A stretch of 64,000 nucleotides of DNA from Hyaloraphidium curvatum (Eukaryota > Monoblepharomycota > Hyaloraphidiomycetes > Hyaloraphidiales > Hyaloraphidiaceae): contig JAIVFI010000030.1 in NCBI GenBank assembly GCA_025558095.1, positions 1 to 64,000 of the forward strand, written 5' to 3'. Position numbers and translations under genes: made by a program. The notes beneath the pieces are model-generated. The model was not told the DNA's origin and did no database searches. It worked only from the letters and a program-made list of their open reading frames with translations. This document shows, in pieces, positions 1-64,000 of the stretch. Position 1 is the first letter of the stretch, and each line of letters starts with the position of its first letter.

Positions 1-537
1 CAGGTGCTGCCCCGCGTAGGCGTTGTAGTCCGGGTGCTGCTGAGAATAGCCGGCCCACTGGCCCGCCTGGGGATGGGGGTATCCCTGCACGGCGGTCCCC
101 GCCGACGACGACGACAGGTGGTGGTCCGACACCCCGCGTTCCTGGTACTCCCCGTCGGTGGTGGCCGAGCCCGAGCCGGCGCGGTTCGCGGAGCGGGAGG
201 CCCCGGCCGACCGGAAGCCCTTCTCGCCCTTTGCCGGGAACACGCAGGGGAGCTCCTTGGCGCGGCAGCGGGCACAGGCGCCCCCTCCGGCTGCCTCCTC
301 GCCCTCGCACGTCTTTCGGGCGCTGCGGCAGCTATTGCACGCGACCTTGCGGCGAGGGGGAAGGGGCGCGTCGGCGTCGCCGTCGCCGTCGCCGGTCGGG
401 TAGGCGCAGCCGTGGCCCGCGGCCGCGCACCGCGAGCACGCCGGCAGCTTCCGGTCGCAGCTGCGCTTCCGGGCGCGGCACGCGAGGCAGTTGAGCGCCG
501 CCCCGCCCTCGCGCGGCCGCTTCTTGCCGTCGCCCAT
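1..537 (-). CDS. Transcription factor with two tandem Zn2Cys6 clusters (3' part off the window)
   Basis: The start codon is at 537-535 and the frame stays open to the window edge, giving 179 codons with no stop. Residues 17-44 form a canonical Zn2Cys6 cluster with spacing C-X2-C-X6-C-X6-C-X2-C-X6-C and a basic stretch between Cys2 and Cys3. Residues 67-98 form a second six-cysteine cluster, C-X2-C-X6-C-X10-C-X2-C-X6-C, preceded by PPRRK. The tail after it is Ser/Gly/Gln-rich. The segment FPAKGEKGF after cluster 2 recurs as FPAPGEKGF in the gene at 1814, so the two are paralogues. Zn2Cys6 proteins are nuclear DNA-binding regulators specific to fungi; the target is unknown. It is transcribed divergently from the gene at 1814. 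Confidence 0.85.
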   Translation of the reverse strand, partial: MGDGKKRPREGGAALNCLACRARKRSCDRKLPACSRCAAAGHGCAYPTGDGDGDADAPLPPRRKVACNSCRSARKTCEGEEAAGGGACARCRAKELPCVFPAKGEKGFRSAGASRSANRAGSGSATTDGEYQERGVSDHHLSSSSAGTAVQGYPHPQAGQWAGYSQQHPDYNAYAGQHL

Positions 538-1813
538 GTAAACGGCGGGCCCCGGGAACCGGTTTGGGCGGCAAACAAACAATCGCGGCGAGCGGGCGAC
601 GCCTCCCACGCGGCCGCACGCCGGCAAGGACGCCGCGCCGAGCAGAAGCGGGTTCCGAGCGGGCCGGGCCCGCACGAGCAGCCAGGGGAGCAGGGGGCGG
701 GAACCAGCCTCCGCTCCATGACGCATCGTCGGAGCCAAAATCCCCGTGCGACCGCCGGCAGTTGGATCCGGGATCGTGCAGTCCTATACGGCTGCCATCG
801 TACGAGAGCAGCGAAGCGGATCGGTTTCCGGTTCGCCCGCCCCCGCGCAAGTTCGAGCGTGGCCGAACGAAAAAAAGGAGCAGGGACCGCGGCCGCCTTT
901 CGGACGGCGGGCCAGAGGCACGCATCCGCCAGCTGCGTAAGCAGGGGCCACCCGGCAGACGCCGCACCGCTCGGCGCCTCGGCGTGCGCCGGGTGGCGAT
1001 GTGTGAAGGGTGCCCCGGTGCTAGACGGCCACGAAAACCCGCCCGAGCCCGTTGATGGCAACTTGAAACTGGGCGGTCGATTCCGCCGGAAAAGTCGTCG
1101 GTAACATACGCTCATGCTGTCGGAGATTTTCCAGTCGATGGCGTGGGCGGGGAACCCGAGGGAGGAAAGGCGACCGGTTCGTTCCGCGGTCTTGGGCCGA
1201 GAAGCACAGGTTCCCGGCAGCCTGGCAATGCTTCAGCGGCCCGCGGTTGAGAAGGTGCGGAGGCGTGTCTTTTTGATGACTTCCTGCCGTTTTTTCTGGG
1301 GGGCGTCCATGGCACGATATGGTCCTTTGCTCGTCAGAAGAGTCCGGGGTCCCTGCAGGCACGCTCACCTGTCCAGAGGCCGGTGCATCCCGTGGTCCGG
1401 AACACAGAAAGATGCTGTCCGAGCCGATTCCGCGGCGACACTTCCCGCGTGAGGCGATCGCGAAACCGGAACAGGAACGTCTACGAGACAATACGGGCGA
1501 GGCGATTGGCATTGCTGCAAACGAAAGTTCCAAGTCCCTGTATTTTTCTTTCATCTTCCCTCGTTTCGCTTCCCTGGGAGCGTGTTGCGGAGCAGATCCT
1601 GTGTTGGCACGGGCGGCCACCTCCGCTCGCCGCAGCGCCGCGCTGGTACGTACGGTCCCGTCGCCTTGCCACCCTCTCCCTGTGGGATTCACCCCACGGA
1701 GAGAGGACACACGGGACGAACGACCAGCGAGCTCTCTCCCGACGGGAACCCGTCGTAACCGTGGGCTCGACTTGTGAGCGGCACGGGGAAGCGCGACGCG
1801 TTCCCGGCGCGGC
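538..1813. other. Intergenic region between two divergent double-zinc-cluster genes
   Basis: About 1.28 kb with no convincing gene. The open frames here have no recognisable domain and no supporting splice structure. It presumably carries both promoters. Confidence 0.5.
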
Positions 1814-4135
1814 ATGTCCGCGCCGAGCCGCCCGCGGGTGCCGCCGTCGAGCTGCCTCGCCTGCCGCGTCCGCCGAAGGAAGTGCGACCTGGCGAGGCCC
1901 GCGTGTTCGCGGTGCGCGTCGACGGGGAACGATTGCCGCTACCCCGAGGGCGGGACGTGGGAGGGCAGGGACAGGGAGGCCGGCCCACCCCGCCGGAAAA
2001 AGGCGTGCAAGGCCTGCCGCCTGATCCGAAAGTCTTGCGAGGCCGCCGTTGGAGATCAGGACGGGGAACCGAAGCCGGGGGACGGGCCGTGCGCGAGGTG
2101 CCTCGAGAGGGGAATCGAGTGCGTTTTCCCGGCGCCGGGGGAGAAGGGCTTCCGCACGAGGAGGGAATCCGCACGTCGTTCCGATGATGGAGATGAGGAT
2201 GTGGTGGAGGAGGAGGGGTTTGTCGACCCGGAGGACGGGGTGGACGCGGCTCCCTGCTCGCTCTCCCCTTATTGGACCTCGGCCTCGTGGGCGTCGTCTT
2301 CGGAGGTTCCGACACCTTCGTTGGCCCCCGCTTTCGGACCCCAGGAGGCTACCTCCCCCGCGGAACCCAAGCCCGCCGCCGCACCCACGCTCACGATGCA
2401 GTTCCTTCTTTCGCTCCTCCCCGACTTTTTTGACGTCGCGGACGCGCTCTATCCGGTGTTCGATCCCCCGACCTTCCTCGCCGGCGCCATCAACGGCACC
2501 CTCCCCGACCTCCCCCTCAAATCCGTCCTCCTGGCCGCCCTGCGCCAGGGCTACGACAACGGCGACCCGCGGCTGCGGGACGGCGACGCGGTCCGTGCCA
2601 CGGAGCTGTCGCTGTTCGCCGACGTGAAGCGGGACGTGTCCCACCTCGCCGGCCGCGGCATCCGGAGCCTGCCCTTCAGGGAGCAGCCCGCTGCCGTCGG
2701 CGCCCTCGTGTGCCTGATCGCCTGGTGCCACAATGCCGCGATGCTGGAGGCCGCGAGGGAGATGGCCGCGCTGGCTGCCCAGTGGGCCCGCGAGGCATTG
2801 CTGGCCGAGCGCGGCAAGATGCCCTGGGAGGATCGGTTCGCGGAGCTGCTGGGCGCGCCGGACGAGTGGACCGCCCGCGCGATGCCGCTCTCGCCGCCGC
2901 AGCTCCGCGCGCTGCGGGCGGAATGGGCGGAGCACATCCTCCCTACCCGGCTGTGCGTGCTACTGGCCAACATGGCGGGCCAGCGGCGCGATTGGACCCG
3001 CCGGGAAGAGCCGGTGCTGCACGAGCTTCTGAACGTGAGGGCGACCCCGTGCTACGCGGTCATCAAGGCCAGCGAGCAGGAAGACTGGGACGCGCGCACC
3101 GCGCCGCCGGTGCCGCCCATGTCGTCCATGGTCTCGTGGATGTCGCTGGAGCCGGGATCGCCGGCCCGCAGGGACGCGCTCCCGCCGCTTTCGGGGTACA
3201 TCCTCGGGGTGCGCAACGCTCTGCCCGTCATCTACAACGCCCTGCGCGCCCGGGCCGATGCCTTCCTCGCCGAGTGCCTGGCCGCGGGGGTGCGCACGCC
3301 GTTCCTCCTCGGCTCCGGCGCCGCCGGTCCCCACGAATCGAGCCTCTTGGCGCTGCGCGCACGGACCGACGCCGCCTTCCTCGACGCCATCTCGGCATGC
3401 CCCGCCGCCGCGCGGGGCGACGCCGCGGGGATGGTCCGCGCCCTCGAGCCCGCGCACGGTTTCTACCACGCGTGGGGGCAGGTGCACTACTTTTCCGCCT
3501 TGAAGGTGATGCGGCTGGAGATGTACTCGTCGTTCGGAGTGTTTCTGCTGGAGAGCGAGGTGGAGAGCTCGGAGGGGTCGGCGGATGCGGGAGGGGTGGT
3601 CGGCCTGGGCGAGGCTGTGGCGGACGAAATGGGGGCCGGTGGCGTCCTCACTGGTCTTCTCGCCGACGTAAGTGTTTTTATGCTTGGCCAGCGTGCTCGC
3701 TGCTAAGCCTCGTTGCTGACCGCCGGATGCCAGGTCATCCACGCTACCCAGGTCCTCAGGCAGCTCCTGGACCTGAACCCCGCCCTCGTCCGCGCGCTCC
3801 CGATCGCCGGTCCCCTCGTACTCCGCGTCGCCCTGCTTTCGACATTCATGTACCGCCGCGTCGAGCCCCTCCTCTCGGGCTCGCCGCACCTCACCGAGCT
3901 CGCCGACGACGTGCGCTCCGCCTTCTCGGTGCTCGAGGCAATGGCGGCACGCTGGCCCCGCAGCCTGCTCCCGGCGCAGCTGGCGTTCGCGCGAAAGGTC
4001 GCGGCCGGGCGGGATGTGACCGGGGCGGAGGTGGCAAGGGCGCACGGGAGGGGTTGGGTAGGCGAGGCGAACAACATCGAGGCGGCGGCGGCGCTGGCGG
4101 GGGTGCTGCGGGCCGCGTATGGCGGACAAGGGTGA
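1814..4135 (+). CDS. Transcription factor with two tandem Zn2Cys6 clusters
   Basis: Two exons, 1814-3667 and 3734-4135, joined over a 66-bp intron (GTAAGT donor, CTGACC branch, CAG acceptor); 751 aa. Cluster 1 lies at residues 14-41 (C-X2-C-X6-C-X6-C-X2-C-X6-C). Cluster 2 lies at residues 65-103 with a long middle loop (C-X2-C-X6-C-X17-C-X2-C-X6-C) and is preceded by RRKK. An acidic Asp/Glu stretch follows (about residues 120-140). The remaining roughly 550 residues are helical and resemble a fungal-TF middle-homology region in length and composition, though I see no single diagnostic motif. Both clusters and the FPAPGEKGF segment match the divergent neighbour, so the double cluster predates their duplication. 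It is likely a nuclear regulator; target unknown. Confidence 0.85.
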
Positions 4136-4272
4136 TTTGCGATCGTTTGTGGGGACGGGCGGTGATGTGAATGACAGCGGAGGTGGCTGATCGCCTGTTG
4201 GTGCGACCGTCGGGGTTCCGGGCCGCGACCCTCGTCACACGAAACTGACAGCGCGCGAACACCAAACAAACC

Positions 4273-7106
4273 ATGTTCGCTCCGTGGGCCTCCGCAGACG
4301 CAGGCGGCGTCGCCTTTGCCCTCCTTTCTTCGCTCGCCTTTGCCCTCGGTTCCCTCGGCGTCTCGGCCTGGCCCGCCTCCCGCGCCGCGGAGCTCGTCTT
4401 TCTCCGCTCCCTGGCGACCACCGCGCTGCTCCTCTTATGCTCTCCACGGTCCGCGGACGGCCGAATCTTGCCGAAAGGCTCGCTTGGCATCCTCATCCTG
4501 CGGGCTGCGGCTTCTGCGGTTGCCCTGGTCTGCGTGGTGGCCGCGGTCGGGGCGATCGGGCCCACGAGGGCCGCGGTGGTGGCGCAAAGTAGAGTGGTGA
4601 TCACGGTTCTGGCGGGTGCAATGTGGTTGGGAGAGGGCATCGGGGTGAGTTTTCGTTCACGAGCGGGAGAAGTCGCATAAGCTGACCGCCGGGCGTCGCC
4701 CAGGTCGTCGACTTGATCGCTGCAGTGCTCTGCGTTGCCGGCGTCGGCCTCGGCTCTCTGTCTCACCACGGCCCGGATGTTGGCCACGGCAACCTGGTCG
4801 GCATCCTCGCCGGCCTGGCCTCGGCGTGCGCCTCGGCCGCCCTGTCGATCAATACGCGGCACCTCGCTCGCCGCCCGATCCGCGGGCTCTCCGCGTCGCA
4901 CCTGCTCCTCGCCAACACCGCGGGCCCCGGCATTCTCCTGTTTCCCGTCGTGGCATGGGAACTTCTGACTCCTCGGATCGGCCCCCCGGGCCTCTGGGGC
5001 TTGGACTTGCCTCTCCTGGCCGCGATCGCGAGCCTCACCGCAGCGGGACAGTTCGCCTCCATCCGCGCGTCGCAGATGCTCCCCGCGGGTAGGGCAGCCC
5101 TGTGCTCGGCGTCGCAGGTGTGCTTCGCCATGCTGCTTGACCTTGCACTGGGGAAGCCGGTCGGGGTATGGGAGCTGGCCGGCGCGGGGTTGGTGCTGTC
5201 TTCGGTGGTCTGCGCGGCGGGACATGGTTCCGAGCAGGACGCCATGACCGGACGTGGCGAGATCCGACTGGAAGACGGGCGGGGCAAGAAAGACGCGGCT
5301 GACAGGCCGTCCGACGGTGAGCGCAGGTGTCGCTCCAGCCTGCGGGCTTTTGGCCTCCCGGGGCTGCTCCTGGTGGCGGCGGTGATCTGCATGATGCATG
5401 CGCAGAAGACTGGGCAAGCCACGGACGAGGACTTGGCCGAGATGCCGTTCCCGCCACCAGAGCCCGATCCAGCGCTGCCGATCGTGGAGAGACTGGTACA
5501 ACGCAATCACCCGGAGCCGGAATCCCAGATTCCGGACGACCCTCCGACCACGCCATTCGCGTTCCAGCAGTTCACCACCCGCGTCGTTGCTCTCTCCGCA
5601 TCCGTCGCCTCCCATCCTGACGCCACCCTGGTCGAGCTCACCGGCGACGTACGCGACCTCCTTCCCCTCGCCCCCCTCTCTTCCCCACACGAACTCCCCG
5701 CACGCTCGATCGACATCCCCCTCGCTCCAAAGATCACCTCCCTCTCGGGCGCACCCGTCACATACATGCTTCCCGGACCTGCCGGCGCCCAGCCCCGCGG
5801 CGCTGTCCTGCTCGTGCAGGCGTGCCACCGCTACGCCTCGTTCGCCGACTTTTTCCTGCTCCCGCAGCAGCGCCGCCTCGTCGCGCACCTGCTCTCGCTG
5901 GGATTCGCGGTGTTTTCGCCCGGGTACGTGCGGATGGGCCGCACGCTGGGGGATTCGTGCGTTGACATGTTCGATTACCCGTGGAACCCGGACCTCGTGC
6001 GGATGAAGGCCGCGGCGGAGGAAATGCTGGACCTGATGGAGGCACAGTTCGGCAAGGGGGTGCCGCTGTTCGCCTATAGCATCTCCGGCGTCGGCACCTT
6101 CCTCGCCGCCCTCGCGCGGATCGTCAGGTTCGATGCGGTCGCCATCGCCGCGAGCCCTTGGGACCCGAGCGACGGCCAGGCCGCCGCGACGCCCGTGCTC
6201 CTCCATGCCTTTGCTCGCGACTACCTCCTCCGCCCCGAGGCGGCGCTCGAGATCGCCGCGAAGCAAGGGCCGCGGAGGGTGCTCCTCGACCGGCGAGTGT
6301 TCACATCGCCGGACGGCAAAGCGCTGTGGAGCCTGCTCCCCGAGGCGTTCGGCTCGGAGCGGGACGCAGAGGGGCTGGTGGAGGCGCTGTGCGCGCAGGG
6401 GCACTGCGGGCGGTACACGGAGGCCGCGACCGGCGGGATCAACCGCACAGCCGATAGGGATGAGCTGGTGGAGCGGATCCCGGCGTACGGTGCGGCGTTG
6501 CAGAGCACTCGGAACGCGACCGCGCCGCCGGGGAGGGAACCGAGGCGGGTCGTGGACATGGAGCTGGGGATGTACCAGCCCGGTGGGGAGGTTGTTGTGC
6601 TCGCCGGATACCTCGGCTGACGTCTCGTTGTTGCGACAGGGTACTTCGAAAACGTCACGGACTTCCACGAGGTGTTCGAAGCGCCCCGGCTCGAGATGTA
6701 CCGCAAGGCCATGCCCCTGGACGCGCTTACCTACGCCGTGCGCAGCGAGAGGGAGAAGAGGGAGGGCAGGGCTGGTGCACGCGGCCGAAAGCTCTTCCGG
6801 CGCCTCCTCGGCGCGGCGGAGGACGAAGGCGGGCCGTACTACGCGTGTCCCTGGCGCGAGGACGAGTTCGATGCCGCCGACGCCGGCTGCGACGTCCTCC
6901 GGCACGAGGTGCCAGAGGCTTTCTACGCCGCGCTCTTGGAAGACCCCGACTTCGGGCCTCTGGTTCGCAGGAAGGCGAGGCTGTACCACAACCTGGCGCT
7001 CAGGCTGGCGGTGCAGGCGCTGGGGTACTACCACAGCAGCTTCGCGGACTTTGGGATCAAGGAGGAGGTCGGGGCGTGGTTCTGGAGGCACCTCGGATCG
7101 GGGTGA
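4273..7106 (+). CDS. EamA/DMT-type transporter fused to an alpha/beta-hydrolase-like domain
   Basis: Three exons: 4273-4644, 4704-6582 and 6640-7106 (introns 59 and 57 bp, GTGAGT and GTGGGG donors); about 905 aa. Residues 1 to about 330 contain up to ten hydrophobic helices arranged as two EamA-like repeats, as in drug/metabolite transporters of the membrane. After one more hydrophobic segment (VAAVICMM) comes a soluble region. Its segments GAVLLVQACHRY and AYSISGVGTF resemble the strand and nucleophile elbow of an alpha/beta hydrolase, but the classical GxSxG is not exact, so catalysis is uncertain. The last exon encodes a charged helical tail. The in-frame join has no internal stop, so fusion is the simplest reading; two genes misjoined is the alternative. 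A decayed copy of the last exon lies at 8421-8660. Confidence 0.65.
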
Positions 7107-7644
7107 GGGAGGATCGGAGCGGATGCAGGATCAGGCGGGAACGAGACGAGGGGCGGTCGGAACTGTTTTCCGCGCCGTGTCTACATTGCACTTCATCTAT
7201 CTCCTTTGCATCGATCAGAAACGGTGGTTTTGTGTGCATTGGTCGGTCCTCGGGGCGACGGTCGAGGCCGTTCGGGCCTGAACGGCGGCTGGTTAAGCTC
7301 CGACGGAGGACGCTGCCTTTTCCGTTCCCTTCGGACCCCGACGGAACGCTTCTGCAGAAGTTAAGGGCGGGATAGGCACGGCTGGACCATGGCAAGAGCG
7401 CGCTGGGGTTGCGGTTCCCCCCGGGTCCACTTTTCTGGCCGGTGAGTCGACGGCGTGGGGCCCCAGAGCCCTGGCCGATGACGTCGCGGGGCGGTGCCTG
7501 ATCCCCACAACAAAGGACCCCTCTCACACGGCCCCTCTCCGCTGCCCTGCAACGACCTAACCCGAACGTAGGCCCGCTCCCCGCGTGCTTTGCCCCTCGC
7601 CCGCGGCTGAGCTCAACCTCCGCCCAAGGCCCGCCGTCCGAGCC
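7107..7644. other. Intergenic region
   Basis: About 540 bases. No gene, RNA or repeat could be supported. Confidence 0.4.
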
Positions 7645-8252
7645 ATGGCGCGCATCTCCGCAACCATCCTGATCGCCCTCGCGGCCGTTGCCTGCCTCTT
7701 CGTCGGTGCGTCCGCCCTGTAAGTTGTCTTCGTGGGGCACCGCAACGCGGCAGGCCACTGAACGGAGCCCGCCCCCGCCCCAGGCCTGCCGACGAAGCCC
7801 GCGCCCTGAGCGTAAGGAGCTGCTCCGAGTGCCCCGAAGAGACACACTACTGGTGCGTTCCTCGTCCGCTTGCGGTCGCCATGGGCCCCTGCTGATCGAC
7901 CATCGCCCCGCCCCCGGCCAGCGAATACTCCGAAGCCGGCACAATTTGCCTCGCCTACGCCAACGCCCGCTCGCTCTACCGCCGCTACGCCCCGCAGTGC
8001 GGCGCCGTCGGCCAGGACTGCTGCCCCGGCTACTCGTGCACCGCCCCCGCCGTCTGCAAGTTCGGCCCGCCCACGGCCTGCGTCACCTGCGGGCTGCTGT
8101 ACAACCCGTGCTGCGGCGGGATGGGCGGCACCTGCACTGCCGGGGCGTGCGACAGCTTCGGGACCTGCGTGCCGTGCGGCGGGTCGGGGCAGCCGTGCTG
8201 CGCCGGGAACCAGTGCAACAGCGGGCCCTGCTTCACCAGCACCTGCTTGTGA
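7645..8252 (+). CDS. Small secreted cysteine-rich protein
   Basis: Three exons, 7645-7718, 7784-7852 and 7922-8252, with introns that keep frame (GTAAGT and GTGCGT donors, CAG acceptors); 157 aa. Residues 1-25 form a signal peptide (basic start, then a run of Ile/Leu/Ala). The mature part has more than 20 cysteines, including paired CC in the last 60 residues, suggesting a disulfide-knotted extracellular protein. The N-terminal motif (S-C-x2-C...H-Y-C-E-Y...L-Y-R-R-Y-A-P-x-C) recurs in the gene at 62405-62798, so both belong to one family. The function is not recognised; such proteins are often cell-wall or effector-like. Confidence 0.7.
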
Positions 8253-8420
8253 GGAGGGCAGAAGGAAGGTTTCCAGGCAGCCAAGCATCGCTTCTATCAG
8301 TCTCGCCAAGTAGCCGCCGCAGTGTGGATCGTCGGAAGTATCGGATATCAAACAGGCGTCACGTTGCTTCGCACCCGCTGGCGGCCACCGTCCCGGCGAT
8401 CCAGCCGAGCCCACCAGTCC

Positions 8421-8660
8421 GTGGCGCGATGACGAGTTCGATCCCGCCGATGCCGGGTGCGACGTCCTGCGGCACAAGTCCCCGGGGCTTTCTACGCCGC
8501 ACCGCTTGACGACCCCGACTCCGGCCCGCTGGTCCGCAGGGAGGGGCCGCTGTTCCACGATGTCGTCCTCCGGCACGCTGTGCAGGAGCTGCGGTGTTAC
8601 CACATCAGCTCCTCGGACTTTGTCTATCGAGGAGGAGGTCGGGGGGTGGTTTTTTGAGGT
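8421..8660 (+). pseudogene. Decayed copy of the last exon of the transporter-hydrolase gene
   Basis: Translated piecewise, this stretch follows the end of the 4273-7106 protein closely: WRDDEFDPADAGCDVLRH against WREDEFDAADAGCDVLRH, then FYAAPLDDPDSGPLVRR against FYAALLEDPDFGPLVRR, then an ADF/SDF-like end. Small frame changes near 8480 and 8620 break the reading frame, and no upstream exon is present. It is a partial tandem duplicate about 1.3 kb downstream of its source. Confidence 0.8.
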
Positions 8661-9001
8661 ACATCACGGCCCTGGGACCGCTGCAGCCGGAGCGCTGGGG
8701 CGCCCGCGAAGACGTTGTCGAGCGATTTCCGTGCCATTCCGGGGTGGACCATGCTTCTGATTCCGCGCGCCCATGTGACCATCCGTACGTGAGCGACGGA
8801 ACTACATTCGATACAAAACCCAACTCCCGCACCTCGGATGTCGCCTCGCGCCTCCGATCCCGCGTCCCGTCGCCGGTCGCCCCACGTGCGTGCGGCGCAC
8901 CCGCCCGAAGACCCTTGGGCCGCCCAAACGCGCCGCCAATCTCCGTTCAGCACCGCCCCAACCCGGCAACAGGGCCGCCCCGTGCGGTGCCGCGAGACAG
9001 A
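8661..9001. other. Intergenic region
   Basis: About 340 bases between the exon pseudogene and a small membrane-protein ORF; nothing recognisable. Confidence 0.4.
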
Positions 9002-9256
9002 ATGGGCGCGGGAAAAGCGCTCGAAGACGGGTTCCCGCCGCCCCGCCCGCCGGACGAGCCGCACGCGGGGGAAGGGGAGGGCGGGGAGCGCGGGCGCCGC
9101 GCGGCCGACCGCGCTGTCTGGGCGTCGCTGCTGGGCGCCGGCGCCGCGCTGCTTATTTTCGCCGTCGTGCTGGCGGCGTTCGAGGCCGCGTTCCCGGATT
9201 CCGCGTCGGGCGCGGCGTGGGAGGACTGGGGAGGGCCGGCGGACGGGGCGGCATGA
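9002..9256 (+). CDS. Small single-pass membrane protein (hypothetical)
   Basis: 84 codons, uninterrupted. Residues 1-40 are Pro/Glu/Gly-rich and hydrophilic. A single hydrophobic helix (about residues 43-63, LLGAGAALLIFAVVLAAF) follows a basic patch, and a short acidic tail ends the protein. No family is recognised. The ATG and the clear hydrophilic-TM-hydrophilic layout favour a real gene, but length and GC bias mean chance is possible. A second ORF of similar layout lies at 9973. Confidence 0.4.
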   Translation: MGAGKALEDGFPPPRPPDEPHAGEGEGGERGRRAADRAVWASLLGAGAALLIFAVVLAAFEAAFPDSASGAAWEDWGGPADGAA

Positions 9257-9972
9257 GGGCTCGGCGCCGCGCGGACGGGAACACCGGGACGGCCCGCCGG
9301 GCACGTGGGACCGATCGTGGGGATCGAATGCGCCGACTCGCGGCGGGATTGGGCACGAATGGGGGTTCGGCCGGAGGGGGGGCTTCCTTGCCGCAGCGGA
9401 TCGGCGACGGCGGTGGCCGGTGGTGGCGACACCCCTCGCTCCCTCTCCAGGGCACGCGAACTCGATCGGCGGATCGGAAACTTCCGTGCCGCACTGGAAT
9501 GCATGTTCCGCCGGCTGCGGGCCGGGATGCTCGGGATGCCGCTGGCGGCGCCGTGTTTGGCGCGGCGAGCCGGCCCGCAAGGACAGTGGCCCGCCCGCGG
9601 GATCGACCGGCGCCACTGCAGGGACTCACGGACGGCACGTATTCTTCAGATGGACCGGGAGAGAACGGTTGGCTCGGATTGGCGGTCGCGCTACCCTCGA
9701 TGTCCGCATCGCGAGCGAAGGAGCGAGGCGGAGCGGATTCGCCCCGGCAGACACAGACGTAGAGACATGTAGACCAGCTTAGAACGGACATCAATTCTGC
9801 ATCCGCCGGACGGCACCGTGCTTCTTCCACCTTCATCGCGGCGACCGATCAGCCGCTCCGGGGCACGTGCCCGACCGCTTCCCGCGTCCCGCATCCCGCA
9901 TCGTCACTCCCCTCCATCCCCCCCCTCTCCCCTCCCTCCCTGCCCCCATCTACCGTCCCCCCGCCGCCCCCG
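9257..9972. other. Intergenic region
   Basis: About 715 bases; open frames on both strands look like GC-driven chance ORFs. Nothing recognisable. Confidence 0.4.
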
Positions 9973-10161
9973 ATGCAGCGCTTCCGCCCCCTCCTCGACG
10001 GCAGCCCGCCGCCCTCCTTCGGCGGCGCCCTCCGCCTCCGCATCACGCTGCTGCTCTCCGCCGCCGCCCTCCTGGGCGTGGGCGTATGGCACGCCGTCGT
10101 GGGGCTGCTGGCGTCGCGGGAACAAGGGGGCTGGGCGGTGCGGGGCAACGCGAGCGGGTGA
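9973..10161 (+). CDS. Small single-pass membrane protein (hypothetical)
   Basis: 62 codons: a short basic/Pro start, then one hydrophobic helix (about residues 24-45), then a polar tail. No family is recognised. Its small size and position at the tail of the minus-strand transporter gene make it tentative. Confidence 0.35.
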   Translation: MQRFRPLLDGSPPPSFGGALRLRITLLLSAAALLGVGVWHAVVGLLASREQGGWAVRGNASG

Positions 10162-10333
10162 GGGGAGCGGACGAGGGGGGCCCGCAGCGCTCGGGGGCCC
10201 GACCCGGACGGACTGCCGCCTCGGGGACACCGGCCGTCTCGATTGCGGAGCCTCTAATCGGCCCGCGGGTATCCCACAACACGACGCAGATCGGTATCCC
10301 GGTATCCCCCCCCCCCCCCCCTTCCCGCGGCGC

Positions 10334-11845
10334 TCAGTGCCCCACCAACCCCCCCTCCGCCTCCCTCGCCCTCCCCGCGCCGTCCGGCGCCCCGACGGCG
10401 TACATCACGCACCCCCCCGCGACCACCGCGCAGCCGACCACCTTGGCCGCATCCAGGCACTGGCTCCCGTCGCGGGAGCAGAACCACGCGTGGCCGCCGA
10501 CGAGCACCACCGCCGCCGAGAGGCCGTTCAAAACGTTGGTGCTGACGGCGCCCATCGAGTGCAGGAGGGTGTAGTACGACAGGTTCAGGGAGAAGTGGAG
10601 GAGGGTGAGGAGGGCGTAGAGGGCGAGGATGAAGGGGACGGCGTGCGTGCCGCGCTCCCGGACGGGCCCGGCGACCAGGCCGTCCCACCGGGGGAGGGTG
10701 TAGAAAGAGATCCATGCAAAGAGGAGCAGGCAGCTGGTGGAACCGACCCAGGTGCAGACTTCCATCGGGGTCGGCGGCGGGGGGCCCGAGTGGGGCGGGA
10801 GGTCCTCGGGGGAGGCGTCGGCAAAGATTTTTTCGGTGAGGGCGGCGACGAAGGCGTCTGTCCGACACGGGGGAGGGACACGATCAGCGACGGCGGTGAC
10901 GGAATCCGCGCCGCACGACACCCACACGCCACGGTCCCGCCGAGGTTGAGCAGCACCCCCGCCCACTGGAACTCGCCGCTCTGCCACCCGCTCATGCCCA
11001 TCCCCACCGCGACCGCCAGCACGGCGGCCCACCTCCTCCGCCCGAGCATCCGCCGCCGGCCGAGCCACCCGCTCAGCACGGCCGTGAGGGGGACCACGGC
11101 GCCGTAGACGACCTGGTGCAGCCCCGCGCCGGCGACAAAGATGCCGACGGTGACGAGGGTGTTTGCCAGAATGTCGAGGAAGGAGAGGAGGAGAACCTGC
11201 GGGAGGAGGTGCGCGGGGGGGAAGAGGGTGCGGGCGGCGGCGGGGCCGTGGTACTTTGGGGAGGTCAGCTGGGCCTTGTCGGGGGACGGGTCGCGCGGCG
11301 GGGAGCGCGGGCGGTCCGGCGGGGCGTCGGAGAGGAGGGAGGAGAGGGCGGAGACGACGTAGGCGGCGTCGAGGGTCGCGGGGAGGAAGTAGGCGGCGAC
11401 CATGCCGAGGTACTGCGTGAGCACGACCAGCATCGACCACTCGTCTAAAGGGGGCCCGGAGGACCGTCAGCAAATTCCCGTATCAGCTGAAGGTAAGTTG
11501 GCACCGACCCGCGGAACCCGAGTAGTACAGCTCCTGCGACACCAGCGAGATGCCCGCGCCCGACAGCAGGAACATTGCCTGGTTTGCTGCGGCGACCCAC
11601 CACACCGGGTCGAGCAGCGCGGCGGCCACCGCCCCCGTGGGCGCGGACCGCGTCTCGGGCAGCGGGAGCAGCGGCGCCTCGGCCCGCGGCGGCGGCGACG
11701 GCGGCGGCGACGGCGGCGCCGTCAGTGGGTGCGCGGTGTTTGCCGGCTCGCCCGCGGGCGGAGGGGCCGCCGGCGCCCCGAAGGCGCCCGCAAAGAGGCG
11801 CGCGGCGGCCGCGGAGAGCAGCGCCGCGGGGCCCGGGTCCGCCAT
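10334..11845 (-). CDS. Multipass transporter of the DMT / nucleotide-sugar-transporter type
   Basis: Three exons on the minus strand: 11845 to about 11509 (or 11518), 11444-10926 and 10857-10334. The second intron joins GCG-T to AC and restores the helix LNLGGTVAYAFVAAL. The first donor is ambiguous between two in-phase GT sites. The protein is about 460 aa: a Pro/Ala-rich N-terminal tail of about 70 residues, then roughly ten hydrophobic helices including VVYGAVVPLTAVLSGWL and NVLNGLSAAVVLVGGHAW. This layout and the late small-residue helices resemble EamA/TPT-like (SLC35-type) antiporters of Golgi, ER or plastid-type membranes; substrate unknown. It differs from the fusion transporter at 4273. 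Confidence 0.6.
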
Positions 11846-12323
11846 GGCGCGCTCGTTGGGGTTGCCGGGGACGGTTGAGTTGATTGGTGTCACCAGCCCG
11901 GGTTGCCTTGGGGGGGCGGAGCGCGGACGGTGACTCGGACACACCGAAGATGGGACCTTGGAAAGGCCGACTGCGCTCGGAAATGGAAGTAAACACGGCA
12001 TGGTTAGCGCACATGCGCAATCGGGCCCGGGATTCGCCGCTGCCGGACTGCCACCGCCCGGCAATCGGTGTCACCGAGGGATGCCGGTTCCGGTCCCCAG
12101 CGCGTCAGCTGGGTCACGGGACGATCGAGCGAACGACTGGTGTGGCACGCGTGCCACGGGCGATAGGATTGGGTGGGATGGGGCATCGGAGTGCGCGGCC
12201 GATCGACGTGTATAGTGTCTTCTTATTTCGATCGACCGCCGAAGCTTCGAAGTTGCGCCGCCGACGTCGGTCCTCCAAAGAATCCCCGGCCGGGTCCCTG
12301 CAGGACAACTGCCGGCTTCCGCG

Positions 12324-13281
12324 ATGGAGGACGTGCGCCTTCCCGCTGTTGGGCCGCCCGCAGCGGCGGCTCCCTGTGCCGACGAGGCCGCGTTCTCTGC
12401 GCTGCCGCCGACCATCGCGTCGGACGCCGACCGCCAGTCGCGGCGCCGCATCCTGCGGCTGCTGGACACGACCGACTTGGGGTAGACCCGCGGCACTTCG
12501 CGGCCGCCGACCCGCGGTATCCGCGCGCCGCCCCGCTCCCGCTGCCCGCCGCCGGCGACCGCCCGCTTTTCGGGAGGGACGCCGCGCCGCTCTCGCGCGC
12601 GCAGGCGGCCGCCGTGTTCGCAAAGGGCGGTCTGCGCCCGCTGGCCGCCGTCGCCCGCGCCATGCTCGCGCTGGCGGCCGCCGAGGCGCGCGTCGGCACC
12701 GTGGCCGCCGGCTTCGCCCTCGCGCTGCTGTCGGCCGTCCCGCTGCTGGCCGCCGTCGGCCTCGCCCGCCCCCCCGGCGAGCCCGCGGGCCCCTTCGCCG
12801 CCGCTTGCGCTGGCATCCTGCTGTGCGCCGCCGTCACCTACGCGCCGTGGATCGCCGTGCACCACCGCGTGATCGCTGCGCCCGGCTTCCCGTCGCCCGC
12901 AGACCCTGACCTCGTCGATCACCCGTTGTCGACGTTGGCGTGGTACTGGGTGCGCACCGACAACGGGCACCCGGGGCCGGCGTCGTTCTTCGAGCACAGG
13001 CCTGACGCAGGCGACCTGGCCCCGCTCGAGCCGCTCTACGGCCGGGTCGGCGACAAGCAAGGGGATGCTGCAGACCTCGAATCCGGCCCATCGGGCGGCG
13101 GCGGTGCCGCTGCGGGCTTCCGGCGCTCTGCCTCGTGCCCCTGCCCGGACTGCATCGGATTCTTTTCCGCGGGCGGCCGGCCCATCATCTGGCGCATGCT
13201 GCTACAGCACTGCGTCCTCCTCCCCGGCATCCTGACCGCCGCCGTCGTCACCTCCTTCTGGAGCCTCGTGGGTCGGAAAAG
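12324..13281 (+). pseudogene. Damaged membrane-protein gene with CPCxxC motif (probable frameshift)
   Basis: Translation from the ATG at 12324 runs 53 codons to a stop at 12483-12485, right at a GGGG run. In the frame one base back the protein continues smoothly (TTDLG then VDPRHFAAADPRYP), so one missing base explains the break. The continued part has two hydrophobic segments (about 12700-12860), a hydrophilic loop, a CPCPDC motif (coding from 13136) and a third hydrophobic segment ending near 13270. After that no convincing coding continues. The TM-TM-loop-CPCxxC-TM layout resembles the family at 44946, 46593 and 60655, so this may be a truncated divergent member. A sequencing error at the G run is the alternative for the frameshift. 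Confidence 0.5.
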
Positions 13282-13720
13282 GGCTGAGCGCGGGACAGCG
13301 ATATGTCGCGGGGAGGGTAGGGGGGTGTTTCGAAGGCGGCGGCCAGGAAACGAGAGCCGCTCCGTGCCGTCGAGGCACCGGACGGCGGGCCGTATTAACG
13401 CGAGCTCGGTCGACGCGTGGGGTGCAGAGCAATCGGGCTGTTTCCTCTGTTGCACCGGGTCCCTAGGTACATGTCGGGGTCTTCATTGAGAATGCTGCCG
13501 AGCATCACCAACCGCCCCCGTCCTCGAGCAAAACATGGCCTCCAGCACTTGGAAGCCGCTCGTCCGACGAGGAAAAGCACGGAACCGGGGATCAATGGGT
13601 GCTGCCTACAAGCGAGCGGGCTTCCGGGTCCCGCGCACATAGTTGGAAGGGCGCTCGGAGCAGGTGCGGGTTGCCAGCGGTACCGAGCGCCCCCGCAACA
13701 ACGGACCATCCGCGGCTACG
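13282..13720. other. Region without a supported gene
   Basis: About 440 bases between the decayed end of the membrane-protein gene and the 3' end of the minus-strand zinc-cluster gene. Open frames run through but show no domain. Confidence 0.35.
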
Positions 13721-14567
13721 TCACCCCTGCGGGCGATACGCCGACCTCGGTGGCTCCCCTAGCGGGGCTGTCTCCGGCGGCCGCTGTCCTCCCGGCGCGG
13801 GCTGCCCCGCCGTCGCGCCCGGGGGCAAGTTCTGCGCCGTCCCCGGCCGCCCCTGCGCCTGCAATCCATGCCCCGGCTGCCCGGTAGCGCCGTACGGACC
13901 GCCGGATGGGTACCACGGCGGCGGCGCCATGGCCCAGGGAGGCGGCAGCGTCGGCGGCGGCCTCGGGGGGCCTTGCCACAGGGGCGGTCCGGGCGGTTGG
14001 TAGCCCTGCGGGCCCCAGGGCGCCGGGCCGCGGGGCTGCTGGGCGGCGGGAGGTTGCTGGGCGGGCGGGTACCAGGGTTGCTGCTGCCAGGGCTGCTGCT
14101 GCGGGTGTGGCGGCGGCCAAGCGAGGTCCGGGAGGAAGGGGTACCGCGCCGGCGGCGGCGGGGCCTGCGGGGGCTGCCACGGGGGCCAGCCGGCGGGCCG
14201 ATCGTCCGGCGGGCCGAGGGAGGGCGGAATGGGCTGCTGCCGGGGCGGGCGGGCGGCGTGGGTGTTGGCCGTCGCCGCCTCCGTCCCCGGCGTCCCCGGT
14301 GCCGGGGCGGCCGCCGGCGCCTCGGGCTGCGGCACGCACGGTATGCCCAGCCGTTCGCAGCGCGTGCACATGTCGCCGCCGCGCTTCAGGTCACATTTCC
14401 GCTTGTTGGCTCTGCACTCAGTGCTGGGAACACGGGCGGTTATAGTCGCCCCGGGGAGGAGCAGGCAGTCCGCCTCACCACACGCGCCGGGGGAGCTGCC
14501 GCCTCCTCTGCGCCCTGGCTGGCCCGCCTCGTCCGCCGGCGCCCGGCCCGGCCTCCTCCGCCTCCAT
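13721..14567 (-). CDS. Zn2Cys6 protein with a long Pro/Gln-rich tail
   Basis: Two exons, 14567-14479 and 14423-13721, joined over a 55-bp intron (GTGAGG donor, CAG acceptor) that falls inside the first cysteine codon of the zinc cluster; 263 aa. The spliced protein reads RRVCTECRANKRKCDLK and then a C-X2-C-X6-C half, i.e. C-X2-C-X6-C-X8-C-X2-C-X6-C, a good Zn2Cys6 cluster at residues 30-57. The remaining roughly 200 residues are Pro, Gln, Trp and Gly rich with no hydrophobic core, as in activation or low-complexity regions. It lacks a fungal-TF middle domain, so it may be a small regulator, or the gene may continue past the stop through an intron I could not define. Confidence 0.7.
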
Positions 14568-15508
14568 TCGCGCCGCGACGCAACACCACCGCCGGCGGAT
14601 GTTAAAGACTGGGATGGGCTGGTGATCGGGAAACCTTAGAACCACTGGCCCCCGCCTCGCCGGCCAGGCCCCGGGATGGCATGCACGGGCGGATGTGCGA
14701 CGGACTTCGGGAATGTCGCCTGCGAGGTGCCGGTCCGGGATGGCAGCTTCCCTTCGCGCTGTCGCAACCGGGAGCCGGGGGCTCGGGACCCTGGCCCAGG
14801 CGCCACGGCTGCAGTCGCCAACGGCATCGGCCACCACCCGCGCGCCAACCCCGCATCTCCGAGCATCCACGCCGCCGACTCGCAGCGATGTAATCCCCAG
14901 GCACCTCCCGGGCCGGGCTTGACCGCTGCCGCGGGAGCCATTGCCTGGGGCGTCCCGTGCGCGGTCCCCGCAATCCTCCCTCCGTTCCGCCGCTCCCTGC
15001 CAAGGCTCCCCATCCCGTGCCCCGCTCCTGCGGACGGAGCCGGCCGCCTCGAGACGCTGAGGAGGTTCGTCTCCAGGCGGGGACGGGTCCGGAGCGCGGG
15101 GCGGAGGCGGTTCGGAGGCGGGCTCGCTGTTTCGCCGCCGACGCTCGGCCATTTTTTTCTTCGGCCCCCGAAGAGCCCGTGCGGGCGACGCGGAGCCCCC
15201 GTCCGCACCCGGAAGCGGCGGAATTGGCGACGCCTTGCCGCGATCTAGACGCGCCGCACGGCCCGGGTCCCGGGGGTGCGTGCGATCTCGGGCGGCGGGC
15301 GGGGATCCGGCACCGCCCCGACGGCTGCCGCGCGGGCTCGACGCCGGTCGTTCGGAAGCAGGGGACCGGAAATCCGGGCCGCGCAAGGGAATCGGACCCA
15401 TCTTATCATTCCGAACGCGCGGACCGCCGCTACACGGCCTAATCCAACTGCTTGCCTCCCGACGCCCGCCCCGTGCCCGAGCAACATCCGCCTCCCCCGA
15501 TGGTTCGA
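14568..15508. other. Intergenic region
   Basis: About 940 bases between two minus-strand genes. Frames are open by GC bias, but no domain or splice-consistent gene was found. Confidence 0.4.
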
Positions 15509-16952
15509 TCACGCTGCCTCGACGCCCGCAACATCCGCGACAGAGACGGCGGTGGCACCCAGCTCGGCCTGTTTCCGGAGCTTGCGCCGCTTGTAAAGCA
15601 CCATGCCCGCCCAGCCCAGCAGCACCGCGCCCCAGTAGCCAAAGTACGCCGACACCGTGGCGACCTACGTCCAGAGGCGGAGACCATCAACATTCGGTCC
15701 GGAGAGGAGCGTGGTGCGGTTGTGCCACGTACCGTCGCGGAGCATCGCCACCCCACCAGCGCGTACGAGATCTGGAAGAAGGGCTGCGTCTTGTGGCTGC
15801 AGCATCCGCACACGTTCCACAGCTCCGGGGTCTCGGAGACGCCGTACTGCGGGTTCTGTGACGGGCGGGGAGCGGGTGAGCTGATGCGACGCGGGGATCA
15901 CTTGGCGGGCGGGCATTACCTGCGCAAAGTAGTAATCCTCGAGCTCGTGCGCGGCGCCCGCCGCCAGCCCCGCCGAGATCAGGAACAGGAAGAAGGCCGA
16001 GAGCTTGAAGAAGAGGTTCAGGTTGAACCTCCCCGCGCCGTAGAAGATGACAACCCCGATGAACAGGCCGATGATGAGCCCGACGATCCCCCCGACGACG
16101 AGGCCAACGGGCTGCCCGCCGCCGACGCCAGCGACAAAGACCACGGATTCCAGGCCCTCGCGGACGATGACCGTGAGTGCTATGAGGAATAGGGCCGAGG
16201 GTTTGGCGCCGAAGCCCTCCTTGAAGTCGGGGACGTTCTCCGGCGGCGGAGGGGGGTGGGTGAAGGCGGTCCAGCCGGGGATGGGGTCGTGGTGGGCAGG
16301 GGTCTCGGTCTGCGAGGCGGGATCGAGGCCGATCTTGGCCTCGGGGTCGGACTTGGCATCCGGGTTCTCCTTGACGTCCGTGCTGTCGAACTCGGCGGTG
16401 ACGACAGGCGCGGCCGGGAGGGTGCCGGCGGTGGCCGTCTTGCCGAGCTCCTTTTCCTCGGCCTTCTTGATCCTGGGACGGGGCGGATCAGCGGCGGGCG
16501 GGGAAGGTATGTGCGCCCCGCCCACTTCTTGTGCAGCTTCTTCTCGATGTAGTCGTAGAAGTTGTCGGCGCGGAGCATAGAGAAACCCATCCAGGTGAGG
16601 AAAATGACCGCGAGGGCCTTCAGCAGCCCTTCCCACAGCGCCTGTCCCGGTGATCACCCGTCAGTTGTCTGGATCCCGGGCCGGGCCGGCGGCGGCGACC
16701 CACCGCCCAGCCGTCAAACACGTCCTGCTGCAGCGTGTAAAAGACAACGGTGATGGCCACGCCAATCACGATGGCGATGGCCAGCCCGGCGGCGGCGCCC
16801 CACCACACCGCCTTCCGCAGTTTGCGCTGCTGCGCGGGGTCGTGGTGCACCGTCTTCTTCACGTAGTTGAGGAGCACGCCCACGACCAGCGCGGCCTCGA
16901 GGGCCTCGCGGAGGAGGATGAACATCGCCCCGACGTTGAAGTACTGCGACAT
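15509..16952 (-). CDS. FTR1: High-affinity iron permease, Ftr1 family
   Basis: Five exons on the minus strand: 16952-16704, 16641-16526, 16472-15920, 15855-15733 and 15664-15509 (introns 53-68 bp); 398 aa. The protein starts MSQYFNVGAMFILLREALEA, carrying the first iron-binding REXXE motif (R15-E19). The second, REGLE, lies in exon 3 within a hydrophobic helix (IVREGLESVVFVAGV). Further helices, the ELWNV segment and the GW..SAT end match the family's C-terminal part. In fungi Ftr1 is a plasma-membrane protein that works with a multicopper ferroxidase (Fet3); no ferroxidase gene is next to it here. A hydrophilic insert rich in Pro/Asp/Lys (exons 2-3) is longer than in yeast Ftr1. Confidence 0.9.
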
Positions 16953-18006
16953 CGCGGCGGCTGCGGGGGCGGGCGGGGTGAGCGGTGCGGAGACGCAGGG
17001 GAACACGGAGGGCGACGTGCCTGTCGCTGCTTCGCGTCGGATTCGCGGGCGGGACGGCTCGACGTGGAGCGCGCTCGATGTGTTTTGTTCGCGGTCGGAA
17101 GCCAGCGGCGGGTGCGCAAAGATTCCGAGTGGCAAAAGTGGCTGGGGAACCTGCGAACCCAACGCAACGGCGCAGTCCAGCGTCCCGCGCAAGGCCGCCC
17201 GCCATCCGCCGTCCCGAGGATCCGAAGGGAGTTGCCGAGCGGCGCTGATTCGTGCGGGGCCGGAAGGTGCGGAGGGTTCGTGCGGGATGATGGGGGGATC
17301 TGGCTTCCGAAGGTTCCGAGCCTGACAATCCTGACGTGGGCTAACTGCCTGTGCACATCACCCCTCCAGCGGCACCCTGCGATCAAGGCAGAGTGATAGG
17401 GAGCTCCGAGTAATGCCTGATGGACGGTTTGGAGGGATTCGCTTCCCGGTCGAGTACGGGGCGGCCGTTACTGCCGTCCGTCGTCCCCAAGCTGGGGAGG
17501 CGGCTAAGCCTTGAACAGGCCTCCGATCGCGCACATTCGTCTTTATCCTAATCAATCTCCTTGCACATGTCTACTGCGCCATCCGAAGACTGTTCCCGCG
17601 GCCGATGGTGGCTCCCGAGAGCGATCACGGCTATCTTCTCACTTTCTCCAAGGCGCGGCCGAGCAGGCACGCAATGGTCGTTAGTCGGATCAGCCCGATC
17701 GACCTTCCGGCATACCCATAATGTGAATTGGACTTGCCTCCGACCTCCCGTCCGGCTCTTTGTCGTTGTTCCAAGGAAGGCGGGAAAACGTGCGTCCGCC
17801 TCACTCGCCTCCCGCCGCCGGACTGCCAACCACCCTGCCCCATCCCCCGGCCCGGACTCGGGGCCGTTGTCTGCCCGGAGCGCCTCCGTCTCGCGCGCAT
17901 TCTCCTCCGTCCCCGGGTGGCCACTTCCCCGACGCCCGTCCCCCGCGGCCGTCCCGCCCCGCCCCCCCGCCTGCACGACACCGCATCGCTCTCCCCCGCC
18001 GCCCAA
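16953..18006. other. Intergenic region
   Basis: About 1.05 kb between two divergent genes (iron permease and monooxygenase). No gene supported; likely a bidirectional promoter region. Confidence 0.4.
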
Positions 18007-19661
18007 ATGCCCCCCCCCAAGCGCGTGGACGTGCTCGTGATCGGCGCCGGCCTTTCGGGCGTCTGCATGGGCTACTACCTGAAGACCAAGCTGCCGGGCA
18101 AAACCTTCGTGATCCTCGAGGGGAGGGAGGAGATGGGCGGAACCTGGAGCCTGTTCAAGTACCCCGGGATCCGGAGCGACAGCGACATGCTGACCCTGGG
18201 GTTCTCGTTCAAGCCGTGGCGGGGCGGCAAGACGCTGGCGTGGGTGTTTAACGGCGCCGGACGGCAGCCCGGTCGCTGATCCCGCCTCCGGCTCCCAGCG
18301 ACGGCCCCTCGATCCTCTCCTACATCAAGGAGACCGCCGCCGAGTTCGGCATCGAGGAACACATCCGGTACGGCTCCAAGGTCACCTCCATGTCGTGGAA
18401 CTCCTCGGCCGCGGCGTGGACCGTACGGACGGACGGCAAGGGCACCTTCGAGACGCCCTTTGTATTTTCCGCCGCGGGGTACTACGATTACGACAAGGGC
18501 TACCTCCCCCCGGAGTGGGACCTGTCGTCCTTCAAGGGCAAAGTCATCCACCCTCAGTTCTGGCCCACGGACTTTGACCACTCGGGCAAGCGGATCACGG
18601 TCATCGGCTCGGGCGCAACGGCGGTCACCCTCGTCCCCGCGCTGGCCGAGACGGCCTCGCATGTGACGATGCTGCAGCGCTCGCCGACCTACGTCGTCTC
18701 GGCGCCGCAGAAGGACCCGTGGGCCGAGTTCCTGACCAAGTGGCTGCCTGGCTGGCTCTCGTACCGCATCGTGCGGTGGAGGCGCATCCTGTTCGGGATG
18801 TACTTCTACAACCTCGCCATGCGGTACCCGAAGCAGGTGGCCGACTTTATCCTCAACGCGGTCAGGGACGCGCTCGGCCCCAGCTACGACGTGGCCAAGC
18901 ACTTCACCCCGCGGTACAACCCGTGGCAGCAGCGCATGTGCCTGATCCCGGACGGCGACATGTTCGAGGCCATCAAGGCGGGCAAGGCGTCGGTGGTCAC
19001 GGACACGATCGAAGCGTTCGTGCCCGAGGGGATCAGGCTGGCGTCGGGCGAGACCCTGGCGTCGGACGTGATCGTCACGGCGACAGGGTTGAGGATGAAC
19101 CAGATGGGAGCGTACAAGGTCGATGTTGACGGCAGGACGGTCAGGCCGGGCGACACGCTCATATACAAGGGGTGGGTGGCGATTGGGGACCGATGGTTTC
19201 GCTAAAACTCATCTGAGCTCGTCGTCACTTCCCACAGAATGATGCTCTCCAACGTGCCCAACCTCGCCTTCGCCGTGGGCTACACCAACGCCTCCTGGAC
19301 CCTCAAGTGCGAGCTCTCGTGCGGCCACGCCGTGCGCCTCCTGCGCCACATGGACTCGAACGGCTACTCCACCGTCGTGCCCGTCCCCGGGGAGGACGTC
19401 GAGCCGCAGGACACCTTTGCAAACTTCACGTCGGGCTACGTGCAGCGCGCCATGAAGGACATGCCCAAGTCGGGGCAGCGGCCGCCCTGGTGGGTGCAGA
19501 AAGTCGTTGTTGGAGATCTTCCTCTGACCATGATCCCGTCTCGGTGCTTCAGGAGGAACTACCAGAACTACCTCTACGACATGGTGATGCTCGAGTGGAC
19601 CGGGGTGGCCAACGCCGCGCTGCGATTCTACAAGAAGGGCGAGGTCTCGGTCTCGGTCTGA
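18007..19661 (+). CDS. FAD-dependent Baeyer-Villiger-type monooxygenase
   Basis: Four exons, 18007-18239, 18299-19171, 19238-19489 and 19553-19661; 488 aa. The third intron (63 bp) is a multiple of three and could be read through, but splicing restores [13 protein letters not shown], the usual C-terminal family motif. Residues 13-18 form the FAD-binding GxGxxG (GAGLSG). A second Rossmann motif, VIGSGATAV, binds NADPH. The fingerprint FxGxxxHxxxWP ([12 protein letters not shown]) lies just before it and marks class B flavoprotein monooxygenases. Such enzymes insert oxygen into ketones using NADPH and O2; the substrate cannot be told. No secretion signal, so probably cytosolic or peripheral. 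Confidence 0.88.
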
Positions 19662-19962
19662 GGCGCGGTTCCGGGATTGCTTATGGCAGCGGGGAGTTCT
19701 TCGGGAAGGGGAGGCCGCCGGGTTGAGGCAGGCGGGGATCTCTGACTGGACTTTGGCGGGGAGGAGTCGGGCCGTTTACCGGAGGGACCAGGGCAAGCCG
19801 AACATGTATCTGATTATTGCTTCATTCGATTAGTATCGTCTTCAATGTTTCCGGGTCGCCGATCGAGGACTTGTCCGCGGATCGGCAAAGGGATGTTGCG
19901 CCAGGCGTCCTTTCCATAGGTGGTTTCCCGCCCGCCTGTGCGCCTCCAACACCAACCCCGCG
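19662..19962. other. Intergenic region
   Basis: About 300 bases; nothing recognisable. Confidence 0.4.
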
Positions 19963-20784
19963 ATGTCCCGCGCCCCAGCCCCTCCCCTCCGCGAGCTCAC
20001 CATTCCGCCCCCCGAGCCTGGGTTTCTCCACGGGGAACCGCGGCCCGGCGACTTCCCGACGCTCCCCGCCGCCCCCTACCCGTCCCCACCCGCCGACGAC
20101 CCTCCCCTCCCCCCCTCCCCCACCCTCTCCGCCGCCCTCCCTACCCGCTCCCCTTCGCCTCCTCCACCCGAACCCCCGCGTGTCCTCACGATGGCGCTGC
20201 GCCCCGCGGATGCCCGTTCGGCCGTTTTCGTTTCCGCGATCGAGGCGCTCCTCCGCTCGGGGAACGCGCCGCTGTTCCCCAAACGCATAGCCGAGCTGAT
20301 CGGGGAGTACGGACTGCTGGACATGGGGTGCGGTTTGCCTTGCCGGTGCCGCCGAGGTGCTCCTTACGGTTCTCCCGATCCGGGGGCGCCAGGGGGAAGA
20401 CCCCGCAGAACACCGTCTCGTGCAGGATCACCTCGCACCTCAAGCGGTGCAAGCGAGACAAAACGCTGCCGGTCATTGGGCGGTGGGAGCCGGAGAACAG
20501 GGTGAAGGGGAGGAAGTGGGTCTCGCGCAGTCTGTCGCGGGTGATGGGCTGATCCGGTGTGCAGGAGGGGCTGGAAGTACTACGTGATCCATGGGGAGGT
20601 GCCGATCGGGACGGAGGAGGGTGAGGAGGGGTGGAGGGTTGAGATGGGTCGGGATCGCGGCGCGGAGCGAGGCGCCGACTCATCGGTCTGCCGGCCAGTT
20701 TGTGACGGAGAACTGAGCGAGCGCAAAGGATCGGCGTCGATCGCATGGGCAATTAACACTCGAATCAATGTACGATACCGCTGA
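19963..20784 (+). CDS. Small protein with a HARE-HTH-like domain
   Basis: Three exons, 19963-20327, 20393-20515 and 20565-20784, each junction keeping frame; 235 aa. After a Pro-rich N-terminal tail (residues 1-75), the segment AVFVSAIEALLRSGNAPL...KRIAELIGEYGLLDMGGKTPQNTVSCRITSHLKR follows the HARE-HTH pattern: helix, EIAE-like helix, then GKTP..T...L...L...K. The intron falls exactly between LLDM and GKTP, which supports the model. A Trp/Tyr-containing segment (GWKYYVIHG) and a Ser/Arg tail follow. HARE-HTH domains occur in chromatin and restriction-related proteins (ASXL, HB1 and others) and are thought to bind DNA. A shorter start at 20191 is possible. Confidence 0.55.
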
Positions 20785-21058
20785 CAGCACGGGGGAACGA
20801 CAAGAGCACACACGCAACGAGGGCAGTCTCGGCCACGGTCCAGCAGGATTGGACGCGCGCCGAGGAACGCAACTCAAGGGGGAGGAAACCGGCCGTCTCC
20901 CGACTCTCCCTGATCCTCCGCCGGGTCCGTGGTCGGACTCATGATGATCGACGACGGAGACGACGCCCGGGAGGACGCCCCGTCGGCCGACACCCGCGGG
21001 ACCGGGATGGAAAGCTGGCTCCTGTTCCCGGCCTCCGTCCCCGCTGCAAAGCCCACGG
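20785..21058. other. Short intergenic stretch
   Basis: Between the HARE-HTH-like gene and the 3' end of the kinase fragment; nothing recognisable. Confidence 0.3.
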
Positions 21059-21700
21059 TCAGCACCGCATCCCAGGCTCCGCATCGAGCGTCCCACCGTC
21101 GACCCGCACGGTCCGTTTCCTCGCGAACGCGGCGCCGCCCCTCCGCGTGCTGTGCCGTCTGATCGCGCCCGAGAGATCCGGCACCGCCGCCGGCACGGCG
21201 TCCCCGGCCAACCACGGGTGCTTGAGAGCCTCCTTCGCGGTGATCCGCACCCGGGAGTCCGGCAGGAGGGGGTTGCGCCGCACCTGGAGGACGAGGCACG
21301 AGGAGACAAAATCCTTGGCGGAGGACGAGACGGCTGCCCAGGGGTCCTCGGGGAACTCGAAGTCGGCGGCGCGGATCAGCGCGAAGAGCTCCGGCTGGGA
21401 CGGGGCGGAGAAGGGCATGCAGCCCGAGAGCATTGCGTCTGGCCGCCAGGGCGACGCGTCAGCGGCGTCTCTCCGGCGTGCTTCGCGACCGGAGAGCCCA
21501 CAGATTACGCACCCGGCGGACCACACGTCCACCTCGACGCCGTGCCCCTCCCTCGCGAGGATCTCGGGGGCGCAGTACGAGGGGGTGCCGCAGACGGTCT
21601 CGAGGAAGCGGGAGGTGCCGACGATGCGGGAGAAGCCAAAGGAGTCTGGGCCGCGGTGTACGCGAAGATGGACTCCGCGCGTGCGATCCATGAGTCGCCA
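21059..21700 (-). pseudogene. 5'-truncated CAMK-like protein kinase (C-lobe only)
   Basis: Minus-strand coding begins near the activation segment: a DFG-like FGFSR, then TVCGTPSYCAPEIL, then VDVWSAGC. An intron (donor T|GTGGGC, acceptor CAG) rebuilds SAGCVIYAMLSGCMPF. The C-lobe continues through ITAKEALKHPWL and a basic tail to a stop at 21059. The ATP-binding lobe and the HRD catalytic loop are missing. Only about 120 bases separate this fragment from the stop of the hydrolase gene at 21823, too little for the missing half. The C-lobe itself has no stops, so the truncation looks recent. Confidence 0.7.
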
Positions 21701-21822
21701 CATCACCCACTCTAGCACCTGGATACCATATGTCCCTCGATGGCGTATAACTCCCAAATAGAAAAGTGCTAGTCCGTGACTCCTCCCGCTCCAAGTCCGA
21801 TCCGCCCCGGAAGAGATCCGAC

Positions 21823-22804
21823 CTAGGCCGCCGCCTTGATGAACTCCAGCAGATGCTTCAGATGCTCCTCCCCCACCGACTCCGAAAAATCGTGCGACAT
21901 CCCCGGCACCACCACGAGCTTGGCCCCCGGCACCGCGGCCGCCGTGTCTTTCCCCCCCTCGACCCTCACCAGCGGGTCGTCCGCCCCGTGCAGCACCAAG
22001 AACGGCATCCCGACCCCGGCCAGCGCGGCGTTGCGCGGCGGGGAGGCCATGATGGCGGCCATCTGCCTGCTGTCCGCCTCGACGTCCTTGCCCGCGTGGT
22101 CGAGCACCCTCTCCGCGCGCGCGCGCATCTCGCCGTCGGTTTCGGGGAACCCGGGGGACTTTAGGGCGCGCCAGGTGGCCAGCATCGCCGCGAGCACGTC
22201 CGCCCGCGAGTCGGACGCGGGCGGGGCCATGAGCACGCCCATGACGGCGGGGTCGGCGGGGGGGAGCGAGGGGTTGCCGGTGGTGCTCATGATGGAGGTG
22301 GTCGAGAGGCACTTTTCGGGGTGGTTGATGGCGACGAGCTGGGCGATCATGCCTCCTGCCAGTGCGGTGGGAGACAGCCCGACAAAGGGGGGGCCAGAAA
22401 TGAGCGAACATGCGGACATCGGATGCCGCGGGGCGCGACGCACCCATGCTGGCGCCCACGATGTGCGCCTTTTCGATGCCGAGCGCCGCCAGCAGCTCCG
22501 CCGCGTCCTTCGCCATCTCGTCCAGCGGGTACGCGACCTCGGGCACCTTCCCCCCGGCCAGCGCCGCGCCCACCGCCGCCAGATCCGCCGGCCCCTTGTC
22601 TTTCAGCACGGTCGACCTGCCCGAGTCGCGGTTGTCGTACCGCACCACGCGGAACCCGGCGTCGGCCAGCCCGCGGACCGTCGACGCGGGCCACATCGGC
22701 ACGCCGGGGACGGCGAACCCCATGATGAGCAGCACGGGGGGGCCGTCCGCGGGGCCGTCGACGGCGTACTCGAGCTCGATGCCGTTGGCTTTGGCGCGGG
22801 GCAT
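21823..22804 (-). CDS. Alpha/beta hydrolase
   Basis: Two exons on the minus strand, 22804-22444 and 22355-21823 (88-bp intron, GTGCGT donor, CAG acceptor); 297 aa, the typical size. The start at 22804 gives MPRAKANGIELEYAV, a standard beginning for this family; an in-frame ATG at 22855 would add 17 residues. The spliced nucleophile elbow is GASMGGG (Ser nucleophile); the intron lies within it. FRVVRYDNRDSGRST supplies the conserved DxRG-like loop, LVLHGADDPLV the acid Asp, and GMSHDFSES the catalytic His. Substrate unknown. A kinase remnant lies just downstream on the same strand. Confidence 0.85.
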
Positions 22805-22998
22805 TAGGAGGGCACGGAGGGGAATCGGCCGATGGGGCAAGCCCTTGGATGTCACGCCGAACGTGGCCCAAGGTGCAAGTGCGAGGGAATAGAGGAGCGG
22901 ATTGGATTGGGTGCGAGATTCTGGTCGATTCGGAAGCGGATTCCACTTTCTTTTACGCGGTCGCCGCGCTCCGAAAACGCTGACTCACCACCGCCGGC

Positions 22999-23836
22999 AT
23001 GGCCCGCCCCGAGGACGCGCTCGCCCGCGGGGTGCCGCTGGACGGCGAGGATCCCGGCATGCGTTGGTGGACGCTCGAGGATGCGAGGAGGGGAGCTGAC
23101 GGAATCGGCAGGCGCCGCGGGCGTCCGGGCGCCGGTGCCCGCGGGCGCCTCGGGGACGCCCCCCAGCGCGTCGTCGCCCGGTTCGAAGAACGCGGAACTG
23201 CTCGACAAGATATGGGCAAAGGCATGTGCGCCGTAGGTCGCCCAACGAGCGCCTGCCTCACGCGCGTTTCCAGCTCTCGTTTCCGCGCCTCCCCGACTCG
23301 CCGTCCCTCTTCGGCGTCGAAACCGCCCGCCTCCCGGGCCTGGGAGGCGCCATGGACGCCGCGGACGCCGCGGACTGGTACCACCGGATCTACGGGGCCG
23401 CGGAGGCGGGGGAGGTGGCGGACATCGGGGTCGTGGGCTTCCTCCGCCGACTCGCTGCAGGTCGGTCGACGGCTGACGGATCGATTGATGGCAGGGCGCG
23501 ATCCCGCTCGACGGGCTGGCGGGGGCCGCGGGGATGAGGGCGGTCAAGGAGGCCCCGGCGGGGGAGACGGAGGCGGGGTCGACGGAGGCGCTGCGGGGGG
23601 CGGTGGCGCGGGCCGTGGACGAGGCGTGCGCGCTCATGGACGGGTTGGATCTGGCGGTATGGGCACTGATGCCGTTGACTGCGGGAGAAGCTCATGAGCC
23701 GCGACAGGTCAACGTGCAGGGCATTGACGGCGACGTGAGGGAGAGGGCGGCCGAGGCGGCGGCGTGGACGGCCGTGGGACTGCTGAGGGGCAGGCGCGGA
23801 TGGGAGGTGGGAAGCAAGAGCATCCAAGAGACCTAG
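22999..23836 (+). CDS. Hypothetical intron-rich protein
   Basis: A multi-exon model is likely but the 5' part is not resolved. The most coding-like pieces are around 23272-23432 (ending ADIGV before a GTGGGC donor) and from 23495 onward. The last exon joins may include an intron between LDLA and GIDGDV (GTATGG donor). The encoded protein is Ala/Glu-rich and helical, with a segment MDAADAADWYHRIYGAAEAG and a C-terminal helix AWTAVGLLRGRRG. No family is recognised. The start at 22999 is tentative. Confidence 0.4.
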
Positions 23837-24250
23837 ATTTGCCCTCGCATTGCCGACACATCTAACATGGCACGGCGCCCAGGGAACACGGCATCGTCGC
23901 ACGTCACTACATTCGGGTCCGCGACGGCCGACAATCGTGCACATGTCCTTCGGGGGATCGTCCAGGACAAGCTCATTTTCGCGATCCTGGCAACCCGTCA
24001 GGCAGAACAGCTCCTGGGTCGCGACCGGATGGCTGCGATGACGTCGCGGCCGCGCAGTTCGCCAGCGAGCCTTCGTTCTTGCGCGCAGAATTGCGCAGCC
24101 CCGGTGAACAGCAGGCGAGCCGCCGAGGTAGAGGACGCCCTCCTCGGTGGAGCTGAACGCGTCGAACGGTGTTGCCCAGTCCCTTGCCTCCCTTTGCTTG
24201 TTGACCCCGACGCGTGTCTCCCGCCCCGCTCTCGCAGCACTGCCTCGAAT
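23837..24250. other. Intergenic region
   Basis: About 410 bases with no supported gene. Confidence 0.4.
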
Positions 24251-25478
24251 ATGGCGCTGGCAAACAGCGTGAGGCCGACGGCGGACCTCACCCCGATCCC
24301 CGTCGCCGCATCGCGCACCGTCCACACGCACCTGATCCGCCCCGACGAATGCGACCACCGCTCCGTCGCCTTCGGCGGCACCATCCTCGCCTTCGTCGAC
24401 ATCATCGCGGGCGTCAGCGCGGCCAAGGTCGCCCGCGGCGCCGTGGTCACGCAGAGCCTGGACAGCGTGTCGTTCCTGGAGCCGGCTCGGCAGGGGGACA
24501 TGCTGATCGTCTCGGCGAGCGTGAACCGCTGCTGGAAGAGCTCGCTCGAGGCGGGGGTGAGGGTCGAGGCGGAGAACTGCGTGTCGGGGGCGCGGAGGTT
24601 CGTGTGCCAGGTGAGCTGCGCGACGGGTCGCACTTTGCCGCGTCCAATGACCTCGGCCCGTCCCCGTTCACGCTTCTCAACCCCCCATTCGACCCGTTCC
24701 AGGCCTACCTCACCTTCGTCGCCCTCGACCCCACCACCGGCAAATCCGTCTCCGTCCCCCCCGTCGTCCCCGAGACCGACGCCGAGAAGCAGCGGCACGC
24801 GCTCGCCGAAACCCGCCGCCAGGCCCGCACCGCCTCCCGCACCCCACCTCCCCCCACGGTACCCGGCGTCCCCCTCGCCCGCGCCGTCCCCCGCGCGGGC
24901 CCGCCCCGCGCCGGGCCCGACGGCAGCCTCGCGAGGCCCTCGGGCGATTCCTACGTCGAGAGCGTGCACAGCGTGTTCCCGCACATGGCCAACCACACGG
25001 GCAACACCTTCGGCGGCAGCATCATGCGGCTCATGGAGCAGGCCGCCGTGCTCTCGGGCTACCGGCACGCGCGCTCGCCGGTGGTCACCGCCTCCTTCGA
25101 CCGCATCGCGTTCATGGGCCCGTCCCGCACGGGGGACCTCCTGGTCGTGCGGAGCTGGGTGACCGCCGCGTGGGGAGCGAGCTGCGAGGTGTACGCGCAG
25201 GTGGCAGTGCAGAGCCCCAGGGAGAGGAGGGCGATCGTGGACGGGTACGTGACCATGGTCGCGCTGGATTCGTCGGGGAGCAGGGTGGGCGTGCCGGCGG
25301 CGGTGCCCGAGACGGAGGAGGAGAAGCAGAAGGCGTGGGTGATACCGGCGGCTGGGGGATCCGCGGTCGCGACTGACGAAATCCATGTCGGGACAGCGTC
25401 GGGGCCACGGATCGGCGCAAGGCCAGGCTGGAGCAGAAGAGGCTGCTCGAATCCAGACCCGAGACGCCCAAGCTGTGA
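24251..25478 (+). CDS. Acyl-CoA thioesterase with two hotdog domains
   Basis: Three exons, 24251-24610, 24703-25334 and 25397-25478; 357 aa. The first hotdog (residues 22-140) carries HRSVAFGGTILAFVDIIAG, the second (about residues 210-330) NTFGGSIMRLMEQAAVLSG; each is the signature helix and loop of acyl-CoA thioesterases (ACOT7/9/11-like double-hotdog enzymes). Each domain ends with a similar segment (VPPVVPETDAEKQ and VPAAVPETEEEKQ), showing internal duplication. The last exon adds a charged helix (ATDRRKARLEQKRLLE). These enzymes cleave acyl-CoA to free acid and CoA in cytosol or mitochondria; no clear targeting signal is seen. Confidence 0.85.
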
Positions 25479-25649
25479 GCTTCGGAGAGAGGGGGTGGAC
25501 TCGCAAGGTGTCCAGGCTATGGAACGGGGTCGTCGGTCACGAGGCGAAGCCAACGTCCGGGAGCCGCGAGCAGCAATAGAGCATCTATCTGCCGCCCTGA
25601 TCCCGACACTTTTCCGGTCGCTCCACCACCGCCGAGACCGATGGGCCCC

Positions 25650-26421
25650 TCAGAGCTCCTCCTTGTTGTCGCCGATGATCTCGAGCAGCTCCACGTCGAA
25701 CACGAGCGCGGCGTTGGCTTTTCCCGGGAATCAGCAAGGCCTGCGGAGATGGAACGGCGGGAAGACCCACGAGGGATGACGCCGCCGGCACCACGCGAGC
25801 CGTAGCCGAGGTCCGAGGGGATGGTGAGCTTGCGGATCTCGCCGACGCACATGCTGCGAGGGGGGGAGGGGGTGTGAGGATGGGTCGCGGGCTCGCTAAT
25901 CCAGGCGGCGGTAGGAGGCCCGAGGACCAGGGTAGGCCACCGGGCGGTCCGGAAAAGGCCCGGGAACGGCCTGCCGGTAGAATCGAGACGGCCGAATGGC
26001 GTGAAGGACGCGTCCGCCCTTCCTGGCCCGTCCGCACCTCCCCGCCCCGCCGCCGCTGCTTCCCCCGACGCTCACCCAGTCAGGCCCTGGTCCCAGCCAC
26101 GAATAACCTGCCCAGCGCCGAGCTTGAACTCAAATGGGCTATTGCGGTCCCTGGACGAGTCAAACTTCTTCCCGTCCTCGAAGAGCGTCCCGGTGTAGTG
26201 CATCTTGAGCCGGTCGCTGTCCCGTGTGTCAGGCCGCCATTTTCCCCGCGAATGCGGCCGCCGGGGCCGTCCGCCCACCCGTTCTTGGACTTGCGCTCGC
26301 ACGACTCGGGCTTGTGCTTCACGCCAATCTGCAGCTTGGTCGGGGCCTCCTTGGCGAGCGCCGGCAGGGCAAAAGCGAGCGCCGCAAAGAGCGCGAGGAG
26401 GAGGAGGGAGAGGCGGCGCAT
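25650..26421 (-). CDS. FKBP-type peptidyl-prolyl isomerase of the ER lumen
   Basis: Four exons on the minus strand: 26421-26279, 26216-26076, 25853-25771 and 25717-25650; 144 aa. Residues 1-23 form a signal peptide ([23 protein letters not shown]). The FKBP fold follows: MHYTGTL, a K/FDSS loop, [16 protein letters not shown], then [14 protein letters not shown] and [10 protein letters not shown], which include the residues that line the proline pocket. It ends in KEEL, a plausible variant of the HDEL/KDEL ER-retention signal, so it should act in ER protein folding (FKBP2/Fpr2-like). The last intron ends in AAAAG rather than CAG. Confidence 0.88.
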
Positions 26422-26816
26422 GGCGGGAATGGGTGGAGGGCGGAGGAAACAGGTGTTCGACGTGGCGTGGCGGGCGGCGAGGGACTCGGCCGCGCTGACA
26501 CCGAGCCCCCAAAGGGACGTCGGCCCGGCCGCAGCCGCAGGGGCGTGAAAGATGCCGAGGCAGCTGGATTCAGATTGATTCTGTTTGGGATTCGCGGCTC
26601 TCGCCCGGATCCCGACGATTCGGCCCTCCGAGTATGGCGCCGGCTCCGACGCCTGCCGGCCAATCAGGAGCCTCGGACGTTCAGCAGCCCGGGGTGAAGA
26701 CCACTGCTTGATTTCATCGAAATAAAATCCATTGACTTTATTGGGGAAGGACGTGCCCCTCCGATGTCCAGGGAGCGACGGCCAGTCAAGACGTCACTCG
26801 GCGACGACCCACCGCG
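26422..26816. other. Divergent intergenic region
   Basis: About 395 bases separating the FKBP gene and a plus-strand hypothetical gene; a candidate shared promoter. More AT-rich around 26700-26750. Confidence 0.4.
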
Positions 26817-27290
26817 ATGGATGAACCAAAGAAGGCCGCCGACGACGAAGCCTTCCTCGCCGAGCTGCTCTTCTCCTCGTTCCCGGTCTCGCTCCCCACG
26901 TTGCCCGCGCGAACCGCCCTCGCCACGCGTACCGACACCGCGGAGGACTCGGACCGACTCGTGCCCTCCCGCACGGCGCTCCTGTCCCGCCTGGCCGAGG
27001 CATCGGCCGCACGCGGTGCCGCCCGGGTCGGCATCGTCGCGTGCGTCGTGGATCCCGCACCGGCGGTCTGCGTGCGGGGCGAGGGACCCCTGCCGGGGTC
27101 TCGCGTACGCGTCTTCGTTGCCGCCGAGGGCCCGGACGCGGGAATCGCGGCTCTGCTTGCCAAGCGGTACGGCGGAACTGACAAGACGGGGACTGTCGAG
27201 TTCAACCTGATCATCGATGAGCTGGAGCGTTGGGCCAAGGCGGCGGGCGGACGCGTTTCTTCGGCGGCCGAGGGGGGATACTGCTCGTGA
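26817..27290 (+). CDS. Hypothetical protein
   Basis: An intronless frame of 157 codons. The N-terminal third is acidic and helical (MDEPKKAADDEAFLAELLF); the middle contains VGIVACVVDP and SRVRVFVAAEG, with regular beta-like hydrophobic spacing; the end contains VEFNLIIDELERWAKAAGG. The composition looks like a real globular protein. No family is recognised. It is convergent with the cyclase gene downstream. Confidence 0.5.
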   Translation: MDEPKKAADDEAFLAELLFSSFPVSLPTLPARTALATRTDTAEDSDRLVPSRTALLSRLAEASAARGAARVGIVACVVDPAPAVCVRGEGPLPGSRVRVFVAAEGPDAGIAALLAKRYGGTDKTGTVEFNLIIDELERWAKAAGGRVSSAAEGGYCS

Positions 27291-27385
27291 CCGTGACTGC
27301 ACGTCTTGGGACTCGGAACGCGCCGTGCCCTCTTTTCTCTTCCCTGCCGCACGCGTAAATCGGTCTCCGCACCCGGATCCGGCCC

Positions 27386-28979
27386 TTACACGGTCCCCAC
27401 CGCGTTGGCCGGCGACCCGACGGCTTTCGGCAGGTTCAGCGGCGGCGCCGTGAGGAAGAACCGCGAGCGGCCCTTGCTCCGGAGGTGCTTGGCCAGCGCA
27501 GTGAGGTACCAGAACTCGCCTGGCGGACGGAAGGGTCAGTGCCAGACTGGCAGGGGGAGCAGGTCGGATGGACCCACCGAGGTTCACGCCGAGCTTGAAG
27601 AGCGCGTGCTCGTGCAGCGGGAGGGGGTGGTGCGGCTTGGTCGGGTCGGGGGGAGGGCGGGAGGGCAGGCCTTCGACGGCGAACTGCGGTTGCGGCGGCG
27701 CGCGAACGTCACGGCGCGGCAGGCCAACACGAAATCGCCGGAATCAGCTCCCCAGTCCTCGCAGAGGTCGAGTGCGACCCACATTGTCGGCGATCAGCGA
27801 CACCGCCCCGCTGTCCGTGACCCACTGCCTCAGCGCCGGGTCGCGACCGTCCAGCACCGCGCACGAGTTCTCCATCTCCTCCTTGGTCGGCGCCCCGTCG
27901 CGGTCCAGGATCATCTGCGCGAAGCCGGTGTGGAAGCACACTGTGGGTTCCACGTTGGATGCTGTCAGTACCCTGGGAAGGGCGCGGACGAGGCGGCGCT
28001 GCGGACCCACCCATGTCGCCGGGCTCCACCACGACCTTGTCCTTGTCCATGATTTCCTTGAGCTCCTTGTACCCGATCCACTTCCGCTCGTTGCCGTAGT
28101 GCGCGTGGATGTCGATCATCACCGCGCGCCCCTGGATCGGCTGCCGTGGGAGGGAGGGCGTGAGCCCATCCGGCGGAGACAGCCTGTGGGAGCCCACCTT
28201 GGACGCCATGTTCTCCACGCCCAGCTTGAGCGCACCGACGTGCTCACGCTCCGTGCCCTTGACGGGCTCCCCGGTCGCGAGGTCGTAGTCGATTGTGCCG
28301 ATGATGTCCTTGCCGGCGGCGAAGCCGTTGTAGAACCTGCGAGACGCCTTCAGCCGGCCGCGAGAGCGGCAACGAGGAGCAAACGTACATGGGGACGAGG
28401 TTGCCGTCGCCAAAGGGGTCGTGCAGCGCGCCGACGTGGGCGAGCGAGTCCCATTGCTGGCGGGGCCGGGGTCAGCACAGGCCAGCGATCGGGCCAATCG
28501 ACGCGTGCACACAGTCGAGTACTGGAGGACGATGTCAACGCGGTCGTCGCATCCCACGCTCGTCAGGAGAGGGTCGATGCGGCGTGATAGGCCGCAGAAG
28601 GCCGGGGAGCCGTCGACGCTGTGCACATATGGGAGCTCCGTTAGGACCAAATGTGAACGACACGCCCAGCGAGCCCACCGGACCGTGGGAGACAGCTTGG
28701 GAGCGTAGCGCTGAGGATGTACAAGCCAATTCGTCTTCGGGATGTCGAGAGGCAGACTGAGGCAGAAGCTGATGCCCTCCTTGACCTCCGCCGCGCCCTC
28801 GAGCACCTTGGCCGGGGTAAGAAGGTTCAAACGGCCGATCTGGTCGTCTTCGCCCCAGTCTCCCCACTACGGCGCCGAAGTGATGAGCGGGATGGTCGAC
28901 GCGTCTCCCACGCGCTGCGCACCGTGGAGCCCTCGGGGCGGTGCGTCCAGCGAGACGTTTTGGCTACGGCGGGTGCCAT
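27386..28979 (-). CDS. Putative cyclase / kynurenine-formamidase-like hydrolase
   Basis: Nine exons on the minus strand; all eight introns keep frame. The N-terminal exon is 28979-28923, the second starts at 28866, and the stop is at 27388-27386. The spliced protein contains WGDWGEDDQIGRLNLLTPAKV, STQWDSLAHVGALHDP (metal-ligand region), AVMIDIHAHYG, EPGDMVCFHTG and ADNFAVEG...LPLHEHAL. These match the cyclase superfamily (PF04199), metal-dependent hydrolases that include bacterial arylformamidase. The C-terminal exon (GEFWYLTALAKHL...) is also standard. Length is about 340 aa. Likely cytosolic; substrate unknown. Several splice sites use a GTGGGT or GTGCGC donor. Confidence 0.85.
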
Positions 28980-29527
28980 CGCAGTATGGCGTGTTGGAGT
29001 CGCGGTTAAGAAGCGCGGTTTGGCGGACGTGTCTCCCTTTCGGCACGGCGCGTGGCAAGGGACTCTGGCGTGATTCCCGCGGCGGGAGGAAACCCAGGAG
29101 GCGCTTCGCGACACGCTCGAGATCGCGGAAAGACGGGTTGCTAGGGTGGAGAACAAAGGCGAGGCAAGGGTGGTGATCACCGCATCCGCGGACGAGGGAG
29201 CTCGCGAGTGTCTCGAAGCTCTTTCCGGGGGTAACCGTTGTCGAGAATTGAGGTTGGATCGGGGACCGCGGCTAGTCCGAAGATGCCTGACCGTGGCAGA
29301 TCAAGAACGCTGGCGACGTAACCACATGAATTAAGAACTTCGCGTGGATGTGGTCTGCCGTTGCGGGGCCGGGCGGACTGACTTTGCCACCAAGTGCGCC
29401 CCACCAAGTGCGCCCCGGTGAATCCCAACGACCCGCTCCGCTTCCCCTCCCCCGGACGCGTTCCTCCGTTCCGCCTTCGCCTCCCGATCCACTCCCCCGA
29501 ACCTCCCCTCCCCGCCCCGCGCCCGAA
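28980..29527. other. Divergent intergenic region with a short tandem repeat
   Basis: About 550 bases between two divergent genes. It includes a 14-bp unit repeated twice in tandem at 29387-29414 (CCACCAAGTGCGCC). No gene supported. Confidence 0.5.
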
Positions 29528-30761
29528 ATGTCCGCCCCCGAGCTCCCGGAACCCACGACGCGGCTGGTCAACAAATCGACCGGCAAGGGCCGCACGGCCT
29601 TCATCACCGGCTCCGCGCAGGGTTCGTTCGTCCCCCCCTCGCGCCGAGAGTTGAGACACGCGCTGATCGACGCGCGGGGAAGGATTCGGCAGGGAGACGG
29701 CGCTGCTCTTTGCGGTGCACGGCGCGTCGGCGGTCGCCATCTCGTCGGTCCCCTTCCCCTTCCCGTCGCCCGCATCTCACGCGTCGTTCCGCGGCAGAGA
29801 CATACCCTCCAAGGAGGCCGCGGGGCGCAAGGTGTGCGAGGAGGTGGTCGCGGCCGGCGGGGGGAAGTGCAAGGCCGAGTGGTGGGCGGCACCCCGTCCT
29901 TTGCCAGATGCGGGGGGAGGCTGACAATGTTGGAGGTTCCCCCTGGACGTGACCAACGAGTCGGAGTGGGAGGCGCAGATGGCGCGGTTCGAGGAACTCT
30001 ACGGCCCGCTGGACATCATGTGGGTCGTCCATTCCCGCCGCTCCGACGGGACGGGGGCCGACGGAAACGACGCGGGACAGGGTCGCCAACGCGGGCATCT
30101 TCTTCCACGAGGGCCCGCTGGAGGACATCTCCCTCTCCGAGTTCAGGCGCGTGCAGGCCGTCAACGTCGACGGCGTCTTCCTCGCCTCCAAGTACGCCAT
30201 CCGCTCCTTCAAGAAGCGGCTCGGGGACGGGCCGGACAAGCCCAAGGAGGCCGCGAGCATCGTCAACCTGTCGTCGATCGCGGGGCTGATCGGATCGGCG
30301 AACCATCCTGCGTGTGGGTCGCCTGCGGGCGCGGCGGCAACGGGGTCGGCTGACGCGGAGCGTGGCAGACGGTGCGTCCAAGGGCGCCGTGAGGATCTTC
30401 ACCAAGGCCACGGCCATGTACCTCGCCCGCGCGGGCTACAACGCGCGCTGCAACAGCGTCCACCCCGTGGGTCCCCGCCTCGCACCCCACGCACCCCCCG
30501 TGCTTCTGACTCCCCCGGCGCAGGGCCTGATGGTCACGCAGATGTGGACGGACGTGTTCCCGCAGGAGGCCGCGGCGCAGAACACCCCCATCGGGCGCGG
30601 GGGCACGGCCAGGGACGTGGCGAATTTGATCGTCTACCTTTCGAGCTCCGAGTCGGACTTTTCCACCGGTGGGTTGTCGGCTTGCCGTGGCAGGGCGGGG
30701 GCTGATTGGAGCGGGGACAGGGGCCGAGTTCGTCGTGGACGGCGGCGTGACCGCAGTATGA
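29528..30761 (+). CDS. Short-chain dehydrogenase/reductase
   Basis: Eight exons; the first two are 29528-29621 and 29683-29743. The spliced protein has TGSAQGFGRETA (cofactor-binding TGxxxGxG), VANAGIF (NAG motif), a Ser in IVNLSSIAG, and YGASKGA (the catalytic YxxxK, rebuilt across an intron between CCT-GCG-T and AC). It ends GAEFVVDGGVTAV, the usual SDR C-terminus. About 275 aa. Two introns end in AAG or GAG rather than CAG. SDRs are NAD(P)-dependent oxidoreductases; substrate unknown. It lies beside the cyclase and tandem GFA genes, but no pathway is implied. Confidence 0.85.
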
Positions 30762-30787
30762 AGCACGCCCTGTACCGGCCGTCTGAA

Positions 30788-31777
30788 TTACATCCTCCAA
30801 TCACCCCGCGCCCACGGGCCCCTGTCCGGCAACGCCTGGGCGGGGCTCATATCCTCCTGCACCTGCGACTCCGGAAAACAGGGCTTCCCGGGCGGGAACG
30901 CCATCCACTTTGGGCAGTACCCGACGAACTGGTGCAGATCGGGCTCGGGCGCCCCGCCGTCCAGCGTGCCCAGGTAGATGAGCACGATGTTCTGGGAAGC
31001 CATCCGCTCCGCGCGCGCGAACAGGCGGACGCCGCACGTGGGGCAGTGCGACATGGTCACCGTCCTCCCGTGGGGCGGGATGACCGCCGTGTACTCCGCC
31101 GTCGTCCCCGTGACGGAGATGTCGGAGGGCAGGTAGAACCCGAGGAGGTTCATGGCGGTGCCGCAGTACCGCGCGCAGAAGCGGCAGTGGCACGCGGCGA
31201 CCTTGCCCCTGGGGGCGCACCGGGCGGTGTAGCGCACGGCGCCGCAGAGGCAGCCGCCCTCCCACTTTTCGCGGGTGTTCATGGGGCCGGGGGAGGAGGG
31301 GTGGTCCAGGACAAAGGCAGCGTCCGGGTGCGGGAGGGGGGCGTTGACCTTGCCGGTGGCGGGGTCGGCCCGCCCGTCGAGGTAGACCTCCGCGGAGCCC
31401 GGGAACGCGCGCCACACCGCGTGCCTCACAAACTGATGGATCTTCACGTCGATGAAGTCGGGGTCGTCGAAGGTGCCGACGGGGATCATCCTCAGCGTCG
31501 GCGCGGCGTCGACCAGCAGGCCGACGCGGGTGCCGCACCGCCCGCAGAACTCCAGCGCCATGCCGCGGCCGTGCGCGCCTTTGGTGTCGAACCGCACCGG
31601 CGGGTGGCCGCTGGTCCGCACGTCCCTTTTCCGGTAGAACGCGAGCGCGCTGAACGCCGACGAAGTGGTCCTCTGGCACCACGTGCAGTGGCACGCGAGC
31701 GCCCTCACGGGAGCTCCCGACGCGGCGAAGCGCACGGCGCCGCAGAGGCACCCTCCGGAGTGGGATTCGGCAGCCAT
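30788..31777 (-). CDS. Tandem GFA/CENP-V-type zinc-binding protein
   Basis: Single exon, 329 aa from the ATG at 31777-31775. Two GFA domains lie in tandem. The first begins GGCLCGAVRF with CHCTWCQRTTSS and CGRCGTR; the second begins GGCLCGAVRY with CHCRFCARY and CPTCGVR. The CxC, CxxC and CxxC cysteines bind zinc in this family, which includes glutathione-dependent formaldehyde-activating enzymes and CENP-V. Most family members have one domain; the duplication is clean and both copies keep all cysteines. An in-frame ATG at 31846 would add 23 residues. Confidence 0.85.
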   Translation of the reverse strand: MAAESHSGGCLCGAVRFAASGAPVRALACHCTWCQRTTSSAFSALAFYRKRDVRTSGHPPVRFDTKGAHGRGMALEFCGRCGTRVGLLVDAAPTLRMIPVGTFDDPDFIDVKIHQFVRHAVWRAFPGSAEVYLDGRADPATGKVNAPLPHPDAAFVLDHPSSPGPMNTREKWEGGCLCGAVRYTARCAPRGKVAACHCRFCARYCGTAMNLLGFYLPSDISVTGTTAEYTAVIPPHGRTVTMSHCPTCGVRLFARAERMASQNIVLIYLGTLDGGAPEPDLHQFVGYCPKWMAFPPGKPCFPESQVQEDMSPAQALPDRGPWARGDWRM

Positions 31778-32166
31778 GGGTTGGGGTAAGCGGGCCGCGT
31801 GGGAGGCAGAAGATGCCGGGCGACTTGCCACCGATCCACTGCTCACTGCTCACTCCAAAGCGTCGTCTGGTGAAAGGTGCGGTGCTAATCCACTCGATTC
31901 CTACGTCCTTGCTCCGGAAAGGCAATCTGGTGGCAGTTTGGTCCAATCCGTTTTGCAATGCGCCGGAAATCGCCCGCGCGGCCCTGCGAGCCCCGGTACT
32001 TGTCCATTTCCATTGGAAACGGAGTTATTGGAGGGTGGATTTTGGGGTACAGCGGTCCTGGGACAACGTTATTGGCAGACCAGTTCACTACAGGGTATCG
32101 AAACCGGCTGACTCTGCTCTCCGCGCTCATGTGCGAGAACCGATCCTTGCCGTGCCGGAAGGGCCA
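31778..32166. other. Intergenic region
   Basis: About 390 bases, clearly more AT-rich than its surroundings; no gene supported. Confidence 0.4.
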
Positions 32167-33268
32167 TTACGACCTCCTTCGCTTCCGCTGTTCCTCGTCC
32201 GCATTGCTGCCCGCAGTACCAGCAGGAAGCAGCATGTTGGGTAGGCTGGGTATCCCTGCGGTCCGCCCGAACCCGTCCAGCGTCACCCAAGCGAACAGCG
32301 CCGGGATGCTCTTCCCTGAGGTGACGTAGTAGTGCACCGCGGGGTCCAGCGCGGCCAGGAAGTCCGGGGCTGCCCGTGCCTAGGAATCTGAGGTGCTCCG
32401 GGGGTTTGACGGCGAGGTCTGAAGTGGAGAAGCGGTGCGAGTCCTGCTGCGACTTGGAGGATCGCAGCGTAAAGCGCTGGTCAAAAGGTCACTCCTGGCC
32501 AAGGCAGCCACGAGCCTACAGCCGCGACCACCGACGAAAGTGGCCCGGACCGTCCGAGTATCCCGTCCGAGGGGGATGTGCTCCCAATCTCCGGTACAGG
32601 TATTCCGCGTTTGCGATAGAACCTGCTGGTCCGTCCGAGAATGTAGCAGCCGTGCACGAGCCCCTCTCCCTGTCCGGCACGGGGTCATCGTCTCGGATGA
32701 CCGGTAGCGCGTCCCAAACGTTCGGTTGCAGGGCCTTTTTCAGGCCCTCGTGCGGCCACAAAGGCCCCGCAAGGCGGAGCTCCAGCGTCCCGCGCCGCTC
32801 GGCGGAGAGGTGGAGCGTTTTGGCCGTGGCGTTCTTGAGGCCGGCGCCGTCCGTGGCGTGTCCGAGCAGAACGCCCGCAAAGTGGCGGCCATCCTCGGGC
32901 AGGAGCACGTACACGTGCGGCTTGTCGAGCGGGTCGTACGTCCGGTGGACGGTTTGCGGGGACGGTGCCGGGGCCGCGGGGCCGCGGAACTCGTGCGTCC
33001 GCCCGACCACGAACGCGGGCTCGGGCACGTCCCCGTCGCCGATGGGCGTCGCGGCAGCCCAGAGCACGTCCGAGCCGCCGTGCGTCGGGCGGAGCGGACC
33101 GGCGCTCCGGAGCTCCAGCGTGAAGCGGCGCGAGGGTGACAGCGAGAACGCGTCCCCCACCGCCGCGGCGAGCTGTGCGCCCGTCACGGCCCCGTGGACG
33201 GCGACGGCGGCAAAATCCGGGCCGAGCTCAGGCAGGCACACGGAAAACACCGCGTCGCAGGTCGCCAT
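32167..33268 (-). CDS. Protein with two ubiquitin-like (Crinkler-N-like) domains
   Basis: It starts at 33268. The first exon carries two related segments of about 80 residues: FSVCLPELGPDFAAVAVHG... with RRFTLELRSAGPL, and VYVLLPEDGRHFAGVLLGHA... with RRGTLELRLAGPL. The repeat shows as matched hydrophobic positions and the shared R(R/G)xTLELR.AGPL core. A later minus-strand exon near 32370-32167 reads FLAALDPAVHYYVTSGKSIPALFAWVTLDGFG; the introns between are not fully resolved. The fold guess (ubiquitin-like, as in Crinkler/CRN N-termini) rests on length and pattern only. A transcription unit of similar type lies immediately upstream. Confidence 0.45.
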
Positions 33269-33932
33269 TGTCAAGGAGGAGGGAGGACCGGCATCGTGAG
33301 TGAAACATCGAGAAGTCGGGCAGTCTGGACTCGGGCAAAGTTGCTCGCTCCATGCACCAGGCGCCACCTGGAAGAAAGGCACAACCCGCCTGAATATACT
33401 TGGTCCAGACTTTCTCGATGCCTTTCTCGATGACGATGAGAAGGATCCCGGTGCCAAGGCTGAGTACAATCGTCCGTCCCCAAAGCTCCCACAGTCTCTT
33501 GGCCTCCGTCCACGCTCGAGGCGACCAAGGCACTTGCACACCTGCAATCGAGTCAGACAAAGTAGTCATTTTTCATGGTTTGCCATTGTTTCACTTACCC
33601 GTAGGGACTTCGTCCTCGTCCGGCTCTTCCGTGGCCAGCACCATGAACCCGGGCTCGATCAGTTCAGTCAGAGGACGGAAATCCGGTTCCGTCCACTCCG
33701 AACGACCAGAATCTGCGAGCTCAAGAATGTGCTCCTGGTGCTCTTGGTCGAATTGAAGAGATCCGTTGGCCGTGGGTGGCAGCGGCACCTTGTGGAGCAT
33801 GACGCGCTCCAGCGGAACACCCAGTTCGATTGCGCACCGCGTCCTAAGGTCGCCAATCGAAATGAACCGGTCCTGATTTAGTTCCTGGTGGCGGAACGGG
33901 GCCGTCGCCAGCGCAATCGGGAACGATGCCAT
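33228..33932 (-). CDS. Crinkler-like ubiquitin-fold protein with a membrane segment
   Basis: Exon 1 starts at 33932 (MASFPIALATAPF...). It encodes a domain with RFISIGDLRTRCAIELGV, VMLHKVPLP and a closing LTELIEPGFMVLA, a pattern resembling the CRN-type ubiquitin-like N-terminal domain (LK..I, L.L.KV.L, final beta strand). A GTAAGT donor after ACG-G joins to GVQVPWSPRAW..., followed by one hydrophobic helix (TIVLSLGTGILLIVIE). The frame ends at 33228, overlapping the start of the next gene, so the 3' end may be mis-modelled. A retroelement sits 34 bp upstream of the start codon, so the original promoter or 5' exons may have been cut off. Confidence 0.4.
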
Positions 33933-33965
33933 TTTTGTTGACGTGGCGGTCGCTGAATCGCGGAT

Positions 33966-33980
33966 CGCCGATTCTGGGCG
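33966..33980 (+). repeat. Left target-site duplication of the retroelement
   Basis: CGCCGATTCTGGGCG, repeated exactly at 36100-36114. The neighbouring bases differ at both copies, so the duplication is 15 bp. Confidence 0.85.
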
Positions 33981-36099
33981 CTCGGCGGAGCTCCTTTTCC
34001 GGATCACCATGTACGAGGGCAACATCCAGGGCGACCCGCTGTCGTCTGCCATCTTCTCCTGCGCCATGAGCCGCATGCTGCGGCCCCTCCGCTCTGGGCA
34101 CCCCGACTGCCTCATCCTTGGCTACCTCGACGACCTCACCGTGGTCGGGCCGCTCAACTCGGTCATGGCCGTCCTGGGAGAGGTGCGTGACGGCCTTGCT
34201 TCCCTCGGCATGACCCACCGCCCGGACAAGAGCTACCTGCTTTCGCTCTCGACGGACCCGGCCGAGCTGGAGCGGGTGCGCGCGGCCGGTGCGGCCCACA
34301 ACATCCGCGTCGCTGGCTTCCCGCCTCACGAGGCCGACCCCGAGGTGCATGCCACGGCGTCGGCCCCGGGCTCGCCTGACTTCGCTCGCTCGTGCGGCCT
34401 CAAGGTGGTCGGTGCCCCGGTCGGCACCCCTGCCTATGTGGAGTCGTTCCTCGCGGCCAAGATCGACTCCATTGCCGCTCTTCTCGATGAAATCGAGCGC
34501 GCTGCGCTCGGCTACGCCATGCCGGCCGACATCCCCTCCCTCCAGGGCCTGTACTCCCTCCTCCGTCTCTGTGTGACCCAGCTCTTCTCGTTTTGGCTCC
34601 GCATTCTCCCCCCCTCGGTTACCCAACCCTTTGCTCGACGTCTTGACAACGCGCTTTTCACCACCTTCTTGCGCTTGCTGGGAGATCGGGCCGAGGATCT
34701 GGATCCGCTGTCGGTGGAGGGTCGGACTGTGCGGGAGCAGGTATTCTTGGGTCTGCACTACTCGGGGATGGGGCTTCTGTCATCGGAGAAGGTGGCCTCG
34801 GCGGCTTACCTGTCTTCACTCAACCTCACGGCGGGCCCCTTGGACGCCATGCTTGGTCTTCGAACCTCGGCCCGGGGTGTGGGCGTGGAGCACGTGCGGG
34901 AACTGGTTCCCATCATCGAGGCCCTCCGCCCTGCCTTTGAGCGTGTCGAGGATGACACGGCCGCAGCGTACGCCGAGGCTGCGCGTGCTGGGCAACCGGT
35001 GGGCGCCGCGCCCGCCCGCCGTACGCTCCCTGCGGACGCCAGTTTCTTCGCTCAGCCGGTCTGGCACGGCCTGCAGAGCGACCTTACGCGTCTCGAGGAC
35101 CAGCGCCGCCTCGCGGCTCTGATTGCCTTGCAACCCGACACTTCCGCTGGTCTGGAGTGCCGCAAGCGGCTCGTCCAGGCGCAGGACGGCCTGTCGGCTT
35201 TCCTGACTGCCTCTCCCGCGCTGCTTGCCAACCACATTCGCAACTACTTTTTCCGCTTACTTGTACGCTTCCGGCTTTGCCTCCCGCTCCTGCACGAGGC
35301 CGACTACCCTGGTCTTTCCTTGCCCTGCCGGCGGGGATGCAAGCGATCGGCCATGTCGCTGACGGGGGAGCACGCGTTCTCGGGCTGCTATGGCCGGGAT
35401 CTCTTCAGTCCTGGTCACGACGACATTTGCGCGGCCATCCGCGCGGCGCTTCGCTCCATCCCGCTCCTCCGCGTGCACCCCATGCCGCCAAACCTCCTTG
35501 CACATGGCTACGAGACTGTCACCCCGCCCACGCCTGCGGATGCTGGCCGCCTTGGAGACGTTCTCATCACGCACCGCGAAACCCGGAAACGGTGGTTGCT
35601 CGAGATCAAGACCCTCACCTCTATGGCCCATTTGCACACGGGCCTGGTCTTCTCGGTCCCGGGCCACGCAGTCGAACGGCGGGTCGAGGCCGCCAGGAAG
35701 GACTACTCCCGTTTCGTCTTCAACGCCAACTTCTACCCTCTGATCGTGATTGCTTTTGATTCGTACAGCGCTGTCTCTGACACTTTCTCGCGCTTCTCCT
35801 CGGAGATGGGGCGCATCCAGTATCCCGGGATCGTCGGCCGCGATGGGCAGCCCGTGGACCTCGATGGCCTTTACTCTCGTTTTGTGCGGCGCTTCCGCGA
35901 ACGGATCGCGGTGGCCTGGGCTCTTGGCGTCGCGGCCCAACTCCAACACTGGCTTCAGCTGTGCACCGAAGCCGCCGCTGTCAACGCTCCGGCCCCCGCG
36001 CCGGTCGCTTTTGGTTTGAATGTAGATGAGGAGCTGATTCTTGGGGCGTAGGGGGATTTCTAAGTGTACGGTGGGATTGCTAGCTCCTCATTACACCAA
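33981..36099 (+). mobile_element. 5'-truncated non-LTR retrotransposon with restriction-like endonuclease
   Basis: The inserted segment lies exactly between two copies of a 15-bp target-site duplication. It begins inside the reverse-transcriptase domain and ends without an obvious poly-A tail (TTACACCAA). The missing 5' portion includes the fingers and the first catalytic Asp of the RT, typical of incomplete target-primed reverse transcription. The one long frame is undamaged, indicating a young insertion. Confidence 0.85.
33994..36051 (+). CDS. Truncated retrotransposon polyprotein: RT, zinc knuckle, RLE endonuclease
   Basis: The frame is open through the insertion boundary and stops at 36049-36051. 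RT motifs visible are GNIQGDPLSSAIF and the catalytic GYLDDLTVVG (YLDD). A thumb-like helical region follows. Near codon 475 a Cys/His cluster, C-X3-C-X10-H-X4-C (beginning CRRGC), precedes FSPGHDDI. The endonuclease PD-(D/E)xK-type core is GDVLI...LEIKT. RT followed by a CCHC knuckle and RLE is the layout of R2/NeSL/CRE-like non-LTR elements. No start codon of its own remains; translation would need read-in from outside. Catalytic residues of the retained parts look intact. Confidence 0.85.
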   Translation, partial: LFRITMYEGNIQGDPLSSAIFSCAMSRMLRPLRSGHPDCLILGYLDDLTVVGPLNSVMAVLGEVRDGLASLGMTHRPDKSYLLSLSTDPAELERVRAAGAAHNIRVAGFPPHEADPEVHATASAPGSPDFARSCGLKVVGAPVGTPAYVESFLAAKIDSIAALLDEIERAALGYAMPADIPSLQGLYSLLRLCVTQLFSFWLRILPPSVTQPFARRLDNALFTTFLRLLGDRAEDLDPLSVEGRTVREQVFLGLHYSGMGLLSSEKVASAAYLSSLNLTAGPLDAMLGLRTSARGVGVEHVRELVPIIEALRPAFERVEDDTAAAYAEAARAGQPVGAAPARRTLPADASFFAQPVWHGLQSDLTRLEDQRRLAALIALQPDTSAGLECRKRLVQAQDGLSAFLTASPALLANHIRNYFFRLLVRFRLCLPLLHEADYPGLSLPCRRGCKRSAMSLTGEHAFSGCYGRDLFSPGHDDICAAIRAALRSIPLLRVHPMPPNLLAHGYETVTPPTPADAGRLGDVLITHRETRKRWLLEIKTLTSMAHLHTGLVFSVPGHAVERRVEAARKDYSRFVFNANFYPLIVIAFDSYSAVSDTFSRFSSEMGRIQYPGIVGRDGQPVDLDGLYSRFVRRFRERIAVAWALGVAAQLQHWLQLCTEAAAVNAPAPAPVAFGLNVDEELILGA

Positions 36100-36114
36100 C
36101 GCCGATTCTGGGCG
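36100..36114 (+). repeat. Right target-site duplication of the retroelement
   Basis: Exact copy of 33966-33980. Confidence 0.85.
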
Positions 36115-37259
36115 TCACCTCCGCCAAACCGAACTCCGGATCGCAGCTAGCTCATAAACCACAATCATTCATACTGTTCTCCAAAAGAGAAAGCGTCCGG
36201 CTGCTGGCCTTGGGCCTACCAAGTCACGCTTACCAGCTCCGATTTCAGCTCGGCCAAGCGCCCCTTGTAGCCTTCCGCAACCTCCTCGCACCGTTTGCCG
36301 TCCTCCACCCCGGACGGCGCGGTAGCGCGGGCTCCGGTCCATGCCGCACGCGACTCGAGCCTCGCGGCCGAGGCCTCAAGCTCCCCAACCCTGCGGAGCG
36401 GTGATTCCGGCTTTGGAAGAACATCCGACGGGGCGCCCACACTCCCCGCCCTCCAATGCTGCCATACGCCGGGGCCCAGCGGCATCGGACGAACGCTCGG
36501 GGCGGCGACCCCGCCCGCAAGCGCGGGGCTCGGGAATGGCCGGACCTCGGGACCGATGCCGGCCCCTTTCGACGGAATCGGGGTCGTGGGACGCGGCGGA
36601 GTGACCGGACGGTGCTTTCCCGGCCCTTTGGTGCGCGGTTCGTGGCGGTGTAGGCCCCGGTGTTGCCGGTCGCGACGAATCGGGCTCCTAGACAGCGGGC
36701 GCTGAAATACACTTCGCGGCTGTTGCGGCTCCGGAAGACGGTCGGATGGGGCGGTCCGCACTCTTAGTATTGGGATCCAGCGATATGCGGGTTTCCCGTG
36801 GCAGCGGAGGGACGCTCGGCGTCCCACGGAAAAAAACCGCCGCGTTGGACGGGCGTCTGGGCCGGCCGCAGCACCGCGGCGGATGCCGGTCGCACCGGAC
36901 GGACGCGACGCCTCCGGACGGCCATGTCGTCCCAGCACGGTGCGCTACCTGCTGCTCTGCTCGTCGCGGCTTCGTGATTTTGGAGACTTGGCGGTGCAGT
37001 TCTTTAATGGGGAACGATCGGGGGCCGCCCGACCCTGAAACTGGCTGGACCGCGGTCCGACGACGTCGCCAAGTTTTGCTCGCCCCGGCGCCCCCCGCGT
37101 GCCCGACGGCGCCGCCGAGCCCTCCCGCGATCTCCCCTACCGCGCCGGCGCCCGTGCAGCGCGGCCGGGGCGGCAGCAGACGGCGGCACTGTTTGTTTGG
37201 CTCCCCCTCGGAGTGGCTTAGCACCCTGCGCACCCGCCGCGCGGCACGCAGGCGGAGCG
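36115..37259. other. Region with a possible minus-strand coiled-coil exon
   Basis: About 1.1 kb. On the minus strand, about 36420-36235 encodes an uninterrupted charged helix (RVGELEASAARLES..., EGYKGRLAELKSEL) that runs straight into a GTAAGC donor followed by GTGAC. This looks like a real exon end, but no matching exon was found; the retroelement lies in the direction where it would be. The rest shows nothing. Confidence 0.35.
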
Positions 37260-40200
37260 ATGCGGCGTGCGCTGTCCCTCGCGGGCGTCGCGCTGGCGCT
37301 GCTGCTGCTCGTGGGCTGCGGCGCCGCGCAGCTGAGCCCCAACCACGCCGGGGAGGTCGTGTGCCCGAATAACAACAGGGCCGCGCGTGCGCCGTGCTCG
37401 CCGCGCTCGACGGTCACGCGGTGCGTGAGCACGAAGAAGGCAACAAAGACGGTCAAGAAGACCGTGACGAAGGTGGTCAAGAGCACGGTTTCGCGGACGT
37501 CAACGCAGAGCACCACGACAACGCGCACGACAACCACATGGGTGCGTTCCCGACCGGGCGGCGCCGCTCCTGTTCCGCGTTCGGCCCGGCTGAAGTGCTC
37601 CGCTTGTGCCCACAGGCCTTCGTCATCTCGTCGACGACCATAGTCGTCCCCGGCGACCAGCTGCCCAGCCTTCCTCCCACCATCACCGTCCCGACCGTAA
37701 CTACTACGACCGTGACTGCCCCGGACGAGACGATCACGGTGACGGGTCTGTACCGGGCCCCGGGCCCATGCGCGCGGCCCTGACGCACCTTTCCAGGCGA
37801 CTCAACCCTCATTGTCACCGAAAGCTTCACGCCCACCGTCTCGCTGACCTCCAGCATCACCTCCGAGGTCACCGTCTCGTGCTCCAACTCCATCCAGCCA
37901 CTGCGCTTGCTCGCGCGGTGGGATGAGGAGAGGTACGGGTGGACCGGCGTCGAGGCGGGGAGCTACCGCCTCGACGAGCGGGACTACGCAGCCTACGACA
38001 CGGATGAGGAGCCCGACTACGACGCGGACGACGTCTCGCCCGTCAGCCCACTCGTCTCCCCCGCCGGCCTCCCTGTGCGCCGGCAGCCCCGTGCCCCCTG
38101 CCCGCCCTGCACGTCCTTTGTCGGCTGCACGCGGACGAGCACCAAGGTCGTCGCCACGACGAAGACCAAGTCCGTCAAGGTGACCAAGACCGTCAGCGTG
38201 ACGAGGACCAGTACGTCGAGGACGACGGTTACGGTGGGCGTTGCTCGGGGGTGCGCATCCGCTTGGTCCCGCTTGACAGCTCCCCAACCTGCAGAGCACG
38301 GGCTCGGCCACGGCTTCGACGAGCACAATCACCCTGTATGTCACGCGCACGGCACCTCCGTGGAGAGCTTTCTCACCGGGTTCTTCCCCTGCCAGGTACC
38401 CGGACCAGCCTACGCCGCCCGTCGAAATCACCGTCACGCAGACCACCTCGACTGTCACCAGCCTCGTGCCGGGCACGGTGACGACCGTTACGGAATCCAA
38501 CTCCGGGACGACGCTCACGGACACGATCACGTTCCCGCCGGTCACCACGACGTGGGTGGATCCGTCAGCGCCCTCGGCTTGGCTGACCGCGCCGCCCGCA
38601 GCACCACGACCACCGTGTTCGTGCACGCCAACTGCGCCTTGAGCCCCAGGACGACGACGACCTTCTTCTTCCCGCCGGCGCCGCCGCCTCCGCCGGGGAG
38701 CTCTTCGACGTCCCGGACGGTGGGATCCGTTGCGCCCGCGCCTCGTACTTGCTGACCGCTGGCCCACCAGCAATCCACCCTGACCATCTCCAAGACCCGC
38801 ACGACATCGCGCACTCGGACCAAGTCCCGCACGCAGACCAAGTCTCACACCCCTACGACGTCCTTCACCCGCACGCAGACCTGCTCCATCGTGCCGGACC
38901 CGAACGCTCCCTCCCCCGGGGGCGGCGGCACCCTCTTCCAGAACAACACGGACCCCGTCACCCCCCCGGGCGTGGACTTCCAGGCCAAGACGGGCGGCGA
39001 CGGCTGGGACGTCGGCTTCACGGCCGAGGAGCAGCGCATCATCAACATCTACCACCACCAGGCCCCGCTCAAGGTCGACTGCCACAACCGGGACTCGACG
39101 CGGTGCGCGGGGGGCTACCCGACGGCATTCGCCAACATTTACGCCCCCCTGATGCCGTACGTGCTCTTCGACCCCGCCGTGCCGAACCGGATGTGGGCCT
39201 GGACGCAGACCAAGGACGGAAACACGGGCAACGGGTACAACTCCATCACATGCGTCGACATCGGCCCAGTGGGGGCGACACCAGTTCTGTGCGGGAACTA
39301 CCGCCTGTCGCGCACGGGGTTCGGTTCCCGACCCACCGGCTTCGGCGGCGGGGACTGGGGCCCGATCGGCAACGCCATCATCAAGGGCAAGTTCTACGCG
39401 GTGGGTGCCGGCCGGGGAGCCCATCGTCCGGGGGCGAATGACGGTCCGCTGCCGCAGATCAACAACGTCAACACGTTCGGCCTCGAGGACGAGCGGAACG
39501 CGCTGCACTGCTTCGACACTGTCGCCATGGCGCCGTGCCCGATCACCAACGGGGCGTCGCCGCCGGGCAACATCCCCGTCAAGTACCCCGCGGGCTGGGT
39601 CTCGAGGAACACGCTCACCTCTTGGTGGGCGGTGCCGTCGATCGGGATCTCGGCAGTAGGAACTGACGGCGCTCGACCCCGACAGGACCCGGGCAATCGA
39701 CGGCAAGGTATTCATCGTCCAGCAGGGCAAGCTCGCCAACGGCACCGAGTGGGACGTGATGACCTGCGTCGACCCCGAGGCCGCGGGAAGGAACTATGAG
39801 TGCGCGGGCAACTGGCCGCAGAAGATCCCAACGACGGCGCGGTCCAACGGCAAGTCCTACTCGGACATCTTCCCGTACCGCACGAGCGGGAGCACCGATG
39901 CCGGCGTTTGCATCGGCGGCGGCGTGATCACGAGCAACAACCCCGTGCGGGCCTACTGCTGGGACCTCCTCGGCGCCCCCGTGGGCTCGCTCAACACCGT
40001 CTTCACCCCGGGGATGCGGTGGTGGTCCGGTTCGGGCGACCTGCTGGGGACCTGGATCCTGTTCCCGTGCGGATCGGGGGTGTGCTGCCTCGATATGAAG
40101 ACCAACGCGTCGTGCCCCAACTACCCGACCACGGGGTTCGCGCCGGCGGACGAGCTCAACGGGGGTGAGACCTGGTACCGGACCTACACGCTGCGCAAGG

Positions 40201-40811
40201 AGAAGCCGGACTGCTGGTGGGCCAACGGAGACGCGGGCAATATTTGTGGGTTGCTTTGTGGCGTCCCAGTCTCCTGCTTGTGCTGATCGTCGGGAAACAC
40301 AGGGACCTTCAACCCGCAGACGGGGACCAAGGGTTGCGGCACCCTTCCGAGCGGCGACTCGACCTTCAACGCGATCGACCTCGTCAACCCGGACAAGTGC
40401 ACGCAGAACCTCACCTCCTGGGACCGCTGGGAGCTCCGCAGCCTCGGCCCGGCCGGCACGACCTGTGAGTCCGCTTCTCGCGCTTCGCAACGTCCCCTGA
40501 CCGATGCCTTCCAGACACGTCGTTCAACGTCACTTTCTACGACGGCAACGACACGCCGATCCCGGGCTTCACCAACCTAGTCCAGACGGGGCAGCCCGTC
40601 GTGACGGTGGACCTCAAGTCGCTCAGCGTTGCGCAGACCGGGAACAGCATCAAGGTCCAGGTTACCTTCACGGGTTTGACGTGCACCAAGGACTGTACCT
40701 TTACCAACCGAATTTACTGTGAGTCGCGCCGGTTGGTGGCGGTCCGCGCGCGCCGCTCACGGCGCCGTGTACACCGCAGACAAAGCAACGGACCAGATCT
40801 GTTGCCCGTGA
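37260..40811 (+). CDS. Large secreted or wall-anchored protein with Thr/Ser-rich stalk and Cys/Trp-rich C-terminal region
   Basis: It starts at 37260 with a signal peptide (MRRALSLAGVALALLLLVGCGAAQ). About eleven short introns, all keeping frame, join exons of two kinds. The first half is a Thr/Lys/Ser-rich stalk with repeated KT, TRT and TTT stretches, probably heavily O-glycosylated. From about 38890 the protein becomes globular: FTAEEQRIINIYHHQAPL, WAWTQTKDGN, TLTSWTRAIDGKVFIVQQGK (rebuilt across an intron), several Cys pairs and WW motifs. The last exon is tiny (about 40780-40811) and its stop lies in a tandem repeat. No catalytic family is recognised. It is likely a cell-surface or wall protein. 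Confidence 0.65.
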
Positions 40812-40844
40812 TCAAGCAACGGACCAGATCCCTTGCCCGTGATC
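40783..40844 (+). repeat. 31-bp direct tandem repeat (two units)
   Basis: Units 40783-40813 and 40814-40844 differ at two or three positions; each starts AAGCAACGGACCAGATC. The stop codon of the surface-protein gene lies at the end of the first unit (40809-40811). Confidence 0.85.
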
Positions 40845-40986
40845 CCGCCGCACCTAGGATCATTAGTCGATTGGAATATGTACTGACTGACTGCCTCGAG
40901 TAGAATCTTGTTCCTCCCGCACGACGCACCATCCGCTTGGGCAAGCCGGGCACGTTCGGCCCCCGGCCCGAGCCCCGGCGCCGATG

Positions 40987-42189
40987 CTAAGGCGCATGAC
41001 CCTCCTTCTGCCTCGCCCGCATCCGCACCAGCTGCATCTCGGCTCTCGGATCCGCCTCTCTAGCGAATCTCGCCATCTCCGGGTCCCCCGCCGCGCCGGG
41101 GAACCATCTGTCCAGCACCGCCGCCACGAACCCGTCCACGTCCTCCCGCTGCTTCGCCAGGCTCTCCCGAGCCTCGTCGATCACCCCGCCCATGGTCTCC
41201 ATCGAGCGGCCACCCTCCTCGAGGCCGTAACCGACCCCGCGGCCAATAAACCGGCCAAAGTCTCGCACGTACGTCGCGCGGTCGAGGCCGGGGAAGGGCA
41301 CCACGACCGACGGGCACCCCGCGAGCGCGGCCTCGACGCTCCGGTACGTGGCCGGGTCGTAGGAGACGAAGAGCGCCGCCGTAGCAAACCGCTCGAGGCG
41401 CGCGCGCTTCGTGACGGAGTAGTCGAGGACGTCCTTACCCGAGAGGTCCGGCTCGGGCCGCTCCAGCCGCTTGCCGCCGACGGTGTAGGAAAGCTTCTTG
41501 GAGTACCAGAGGGTGCCGTTGCGCCGCCCTCCAGGGGGGCGGGGCAGGTCCCGGTAGTAATCCAGGTAAAGGTCCACGACGGCCAGGGGCACCGTCGGGC
41601 GCCAGGAAAACTCGCGGCAGTATGCGGCGGTGTAGCACGCGATCAGGTCGTCGGCGGAGTACTCTGACGCGGCGGGCGCGCCGGAGATGCCGCCGGGGAA
41701 GAAGAGCACCCAGCGCACGACGCGTTTGGCGCGCAGGGGGTTGCCCCGGACAACGTCGGTGTAGACGGCGATGCCGTCGGCGGGGTCCAGCCATTTCGGC
41801 AGAAGCGGCGTGGCGTAGCCGGGGTTGGTCGTCAGCGGCACTGACTTCCAGATGTCGTCCTCCGTCATGGGCACGATGTAGGCCACGGGCGCCTGCACCG
41901 AACCGTAGCGGCGGTTCAGCGTGTCGACCAGCAGGTGGATCACCGTGCAGCCGCCGCAGGTCTCCAAATAGGGCGGCGCGTAGAAAACAAAAAACACGTC
42001 CGGTGGAAGGAGGCGTCGCGCGGACGGCGGGCCCGCTGCGGTCTGCGGCGCCGATGCTGCTGACGCCGGGGGATTCGGGCCGTTCGCGTCCGCGCCCGGG
42101 GCCAGCACCGCGCCCCGGACGATCCATCCTGCCAGCGTGCACGCGATGCAGAGCAGCAGCTGTAGGACGGGGCCCGGCAGCCGCGCCAT
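40987..42189 (-). CDS. Type II membrane glycosyltransferase-like protein
   Basis: Single exon; the start at 42189 gives 400 aa. Residues 4-30 form a signal-anchor helix, then a short Pro/Ala stem, then a luminal domain. YDPATYRSVEAALAGCPSVVVPFPG resembles the nucleotide-sugar-binding C-lobe of GT-B glycosyltransferases (a YDxxTxxxxEAxxxGCPxVVVP pattern), followed by YGLEEG. It looks like Golgi-type glycosyltransferases of unknown donor. An alternative start at 42240 adds 17 residues. Confidence 0.6.
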   Translation of the reverse strand: MARLPGPVLQLLLCIACTLAGWIVRGAVLAPGADANGPNPPASAASAPQTAAGPPSARRLLPPDVFFVFYAPPYLETCGGCTVIHLLVDTLNRRYGSVQAPVAYIVPMTEDDIWKSVPLTTNPGYATPLLPKWLDPADGIAVYTDVVRGNPLRAKRVVRWVLFFPGGISGAPAASEYSADDLIACYTAAYCREFSWRPTVPLAVVDLYLDYYRDLPRPPGGRRNGTLWYSKKLSYTVGGKRLERPEPDLSGKDVLDYSVTKRARLERFATAALFVSYDPATYRSVEAALAGCPSVVVPFPGLDRATYVRDFGRFIGRGVGYGLEEGGRSMETMGGVIDEARESLAKQREDVDGFVAAVLDRWFPGAAGDPEMARFAREADPRAEMQLVRMRARQKEGHAP

Positions 42190-42773
42190 GCCACCGGAAG
42201 CGGGGAGGATCAATCGAGGGATAGTGTTTTGTTGTCCCAAAGGTTTGTCCTTGCCGCCGCCAGCCGTCCTTCCGCGGCGGCTGGATAGAGGACGCTGGCG
42301 CTAAAACGGCCATCTCTCTGCGGACATGGTCAGATGCAAATCATCGGAATGCTCTCGAGGGATGGCCATGTCCTTTGTGGATTGCCTGCTTTTGTTGTTT
42401 TGCTGACCTCCACAACCTCCGCCTTAAAAGCCAGATTGGCGAAACGGACGATGGATAACGAGTTGTCCGTGATCTCGGCAAACGTTTCATGCAGACGTGT
42501 GTAGTAGATATGGCTGTCGAATGAAGCCGGCTCGAACTGCAGGAGCATCACATCGCAGCCGAAAGCAGTGAGAGAGATCCCACGTCCGAGACGGTAGAAA
42601 TGCATGGAAACAGTTTCATCGTCGAAGGTTGAATGCTGAGGCTACCTCTCCGCCGGTTGTCGGCCACCTATCCCTGAGGGATGGGGGTCCACCACTCCCT
42701 CGCCAGACTCGCCACGGGTCCACGTCCCCCGCCTCCGCACCTTTCCCGCCCGCCCTCCCTCGCCTGCCCCACG
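42190..42773. other. Intergenic region with an AT-richer orphan ORF
   Basis: About 580 bases. On the minus strand 42605-42330 is an open frame of 91 codons (MHFYRLGRGISLTAFGCDV... IYYTRLHETFAEITDNSLSIV...) with protein-like composition and lower GC than neighbours. It may be an exon or a relic; no family recognised. Confidence 0.35.
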
Positions 42774-44817
42774 ATGAGCGCCCCCAAACTCCTGCGTCGC
42801 AGCACCACAGCCTCCTCGTCGTGCTGCTCACCGCTCCCGCTGCAGGCGCATGAGCACGACCACGGTGCCGCTCACGGCGGACACGCGTCGGAGGAGGTCC
42901 TGGACGGCCCGCCGGACGCCATCCCGGAGGGCACCGTCCGCGTTTTTGTTGCGAAGAAGATCGTCACCGTCGCGCCCGGGCCCGGGGTCGCCGAGGCGGT
43001 GGCGGTCGGCTCGAACGGGCGGATCCTGGCGGTCGGGTCGCGCGAGGACGTGCTGGCGTTCGCCGAGGCCAAAGCCGCCAAGGGAGCCGTGGAGGTGGAC
43101 GAGACGTTCAAGGACAAGGTGCTGCTGCCGGGATTCGTCGAGGGTGGGTCCCCCGGCGGAGCCGTCGTCAACCGATGGGCACTCACTGGTTCTCTCCCGC
43201 TCCCACCCTCCTTCTCCTCCAACATTTAGCCCACGGGCATTGCAACGAGGCCATCAACGCTACCCTCGTCAACGTCGGCTACTTCCCATCCCCCAAGGTC
43301 AACGGCGACATGTCCGAGCCCGTCAAGAGCTACGACGACATGGTCCGCGTTCTGCGGGCCGAGGACGCGGCGATGAAGGCCCGCGGGGCACCCGACGACG
43401 AGGTCATGATCGCCGTCAACTTCGACCCGATCTACTTTGTCGGGCAGCTGCGGCTCTCGAAGGAGCACCTTGACCGCGTGTCGACGACGAGGCCGATCGC
43501 CGTCCGCCACGCGTCGGGGCACGTGCTCACCGCCAACTCGCTCCTGCTCAAGCTGTCCGGGATCACCCGCGACAGCGACACCGAGGGCATCGACAAGCTC
43601 CCCGACGGCGAGCCCTCGGGGGAGCTACAGGAGGGCGCCCAACTGCTGGTCAAGGTCGCCATCACCAAGGTGCTCCAGCTGAGCGTCGGCACCGCCGCGC
43701 TGGAGAACCAGGCCCGCCTTGCGCGCAACGCCGGCGTGACCACGACGACGGAGCTGGGTGGCCTGCTCCTTTTTAAGCCCGAGATGGCCAAAGCGTGGGC
43801 CGAGACCGCCGCCAAGCCGGCGTTTCCGGCGCGGTTCGCCGTGTACAACATTGCGTTCTTCCCCGGGCTCGGGGACGGCGCGCCGGACTACGCGGGCAAG
43901 GCCGAGACCCTCAAAGGGCTGCAGGCCCTTTGCCACGACAAGCTCCGGATGCCGGGCGCCAAGCTCCTCATTGACGGCTCGATCCAGGGGTTCACCGCCG
44001 TGCTGCGGCCGCCGGGGTACTTCAAGCCGCCGTCGGGGGATCCGGATCACCAGGGGATCAGCAACTACGAGTCCCTCGAAGACTTTGTCGCGGCGCTGGA
44101 GCCCTTCCACGAAGCCGGTTTCAACGTGCACGTGCACTGCAACGGGGACGGCGCGGTGGACGTGCTCCTGGATGCCGTGGAGATCGTCAACACCAAACAT
44201 CCGCGGAGCGACCACCGGCACGTGTGCACCCACAGCCAGGTATCCAACGGCCACCGCACGACGCGTTCCTCCCCTCTCTGACCCCGCCTCCCTCTACTTT
44301 CCAGCTCACGCGGCAGGACCAGTACCTCCGCATGGCCTCGCTCGGCGTCTCGGCCAACATCTTCGCCAACCACATCTACTACTGGGGCGACCAGCACCGC
44401 GACATCACCGTCGGCCCCGAGCGCGCCGCGCGCATGAACGCCTGCCGCACCGCCCTCGCCAGCGGCGTGCGGTGTCCCAGCATCCACTCCGACTCGGGCG
44501 TCACGCCCATCGGCCACCTGCACACGATGTGGTGCGCGGTGAACCGCCTCACGGCGTCGGGCGAGGTGCTCGGGGAGGGCGAGCGGATCACAGCCGAGGA
44601 GGCGCTGAGGATGGCGACGGTCAACGCGGCGTGGCAATTGAAGATGGACAGGGACGTGGGCAGCATCGAGTGCGGGAAGATGGGGGACTTTGCGGTCTTG
44701 GAGGAGTCGCCGCTGGACGTGGACCCGGCCAAAATCAAGGACATCAAGGTCTGGGGGACGGTGGTGGGCGGGCTGAAGCACCCGTCGTCGCTGACGCTGC
44801 GGGCCGGGACGATCTGA
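42774..44817 (+). CDS. Amidohydrolase family 3 protein
   Basis: Three exons, 42774-43143, 43230-44239 and 44305-44817; 630 aa. Splicing rebuilds PGFVEAHGH, the first metal-binding motif of this family (PGFVDAHxH). Later come GVTTTTELG, KLLIDGSIQGFTA, VHVHCNGDGAVDVLLDAVE (HxHxxGD), HRHVCTHSQ, IHSDSGVTPIG and GKMGDFAVLEESPL, all matching metal-dependent amidohydrolases such as YtcJ-like enzymes. An N-terminal tail contains a His-rich stretch (HEHDHGAAHGGH). Probably cytosolic; substrate unknown. One intron ends in TTTAG. Confidence 0.88.
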
Positions 44818-44945
44818 AGCTGTGCAATTGGAAGCCGAGCCTGTGACACTCACTGCTTCGGGTGAAGCTTCCACCCCGCCAATTACCCGCATATTGCTCC
44901 CCCACCGCAGCTACTCCAGAGATTCAGGACGCGGAGGCAATCGAC

Positions 44946-46457
44946 ATGCCCCTCCCGGTGTTCCACCTCGGCGAGGGCGAGTGGCTCGCGGTCCTCCCCG
45001 CGGCGCCGGAGTGGACGCCCGACCTGCCCTCCTCCGCCCCGCCGCCCGACCCCGCGGCAGCCGTCCGCGGCGCGCATCCCCTCGCGCTGGACGCGTTTCT
45101 GGCTGCGCTGCGGCCCGGCGCGGGCGCGCTGGCCTTCTCGGTGCGGCTGCAGATCGCCCTCGAGCCGCTGTCGAAGAGGCCGCTCGCGCGGGCCGCGGTG
45201 CCGTGGCTGGGCTGCGTCGGCATGGCCGCCGCGTTCGGCGTGTATGCCGGCGGATACTACGGGACGGCACAGCTCGCGACCGGGATGGCGACGTTCCTCG
45301 CGTTCGCCACCTGCTCGACCGTTCTGGTCTCGGCATTTAGCGCGTACCGGGTCACCTTCAACACCGTGAGCTCCGGCAACGATTCGAAAGCAGCCGCAGA
45401 ACCGAAGCCTGCCCGCGATTTTTCGTCCTACGGTGCCGCGGGGCTCGCCCGGTGGATGCAGCTGGTTTCCGGGGCGCTGCCTGGAGGGGCCGGGGGCCTG
45501 CTGCTGCTTCACGACCCGAAGGATCCCCTCTGCCCTTGCGGCGTCACGTCGTGCGCCGGGAGGATCCCGCTCCTGGCCGGGGTGACCCGGATCGCCGAAT
45601 CGGCATTCAAGTTCTGCATCTTCTCCGCCTACATCTTCGTGCTGTTCGCCAGCATAGCCCTCTTCCCCCCCATGGCGCCGGAAATGTGGGCCGTCCCCTG
45701 GGCCGTCTTCCTCTTTGTCATCTTCCTCGCCGGCGCGCTCGGCTTCCTGATCCCCGTCGTGTTCTCCCGCCTGACCACGAACCTCCCGCTCCTCCAGCTC
45801 GCGCGCAGGATCAACCGTCGCGCAATGAGGCTCGCCCTCGACCCCGTGGTCGAGAGCTACCGTTCCGCCGCCGCGGCTTCCGGCCCGTGGACGGGCCCCG
45901 ACAAGCCGCAGCGCGCGGCGTACATGGACCTGCACCGCATCTTCGCCAGCTCCTGGGGCAGCCGGATAAGGACGTACAACGTCTCGTCGCCGATCCTGAT
46001 CCCCATCGCCGCGGCCATTGTGGCCGGCTGCGCCAACATGGCCGCCGGATCGTGCCTCCCCGCCGTGTACCCCGTCTACCTCGCGTACCAGCTCTGCGCG
46101 CTTTTCCTGTTCGACCTCATCAACGTCGCCGCGGCCAACGCCCAGATCAGCGACATCCGCTCGCTGTACCTCGACGCGGCGCAGGAACTGGCCGACGTCC
46201 GGCGGGAGCTCCTCTCGTGCCCCTCGCGGCCCCCGGACCCGGCGCTCGCCGCCGCCATCGAGAGCGACGTGCAGGTGCTGGCGGGCTACATGGACATGGA
46301 CAGGTACCGCGCCAGGTTCCTGGGGTTCGTGGTCACGTTCGGCGCGCTGCGGACGCTGCTGGCGACCGCCCTGACCCTGGTGGTGGGGCTGTGGAGCGTG
46401 CTCAGGGGGCTGGGGGTGGAGCTCACGGGGCAGCTCGCGTGCCCTCCGAGGCTGTGA
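44946..46457 (+). CDS. Multipass membrane protein, CPCxxC family (copy A)
   Basis: Single exon; 503 aa from the ATG at 44946 (an upstream in-frame ATG at 44862 adds 28). An acidic/Pro N-terminal region (GEGEWLAVLPAAPEW) is followed by two TM helices, a cytoplasmic-type loop with C196-P-C-x4-C (CPCGVTSC), four more hydrophobic helices (IFSAYIFVLFASIALF, FVIFLAGALGFLIPVVF and others), then YRARFLGFVVTFGALRTLLATALTLVVGLWSVLRGLGV. The same order and spacing occur in copies B and C, with CPC at residue 194 in C. No known family recognised. Copy B is tail-to-tail with it, 136 bases away. Confidence 0.75.
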   Translation: MPLPVFHLGEGEWLAVLPAAPEWTPDLPSSAPPPDPAAAVRGAHPLALDAFLAALRPGAGALAFSVRLQIALEPLSKRPLARAAVPWLGCVGMAAAFGVYAGGYYGTAQLATGMATFLAFATCSTVLVSAFSAYRVTFNTVSSGNDSKAAAEPKPARDFSSYGAAGLARWMQLVSGALPGGAGGLLLLHDPKDPLCPCGVTSCAGRIPLLAGVTRIAESAFKFCIFSAYIFVLFASIALFPPMAPEMWAVPWAVFLFVIFLAGALGFLIPVVFSRLTTNLPLLQLARRINRRAMRLALDPVVESYRSAAAASGPWTGPDKPQRAAYMDLHRIFASSWGSRIRTYNVSSPILIPIAAAIVAGCANMAAGSCLPAVYPVYLAYQLCALFLFDLINVAAANAQISDIRSLYLDAAQELADVRRELLSCPSRPPDPALAAAIESDVQVLAGYMDMDRYRARFLGFVVTFGALRTLLATALTLVVGLWSVLRGLGVELTGQLACPPRL

Positions 46458-46592
46458 GCTCGTCGAGGGTTTGGACGCCGAGTGCCACCCCATGAGACGG
46501 GAGATGTCGCATGCTGATGAAGGCATTGTTGAACCCACTAGCAACTTTTTTCTGCTTAAACTCCTAAACTTTCACCGCTGCAACTTCTCCGC

Positions 46593-48118
46593 TCAAGCCG
46601 TTGCAGGACAGAAGCTCTCCAGGGTCGCCGTCACCCCGAAAGCCCGCAGCACGCTCCCAAGTGCCACGGTGACCGTCAGGCCCGTCACCAGCATCGTCCT
46701 CACCGTCCCGAACGACACCACGAACCCGAACAGCCTCGCCCTGTACCTGGCGACGTCCTGGAACGACGCTATGGCCCGATCGTGCAGCGCGATCTCGTCC
46801 GCCAGGGGTCCCGGCCCGGTGCGGAGGGCGAGCGCGCGGAGCTCCCGCTGCGCGTCGCGGTAGACGGCCGCGACGGCGTCGATGAGCGAGTGGCGCGCGG
46901 CGAGGTTGACGGCGTTGACGGTAAAGTACACTGCGGCGTGAGCGAAGAAGGCGAGCTGCCATGCGGAGATGCAGCGGCCGACCGCCTGCGGAAGGTGCCC
47001 GGGGAGCCGTCAGGGTGCGCGTCCGGCTGTACCGGGACGGCGCAATGCTCACCGCATAGAGCGCGGTAAGCAGGGCTAAGCCTGGAATCAGAGCGAGCCC
47101 GAACAGCCGCGATAACACGAGCGAGTCCTGGTGCCGCCGGAACCGGCACAGGGCCGCAAAGTGGTAGTGCAACCTGACATAGAGCCACGAACGTGAGCGG
47201 GGAGGGACGTCGCCGGCCGCAGCTGCGCGGCGGAACCGTCCTAGGAGGTCTCCCATGGCGTTGTCGACGGCGCGGCAGTGCAGCCGCCGCTCCAGGGCCA
47301 GGTGAGCCATGTTGTCCACCGCAAGGAGCCGGGAAATAGACAACAAGAGTTGCGCCGGGAAAAAGAAGGTCCATATTGCGCCGAGGAGGATGCCGTACCA
47401 AGTCGACCAAATACCTGCGCCGAAGGTTACCACCGGAGTATACGCGAGAAGGAAGAAGGTTGCCCAGGGAATGGAAACGTTGCCGAGAATATCAAGGAAG
47501 TCAAGCATACCAGAAGCGCTCTCGACCCAACTGCAGCACGAGACACACGGGCATGAAAGGTCACCGGGCACATGGCGTACGAGGGACGAGGCGGCAATGC
47601 CGGCCTCTGGCGACTTGACCCGGCCAACGAGGCGTAGCCATCTGCAGAGCGCTCCCACGTGCGAATACTCCGCCCCACCGTTGAGGAGGAAGTTCTTGCC
47701 CAGGCCCTTGGTAGCCAACCCGTTCATGACCGCGTTCCCGGCGAGGAACAAGGCCACGCCGGCGATTCCGAACGCAGCATCCTTGGCGGCGAACGTGTCT
47801 CCCGAAAACAGCAGGGTAACCCCGAGCAGAGCCACGGTAGCTGCGCTCGAAGGAGTGAGAAGAACCAGCCCGGCACCGCCCCGGGACACGCAGCCCGAGC
47901 CACGCCGCAGCCTTGGCCACCCCGCCGAGGTCGCGCAGCATTCCGTCTGCGGTCAGCGGGTCGGCCGCACGCGCCGCGTCGTTGGGGTTCGCGCCCTGCT
48001 CCTCGTCGCAGAACGTCGGCACCGGGGGAGACGGGGCGGGGAACAGGGCCAGCCACTCCTCGGGGAGGAAGTCCGCGTCCTTCTGAGGGAGAACGTCGTC
48101 GGTGTCCGAGGCGGCCAT
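46593..48118 (-). CDS. Multipass membrane protein, CPCxxC family (copy B, possibly frameshifted)
   Basis: It starts at 48118 (MAASDTDDVLPQKDADFLPEEWLALFPAP...) and aligns residue by residue with copy C at 60655. Around 47870-47900 it lacks one base and about ten more bases relative to C, changing frame; an intron with donor C|GTGTCC and acceptor CGCAG could also bridge it. Downstream the family pattern is complete: LSCPCVSCC, multiple helices, and RYRARLFGFVVSFGTVRTML. A second intron (GTGAGC donor at 47052, acceptor before 46985) matches that of copy C. The last about 200 bases are nearly identical to C. It could be functional if the intron reading is right. Confidence 0.6.
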
Positions 48119-48945
48119 CGTTAGCGGCGTTGCGGGGGGAATGTGTCTGGGGTGCTTCTGTGGAAGGGCTGGGACCAGTACGTTGTCTCCCGCGGCCGAC
48201 GAGTAACTACCTGCATCGCCGGCGTCCGAAGCTATTTCGCATGGTCGCGAGCATTGGAGCGATTGCGTCCTTCAATGATCCGGGCGCCGTTTCCCGTAGA
48301 CTCCTCGCACCGGCCCTAACGGCCTCGAAACGGCATGGCCTGCGCAGGCTTTCTCTCTACTCGTGACCGCCGGTGCTCTTCGTCATCGCCCAAGCGGCCG
48401 ATCCGAAGCCTACAGCTGTGACGTGCTTCTTCTCTGCGGTCGCCGCTGCAAGCCTTCGGCAATGCAGTTTTCGCGACGCGGCGGAGCCGCTATTGTTGCG
48501 GGTCCCCGATCTGCGGAGCTGTCTACTGCGGCACTAGAGGTCACTTGCCCGAGATGCTTTTGCACCGTCTGCCAACGTGCAACCTTTAATGTGAGGTAGG
48601 GTTGGCGCTTGAGTGGTGAGGACTCACAGGATCAATGGCCGGACCCGCAGGGTCCGAGGCGGCGGCACGGCTTCTGGAACCAACAAGGTCCGCCGGCCCG
48701 GGCGCGAACGGTGATGCATTGGATTGTTTCGGACCACGGAATCCGTGAGTGTGCTTACTTGGTTCAATGTCCGATGTGTCACGTCTCTCGGCCTGACGAT
48801 GGAATCGGCGCGGCGAATGCGAACGGACGGACACCCCAGCCACGCCAGAGCGGCGGCAGGGGAGGTCTTTGCGGCAAAATCAACCGCAGCAACGGCTCGC
48901 AACTCCGCCGCGTGAGCTTCTTCGAGTCGCTTCGCGCTTGCCGTT
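48119..48945. other. Intergenic region
   Basis: About 830 bases with no supported gene. Confidence 0.4.
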
Positions 48946-49161
48946 ATGAGGCCGCCGGCCTTCGCGCTCCTTGCCGCGCTGCTCTTCCTAGCGTTCCTCT
49001 GGGCGCCGCGCGCGTCCGGCCTCGCCGTTCCCTCCCAAGCCGGCGAAAATGAGGAGCATGCGTTGGCTGCGCGAGTGGCCTCCCCCGGGGGCCAGGCTTC
49101 CGGTCCGTTGCGGTCAGGCGAGATCTGGTCGGTCCTACGCGAATCCGCTAGGGCGCGCTAG
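48946..49161 (+). CDS. Small secreted peptide (hypothetical)
   Basis: 71 codons starting MRPPAFALLAALLFLAFLWAPRASG, an excellent signal peptide, followed by a polar Ala/Glu/Gly-rich tail. Its stop overlaps the antisense end of the GPI-type gene by four bases. No family recognised; could be chance. Confidence 0.4.
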   Translation: MRPPAFALLAALLFLAFLWAPRASGLAVPSQAGENEEHALAARVASPGGQASGPLRSGEIWSVLRESARAR

Positions 49162-50498
49162 CACATGGCAGCCAACGCAGCCGCGGCGGCAAGTGCGGGC
49201 ACCAACCCGGCCATCGCCCTGTTCCCGCCGGCGATCCGGCTGCTCGTGACGGTGCTGGTTGCGCCGGTGGTGGATGCGATGCTGCTGGACGCGATGGTGC
49301 TGGAAACCACAGTGCTGGACGCGAGGGTGCTGGTCGCGGTGGAGCTGGCGTCGGTGCTCGGGGCTATCGTGCTCGGGGCCGCAGTTTCCGTGGTGCTCGG
49401 AGCGGCGGTGCTGGGAGCGGCGCTGCTGGTCGCAAGAGTGCTGGGGACCGCGGTGCTGGAGACAACGGTGCTGGATTCCACCGCGCTGGATTCGACCGTG
49501 CTGCTGGCCACCGTGCCTGTGGAGGCCACGGTTGAAACCGGGGTGCCGGTCCCCGCGGCACTGGATGCGATCGTGCCCGTCGCGACGGTGCTGACGGTGG
49601 CGGTGGTCGAGCCGGAGATGGCGGCAAAGGGGATGGCAGGGGAGCCGTCGACGACGGAGGCGCACCTGGCCGTCATGGCGACTGCGGCGGGGAAGTTATC
49701 GGCGTGCAGTAAGGGGGGAGAGAGAGGGGGCCATACAGGTGATGGGGCCGAGCGAGACGGTGCCGCAGTTGCCGGCGGTGACGTCGAAGGTGCCGACGCC
49801 GGTGAAGGGGATCTGGGGTGGCAGGAAAACGCGTCATGGGAGGCGGCCAGCAGGCGACGGGGAGAAACCCACGGTGCAGGCGTCGTTACCGAAGAAGGCC
49901 ATGGTGCCCGAAGCGGCGCCAGGGGCGCAGGCAGGGCGGCCGAAGGCGGGGATGCCGATGAAGCCGAGGGGCACGCACTGGTTGGCGATCACGGCGGCGG
50001 CGGTGAGGTAGGTGCCGGAGCAGGTGGCGCCGGACCACTGGGTGACGACGAAGTAGTCGCCCTGCGGATCGGAGCGGAGCGTCAGTGCTGGGCCGCGCGC
50101 GGAAATGGCGCGCGGCAACCCACCGAGCCCTGGAGGGTGAAGGACTGGGGTGCATTGGCGTTGCAGGTCTGGGTCACGTCGTAGGGCACGTTGGCGCTGC
50201 TGGACATGCATGCGACGCTCCCCTGGCAGGTGGTCGGCAAGTTTGCCTGGACTGCTTGGGGGGGAAGGGGGTGAACGGGGGACACTGATCAGTGAGGGGG
50301 GAAGGCGCCGCGGCAGCACGCACAGAGCTGCGGCGCCGTGGCGTTGGCCGTGCAGCCGCTGTCGGGCAGGAAGCCGTCGATGATGGTGGCGCCCCGGGCG
50401 GGAACGGCGGCCGCGGCGAGCAGGGCGGCGATGATCCCGAGCGCTCTGACGCGCAGCGGGAGTCCTGACTGCGAGCAGCTATTCTGCCGCCGAGTCAT
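49158..50498 (-). CDS. GPI-anchored-type protein sharing the receptor-kinase ectodomain
   Basis: Five exons on the minus strand: 50498-50324, 50251-50124, 50061-49873, 49812-49737 and 49681-49158; 363 aa. Exons 2, 3 and 4 (128, 189 and 76 bases) are exactly the lengths of those in the kinase at 58061, and exon 3 encodes an almost identical protein (DYFVVTQWSGAT...GFIGIPAFGRPACAPG). Instead of TM plus kinase, exon 5 encodes a long Ser/Thr/Ala/Val stalk with SST repeats, ending GNRAMAGLVPALAAAAALAAMC: a small-residue site and hydrophobic tail typical of GPI attachment. A signal peptide precedes GATIIDG. It could be a co-receptor, decoy or wall protein. It lies between receptor kinase 2 and membrane-protein copy B. 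Confidence 0.8.
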
Positions 50499-50986
50499 GT
50501 CGGGATGGGCATCGGAGACGTGAACCGAGAAGTTCCCGAGCGGTCCGAGGACGCGTCGCCGGTCCATCGGCCGTGCTCGGTCGCAATGCAGTACTGACAC
50601 TCAGACGACCCGACGGCGTCGTCGCGGCCGCGAGATCCCCTCTCCACCGGAATTCCGCTCTCCGCCCACGCGCCGCACAGTGCCGGCTCCTGCGGGTTCG
50701 GTCGAGGCAGCGACGGAACTTGGCCGCTGGCTCCCTGGACGGGGCGAATTGCGACGCGGCGGGCGCCCGTCCCCGCGCCTTCGGCGGAAGAAACACTGAT
50801 GATGCGTTGCCGCAGGAGGCCCGCTGCGCAGGTCTTGAGGACTCGGCGTCGGGAAGGAGGGTGGGGACGCGCGGGCTGGTGATCTGACTCGACAGGATCC
50901 CCGCTCCCCGCTCCTCGAATCACAGCGCAGACAGACTTGTAAACACGATTGCTTAACAAAAATCGGGCGAGCTTCTACCGTCGTCC
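50499..50986. other. Spacer carrying duplicated 3' flank of the kinase gene
   Basis: About 490 bases. The part at about 50907-50952 (minus: CAATCGTGTTTACAAG...GCGCTGTGATTCGAGGAGCGGG) matches the 3' flank of the other kinase (60531-60580), showing that the duplication extended past the stop codon. Confidence 0.6.
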
Positions 50987-53384
50987 CTATCCGACGATCT
51001 CGTCCAGCTCCTTGGCCACCTGCACGAACGTCGGCCTCTTCTTCGGGTCCTGGTCCCAGCACCGCTCCATAAGGCTCCACACTGCGTCCGGAACCCCCTC
51101 GGGCCGCTCCGGGCGGACGCCCTTGACGGCAACGTTGTACAGGACCTGGATGGGAGGTGGTTGTCAGCGTTTGTCGCGATGGCGGCGCTCGCACCCACCA
51201 ATGCCGGGTTCAGCAGCTCCTCGAGCGGGTACTTGCCCTTGCTCACGACCTCGTAGCACAACATCGAGAACGCGTACACGTCCGCCGGCTTCTGCAGCGC
51301 CGCGCCGTCCACCAGCTCCGGCGCCAGGAACCCCGGCGTGCCCGAGAGCCCGCCGCCGACGGTGCCCGCGGCGGTCGACTTGCCGACCTCCTGGCGCACC
51401 CGCGAGAGGCCAAAGTCGGTGATCATGGCTTTGCTGCCGTCAATGAGCACGTTGAGGGACTTGATGTCGCCGTGCAGGATGCCGAGGCCGTGCAGGTAGA
51501 CCATGCCGTTGGCGACGTCTTCGAGGAAGCGCAGGCCGAGGTCTAGGGGCCAGCCGCGGGCCGACAGGTACTTGCGGAGGTTGCCGTCGCGGACGAGGTC
51601 GGTGACCATCATCGGGGGAGAAGGGCAGTAGGCCATCAGCGGGAGGACTGCGTAAAAGCGTGGAGATCAGCACCTCCACAGACTCCGAGCCGTTGGCGAG
51701 CCGCTCACCGTTACGCTGGACGAGGCCCTCCCAGTTGGTCACCTCCTTCGCAAAAGCCTTCAGGGTGTGCTCGTCGAGGTCTCCTTTCAGAGTCTTGACT
51801 GCGACTCTAGTCCCGCGCAGAGTGCCGACATAGACAACCCCAAAGCTGCCTTCTCCCAGCTTTTGCGAGCTGTCGATGACGATGTCCGTAGCCGAAACAA
51901 GGAGCTTGGAGCTCGGCTGCGGGACAGGGGGGGGGGCGATCGGGCTTCCGCCCGGAAAAAGGGGAGTGCCGGAGGCGACCGACCCAGCGGCGAGCGTGGA
52001 TCCTGCTGTGTCCGCAGAAGCTCCGTCCCCAGAGGCTGCCAGAGGAAACGCAAGAGCAACGGCGGCAGCGGGTGTCACGGGTAAAGCTTGCTCCTGGTGT
52101 GGGTCGTTGCTCGGCACTGAGGCGACGTCCTCCGCGAGCGCAGGGTTGCTGGCTTCGGAAGGTGAAGCCGCCACTCGCGGCACGCTGTCAGCGTTGCCCC
52201 TGGCGGTGGATGAAAACCCGCGAACTGTCCCAGGTTCCATATGCGGCGAGCCTGCAGGCATCTGCTTCTCTGCTTTCTCCGCAGGAATGCTCTCCGCAGG
52301 CCTCCTCCTCCGCCTCATCCAGAACAGCAGCACTACAAGCAGAGCAAGCGCCGCGAGTCCCCCAAGTACACCGCCTACGATTGCTCCGACGGGCGGCGAT
52401 GAGGAGGTCGGCGGAGAAGGGAGAGGCGTTGATTGCGTTGGCGTCGTGGTGGTGACGGATTGGGTACTTGTCGTGGCAACCGATCCCCCTGTAGCCTCTG
52501 CAAATGGAATCGGGAAACCCTGAAGCGGGTAATCGCACTTGGCCGTTAGAGCGACTGTGGCGAAACTGGTCACCAGAACTTCACGAAGAACGGAGCCGGA
52601 GGGCATACACGTAGCAGAACCGAGATTCAGAATGTCGCAGTGGCCGCGAATGGCTTTGAACGTGCCAAAGCTGGGGAAGGGCCTCTGCATGGATGCCGTG
52701 CGCATGAATAGGGTAACGCAGAGCGCGCATGAGCGGTAGGGGAAAACGTACCGAACAGGCCCCGTCAACAAAGAAGGACAAGCTCCCTTCCGCGTCGGTG
52801 ACGCCGGAGCATGTGGAGAGGCCATAGGCCGGGATGCCGAGGAAACCAAGCGGGACGCACTCATTGGTGAGCACCGCGGCGGCGGTAGAATATGTGCCGG
52901 AGCAGGAAGTGCCGGACCATTGGGTGAGGACGAAGTAATTGCCCTGCGCGGAAAATGCAAGAATCAATGGAGAGAGTGGGCGCGGCAGAAGGCGAGTGAA
53001 GAACCACCGTGCCCGAGAGCGTGAATGACTGAGGGGCGCTTGCGTCGCAAATCTGCCGAGCGTCGTAGCCAACGCTGGAAGTAGATTCACAGGCTAAATT
53101 TGCCTGACATGTCCCGGGTAGCTGGGCTTGGATTGATGGCGGTTTCGATGCCGGCCGAGTAGTGGCCGGTGTGAGCACGCACGAAAGAAATCAATGCTGC
53201 GCGGCAGCTCACAGAGCTGCTTGAAAGTGCCTGCAACAACGCATCGGCTCCCAAGAGTGAAGCCGTCGATGATTGTCGCGCCCCGTGCAGGAACCGCCCT
53301 CGTGATGATGGCGGCGATGATCGCGACCACGATGACGCGAGGCGCCGCTAGCGGCCCTGAATTATTGCTCCGATGCGCAGTCAT
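50987..53384 (-). CDS. Receptor-like TKL-type kinase 2 (non-RD)
   Basis: Minus strand, start 53384, stop 50989-50987, with the same intron plan as kinase 1. A signal peptide (VIVVAIIAAIITRAVPARGA) is followed by an ectodomain of about 170 residues: QLPGTCQANLACES, FVLTQWSGTSCSGTY, GFLGIPAYG, ATFALTAKCDYPL. Then come a Thr/Ser/Pro linker, one TM helix (AIVGGVLGGLAALALLVVLLF) with RRRRR after it, a Pro/Ala/Ser juxtamembrane region and the kinase: GEGSFGVVYVG, VAVKTLK, HGDIKSLNVL, DFGLSR, GTPGFLAPEL. The HRD Arg is Gly (HGD), so it is a non-RD kinase. Its kinase domain is nearly identical to that of kinase 1, introns included; its ectodomain is much more different. Confidence 0.85.
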
Positions 53385-54086
53385 GCTCGAGATCAACGTC
53401 GTAGCCACGCGTGTGCGGTGGCGGCACTTCGTCCCCCCGCGTCGGACTGCGCCCCGGCACAGCCGATCCGATGGCAAAGTCCGCGGGCGCGAACTCCGCT
53501 TGCGGCAAAGTGGTGGCCGGAACCCGCTCGGTGGCGCCGTGCGCTTGAAGCTCGGGGCGAGGGAGCAACGGAACGTTGCCACGGGTTTGGGGTCGCGTGC
53601 GACGCCGCGGCAGGCCGCTTGAGGACCGCGTCCCGAACTCCGACGAGGTAAACCCAACTGCAGCGCCAGCCCAGGCAACGGGCCTAACGTCCGGGAACTG
53701 AAGGCCTGTTTGAAGGCCCACGGCAGCGACTATGACCGCACGCGAAGCGGTGGTGTTCCTTGGAGCGGAGCGAGGGACCTCAACGAAGTCGAGCGCACGT
53801 CCTCGGGGCACGTGGGCGGCGCGGGGAGGGTTTCCGCGTCGGCACTCGTCCCGTCCAGGTCGAAAACCCAGCGTAGTTTTCGAGCAGGGGAGAGAGCGGC
53901 TGGTGGCGGCTGGAGGTCCGACGGTTCCAAGGACGCACTCGTCCGAGAGAGCCTGTACGTCTACATCCCTCACGCCCGCTTGGAGGCAGCTCGAATGGAG
54001 CAGCAAAGGAATCAAGAGCCGCCTTTTCGCGATTGTACAGGCCTGCAATTAGCATCTCGGCGTCAAACAGCTTCATGCTCCTGTGG
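53385..54086. other. Intergenic region
   Basis: About 700 bases; no supported gene. Confidence 0.4.
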
Positions 54087-55406
54087 TCATCTTCGATCAA
54101 CGGCCTCTGCCCGCCCGCCAATCATCTCCACTTCCGCCTCCCCATCCAAGTCCCCCAGCGGCTCGTCCAAAACCCCCTCCTGCACCCCTTCCCCGCCCCC
54201 GTCCTCCTTGGGCGCCTCCCCGCACCCCTCCCAATCCACCGTCCACCTCGCCGCGATCCCCATCTCGGCCTTCCACCCCTCCCCCGTCCTCAGGCAGTCG
54301 TTGAGCCCCGCGTGCTCGCACCCCTTCGATCCCGAATAGACGCAGTCCGAGCGCGCGCGGAGCAAGGGGGCCGAGTACAGCGCGGCCCCGCCGAACGCGC
54401 CCCGCACGGGTACGAACGGTTCCTTCCCCTCGCCGTCCCCCTGCTCCTTCACATTCTTCATCCCCTCGGGCCCGACATACTCGCAATACCACCCCCCTTT
54501 CTTCGCCCCCGCGCAGCTGCGGTGGTCCAGCGCTCCCCCGGGAAACGCGCCCCCGCCGTCGAGCGCGAACCGGTCGCAGTAGTATCCTTGCGCCCCCTCC
54601 GCGTGCGGCGCGGCGGGGACGGATGCGACGGTGCCGTTGGGGAGAGAACGGGGGAGGTACCACCCACAGATGCCGTTGGGGAAGAGGGCGGACCAGCCCT
54701 TGCCCCCGAAGGGCGGCCGGAGGTGCGAGGTGGAGGGGTCGAGGCGGTCGTACCGCCGCTCCGCGGCCAGGAGGTTGGTCCACACACCCTCCCATCCCTC
54801 CACGCCCCGCTGCCGCTCCACGCGCCACGGCACGCACATGTCCGTGTCCACCGGGAACAGGTAGTCGACGTTCGAGTACCAGGAGTGGGTCCGCAGCGCG
54901 TGGAGGTACCCGTCCCGCGCGCGGGCGAGCGTGCGGAGGTCCTTCTTCCCGCCCGGGTGGCGGAACGCGACGGCGCGGGCAGAGAGGATCTTCGGGTGTC
55001 GCGAGGGGCGGAGCGGCGGGGCCGGCGGGGCCGGCGGGTACGGAGGCGTCCAGTCTTTATGGTCGTCCTCGGATTCCAGGAACGGCACGCCGCGTTCGTC
55101 CGCCCAGGCGCGCAGCGCGCGGCCGCCGTCCCGCGAGCCGTTCTCGACGAGGAGGACGTGCAGCGCGCCAACCATCGACGCGAGGCGCTCCAAATTTGCG
55201 AGGAGGAAGGGGAGCTCGTGCGCCGCGGAGCGGGCGATGGTGGCGGCGAGGAGGACGAGGTCCGACGGGCAGCGCGCGCGGGACGCGTTGGAGGCTGTCC
55301 GTGGCGCGGGCTCCGGCTCGTCATCGAGGGCGGCCGGCGGCGACCGGAGCAGGAAAAACGACGAAATGAGCAGGACGAGCAGAACGAGTAGGTTCGGATG
55401 GGGCAT
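54087..55406 (-). CDS. Type II membrane glycosyltransferase (CAP59/GT-A-like)
   Basis: Single exon, 439 aa. Residues 5-21 form a signal-anchor helix (LLVLLVLLISSFFLL). The luminal domain has PFLLANLERLASMVGALHVLLVENGSRDGG, an EN.S.DG motif common to CAP59-type and related alpha-mannosyltransferases, then LARARDGYLHAL and VDTDMCVPW, a DxD-like metal site. Trp/Gly/Tyr-rich segments (NGICGWYLP, CDRFALDGG) and six or more cysteines follow. The C-terminal tail is acidic. It probably acts in Golgi glycosylation; donor and acceptor unknown. It is divergent from the F-box/LRR-like gene. Confidence 0.65.
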   Translation of the reverse strand: MPHPNLLVLLVLLISSFFLLRSPPAALDDEPEPAPRTASNASRARCPSDLVLLAATIARSAAHELPFLLANLERLASMVGALHVLLVENGSRDGGRALRAWADERGVPFLESEDDHKDWTPPYPPAPPAPPLRPSRHPKILSARAVAFRHPGGKKDLRTLARARDGYLHALRTHSWYSNVDYLFPVDTDMCVPWRVERQRGVEGWEGVWTNLLAAERRYDRLDPSTSHLRPPFGGKGWSALFPNGICGWYLPRSLPNGTVASVPAAPHAEGAQGYYCDRFALDGGGAFPGGALDHRSCAGAKKGGWYCEYVGPEGMKNVKEQGDGEGKEPFVPVRGAFGGAALYSAPLLRARSDCVYSGSKGCEHAGLNDCLRTGEGWKAEMGIAARWTVDWEGCGEAPKEDGGGEGVQEGVLDEPLGDLDGEAEVEMIGGRAEAVDRR

Positions 55407-55824
55407 TCGAGGCCATGGGCGACACCGTTGACGGCTCTGACGGATCCGTCGATCCCCCTCCCTCGATCTCCGAGCAATTCAAGAAACCAACGACGTGAGC
55501 CACGAAATGCACAGATATACATGTGATCTATCGAGTTCGGCCTACTGGAAGTGTGGATGCTCGCGATTCGGACAGGAATCGTCCCGACCGTCCGCCGCGC
55601 CCATTCGCCGCCTGGAAGCCAACTGAGCCTGATCCGCCAATGCATGACACCGCGGAGGACACGGAAGAGCCTCTCACCAGTAAATTGCGCCCGTCTTTGC
55701 CAGTTTCGGTCGCTTGCCTCCGTTTGGGGGCCTACCAACGGTCACATGACGTGGCCCATGCAGGGCATCTGGTTCCGCACGGCCGGCGGTCCCTTATCTG
55801 ACGGCGTCATCCCGGCCCACCGGA
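55407..55824. other. Divergent intergenic region; axis of the inverted block
   Basis: About 420 bases between divergent genes. It is roughly the midpoint between the two inverted kinase units. Confidence 0.4.
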
Positions 55825-57366
55825 ATGGCGCTCGTGTGCAGCTGCGCGACGACGCAGCTCGTGCTCCGCGGCACGGGCTCGCTGTCGCTGGTCGGCGGGG
55901 CCGGGCGGCCGCCTGGGGAGCGCGCCGCGGAGATGCCGGTGGCGACAACCGCGCCCGCGGGAGTCCAGGGTCCCGGACGCCCCGGGTTGCCCGGAGAACT
56001 CGTATCGCGCATTTTGAGCAAAGTGGACCCGCTGGACTCGGCGACGCTGGCGGCCGCCGCGGCGGTGTGCCGCGCGTGGCGGCCGTGGGCGACCGAGCGG
56101 CTGTACGCGTACTGCCGGCCGCCGCTCTCAAAGCTCGACTCGCTGGCCGCATTCTGGGAATCTCAGTACCCTTCGGGCGACGACGCGCCCTCGGCCAGCC
56201 TGCTGCTCGACGCCCCGCGGCTGCAGCACGCCGTGCGACTGGACGGGCTGTTCCCGCTGCCCCCCGCGCCCTCGTCGCTTCCCGACCACCCGCTGAAAAC
56301 CCTCGACCTCTCGCTGCTCTCGCACGCTTCGGCAGCCGCCTTGCACCGCTTGGCCCTGCACTCCCCGCCGGCCTCGGCCCTGGTCACCGCGAAAGACTAC
56401 CGCCACATGGCCGGCGGCTCCCTGGCCGCCCTGCTCACCCGCTCGCCGCGTCTGCTCCGCCTCGTCCTACCGGAAAGCTACGGCGAGGACCGCCTCTCCA
56501 TCGACGACTTTTTCCTCTCCCTGCTCCCCACCACCGTCCCCCTCCTCGCCCATCTGGCCGTGTACGACAACGGCCACGTGACGGACCGCGGCCTCCCGCC
56601 CTTCTCGCAGCTCCCCCTGCGCTCGCTCCACCTCGCAGTCGTGCCGTGGCGCGTGATTCTCGCAAAATTGCTGTCGCACCTGCCGCCCACCCTGGAATCG
56701 CTGGGCATGGGCAAGCTCAAGGCGCGCGACGCGGACCAGCTCGTCTGGTTCCTCCGCGACCACCCTTCCATGAACGAACTGGACCTCCCCCACGCCGAGC
56801 CCGGGTTCTTCGCGGGCGGCACCGTCGCCCGCCTCCTCGACGCCGCCCCGGCGCTGGAGAGGCTGGGGATCGAGGTCGAGCCCGGGCAGACCATCCCGCC
56901 CCCGCCGCCTGCGGAACCGGAACCACAACCTGCGGAAGGCGAGCAGCCCGATGCCGATCCCGGCGGCGCCGAACAGCTGCAGCCGCCCCCCGTCGCCGCA
57001 CCGGCGCCGCAGGAGCCGGAACCGCACTACCTCTCGGGCCTGCTGTCCCCTCCCCCGTCCTTGACCCACCTCCGCGTGGCGGGGCACGCGCTGCCTCCCG
57101 ATCTGCTCCCCCGCGTGCTGCCGCAGCTCGTCGCGCTGGACGCCAGGGGGTGCGGGGCGGAGGTGGCCGCGGCGTTCGCGGCGGGGGCAAGGTACCCGAA
57201 GCTGAGGATGGTGGACGTGCGAGGATGCGAGGGCGTGGAGAGGGAGGTGGTGGTGGCCGCGTGCCCGGCGCTGGAGAGGGTGTTCGTTGGGGAGATCAGG
57301 CAGGGGGACGGGCTGCGGGAGTGGGGCGCTTTCGGGAGCGAGGGGGGGAGGTGGAACCTCTCTTGA
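55825..57366 (+). CDS. F-box / leucine-rich-repeat-like protein
   Basis: Single exon, 513 aa (a later start at 55933 is possible). Residues 52-95 contain GLPGELVSRILSKVDPLDSATLAAAAAVCRAWRPWATERLY, an F-box pattern (LP.E....L..L.......A..VCR.W). The rest is rich in regularly spaced leucines (LLRLVLPES, LRSLHLAVVPW, LESLGMGKL, MNELDLPHA, LTHLRVAGHAL, LVALDARGCG), consistent with irregular LRRs, interrupted by a Pro/Glu/Gln-rich insert near residues 355-400. F-box/LRR proteins are usually substrate receptors of SCF ubiquitin ligases via Skp1. Confidence 0.7.
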   Translation: MALVCSCATTQLVLRGTGSLSLVGGAGRPPGERAAEMPVATTAPAGVQGPGRPGLPGELVSRILSKVDPLDSATLAAAAAVCRAWRPWATERLYAYCRPPLSKLDSLAAFWESQYPSGDDAPSASLLLDAPRLQHAVRLDGLFPLPPAPSSLPDHPLKTLDLSLLSHASAAALHRLALHSPPASALVTAKDYRHMAGGSLAALLTRSPRLLRLVLPESYGEDRLSIDDFFLSLLPTTVPLLAHLAVYDNGHVTDRGLPPFSQLPLRSLHLAVVPWRVILAKLLSHLPPTLESLGMGKLKARDADQLVWFLRDHPSMNELDLPHAEPGFFAGGTVARLLDAAPALERLGIEVEPGQTIPPPPPAEPEPQPAEGEQPDADPGGAEQLQPPPVAAPAPQEPEPHYLSGLLSPPPSLTHLRVAGHALPPDLLPRVLPQLVALDARGCGAEVAAAFAAGARYPKLRMVDVRGCEGVEREVVVAACPALERVFVGEIRQGDGLREWGAFGSEGGRWNLS

Positions 57367-58060
57367 TCGGATCCTCGGGGAGGCGGATGGGGACGGTGCC
57401 GATGGGAACGGGAAGGAAGGGAACAGTGTCTTGCCGGATGGGAAGGGCGCTTGCTAGATGTACAGGTAGACGGCGGCGAAGAAAGGCCGATAGACAGATG
57501 CAGTAGTGGAACCTATGGGTTGGGAACGACCCGCTCTCCATCTTCTTCCTAACTGGAGCAAGAGCAGCCGTGCCCCGTTGTCCTTGCGACTCGTGGCGCG
57601 TGCTCTCCAGTTTTCTTCGCGTGCGGACGTCGGCAGTCGGCATGCACCTGCTTCGATTGCTTCGAGTATCGAGTATCAGCCTCACCAGCCCACCTCTACT
57701 TCGACCCACGTCTCCACGTCTCGCTACCGGATACCTGTTCACCGACCGGGCCGCCCGCTTTCGTCGACCAATCTTCTGCTTACGGGGCAGGCAGTGTTGG
57801 CTGCCACCGCAACGCACGGCGCACCCGCAGCGAGGAAACCGGCACTGCGCGCGGGTTCTTTCATTGCCTCGCTCCGCGCTCGAAGGAGCAGCACCCGCGG
57901 TGCCGTCCGCACCGTGCGGCGCTTAGACGGAGAGTGAAGCCCTCGGGCGCTCCCACATCGGGCCGGGTGGTGCCGCATCCCGGCGGGCGCGAGGTCCACC
58001 GCGCCCTCGCTTCGTTGTCGGTCTTTTCGCGGCCCCCCTCGACTGCGCCGCACAGCCAGG
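57367..58060. other. Intergenic region upstream of receptor kinase 1
   Basis: About 690 bases; no supported gene. Confidence 0.4.
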
Positions 58061-60498
58061 ATGCCTCCGCGACGACTTCGCTTACAGCCGCGACGAATGA
58101 CGCGCGTCTGCGCTGTCGGGATCGTCGCCGCGTTGATCGCCACGCGCGCGGTTCCGATCTGGGGCGCGACCATCGTCGACGGCTTCATCCCCGGCTCGGG
58201 CTGCAGGGTCAACGCCACCGCGCCGCAGCTCTGTGCGTCGACGCCCGGCCCCCACCCGCTCCTCACTGATCATGTCCCCCCTTTCCCTCTCCTGCCGAGC
58301 AGTCCAGGCGAACCTGCCGACCACCTGCCAGGGCAACGTCGCCTGCATTCCCAGTAACGCCACAGTCAACTACGACGTGACCCAGACCTGCAACGCCAAC
58401 GCCCCCCCGTCCTTCACCCTCCAGGGCTCGGTCGGTTTCCGCGCCCCATTTCCGCGCCCGGCACACTCTGACGCCCCCCTCCCCCTCCCATCCGCAGGGA
58501 GACTACTTTGTCGTCACCCAGTGGTCCGGCGCCACCTGCACCGGCACCTACCTCACCGCCGCCGCCGTGATCGCCAACCAGTGCGTGCCCCTCGGCTTCA
58601 TCGGGATCCCCGCCTTCGGCCGCCCTGCCTGCGCCCCTGGCGCCGCTTCGGGCACCATGGCCTTCTTCGGTAACGACGCCTGCACCGTGGGTTTGGCCTC
58701 GTGGCCCAGCGCCCGCCCTCCCATGACGCGTTTGTCCTGCCGCCCCAGATCCCCTTCACTGGCCTCGGCACCTTCAGCGTCACCGCCGGCAACTGCGGCA
58801 CCCTCTCGCTCGGCCCCTCCACCTGTAAGTCCCCCACTTCCCCGCCCTTTACCCCGCGCTGACAACTTCCCACCCACAGTCGCCCTGACCGCCAAGTGCG
58901 CCTCGATCGTCAATGGCTCCCCGGTCATTCCTTTTGCTGCTATTGCGGCGGTTACAACTACGACAACAACCACGACAACGCAAACGTTCACCACCGCGAC
59001 ACCAACAGAGGCGACACCGGTTCCTCCAACGCCAGCATCCTCATCTCCACCTGTTGGGGCGATCGTCGGTGGCGTGATCGGAGGAATCGCGGCGGTCGCG
59101 GCCATCGCCGGGCTGTTGTTCTGGCTGCGGCGAAGAGGTAGGCCTGCGGAAAGTGTTCCTGCGGATCCAGCAGAGAAGCAGCAGCCTAGAGGCTCGCCGA
59201 ACCTGGAAACCGCTGCGACAGCTCAGCACTACAAGGGAGCGGGCCCACCACCAGCGCCAAATGGCTTCGTTGCTTCTGCTCCAGTTCCCGCAACCATTGC
59301 CGTTGACAGTGTCCCGCGAGTGGTGGCTTCAGCTCCCGAACCTAGCAAAACCGCACTCCTCGTGGACCTCGCCTTGGTGCCAAACAATGACGCGGAACAA
59401 GCTTTGCCCGTGCAGCACGCTGCGGCCGTTGCTCTTGCTTCTCCTCCGTTGGGTATAGGGGGTGGAGCTGAGGACACGGGATCGACCTTCGCCGCGGCCT
59501 CACTTGCCTCCGGTGCTCCCCTTCCCCCCGGCGGCGGAACCCCGATCGCCCCCCTCCCTGTCCCGCAGCCGAGCTCCAAGCTCCTTGTTTCGGCTACGGA
59601 CATCGTCATCGACAGCTCGCAAAAGCTGGGAGAGGGCAGCTTTGGGGTTGTCTATGTCGGCACTCTGCGCGGGACTAGAGTCGCAGTCAAGACTCTGAAA
59701 GGAGACCTCGACGAGCACACTCTGAAGGCTTTTGCGAAGGAGGTGACCAACTGGGAGGGCCTCGTCCAGCGTAACGGTGAGCGGCTCGCCAACGGCTCGG
59801 AGTCTGTGGAGGTGCTGATCTCCACGCTTTTACGCAGTCCTCCCGCTGATGGCCTACTGCCCTTCTCCCCCGATGATGGTCACCGACCTCGTCCGCGACG
59901 GCAACCTCCGCAAGTACCTGTCGGCCCGCGGCTGGCCCCTAGACCTCGGCCTGCGCTTCCTCGAAGACGTCGCCAACGGCATGGTCTACCTGCACGGCCT
60001 CGGCATCCTGCACGGCGACATCAAGTCCCTCAACGTGCTCATTGACGGCAGCAAAGCCATGATCACCGACTTTGGCCTCTCGCGGGTGCGCCAGGAGGTC
60101 GGCAAGTCGACCGCCGCGGGTACCGTCGGCGGCGGGCTCTCTGGCACGCCGGGGTTCCTGGCGCCGGAGCTGGTGGACGGCGCGGCGCTGCAGAAGCCGG
60201 CGGACGTGTACGCGTTCGCGATGCTGTGCTACGAGGTCGTGAGCAAGGGCAAGTACCCGCTCGAGGAGCTGCTGAACCCGGCATTGGTGGGTGCGAGCGC
60301 CGCCATCGCGAGCTTCGCTGACAATCACCTCCCACCCAGGTCCTGTACAACGTCGCCGTCAAGGGCGTCCGCCCGGAGCGGCCCGAGGGGGTCCCGGACG
60401 CGGTGTGGAGCCTGATGGAGCGGTGCTGGGACCAGGACCCGAAGAAGAGGCCGACGTTCGTGCAGGTGGCCAAGGAGCTGGACGAAATCGTCAGATAG
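58061..60498 (+). CDS. Receptor-like TKL-type kinase 1 (non-RD)
   Basis: Seven exons: 58061-58232, 58303-58430, 58498-58686, 58749-58824, 58880-59776, 59838-60286 and 60340-60498; 689 aa. A signal peptide (AVGIVAALIATRAVPIWGA) precedes a Cys-containing ectodomain (to about residue 200; GDYFVVTQWSGATCTGTY, GFIGIPAFGRPACAPG). A Thr run and Pro/Ser linker follow, then a TM helix (residues 246-270) ending FWLRRRGR, a low-complexity juxtamembrane region, and the kinase domain (about 430-689). Key residues: GEGSFG loop, VAVK459, HGDIKSLN catalytic loop, DFGLSR, GTPGFLAPE, RPTFVQV at the end. HGD instead of HRD makes it non-RD. The ligand is unknown. The membrane-protein copy C follows 157 bases downstream on the same strand. 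Confidence 0.9.
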
Positions 60499-60654
60499 GC
60501 CCTACGGTAGATGTCCCCACTACTTTTGCAATTCAATCGTGTTTGCAGATCTGGCGGCGCTGTGATTCGAGGAGCGGGCTGGCCACGGCGCGACTTCCTC
60601 TCCCCCGCGAATCTCCCGCAGATTGTCTCCCGAGCAGACAGCCTCCCAACGACG

Positions 60655-62191
60655 ATGGCCGCCTCGGGCGCCGACGACGTTATCCTTCAGAAGGACGCGG
60701 ACTTCCTGCCCGAAGAGTGGCTGGCCCTATTCCCCGCCCCGTCTCCCCCGGTCCCGACGTTCGGCGACGAGGAGCAGGGCGCGAACCCCGAGGACGCCGC
60801 CCGCGCAGCTGACCCTCTGACGGCGGACGGAATATTGCGCGACCTGGGCGGCGCGGCAAAGGTGGCGGCGTGGCCCGTCCTGCGCGTCCACGCGGCGCTG
60901 CCGGGCTGGTTCACGGCACTCGCGATTTCCCCTTCCAGTGCCGCCACCATCGCCCTCCTCGGGCTCACCGTGCCCTTGGCAGGGGACATGTTTACCGCCA
61001 AGGACGTGGCGCTCGGAATTGCGGGGACGACGCTGTTTCTCACAGGGCTCTCTGTCAGTTACGGCCTCGTCAGCCCGTTCCTCGGCGCCAACATTTTTCG
61101 GAACGGCTTGGTGGAGTTCTCGCACGTGGCAGCTCTTTGCCGATGGCTGCGGCTCGTTGGCCGAGGGAAAACGCCTCAGGGCGTCGAGGCCGCCTCCTCG
61201 CCCCTCGTGCGCCACGTCCCCGGCGACCTCTCTTGCCCGTGTACGTCGTGCTGCAGTTGGGTCGAAAGCACATCTGGAATCCTCGACTTCCTCGATCTTT
61301 TCGGCAACGTTTCCCTTGGTTGGATGGTCTTGTTCTTTTTCGCCTACACACCGGTTGTAACCTTCGGTGCGGCCCTGTGGTCGACTTGGTACGGCGCTCT
61401 CCTTGGGGCCATATGGGCATCCATGTTTCCGGCTTACATCTTCACTGCGTTGTCACGCCTCCTGGGGAACGACAATATGGCTCACACGGCCCTCCAACGG
61501 CGGCTGCACTGCCGAGCTGTCGATATGGCCATGGCTGACCTCCTGAGCCGGTTTCGCAGCGCCGCTGCTGCCGGCGATGCGCCTCCCCGCGCGGATTCGT
61601 GGCTCTACGTCAGGCTGCACTATCGCTTCGCGGCGCTCTGCCGGTTCAGACGCCAGCAGGACGGGATCGTGATCTCGCGGCTGTACGGGCTCGCTCTCGT
61701 GCCGGGTGCGGTCCTGCTTACCGCGCTGTATGCGGTGAGTGTCGCAGCGTCACGGTGCCGCCGGACACGCAACCTGACGGCTCCCCGGGCACCTTCCGCA
61801 GGCCGTCGGCCGCTGTATCTCCGCCTGGCAGCTTGCCGTGTTCGCCCACGCCGCGGTGTACTTTACCGTCAACGCCGTCAACCTCGCCTCCCGCAACTCG
61901 CTCATCGACGCCGTCGCGGCCGTCTACCGCGACGCGCAGAGGGAGCTCCGTGCGCTCGCGCTCCGCACCGGGCCGGGACCCCTTGCGGACGAGATCGCGC
62001 TCCACGACCGCGCGATAGCGTCGTTTCAGGACGTCGCCAGGTACAGGGCGAAGCTGTTCGGGTTCGTGGTGTCGTTCGGGACGGTGAGGACGATGCTGGT
62101 GACGGGGCTGACGGTCGCCGTCGCGCTGTGGAGCGTGCTGCGGGCTTTCGGGGTGACGGCGACCCTTGAGAGCTTCTGTCCCGTATCATAG
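60655..62191 (+). CDS. Multipass membrane protein, CPCxxC family (copy C)
   Basis: Two exons, 60655-61734 and 61802-62191 (67-bp intron with a GTGAGT donor, CTGACG branch and CAG acceptor); 489 aa. An acidic N-terminus (DADFLPEEWLALFPAPSPPVP) is followed by two TM helices, a loop with C194-P-C-T-S-C-C, further TM helices (FFFAYTPVVTFGAALW and others), a region rich in Arg/His (RRLHCRAVD, FRRQQDGIV), and a C-terminal pair of helices (AVFAHAAVYFTVNAVNL, FGFVVSFGTVRTMLVTGLTVAVALWSVLRAFGV). It is the best-preserved member of this family in the window. No known family is recognised. It shares strand and short spacing with receptor kinase 1, as copy B does with kinase 2. Confidence 0.8.
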
Positions 62192-62404
62192 AGGCCAGCG
62201 GATGCAGGAAGATCGGTTACTCCCGGAAGTGCTCGGGTTCCGAAGGTGGCGACGTCGTTCCAGTTGTGGCGGCCAAGGAAGTAAGGAACTGGATGGGCTC
62301 ATGGGATATTTGGACTAGAAAGCTGGAGTATCTAGTAATTTCCAGGCTTTCTTCCGCCTCTTCCCACTTCTCTCGAAATCGCCGCTGGGCGGCCTCGGCA
62401 CCGC

Positions 62405-62798
62405 TCAACTGTCCTCCGCGCACAGGCCCGAGACGCAGACGTCCGAGCCGCAGCAGTCCCCATCCCGGCTGCAGCCCTCGCCCGTGTCGGCACATGCCGG
62501 GGCGTACCGCTTGTACAGCGCCCGCCGGTCCCTTGCGGGCGCGACGCAGGCAACCATGCCCGCGGGGGCGCCGGGGTGCGCGTACTCGCAGAACTGGTGG
62601 GCGGCGCAATCAGCGCACGAACGGCGGAAGACGGCCGCGGTGGTGGATGGGGGACTGCGCGGAACAGGGGAGTCGTGAGCATCGGGCGGCGAAGGGAAGT
62701 CGGCGAACCCACGCCGCGGCGGCCGAGGCGACTGAGGCAACGATTAGGAGGGCGACGATTAGGAGGGCGACGATTTTGACGGCGGTCGTGAACTTCAT
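62405..62798 (-). CDS. Small secreted cysteine-rich protein
   Basis: Two exons, 62798-62713 and 62654-62405 (58-bp intron, GTGGGT donor, CAG acceptor); 111 aa. A signal peptide made of a repeated VALLI unit is followed by SCADCAAHQFCEY..., LYKRYAPACADTGEGCS and CCGSDVCVSGLC. The spacing SCxxC...H..CEY...LY(K/R)RYAPxC...C...CC matches the gene at 7645-8252. In copy number and disulfide pattern it looks like an extracellular Cys-knot-like peptide; function unknown. Confidence 0.75.
62746..62785 (-). repeat. 15-bp tandem repeat encoding part of the signal peptide
   Basis: The unit GTCGCCCTCCTAATC (minus strand) occurs twice in full, plus a partial unit, and encodes the VALLI repeats. Confidence 0.7.
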
Positions 62799-63760
62799 CG
62801 TTGCTCACTCCTGTGTTCGTCGGTGCTTGGGGGGACGTCCCCTTTGACCCTTTATGGGGGATGATTTGATGGGGGATGAGGATCCCGAGTCGGGGGATGC
62901 GGGCGGCATCCGGCTGTCCTCCCCGCCGTCATCGACCAGCGATGGGTTGGGCGGATCGACCGGAGACCCAGCGATTCGACTTATGAGCTTGCCTCGACGA
63001 CTAGGTGTCATTTTTGTACGACGGAAAACGCTGTCAAGCGATCCAAGGGGACCGAGGTATAGGCATCCCTTGCGGCGTGCGCTCCCTTTGCCACGAACAC
63101 CGATCCAGCCGATAGTTCATCACGGATCTCGTGCTCGGATACTAAAGTCAGGCGGACATTTTTTTGCATCCGTCGACGCTCCTGTTTCGGCGCTACGGCT
63201 GCCTCCGCTGCAGGTCGGCACTACATCGCCCTTCTGTGGTCCTCCACGCACTCGCCCGACTCGCACAGGCCGGATCCGCGGCACTGGGAGCATATCGATT
63301 GAAGGACTGTCTTAAGGAACTAACGGCACATCGAGTCGCGCTGTTGCGGCCGTAAAATGCGAGTTCGAAACGGACCGAAGGACAGTGAAAGGTTGCTGCG
63401 ATGCGCTCCCATAGCACCGCCCCGATTCGGGATCTCGTGCTCGCAGTAGCTCCCTTCGAAGCTCGAACATCTTTCATATCCATCGCGCGCCAGCATCTCC
63501 TCGGCCGAGGGGCAACAGCTGCTGTTTCGACGAACTCCTTCCCAGCGCGACGGCCAGCAGAAAAAGATGGCAAGAAACCCCAGGAAATGCAAAAGAAGAG
63601 ACCAAGCCGCAGTTCATCTCGTTGGAAACTTTTGCCCAGAACGCGATTCGTCCCGTCGTTCCAATCTTCGGTGGCCGGGCGGCTTCACTCCGGCTCGGAC
63701 CCGCTCGACCTCCCGACATTGAGCCCACCAGCACCCCCTCGGCAGCCCCGTCTCCCCACG
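62799..63760. other. Intergenic region
   Basis: About 960 bases, somewhat lower in GC; no supported gene. Confidence 0.4.
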
Positions 63761-64000
63761 ATGCTCCGCGCCACCTCTCTCTTCCGCGCCGTGCGCCAGG
63801 CCGCGCCCCGCCGCACCATGTCGGGCGCTCCGGTGCGCTTCCGCCCGCGACGCGTCGGAACCAGGAACTGACGCGAATTGCTCCCCCTGGACACCTCGGC
63901 CCCGATGTTGCCCCTCATGATACCGATGTGCTTCCGCCGATGTGGTTGCGACGCGTCGCGCGGGACCATAGCTCTACACGGCCGAGGCCACCGCCGTCGG
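63761..64000 (+). CDS. OsmC/Ohr-like protein with a mitochondrial-type leader (5' part only)
   Basis: Exon 1 is 63761-63832 and encodes MLRATSLFRAVRQAAPRRT..., an Arg/Ala-rich amphipathic leader typical of mitochondrial import. A 138-bp intron (GTGCGC donor, CCATAG acceptor) leads to an exon starting at 63971 that reads LYTAEATAVG before the window ends. LYTAEATATGGR is the hallmark beginning of Ohr/OsmC-family organic-hydroperoxide reductases. Only ten residues of the domain are visible, so this call is probable, not certain. Confidence 0.6.

Follow-up and report, generated by a model that had tools for sequence, protein, structure and literature searches.

In a 64,000-nucleotide stretch of Hyaloraphidium curvatum DNA (positions 1 to 64,000 of contig JAIVFI010000030.1, here C30; referred to below as the window), three genes use the same ectodomain. 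Two of them, K1 and K2, combine it with a transmembrane segment and a kinase, and the third, G, carries it in front of a Ser/Thr stalk and a GPI-type tail. This arrangement was proposed in an original prediction, and models of the three genes, rebuilt by hand from their splice sites, confirm it. The outer limits given at that time, 49158 and 60498, are also the limits of the spliced models. The features are as follows:

49158-50498, minus strand: G, kinase-less gene with ectodomain, Ser/Thr stalk and GPI-type tail; five exons (50498-50324, 50251-50124, 50061-49873, 49812-49737, 49681-49158)
49873-50061, minus strand: exon 3 of the ectodomain in G, 189 nt
50987-53384, minus strand: K1, transmembrane receptor kinase, seven exons
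52304-52408, minus strand: transmembrane segment of K1, conserved in a genome-wide receptor family
52752-52943, minus strand: exon 3 of the ectodomain in K1, 192 nt
58061-60498, plus strand: K2, transmembrane receptor kinase, seven exons; ectodomain near that of G, kinase near that of K1
58498-58686, plus strand: exon 3 of the ectodomain in K2, 189 nt
59038-59136, plus strand: transmembrane segment of K2, from hydropathy and genome-wide transmembrane-segment matches

In these hand-built spliced models the exons measure 175, 128, 189, 76 and 524 nt in G, 172, 119, 192, 76, 846, 449 and 159 nt in K1, and 172, 128, 189, 76, 897, 449 and 159 nt in K2. The introns, each between 53 and 86 nt and thus short, are all of the GT-AG type. 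The spliced lengths show that the exact agreement of exons 2 to 4 (128, 189 and 76 nt), first ascribed to G and K1, links G to the kinase gene at 58-60 kb and not to the one at 51-53 kb. Likewise, the near-identity of exon 3 stands for G and K2, which share 185 of 189 nt (98%), but not for K1, whose exon 3 is about 70% identical to the other copies. K1 and K2 are laid out alike: a hydrophobic segment at the N-terminus is followed by the Cys-rich ectodomain (about 175 residues), a Thr/Pro-rich stretch, the transmembrane segment and the kinase. Hydropathy analysis shows the transmembrane segment as the only other strong hydrophobic segment of each protein, with a run of Arg right after it. Both fit a single-pass receptor-like kinase architecture, as judged from gene models and hydropathy rather than from a trained predictor.

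Alignment of the ectodomains gives a protein identity of 87% between G and K2, and of about 55% between G and K1. We found no Pfam family in G at E values up to 1; in K1 and K2 no family covered the ectodomain, and no match to the ectodomain rose above a curated cut-off. Membership of a known housekeeping family, which the original prediction had named as a case that would speak against it, is thus not what the Pfam searches indicate. A search of PDB sequences with the ectodomain yielded matches only at E 0.25 or worse, and tblastn confirmed no relatives in bacteria, archaea or viruses. An internal three-fold repeat was considered and rejected, since aligning the modules of a fourth copy, G2 (see below), to one another gives no better result than aligning shuffled sequences. 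By these searches, the outer domain common to G, G2, K1 and K2 is an undescribed one. Structure prediction, suggested as a check, gave no reliable model when run on K3, a single-exon relative (AlphaFold2, mean pLDDT 45), and the K3 model had no meaningful fold match.

The kinase domains of K1 and K2 match PF07714 in Pfam (E about 1e-49). Their catalytic loop reads HGDIKSLN, in which HGD replaces HRD and the Arg preceding the catalytic Asp is absent; the Lys at position +2 points to a Ser/Thr type kinase. HGD is found in 19 of 19 kinases aligned from the same genome, all of which also keep the +2 Lys and the Asp residues of HxD and DFG. The ATP-binding Lys is present in 16 of the 19, K1 and K2 included. 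The two kinases are classified as TKL-type Ser/Thr kinases. Receptor tyrosine kinases were ruled out, as the loop is HGDIKSLN and not HRDLAARN or HRDLRAAN.

To the kinase-less genes we applied a home-made GPI rule, which, not being a trained predictor, asks for a signal segment, small omega residues, a spacer and a hydrophobic, charge-free end. G passes, in line with the GPI-like tail first noted, as do the GPI-type genes G2 and G4 elsewhere in the genome, and K1 and K2 fail. Among 105 background ORFs two pass, one of which is possibly the last exon of G itself. The kinase-less proteins of the locus are therefore probably GPI-anchored. Exon 3 has nine matches in the genome (31.9 Mb, 55 contigs): four on C30 (G, K1, K2 and G2), four on C48 and one on C25. 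The C25 match belongs to K3, a divergent receptor kinase carrying the ectodomain. The fourth copy on C30 lies 3.5 kb outside the window and was missed in the original prediction:

C30:67531-68473: G2, short GPI-type gene with exons of 130, 128, 189, 76 and 173 nt and almost no stalk

The C48 copies do not represent a second haplotype, which we ruled out because C48 is a fold-back contig repeating C30. Positions 1-12184 of C48 are self-palindromic, with 99.4% identity to their reverse complement, and what follows is a 99.95% identical repeat of C30 from position 50530 on; the contig has the look of an artefact of assembly or library preparation. C40 holds a GPI-type gene, G4, and a receptor, R4, that have one ectodomain exon in common, with 94% protein identity. 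In the R4 model (C40:424.1-426.4 kb) 5 nt are deleted and an in-frame start is missing. R4 is thus possibly decayed, and the C40 pair may not work as a pair. Weaker kinase-less relatives occur on C38, C3, C12, C13 and C32, and those on C38 and C3 have, by eye, GPI-like tails. The C3 gene (C3:1095000-1099500) contains three tandem ectodomain-related modules in front of its tail.

The receptors of the window belong to a larger family, plant-like in character. Matches to their transmembrane segment number 40 outside C48, and 25 of these have a kinase match at most 3 kb downstream on the same strand; at least 25 loci thus pair the transmembrane type of K1 and K2 with a kinase. We compared the region upstream of the kinase at 16 further loci, using unspliced genes. 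A stretch like the ectodomain of K1 and K2 precedes the kinase on C24 and at two loci on C6. Other upstream stretches are Stig1 (PF04885)-like or RCC1 (PF13540)-like, assignments for which Pfam was run on one example of each type, the remainder being made by eye; some stretches have no assignment. Stig1-like Cys repeats occur in receptor-kinase genes on C16, C8, C38, C10, C3, C24 and C6, several of which have one more domain in common, placed ahead of the transmembrane segment. RCC1-like repeats take the place of the ectodomain in receptor-kinase genes on C37, C15 and at C40:332k. In a kinase tree of partial coverage, with weak support for its deeper branches, the ectodomain-bearing receptors fall in three places (K1 and K2 with the C24 and C6 loci; K3; R4). 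One fungal genome would thus hold exchangeable ectodomains (the present domain, Stig1-like and RCC1-like) over TKL-type kinases.

The Zn2Cys6 and division-I chitin synthase families point to fungi. The genome has 96 Zn2Cys6 matches, with one of the stronger ones inside the window, and three places that match division-I chitin synthase. The two families are without a match in 14 control genomes, a weak comparison because the named control genomes are prokaryotes. By this family content the genome is fungal. According to published surveys (PMC5854419, PMC6733946), fungi have no receptor kinases, and the earlier remark that such an arrangement is unexpected in a fungus agrees with both papers. 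A phrase search found no paper on such receptors in fungi, within a collection that has few subscription papers and no bioRxiv preprints. An expansion of TKL kinases in a fungus is known from Laccaria bicolor (PMC2838846). The two cases are alike in their expanded TKL-type kinases, but in H. curvatum the kinase forms one protein with an ectodomain and a transmembrane segment, whereas the word 'transmembrane' is absent from PMC2838846. If the present reading is true, the statement that fungi lack receptor kinases changes, and another kingdom becomes available for studying the origins of receptor kinases.

K1 and K2 sit in an inverted duplication, with a gene for a multi-helix membrane protein on either outer side:

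46606-48121, minus strand: outer arm, multi-helix membrane protein (gene about 46560-48200), partner of 60652-62181
50907-51952, minus strand: putative conversion tract covering kinase, two introns and 3' flank, 96% identical to 59533-60578
59533-60578, plus strand: partner tract, covering kinase, two introns and 3' flank
60652-62181, plus strand: outer arm, multi-helix membrane protein (gene about 60560-62190), partner of 46606-48121

Divergence between K1 and K2 varies along the genes. The kinase has a dS of 0.050 and a dN of 0.002, the transmembrane/juxtamembrane part a dS of 0.90 and the ectodomain a dS of 1.07. The ectodomains of G, G2 and K2 differ by a dS of only 0.09-0.19, with patchy identity: exon 2 is identical between G2 and K2 (128 of 128 nt), and 87% identical between G and K2. 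For the outer membrane-protein pair, dS is 0.15-0.25 in two stretches. K2 is, on these values, a mosaic, with an ectodomain close to those of G and G2 and a kinase close to that of K1. Protein-level selection is insufficient to explain the 1046-nt tract shared by K1 and K2, because it includes introns (intron 5 is identical at 61 of 61 positions) and the 3' flank. Its sharp borders, taking in introns, indicate gene conversion, and the best shared tracts beat every shuffle, a test that treats sites as independent. We read the pattern as gene conversion that has kept the kinase halves of K1 and K2 similar and passed pieces of the ectodomain between G, G2 and K2, although unequal duplication ages may account for some tracts instead. 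The dN/dS ratios are 0.29-0.56 for ectodomain pairs and about 0.03 for the kinase pair; values below 1 indicate that purifying selection is acting on the copies and speak against diversifying selection between them. The original prediction had named dead genes as a further case against it, and both the open frames and the ectodomain ratios argue otherwise.

How the parts would work together can be proposed from the sequence comparisons. K1 and K2 would sense an extracellular ligand through their Cys-rich ectodomain. The copies with a GPI anchor, located at the membrane or within the wall, would bind the same ligand or partner as the receptors and adjust signalling in the role of a co-receptor, a ligand presenter or a decoy. 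We hold this reading, a local receptor-kinase cluster that senses a ligand and has this ligand or a partner in common with its GPI twins, with about equal confidence and doubt. The GPI twins and conversion tracts would then be a concrete case of receptor/co-receptor or receptor/decoy coupling. The main rival, which is possible but doubtful, is that G and G2 are ordinary GPI wall or surface proteins outside signalling, that the receptors adopted their domain for sensing the wall or wall ligands, and that conversion is neutral. Several contigs also carry kinase-less relatives that are not near receptors, one of them built of three tandem modules, and the kinase-less proteins may therefore simply be cell-surface proteins; moreover, conversion covers kinase and introns, where the matching of receptor and twin is not at stake, and it can take place between neighbours that have no functional link. 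Such a wall-protein origin sits less well, however, with the two loci at which a GPI-type gene adjoins a receptor of near-identical ectodomain, and with G2, which is nearly stalkless, unlike a typical wall protein.

Homophilic recognition, in which the ectodomain binds itself and the receptor of one cell takes the GPI copy on a neighbouring cell as its ligand, would serve to tell kin or self from non-self in the manner of SRK/SLG. The near-identity of receptor and twin in exon 3, the conversion between them and the second receptor/GPI-type pair on C40 are consistent with this, but we consider it improbable. The copies have a dN/dS below 1, exon 3 hardly varies among three of the four, and the comparison is between paralogues of one assembly, C48 not being a second haplotype. 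Self/non-self recognition, which the original prediction had entertained, is unsupported in a form that works by diversification, for the same two sequence reasons, the low dN/dS and the near-invariant exon. An origin of the locus as a side effect of recent duplication, with one or more of G, G2 and the kinase copies turning into pseudogenes, would fit the inverted duplication and the frame breaks in the R4 model; it is very unlikely, however, given the conserved splice sites and open frames of G, G2, K1 and K2 and the low dN/dS in ectodomains and kinase. The favoured ligand-sensor reading can be extended to plant-style receptors with swappable ectodomains and conversion-matched GPI twins forming a two-part recognition system that follows an SRK/SLG-like or receptor/decoy logic with unrelated parts, an extension that we regard as rather unlikely.

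In the plant SRK/SLG system, a receptor kinase lies beside a kinase-less gene of nearly the same ectodomain, with gene conversion between the two. The present locus resembles it in having a receptor and a kinase-less twin homogenised by gene conversion, as seen in the tracts and the dS contrast. It differs in that Pfam detects no S-domain (B_lectin, SLG, PAN) in the ectodomains of G, K1 or K2, and in that G is GPI-type whereas SLG is secreted; the comparison here also comes from the paralogues of one assembly. TRAIL-R3/DcR1 is a GPI-anchored decoy receptor. It too carries the ectodomain of a signalling receptor on a GPI anchor, with the genes in one cluster, but it is built from TNF-receptor domains, and its signalling partners have death domains and no kinase. 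In the plant LysM receptor complex the kinase partner is a LysM receptor kinase. The complex also includes the GPI-anchored, kinase-less LysM proteins CEBiP and LYM2 (PMC13402948). The likeness lies in a GPI-anchored kinase-less protein alongside a receptor kinase; in contrast, the H. curvatum ectodomains have no LysM match, are almost the same as one another and are encoded at a single locus. The DUF26 domain of CRKs, PDLPs and secreted forms is described in PMC6368629 as land-plant-specific and lectin-like. It is likewise a domain of secreted or surface proteins and of a large receptor-kinase family, but the H. curvatum ectodomain has no Pfam match to it.

Two further observations concern the surroundings of the genes. 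The multi-helix membrane proteins had no Pfam match (two tested) and no PDB sequence match (one tested), and an insect-type chemoreceptor fold was rejected for the neighbour, whose low-confidence long-helix model (mean pLDDT 48) gave no match. Four such paralogues adjoin ectodomain genes: the two outer arms, 44862-46457 (plus strand) and C30 about 69244-70518 (plus strand). Finally, a long open frame at 33943-36051 (plus strand) resembles, by eye, a reverse-transcriptase-like mobile element.
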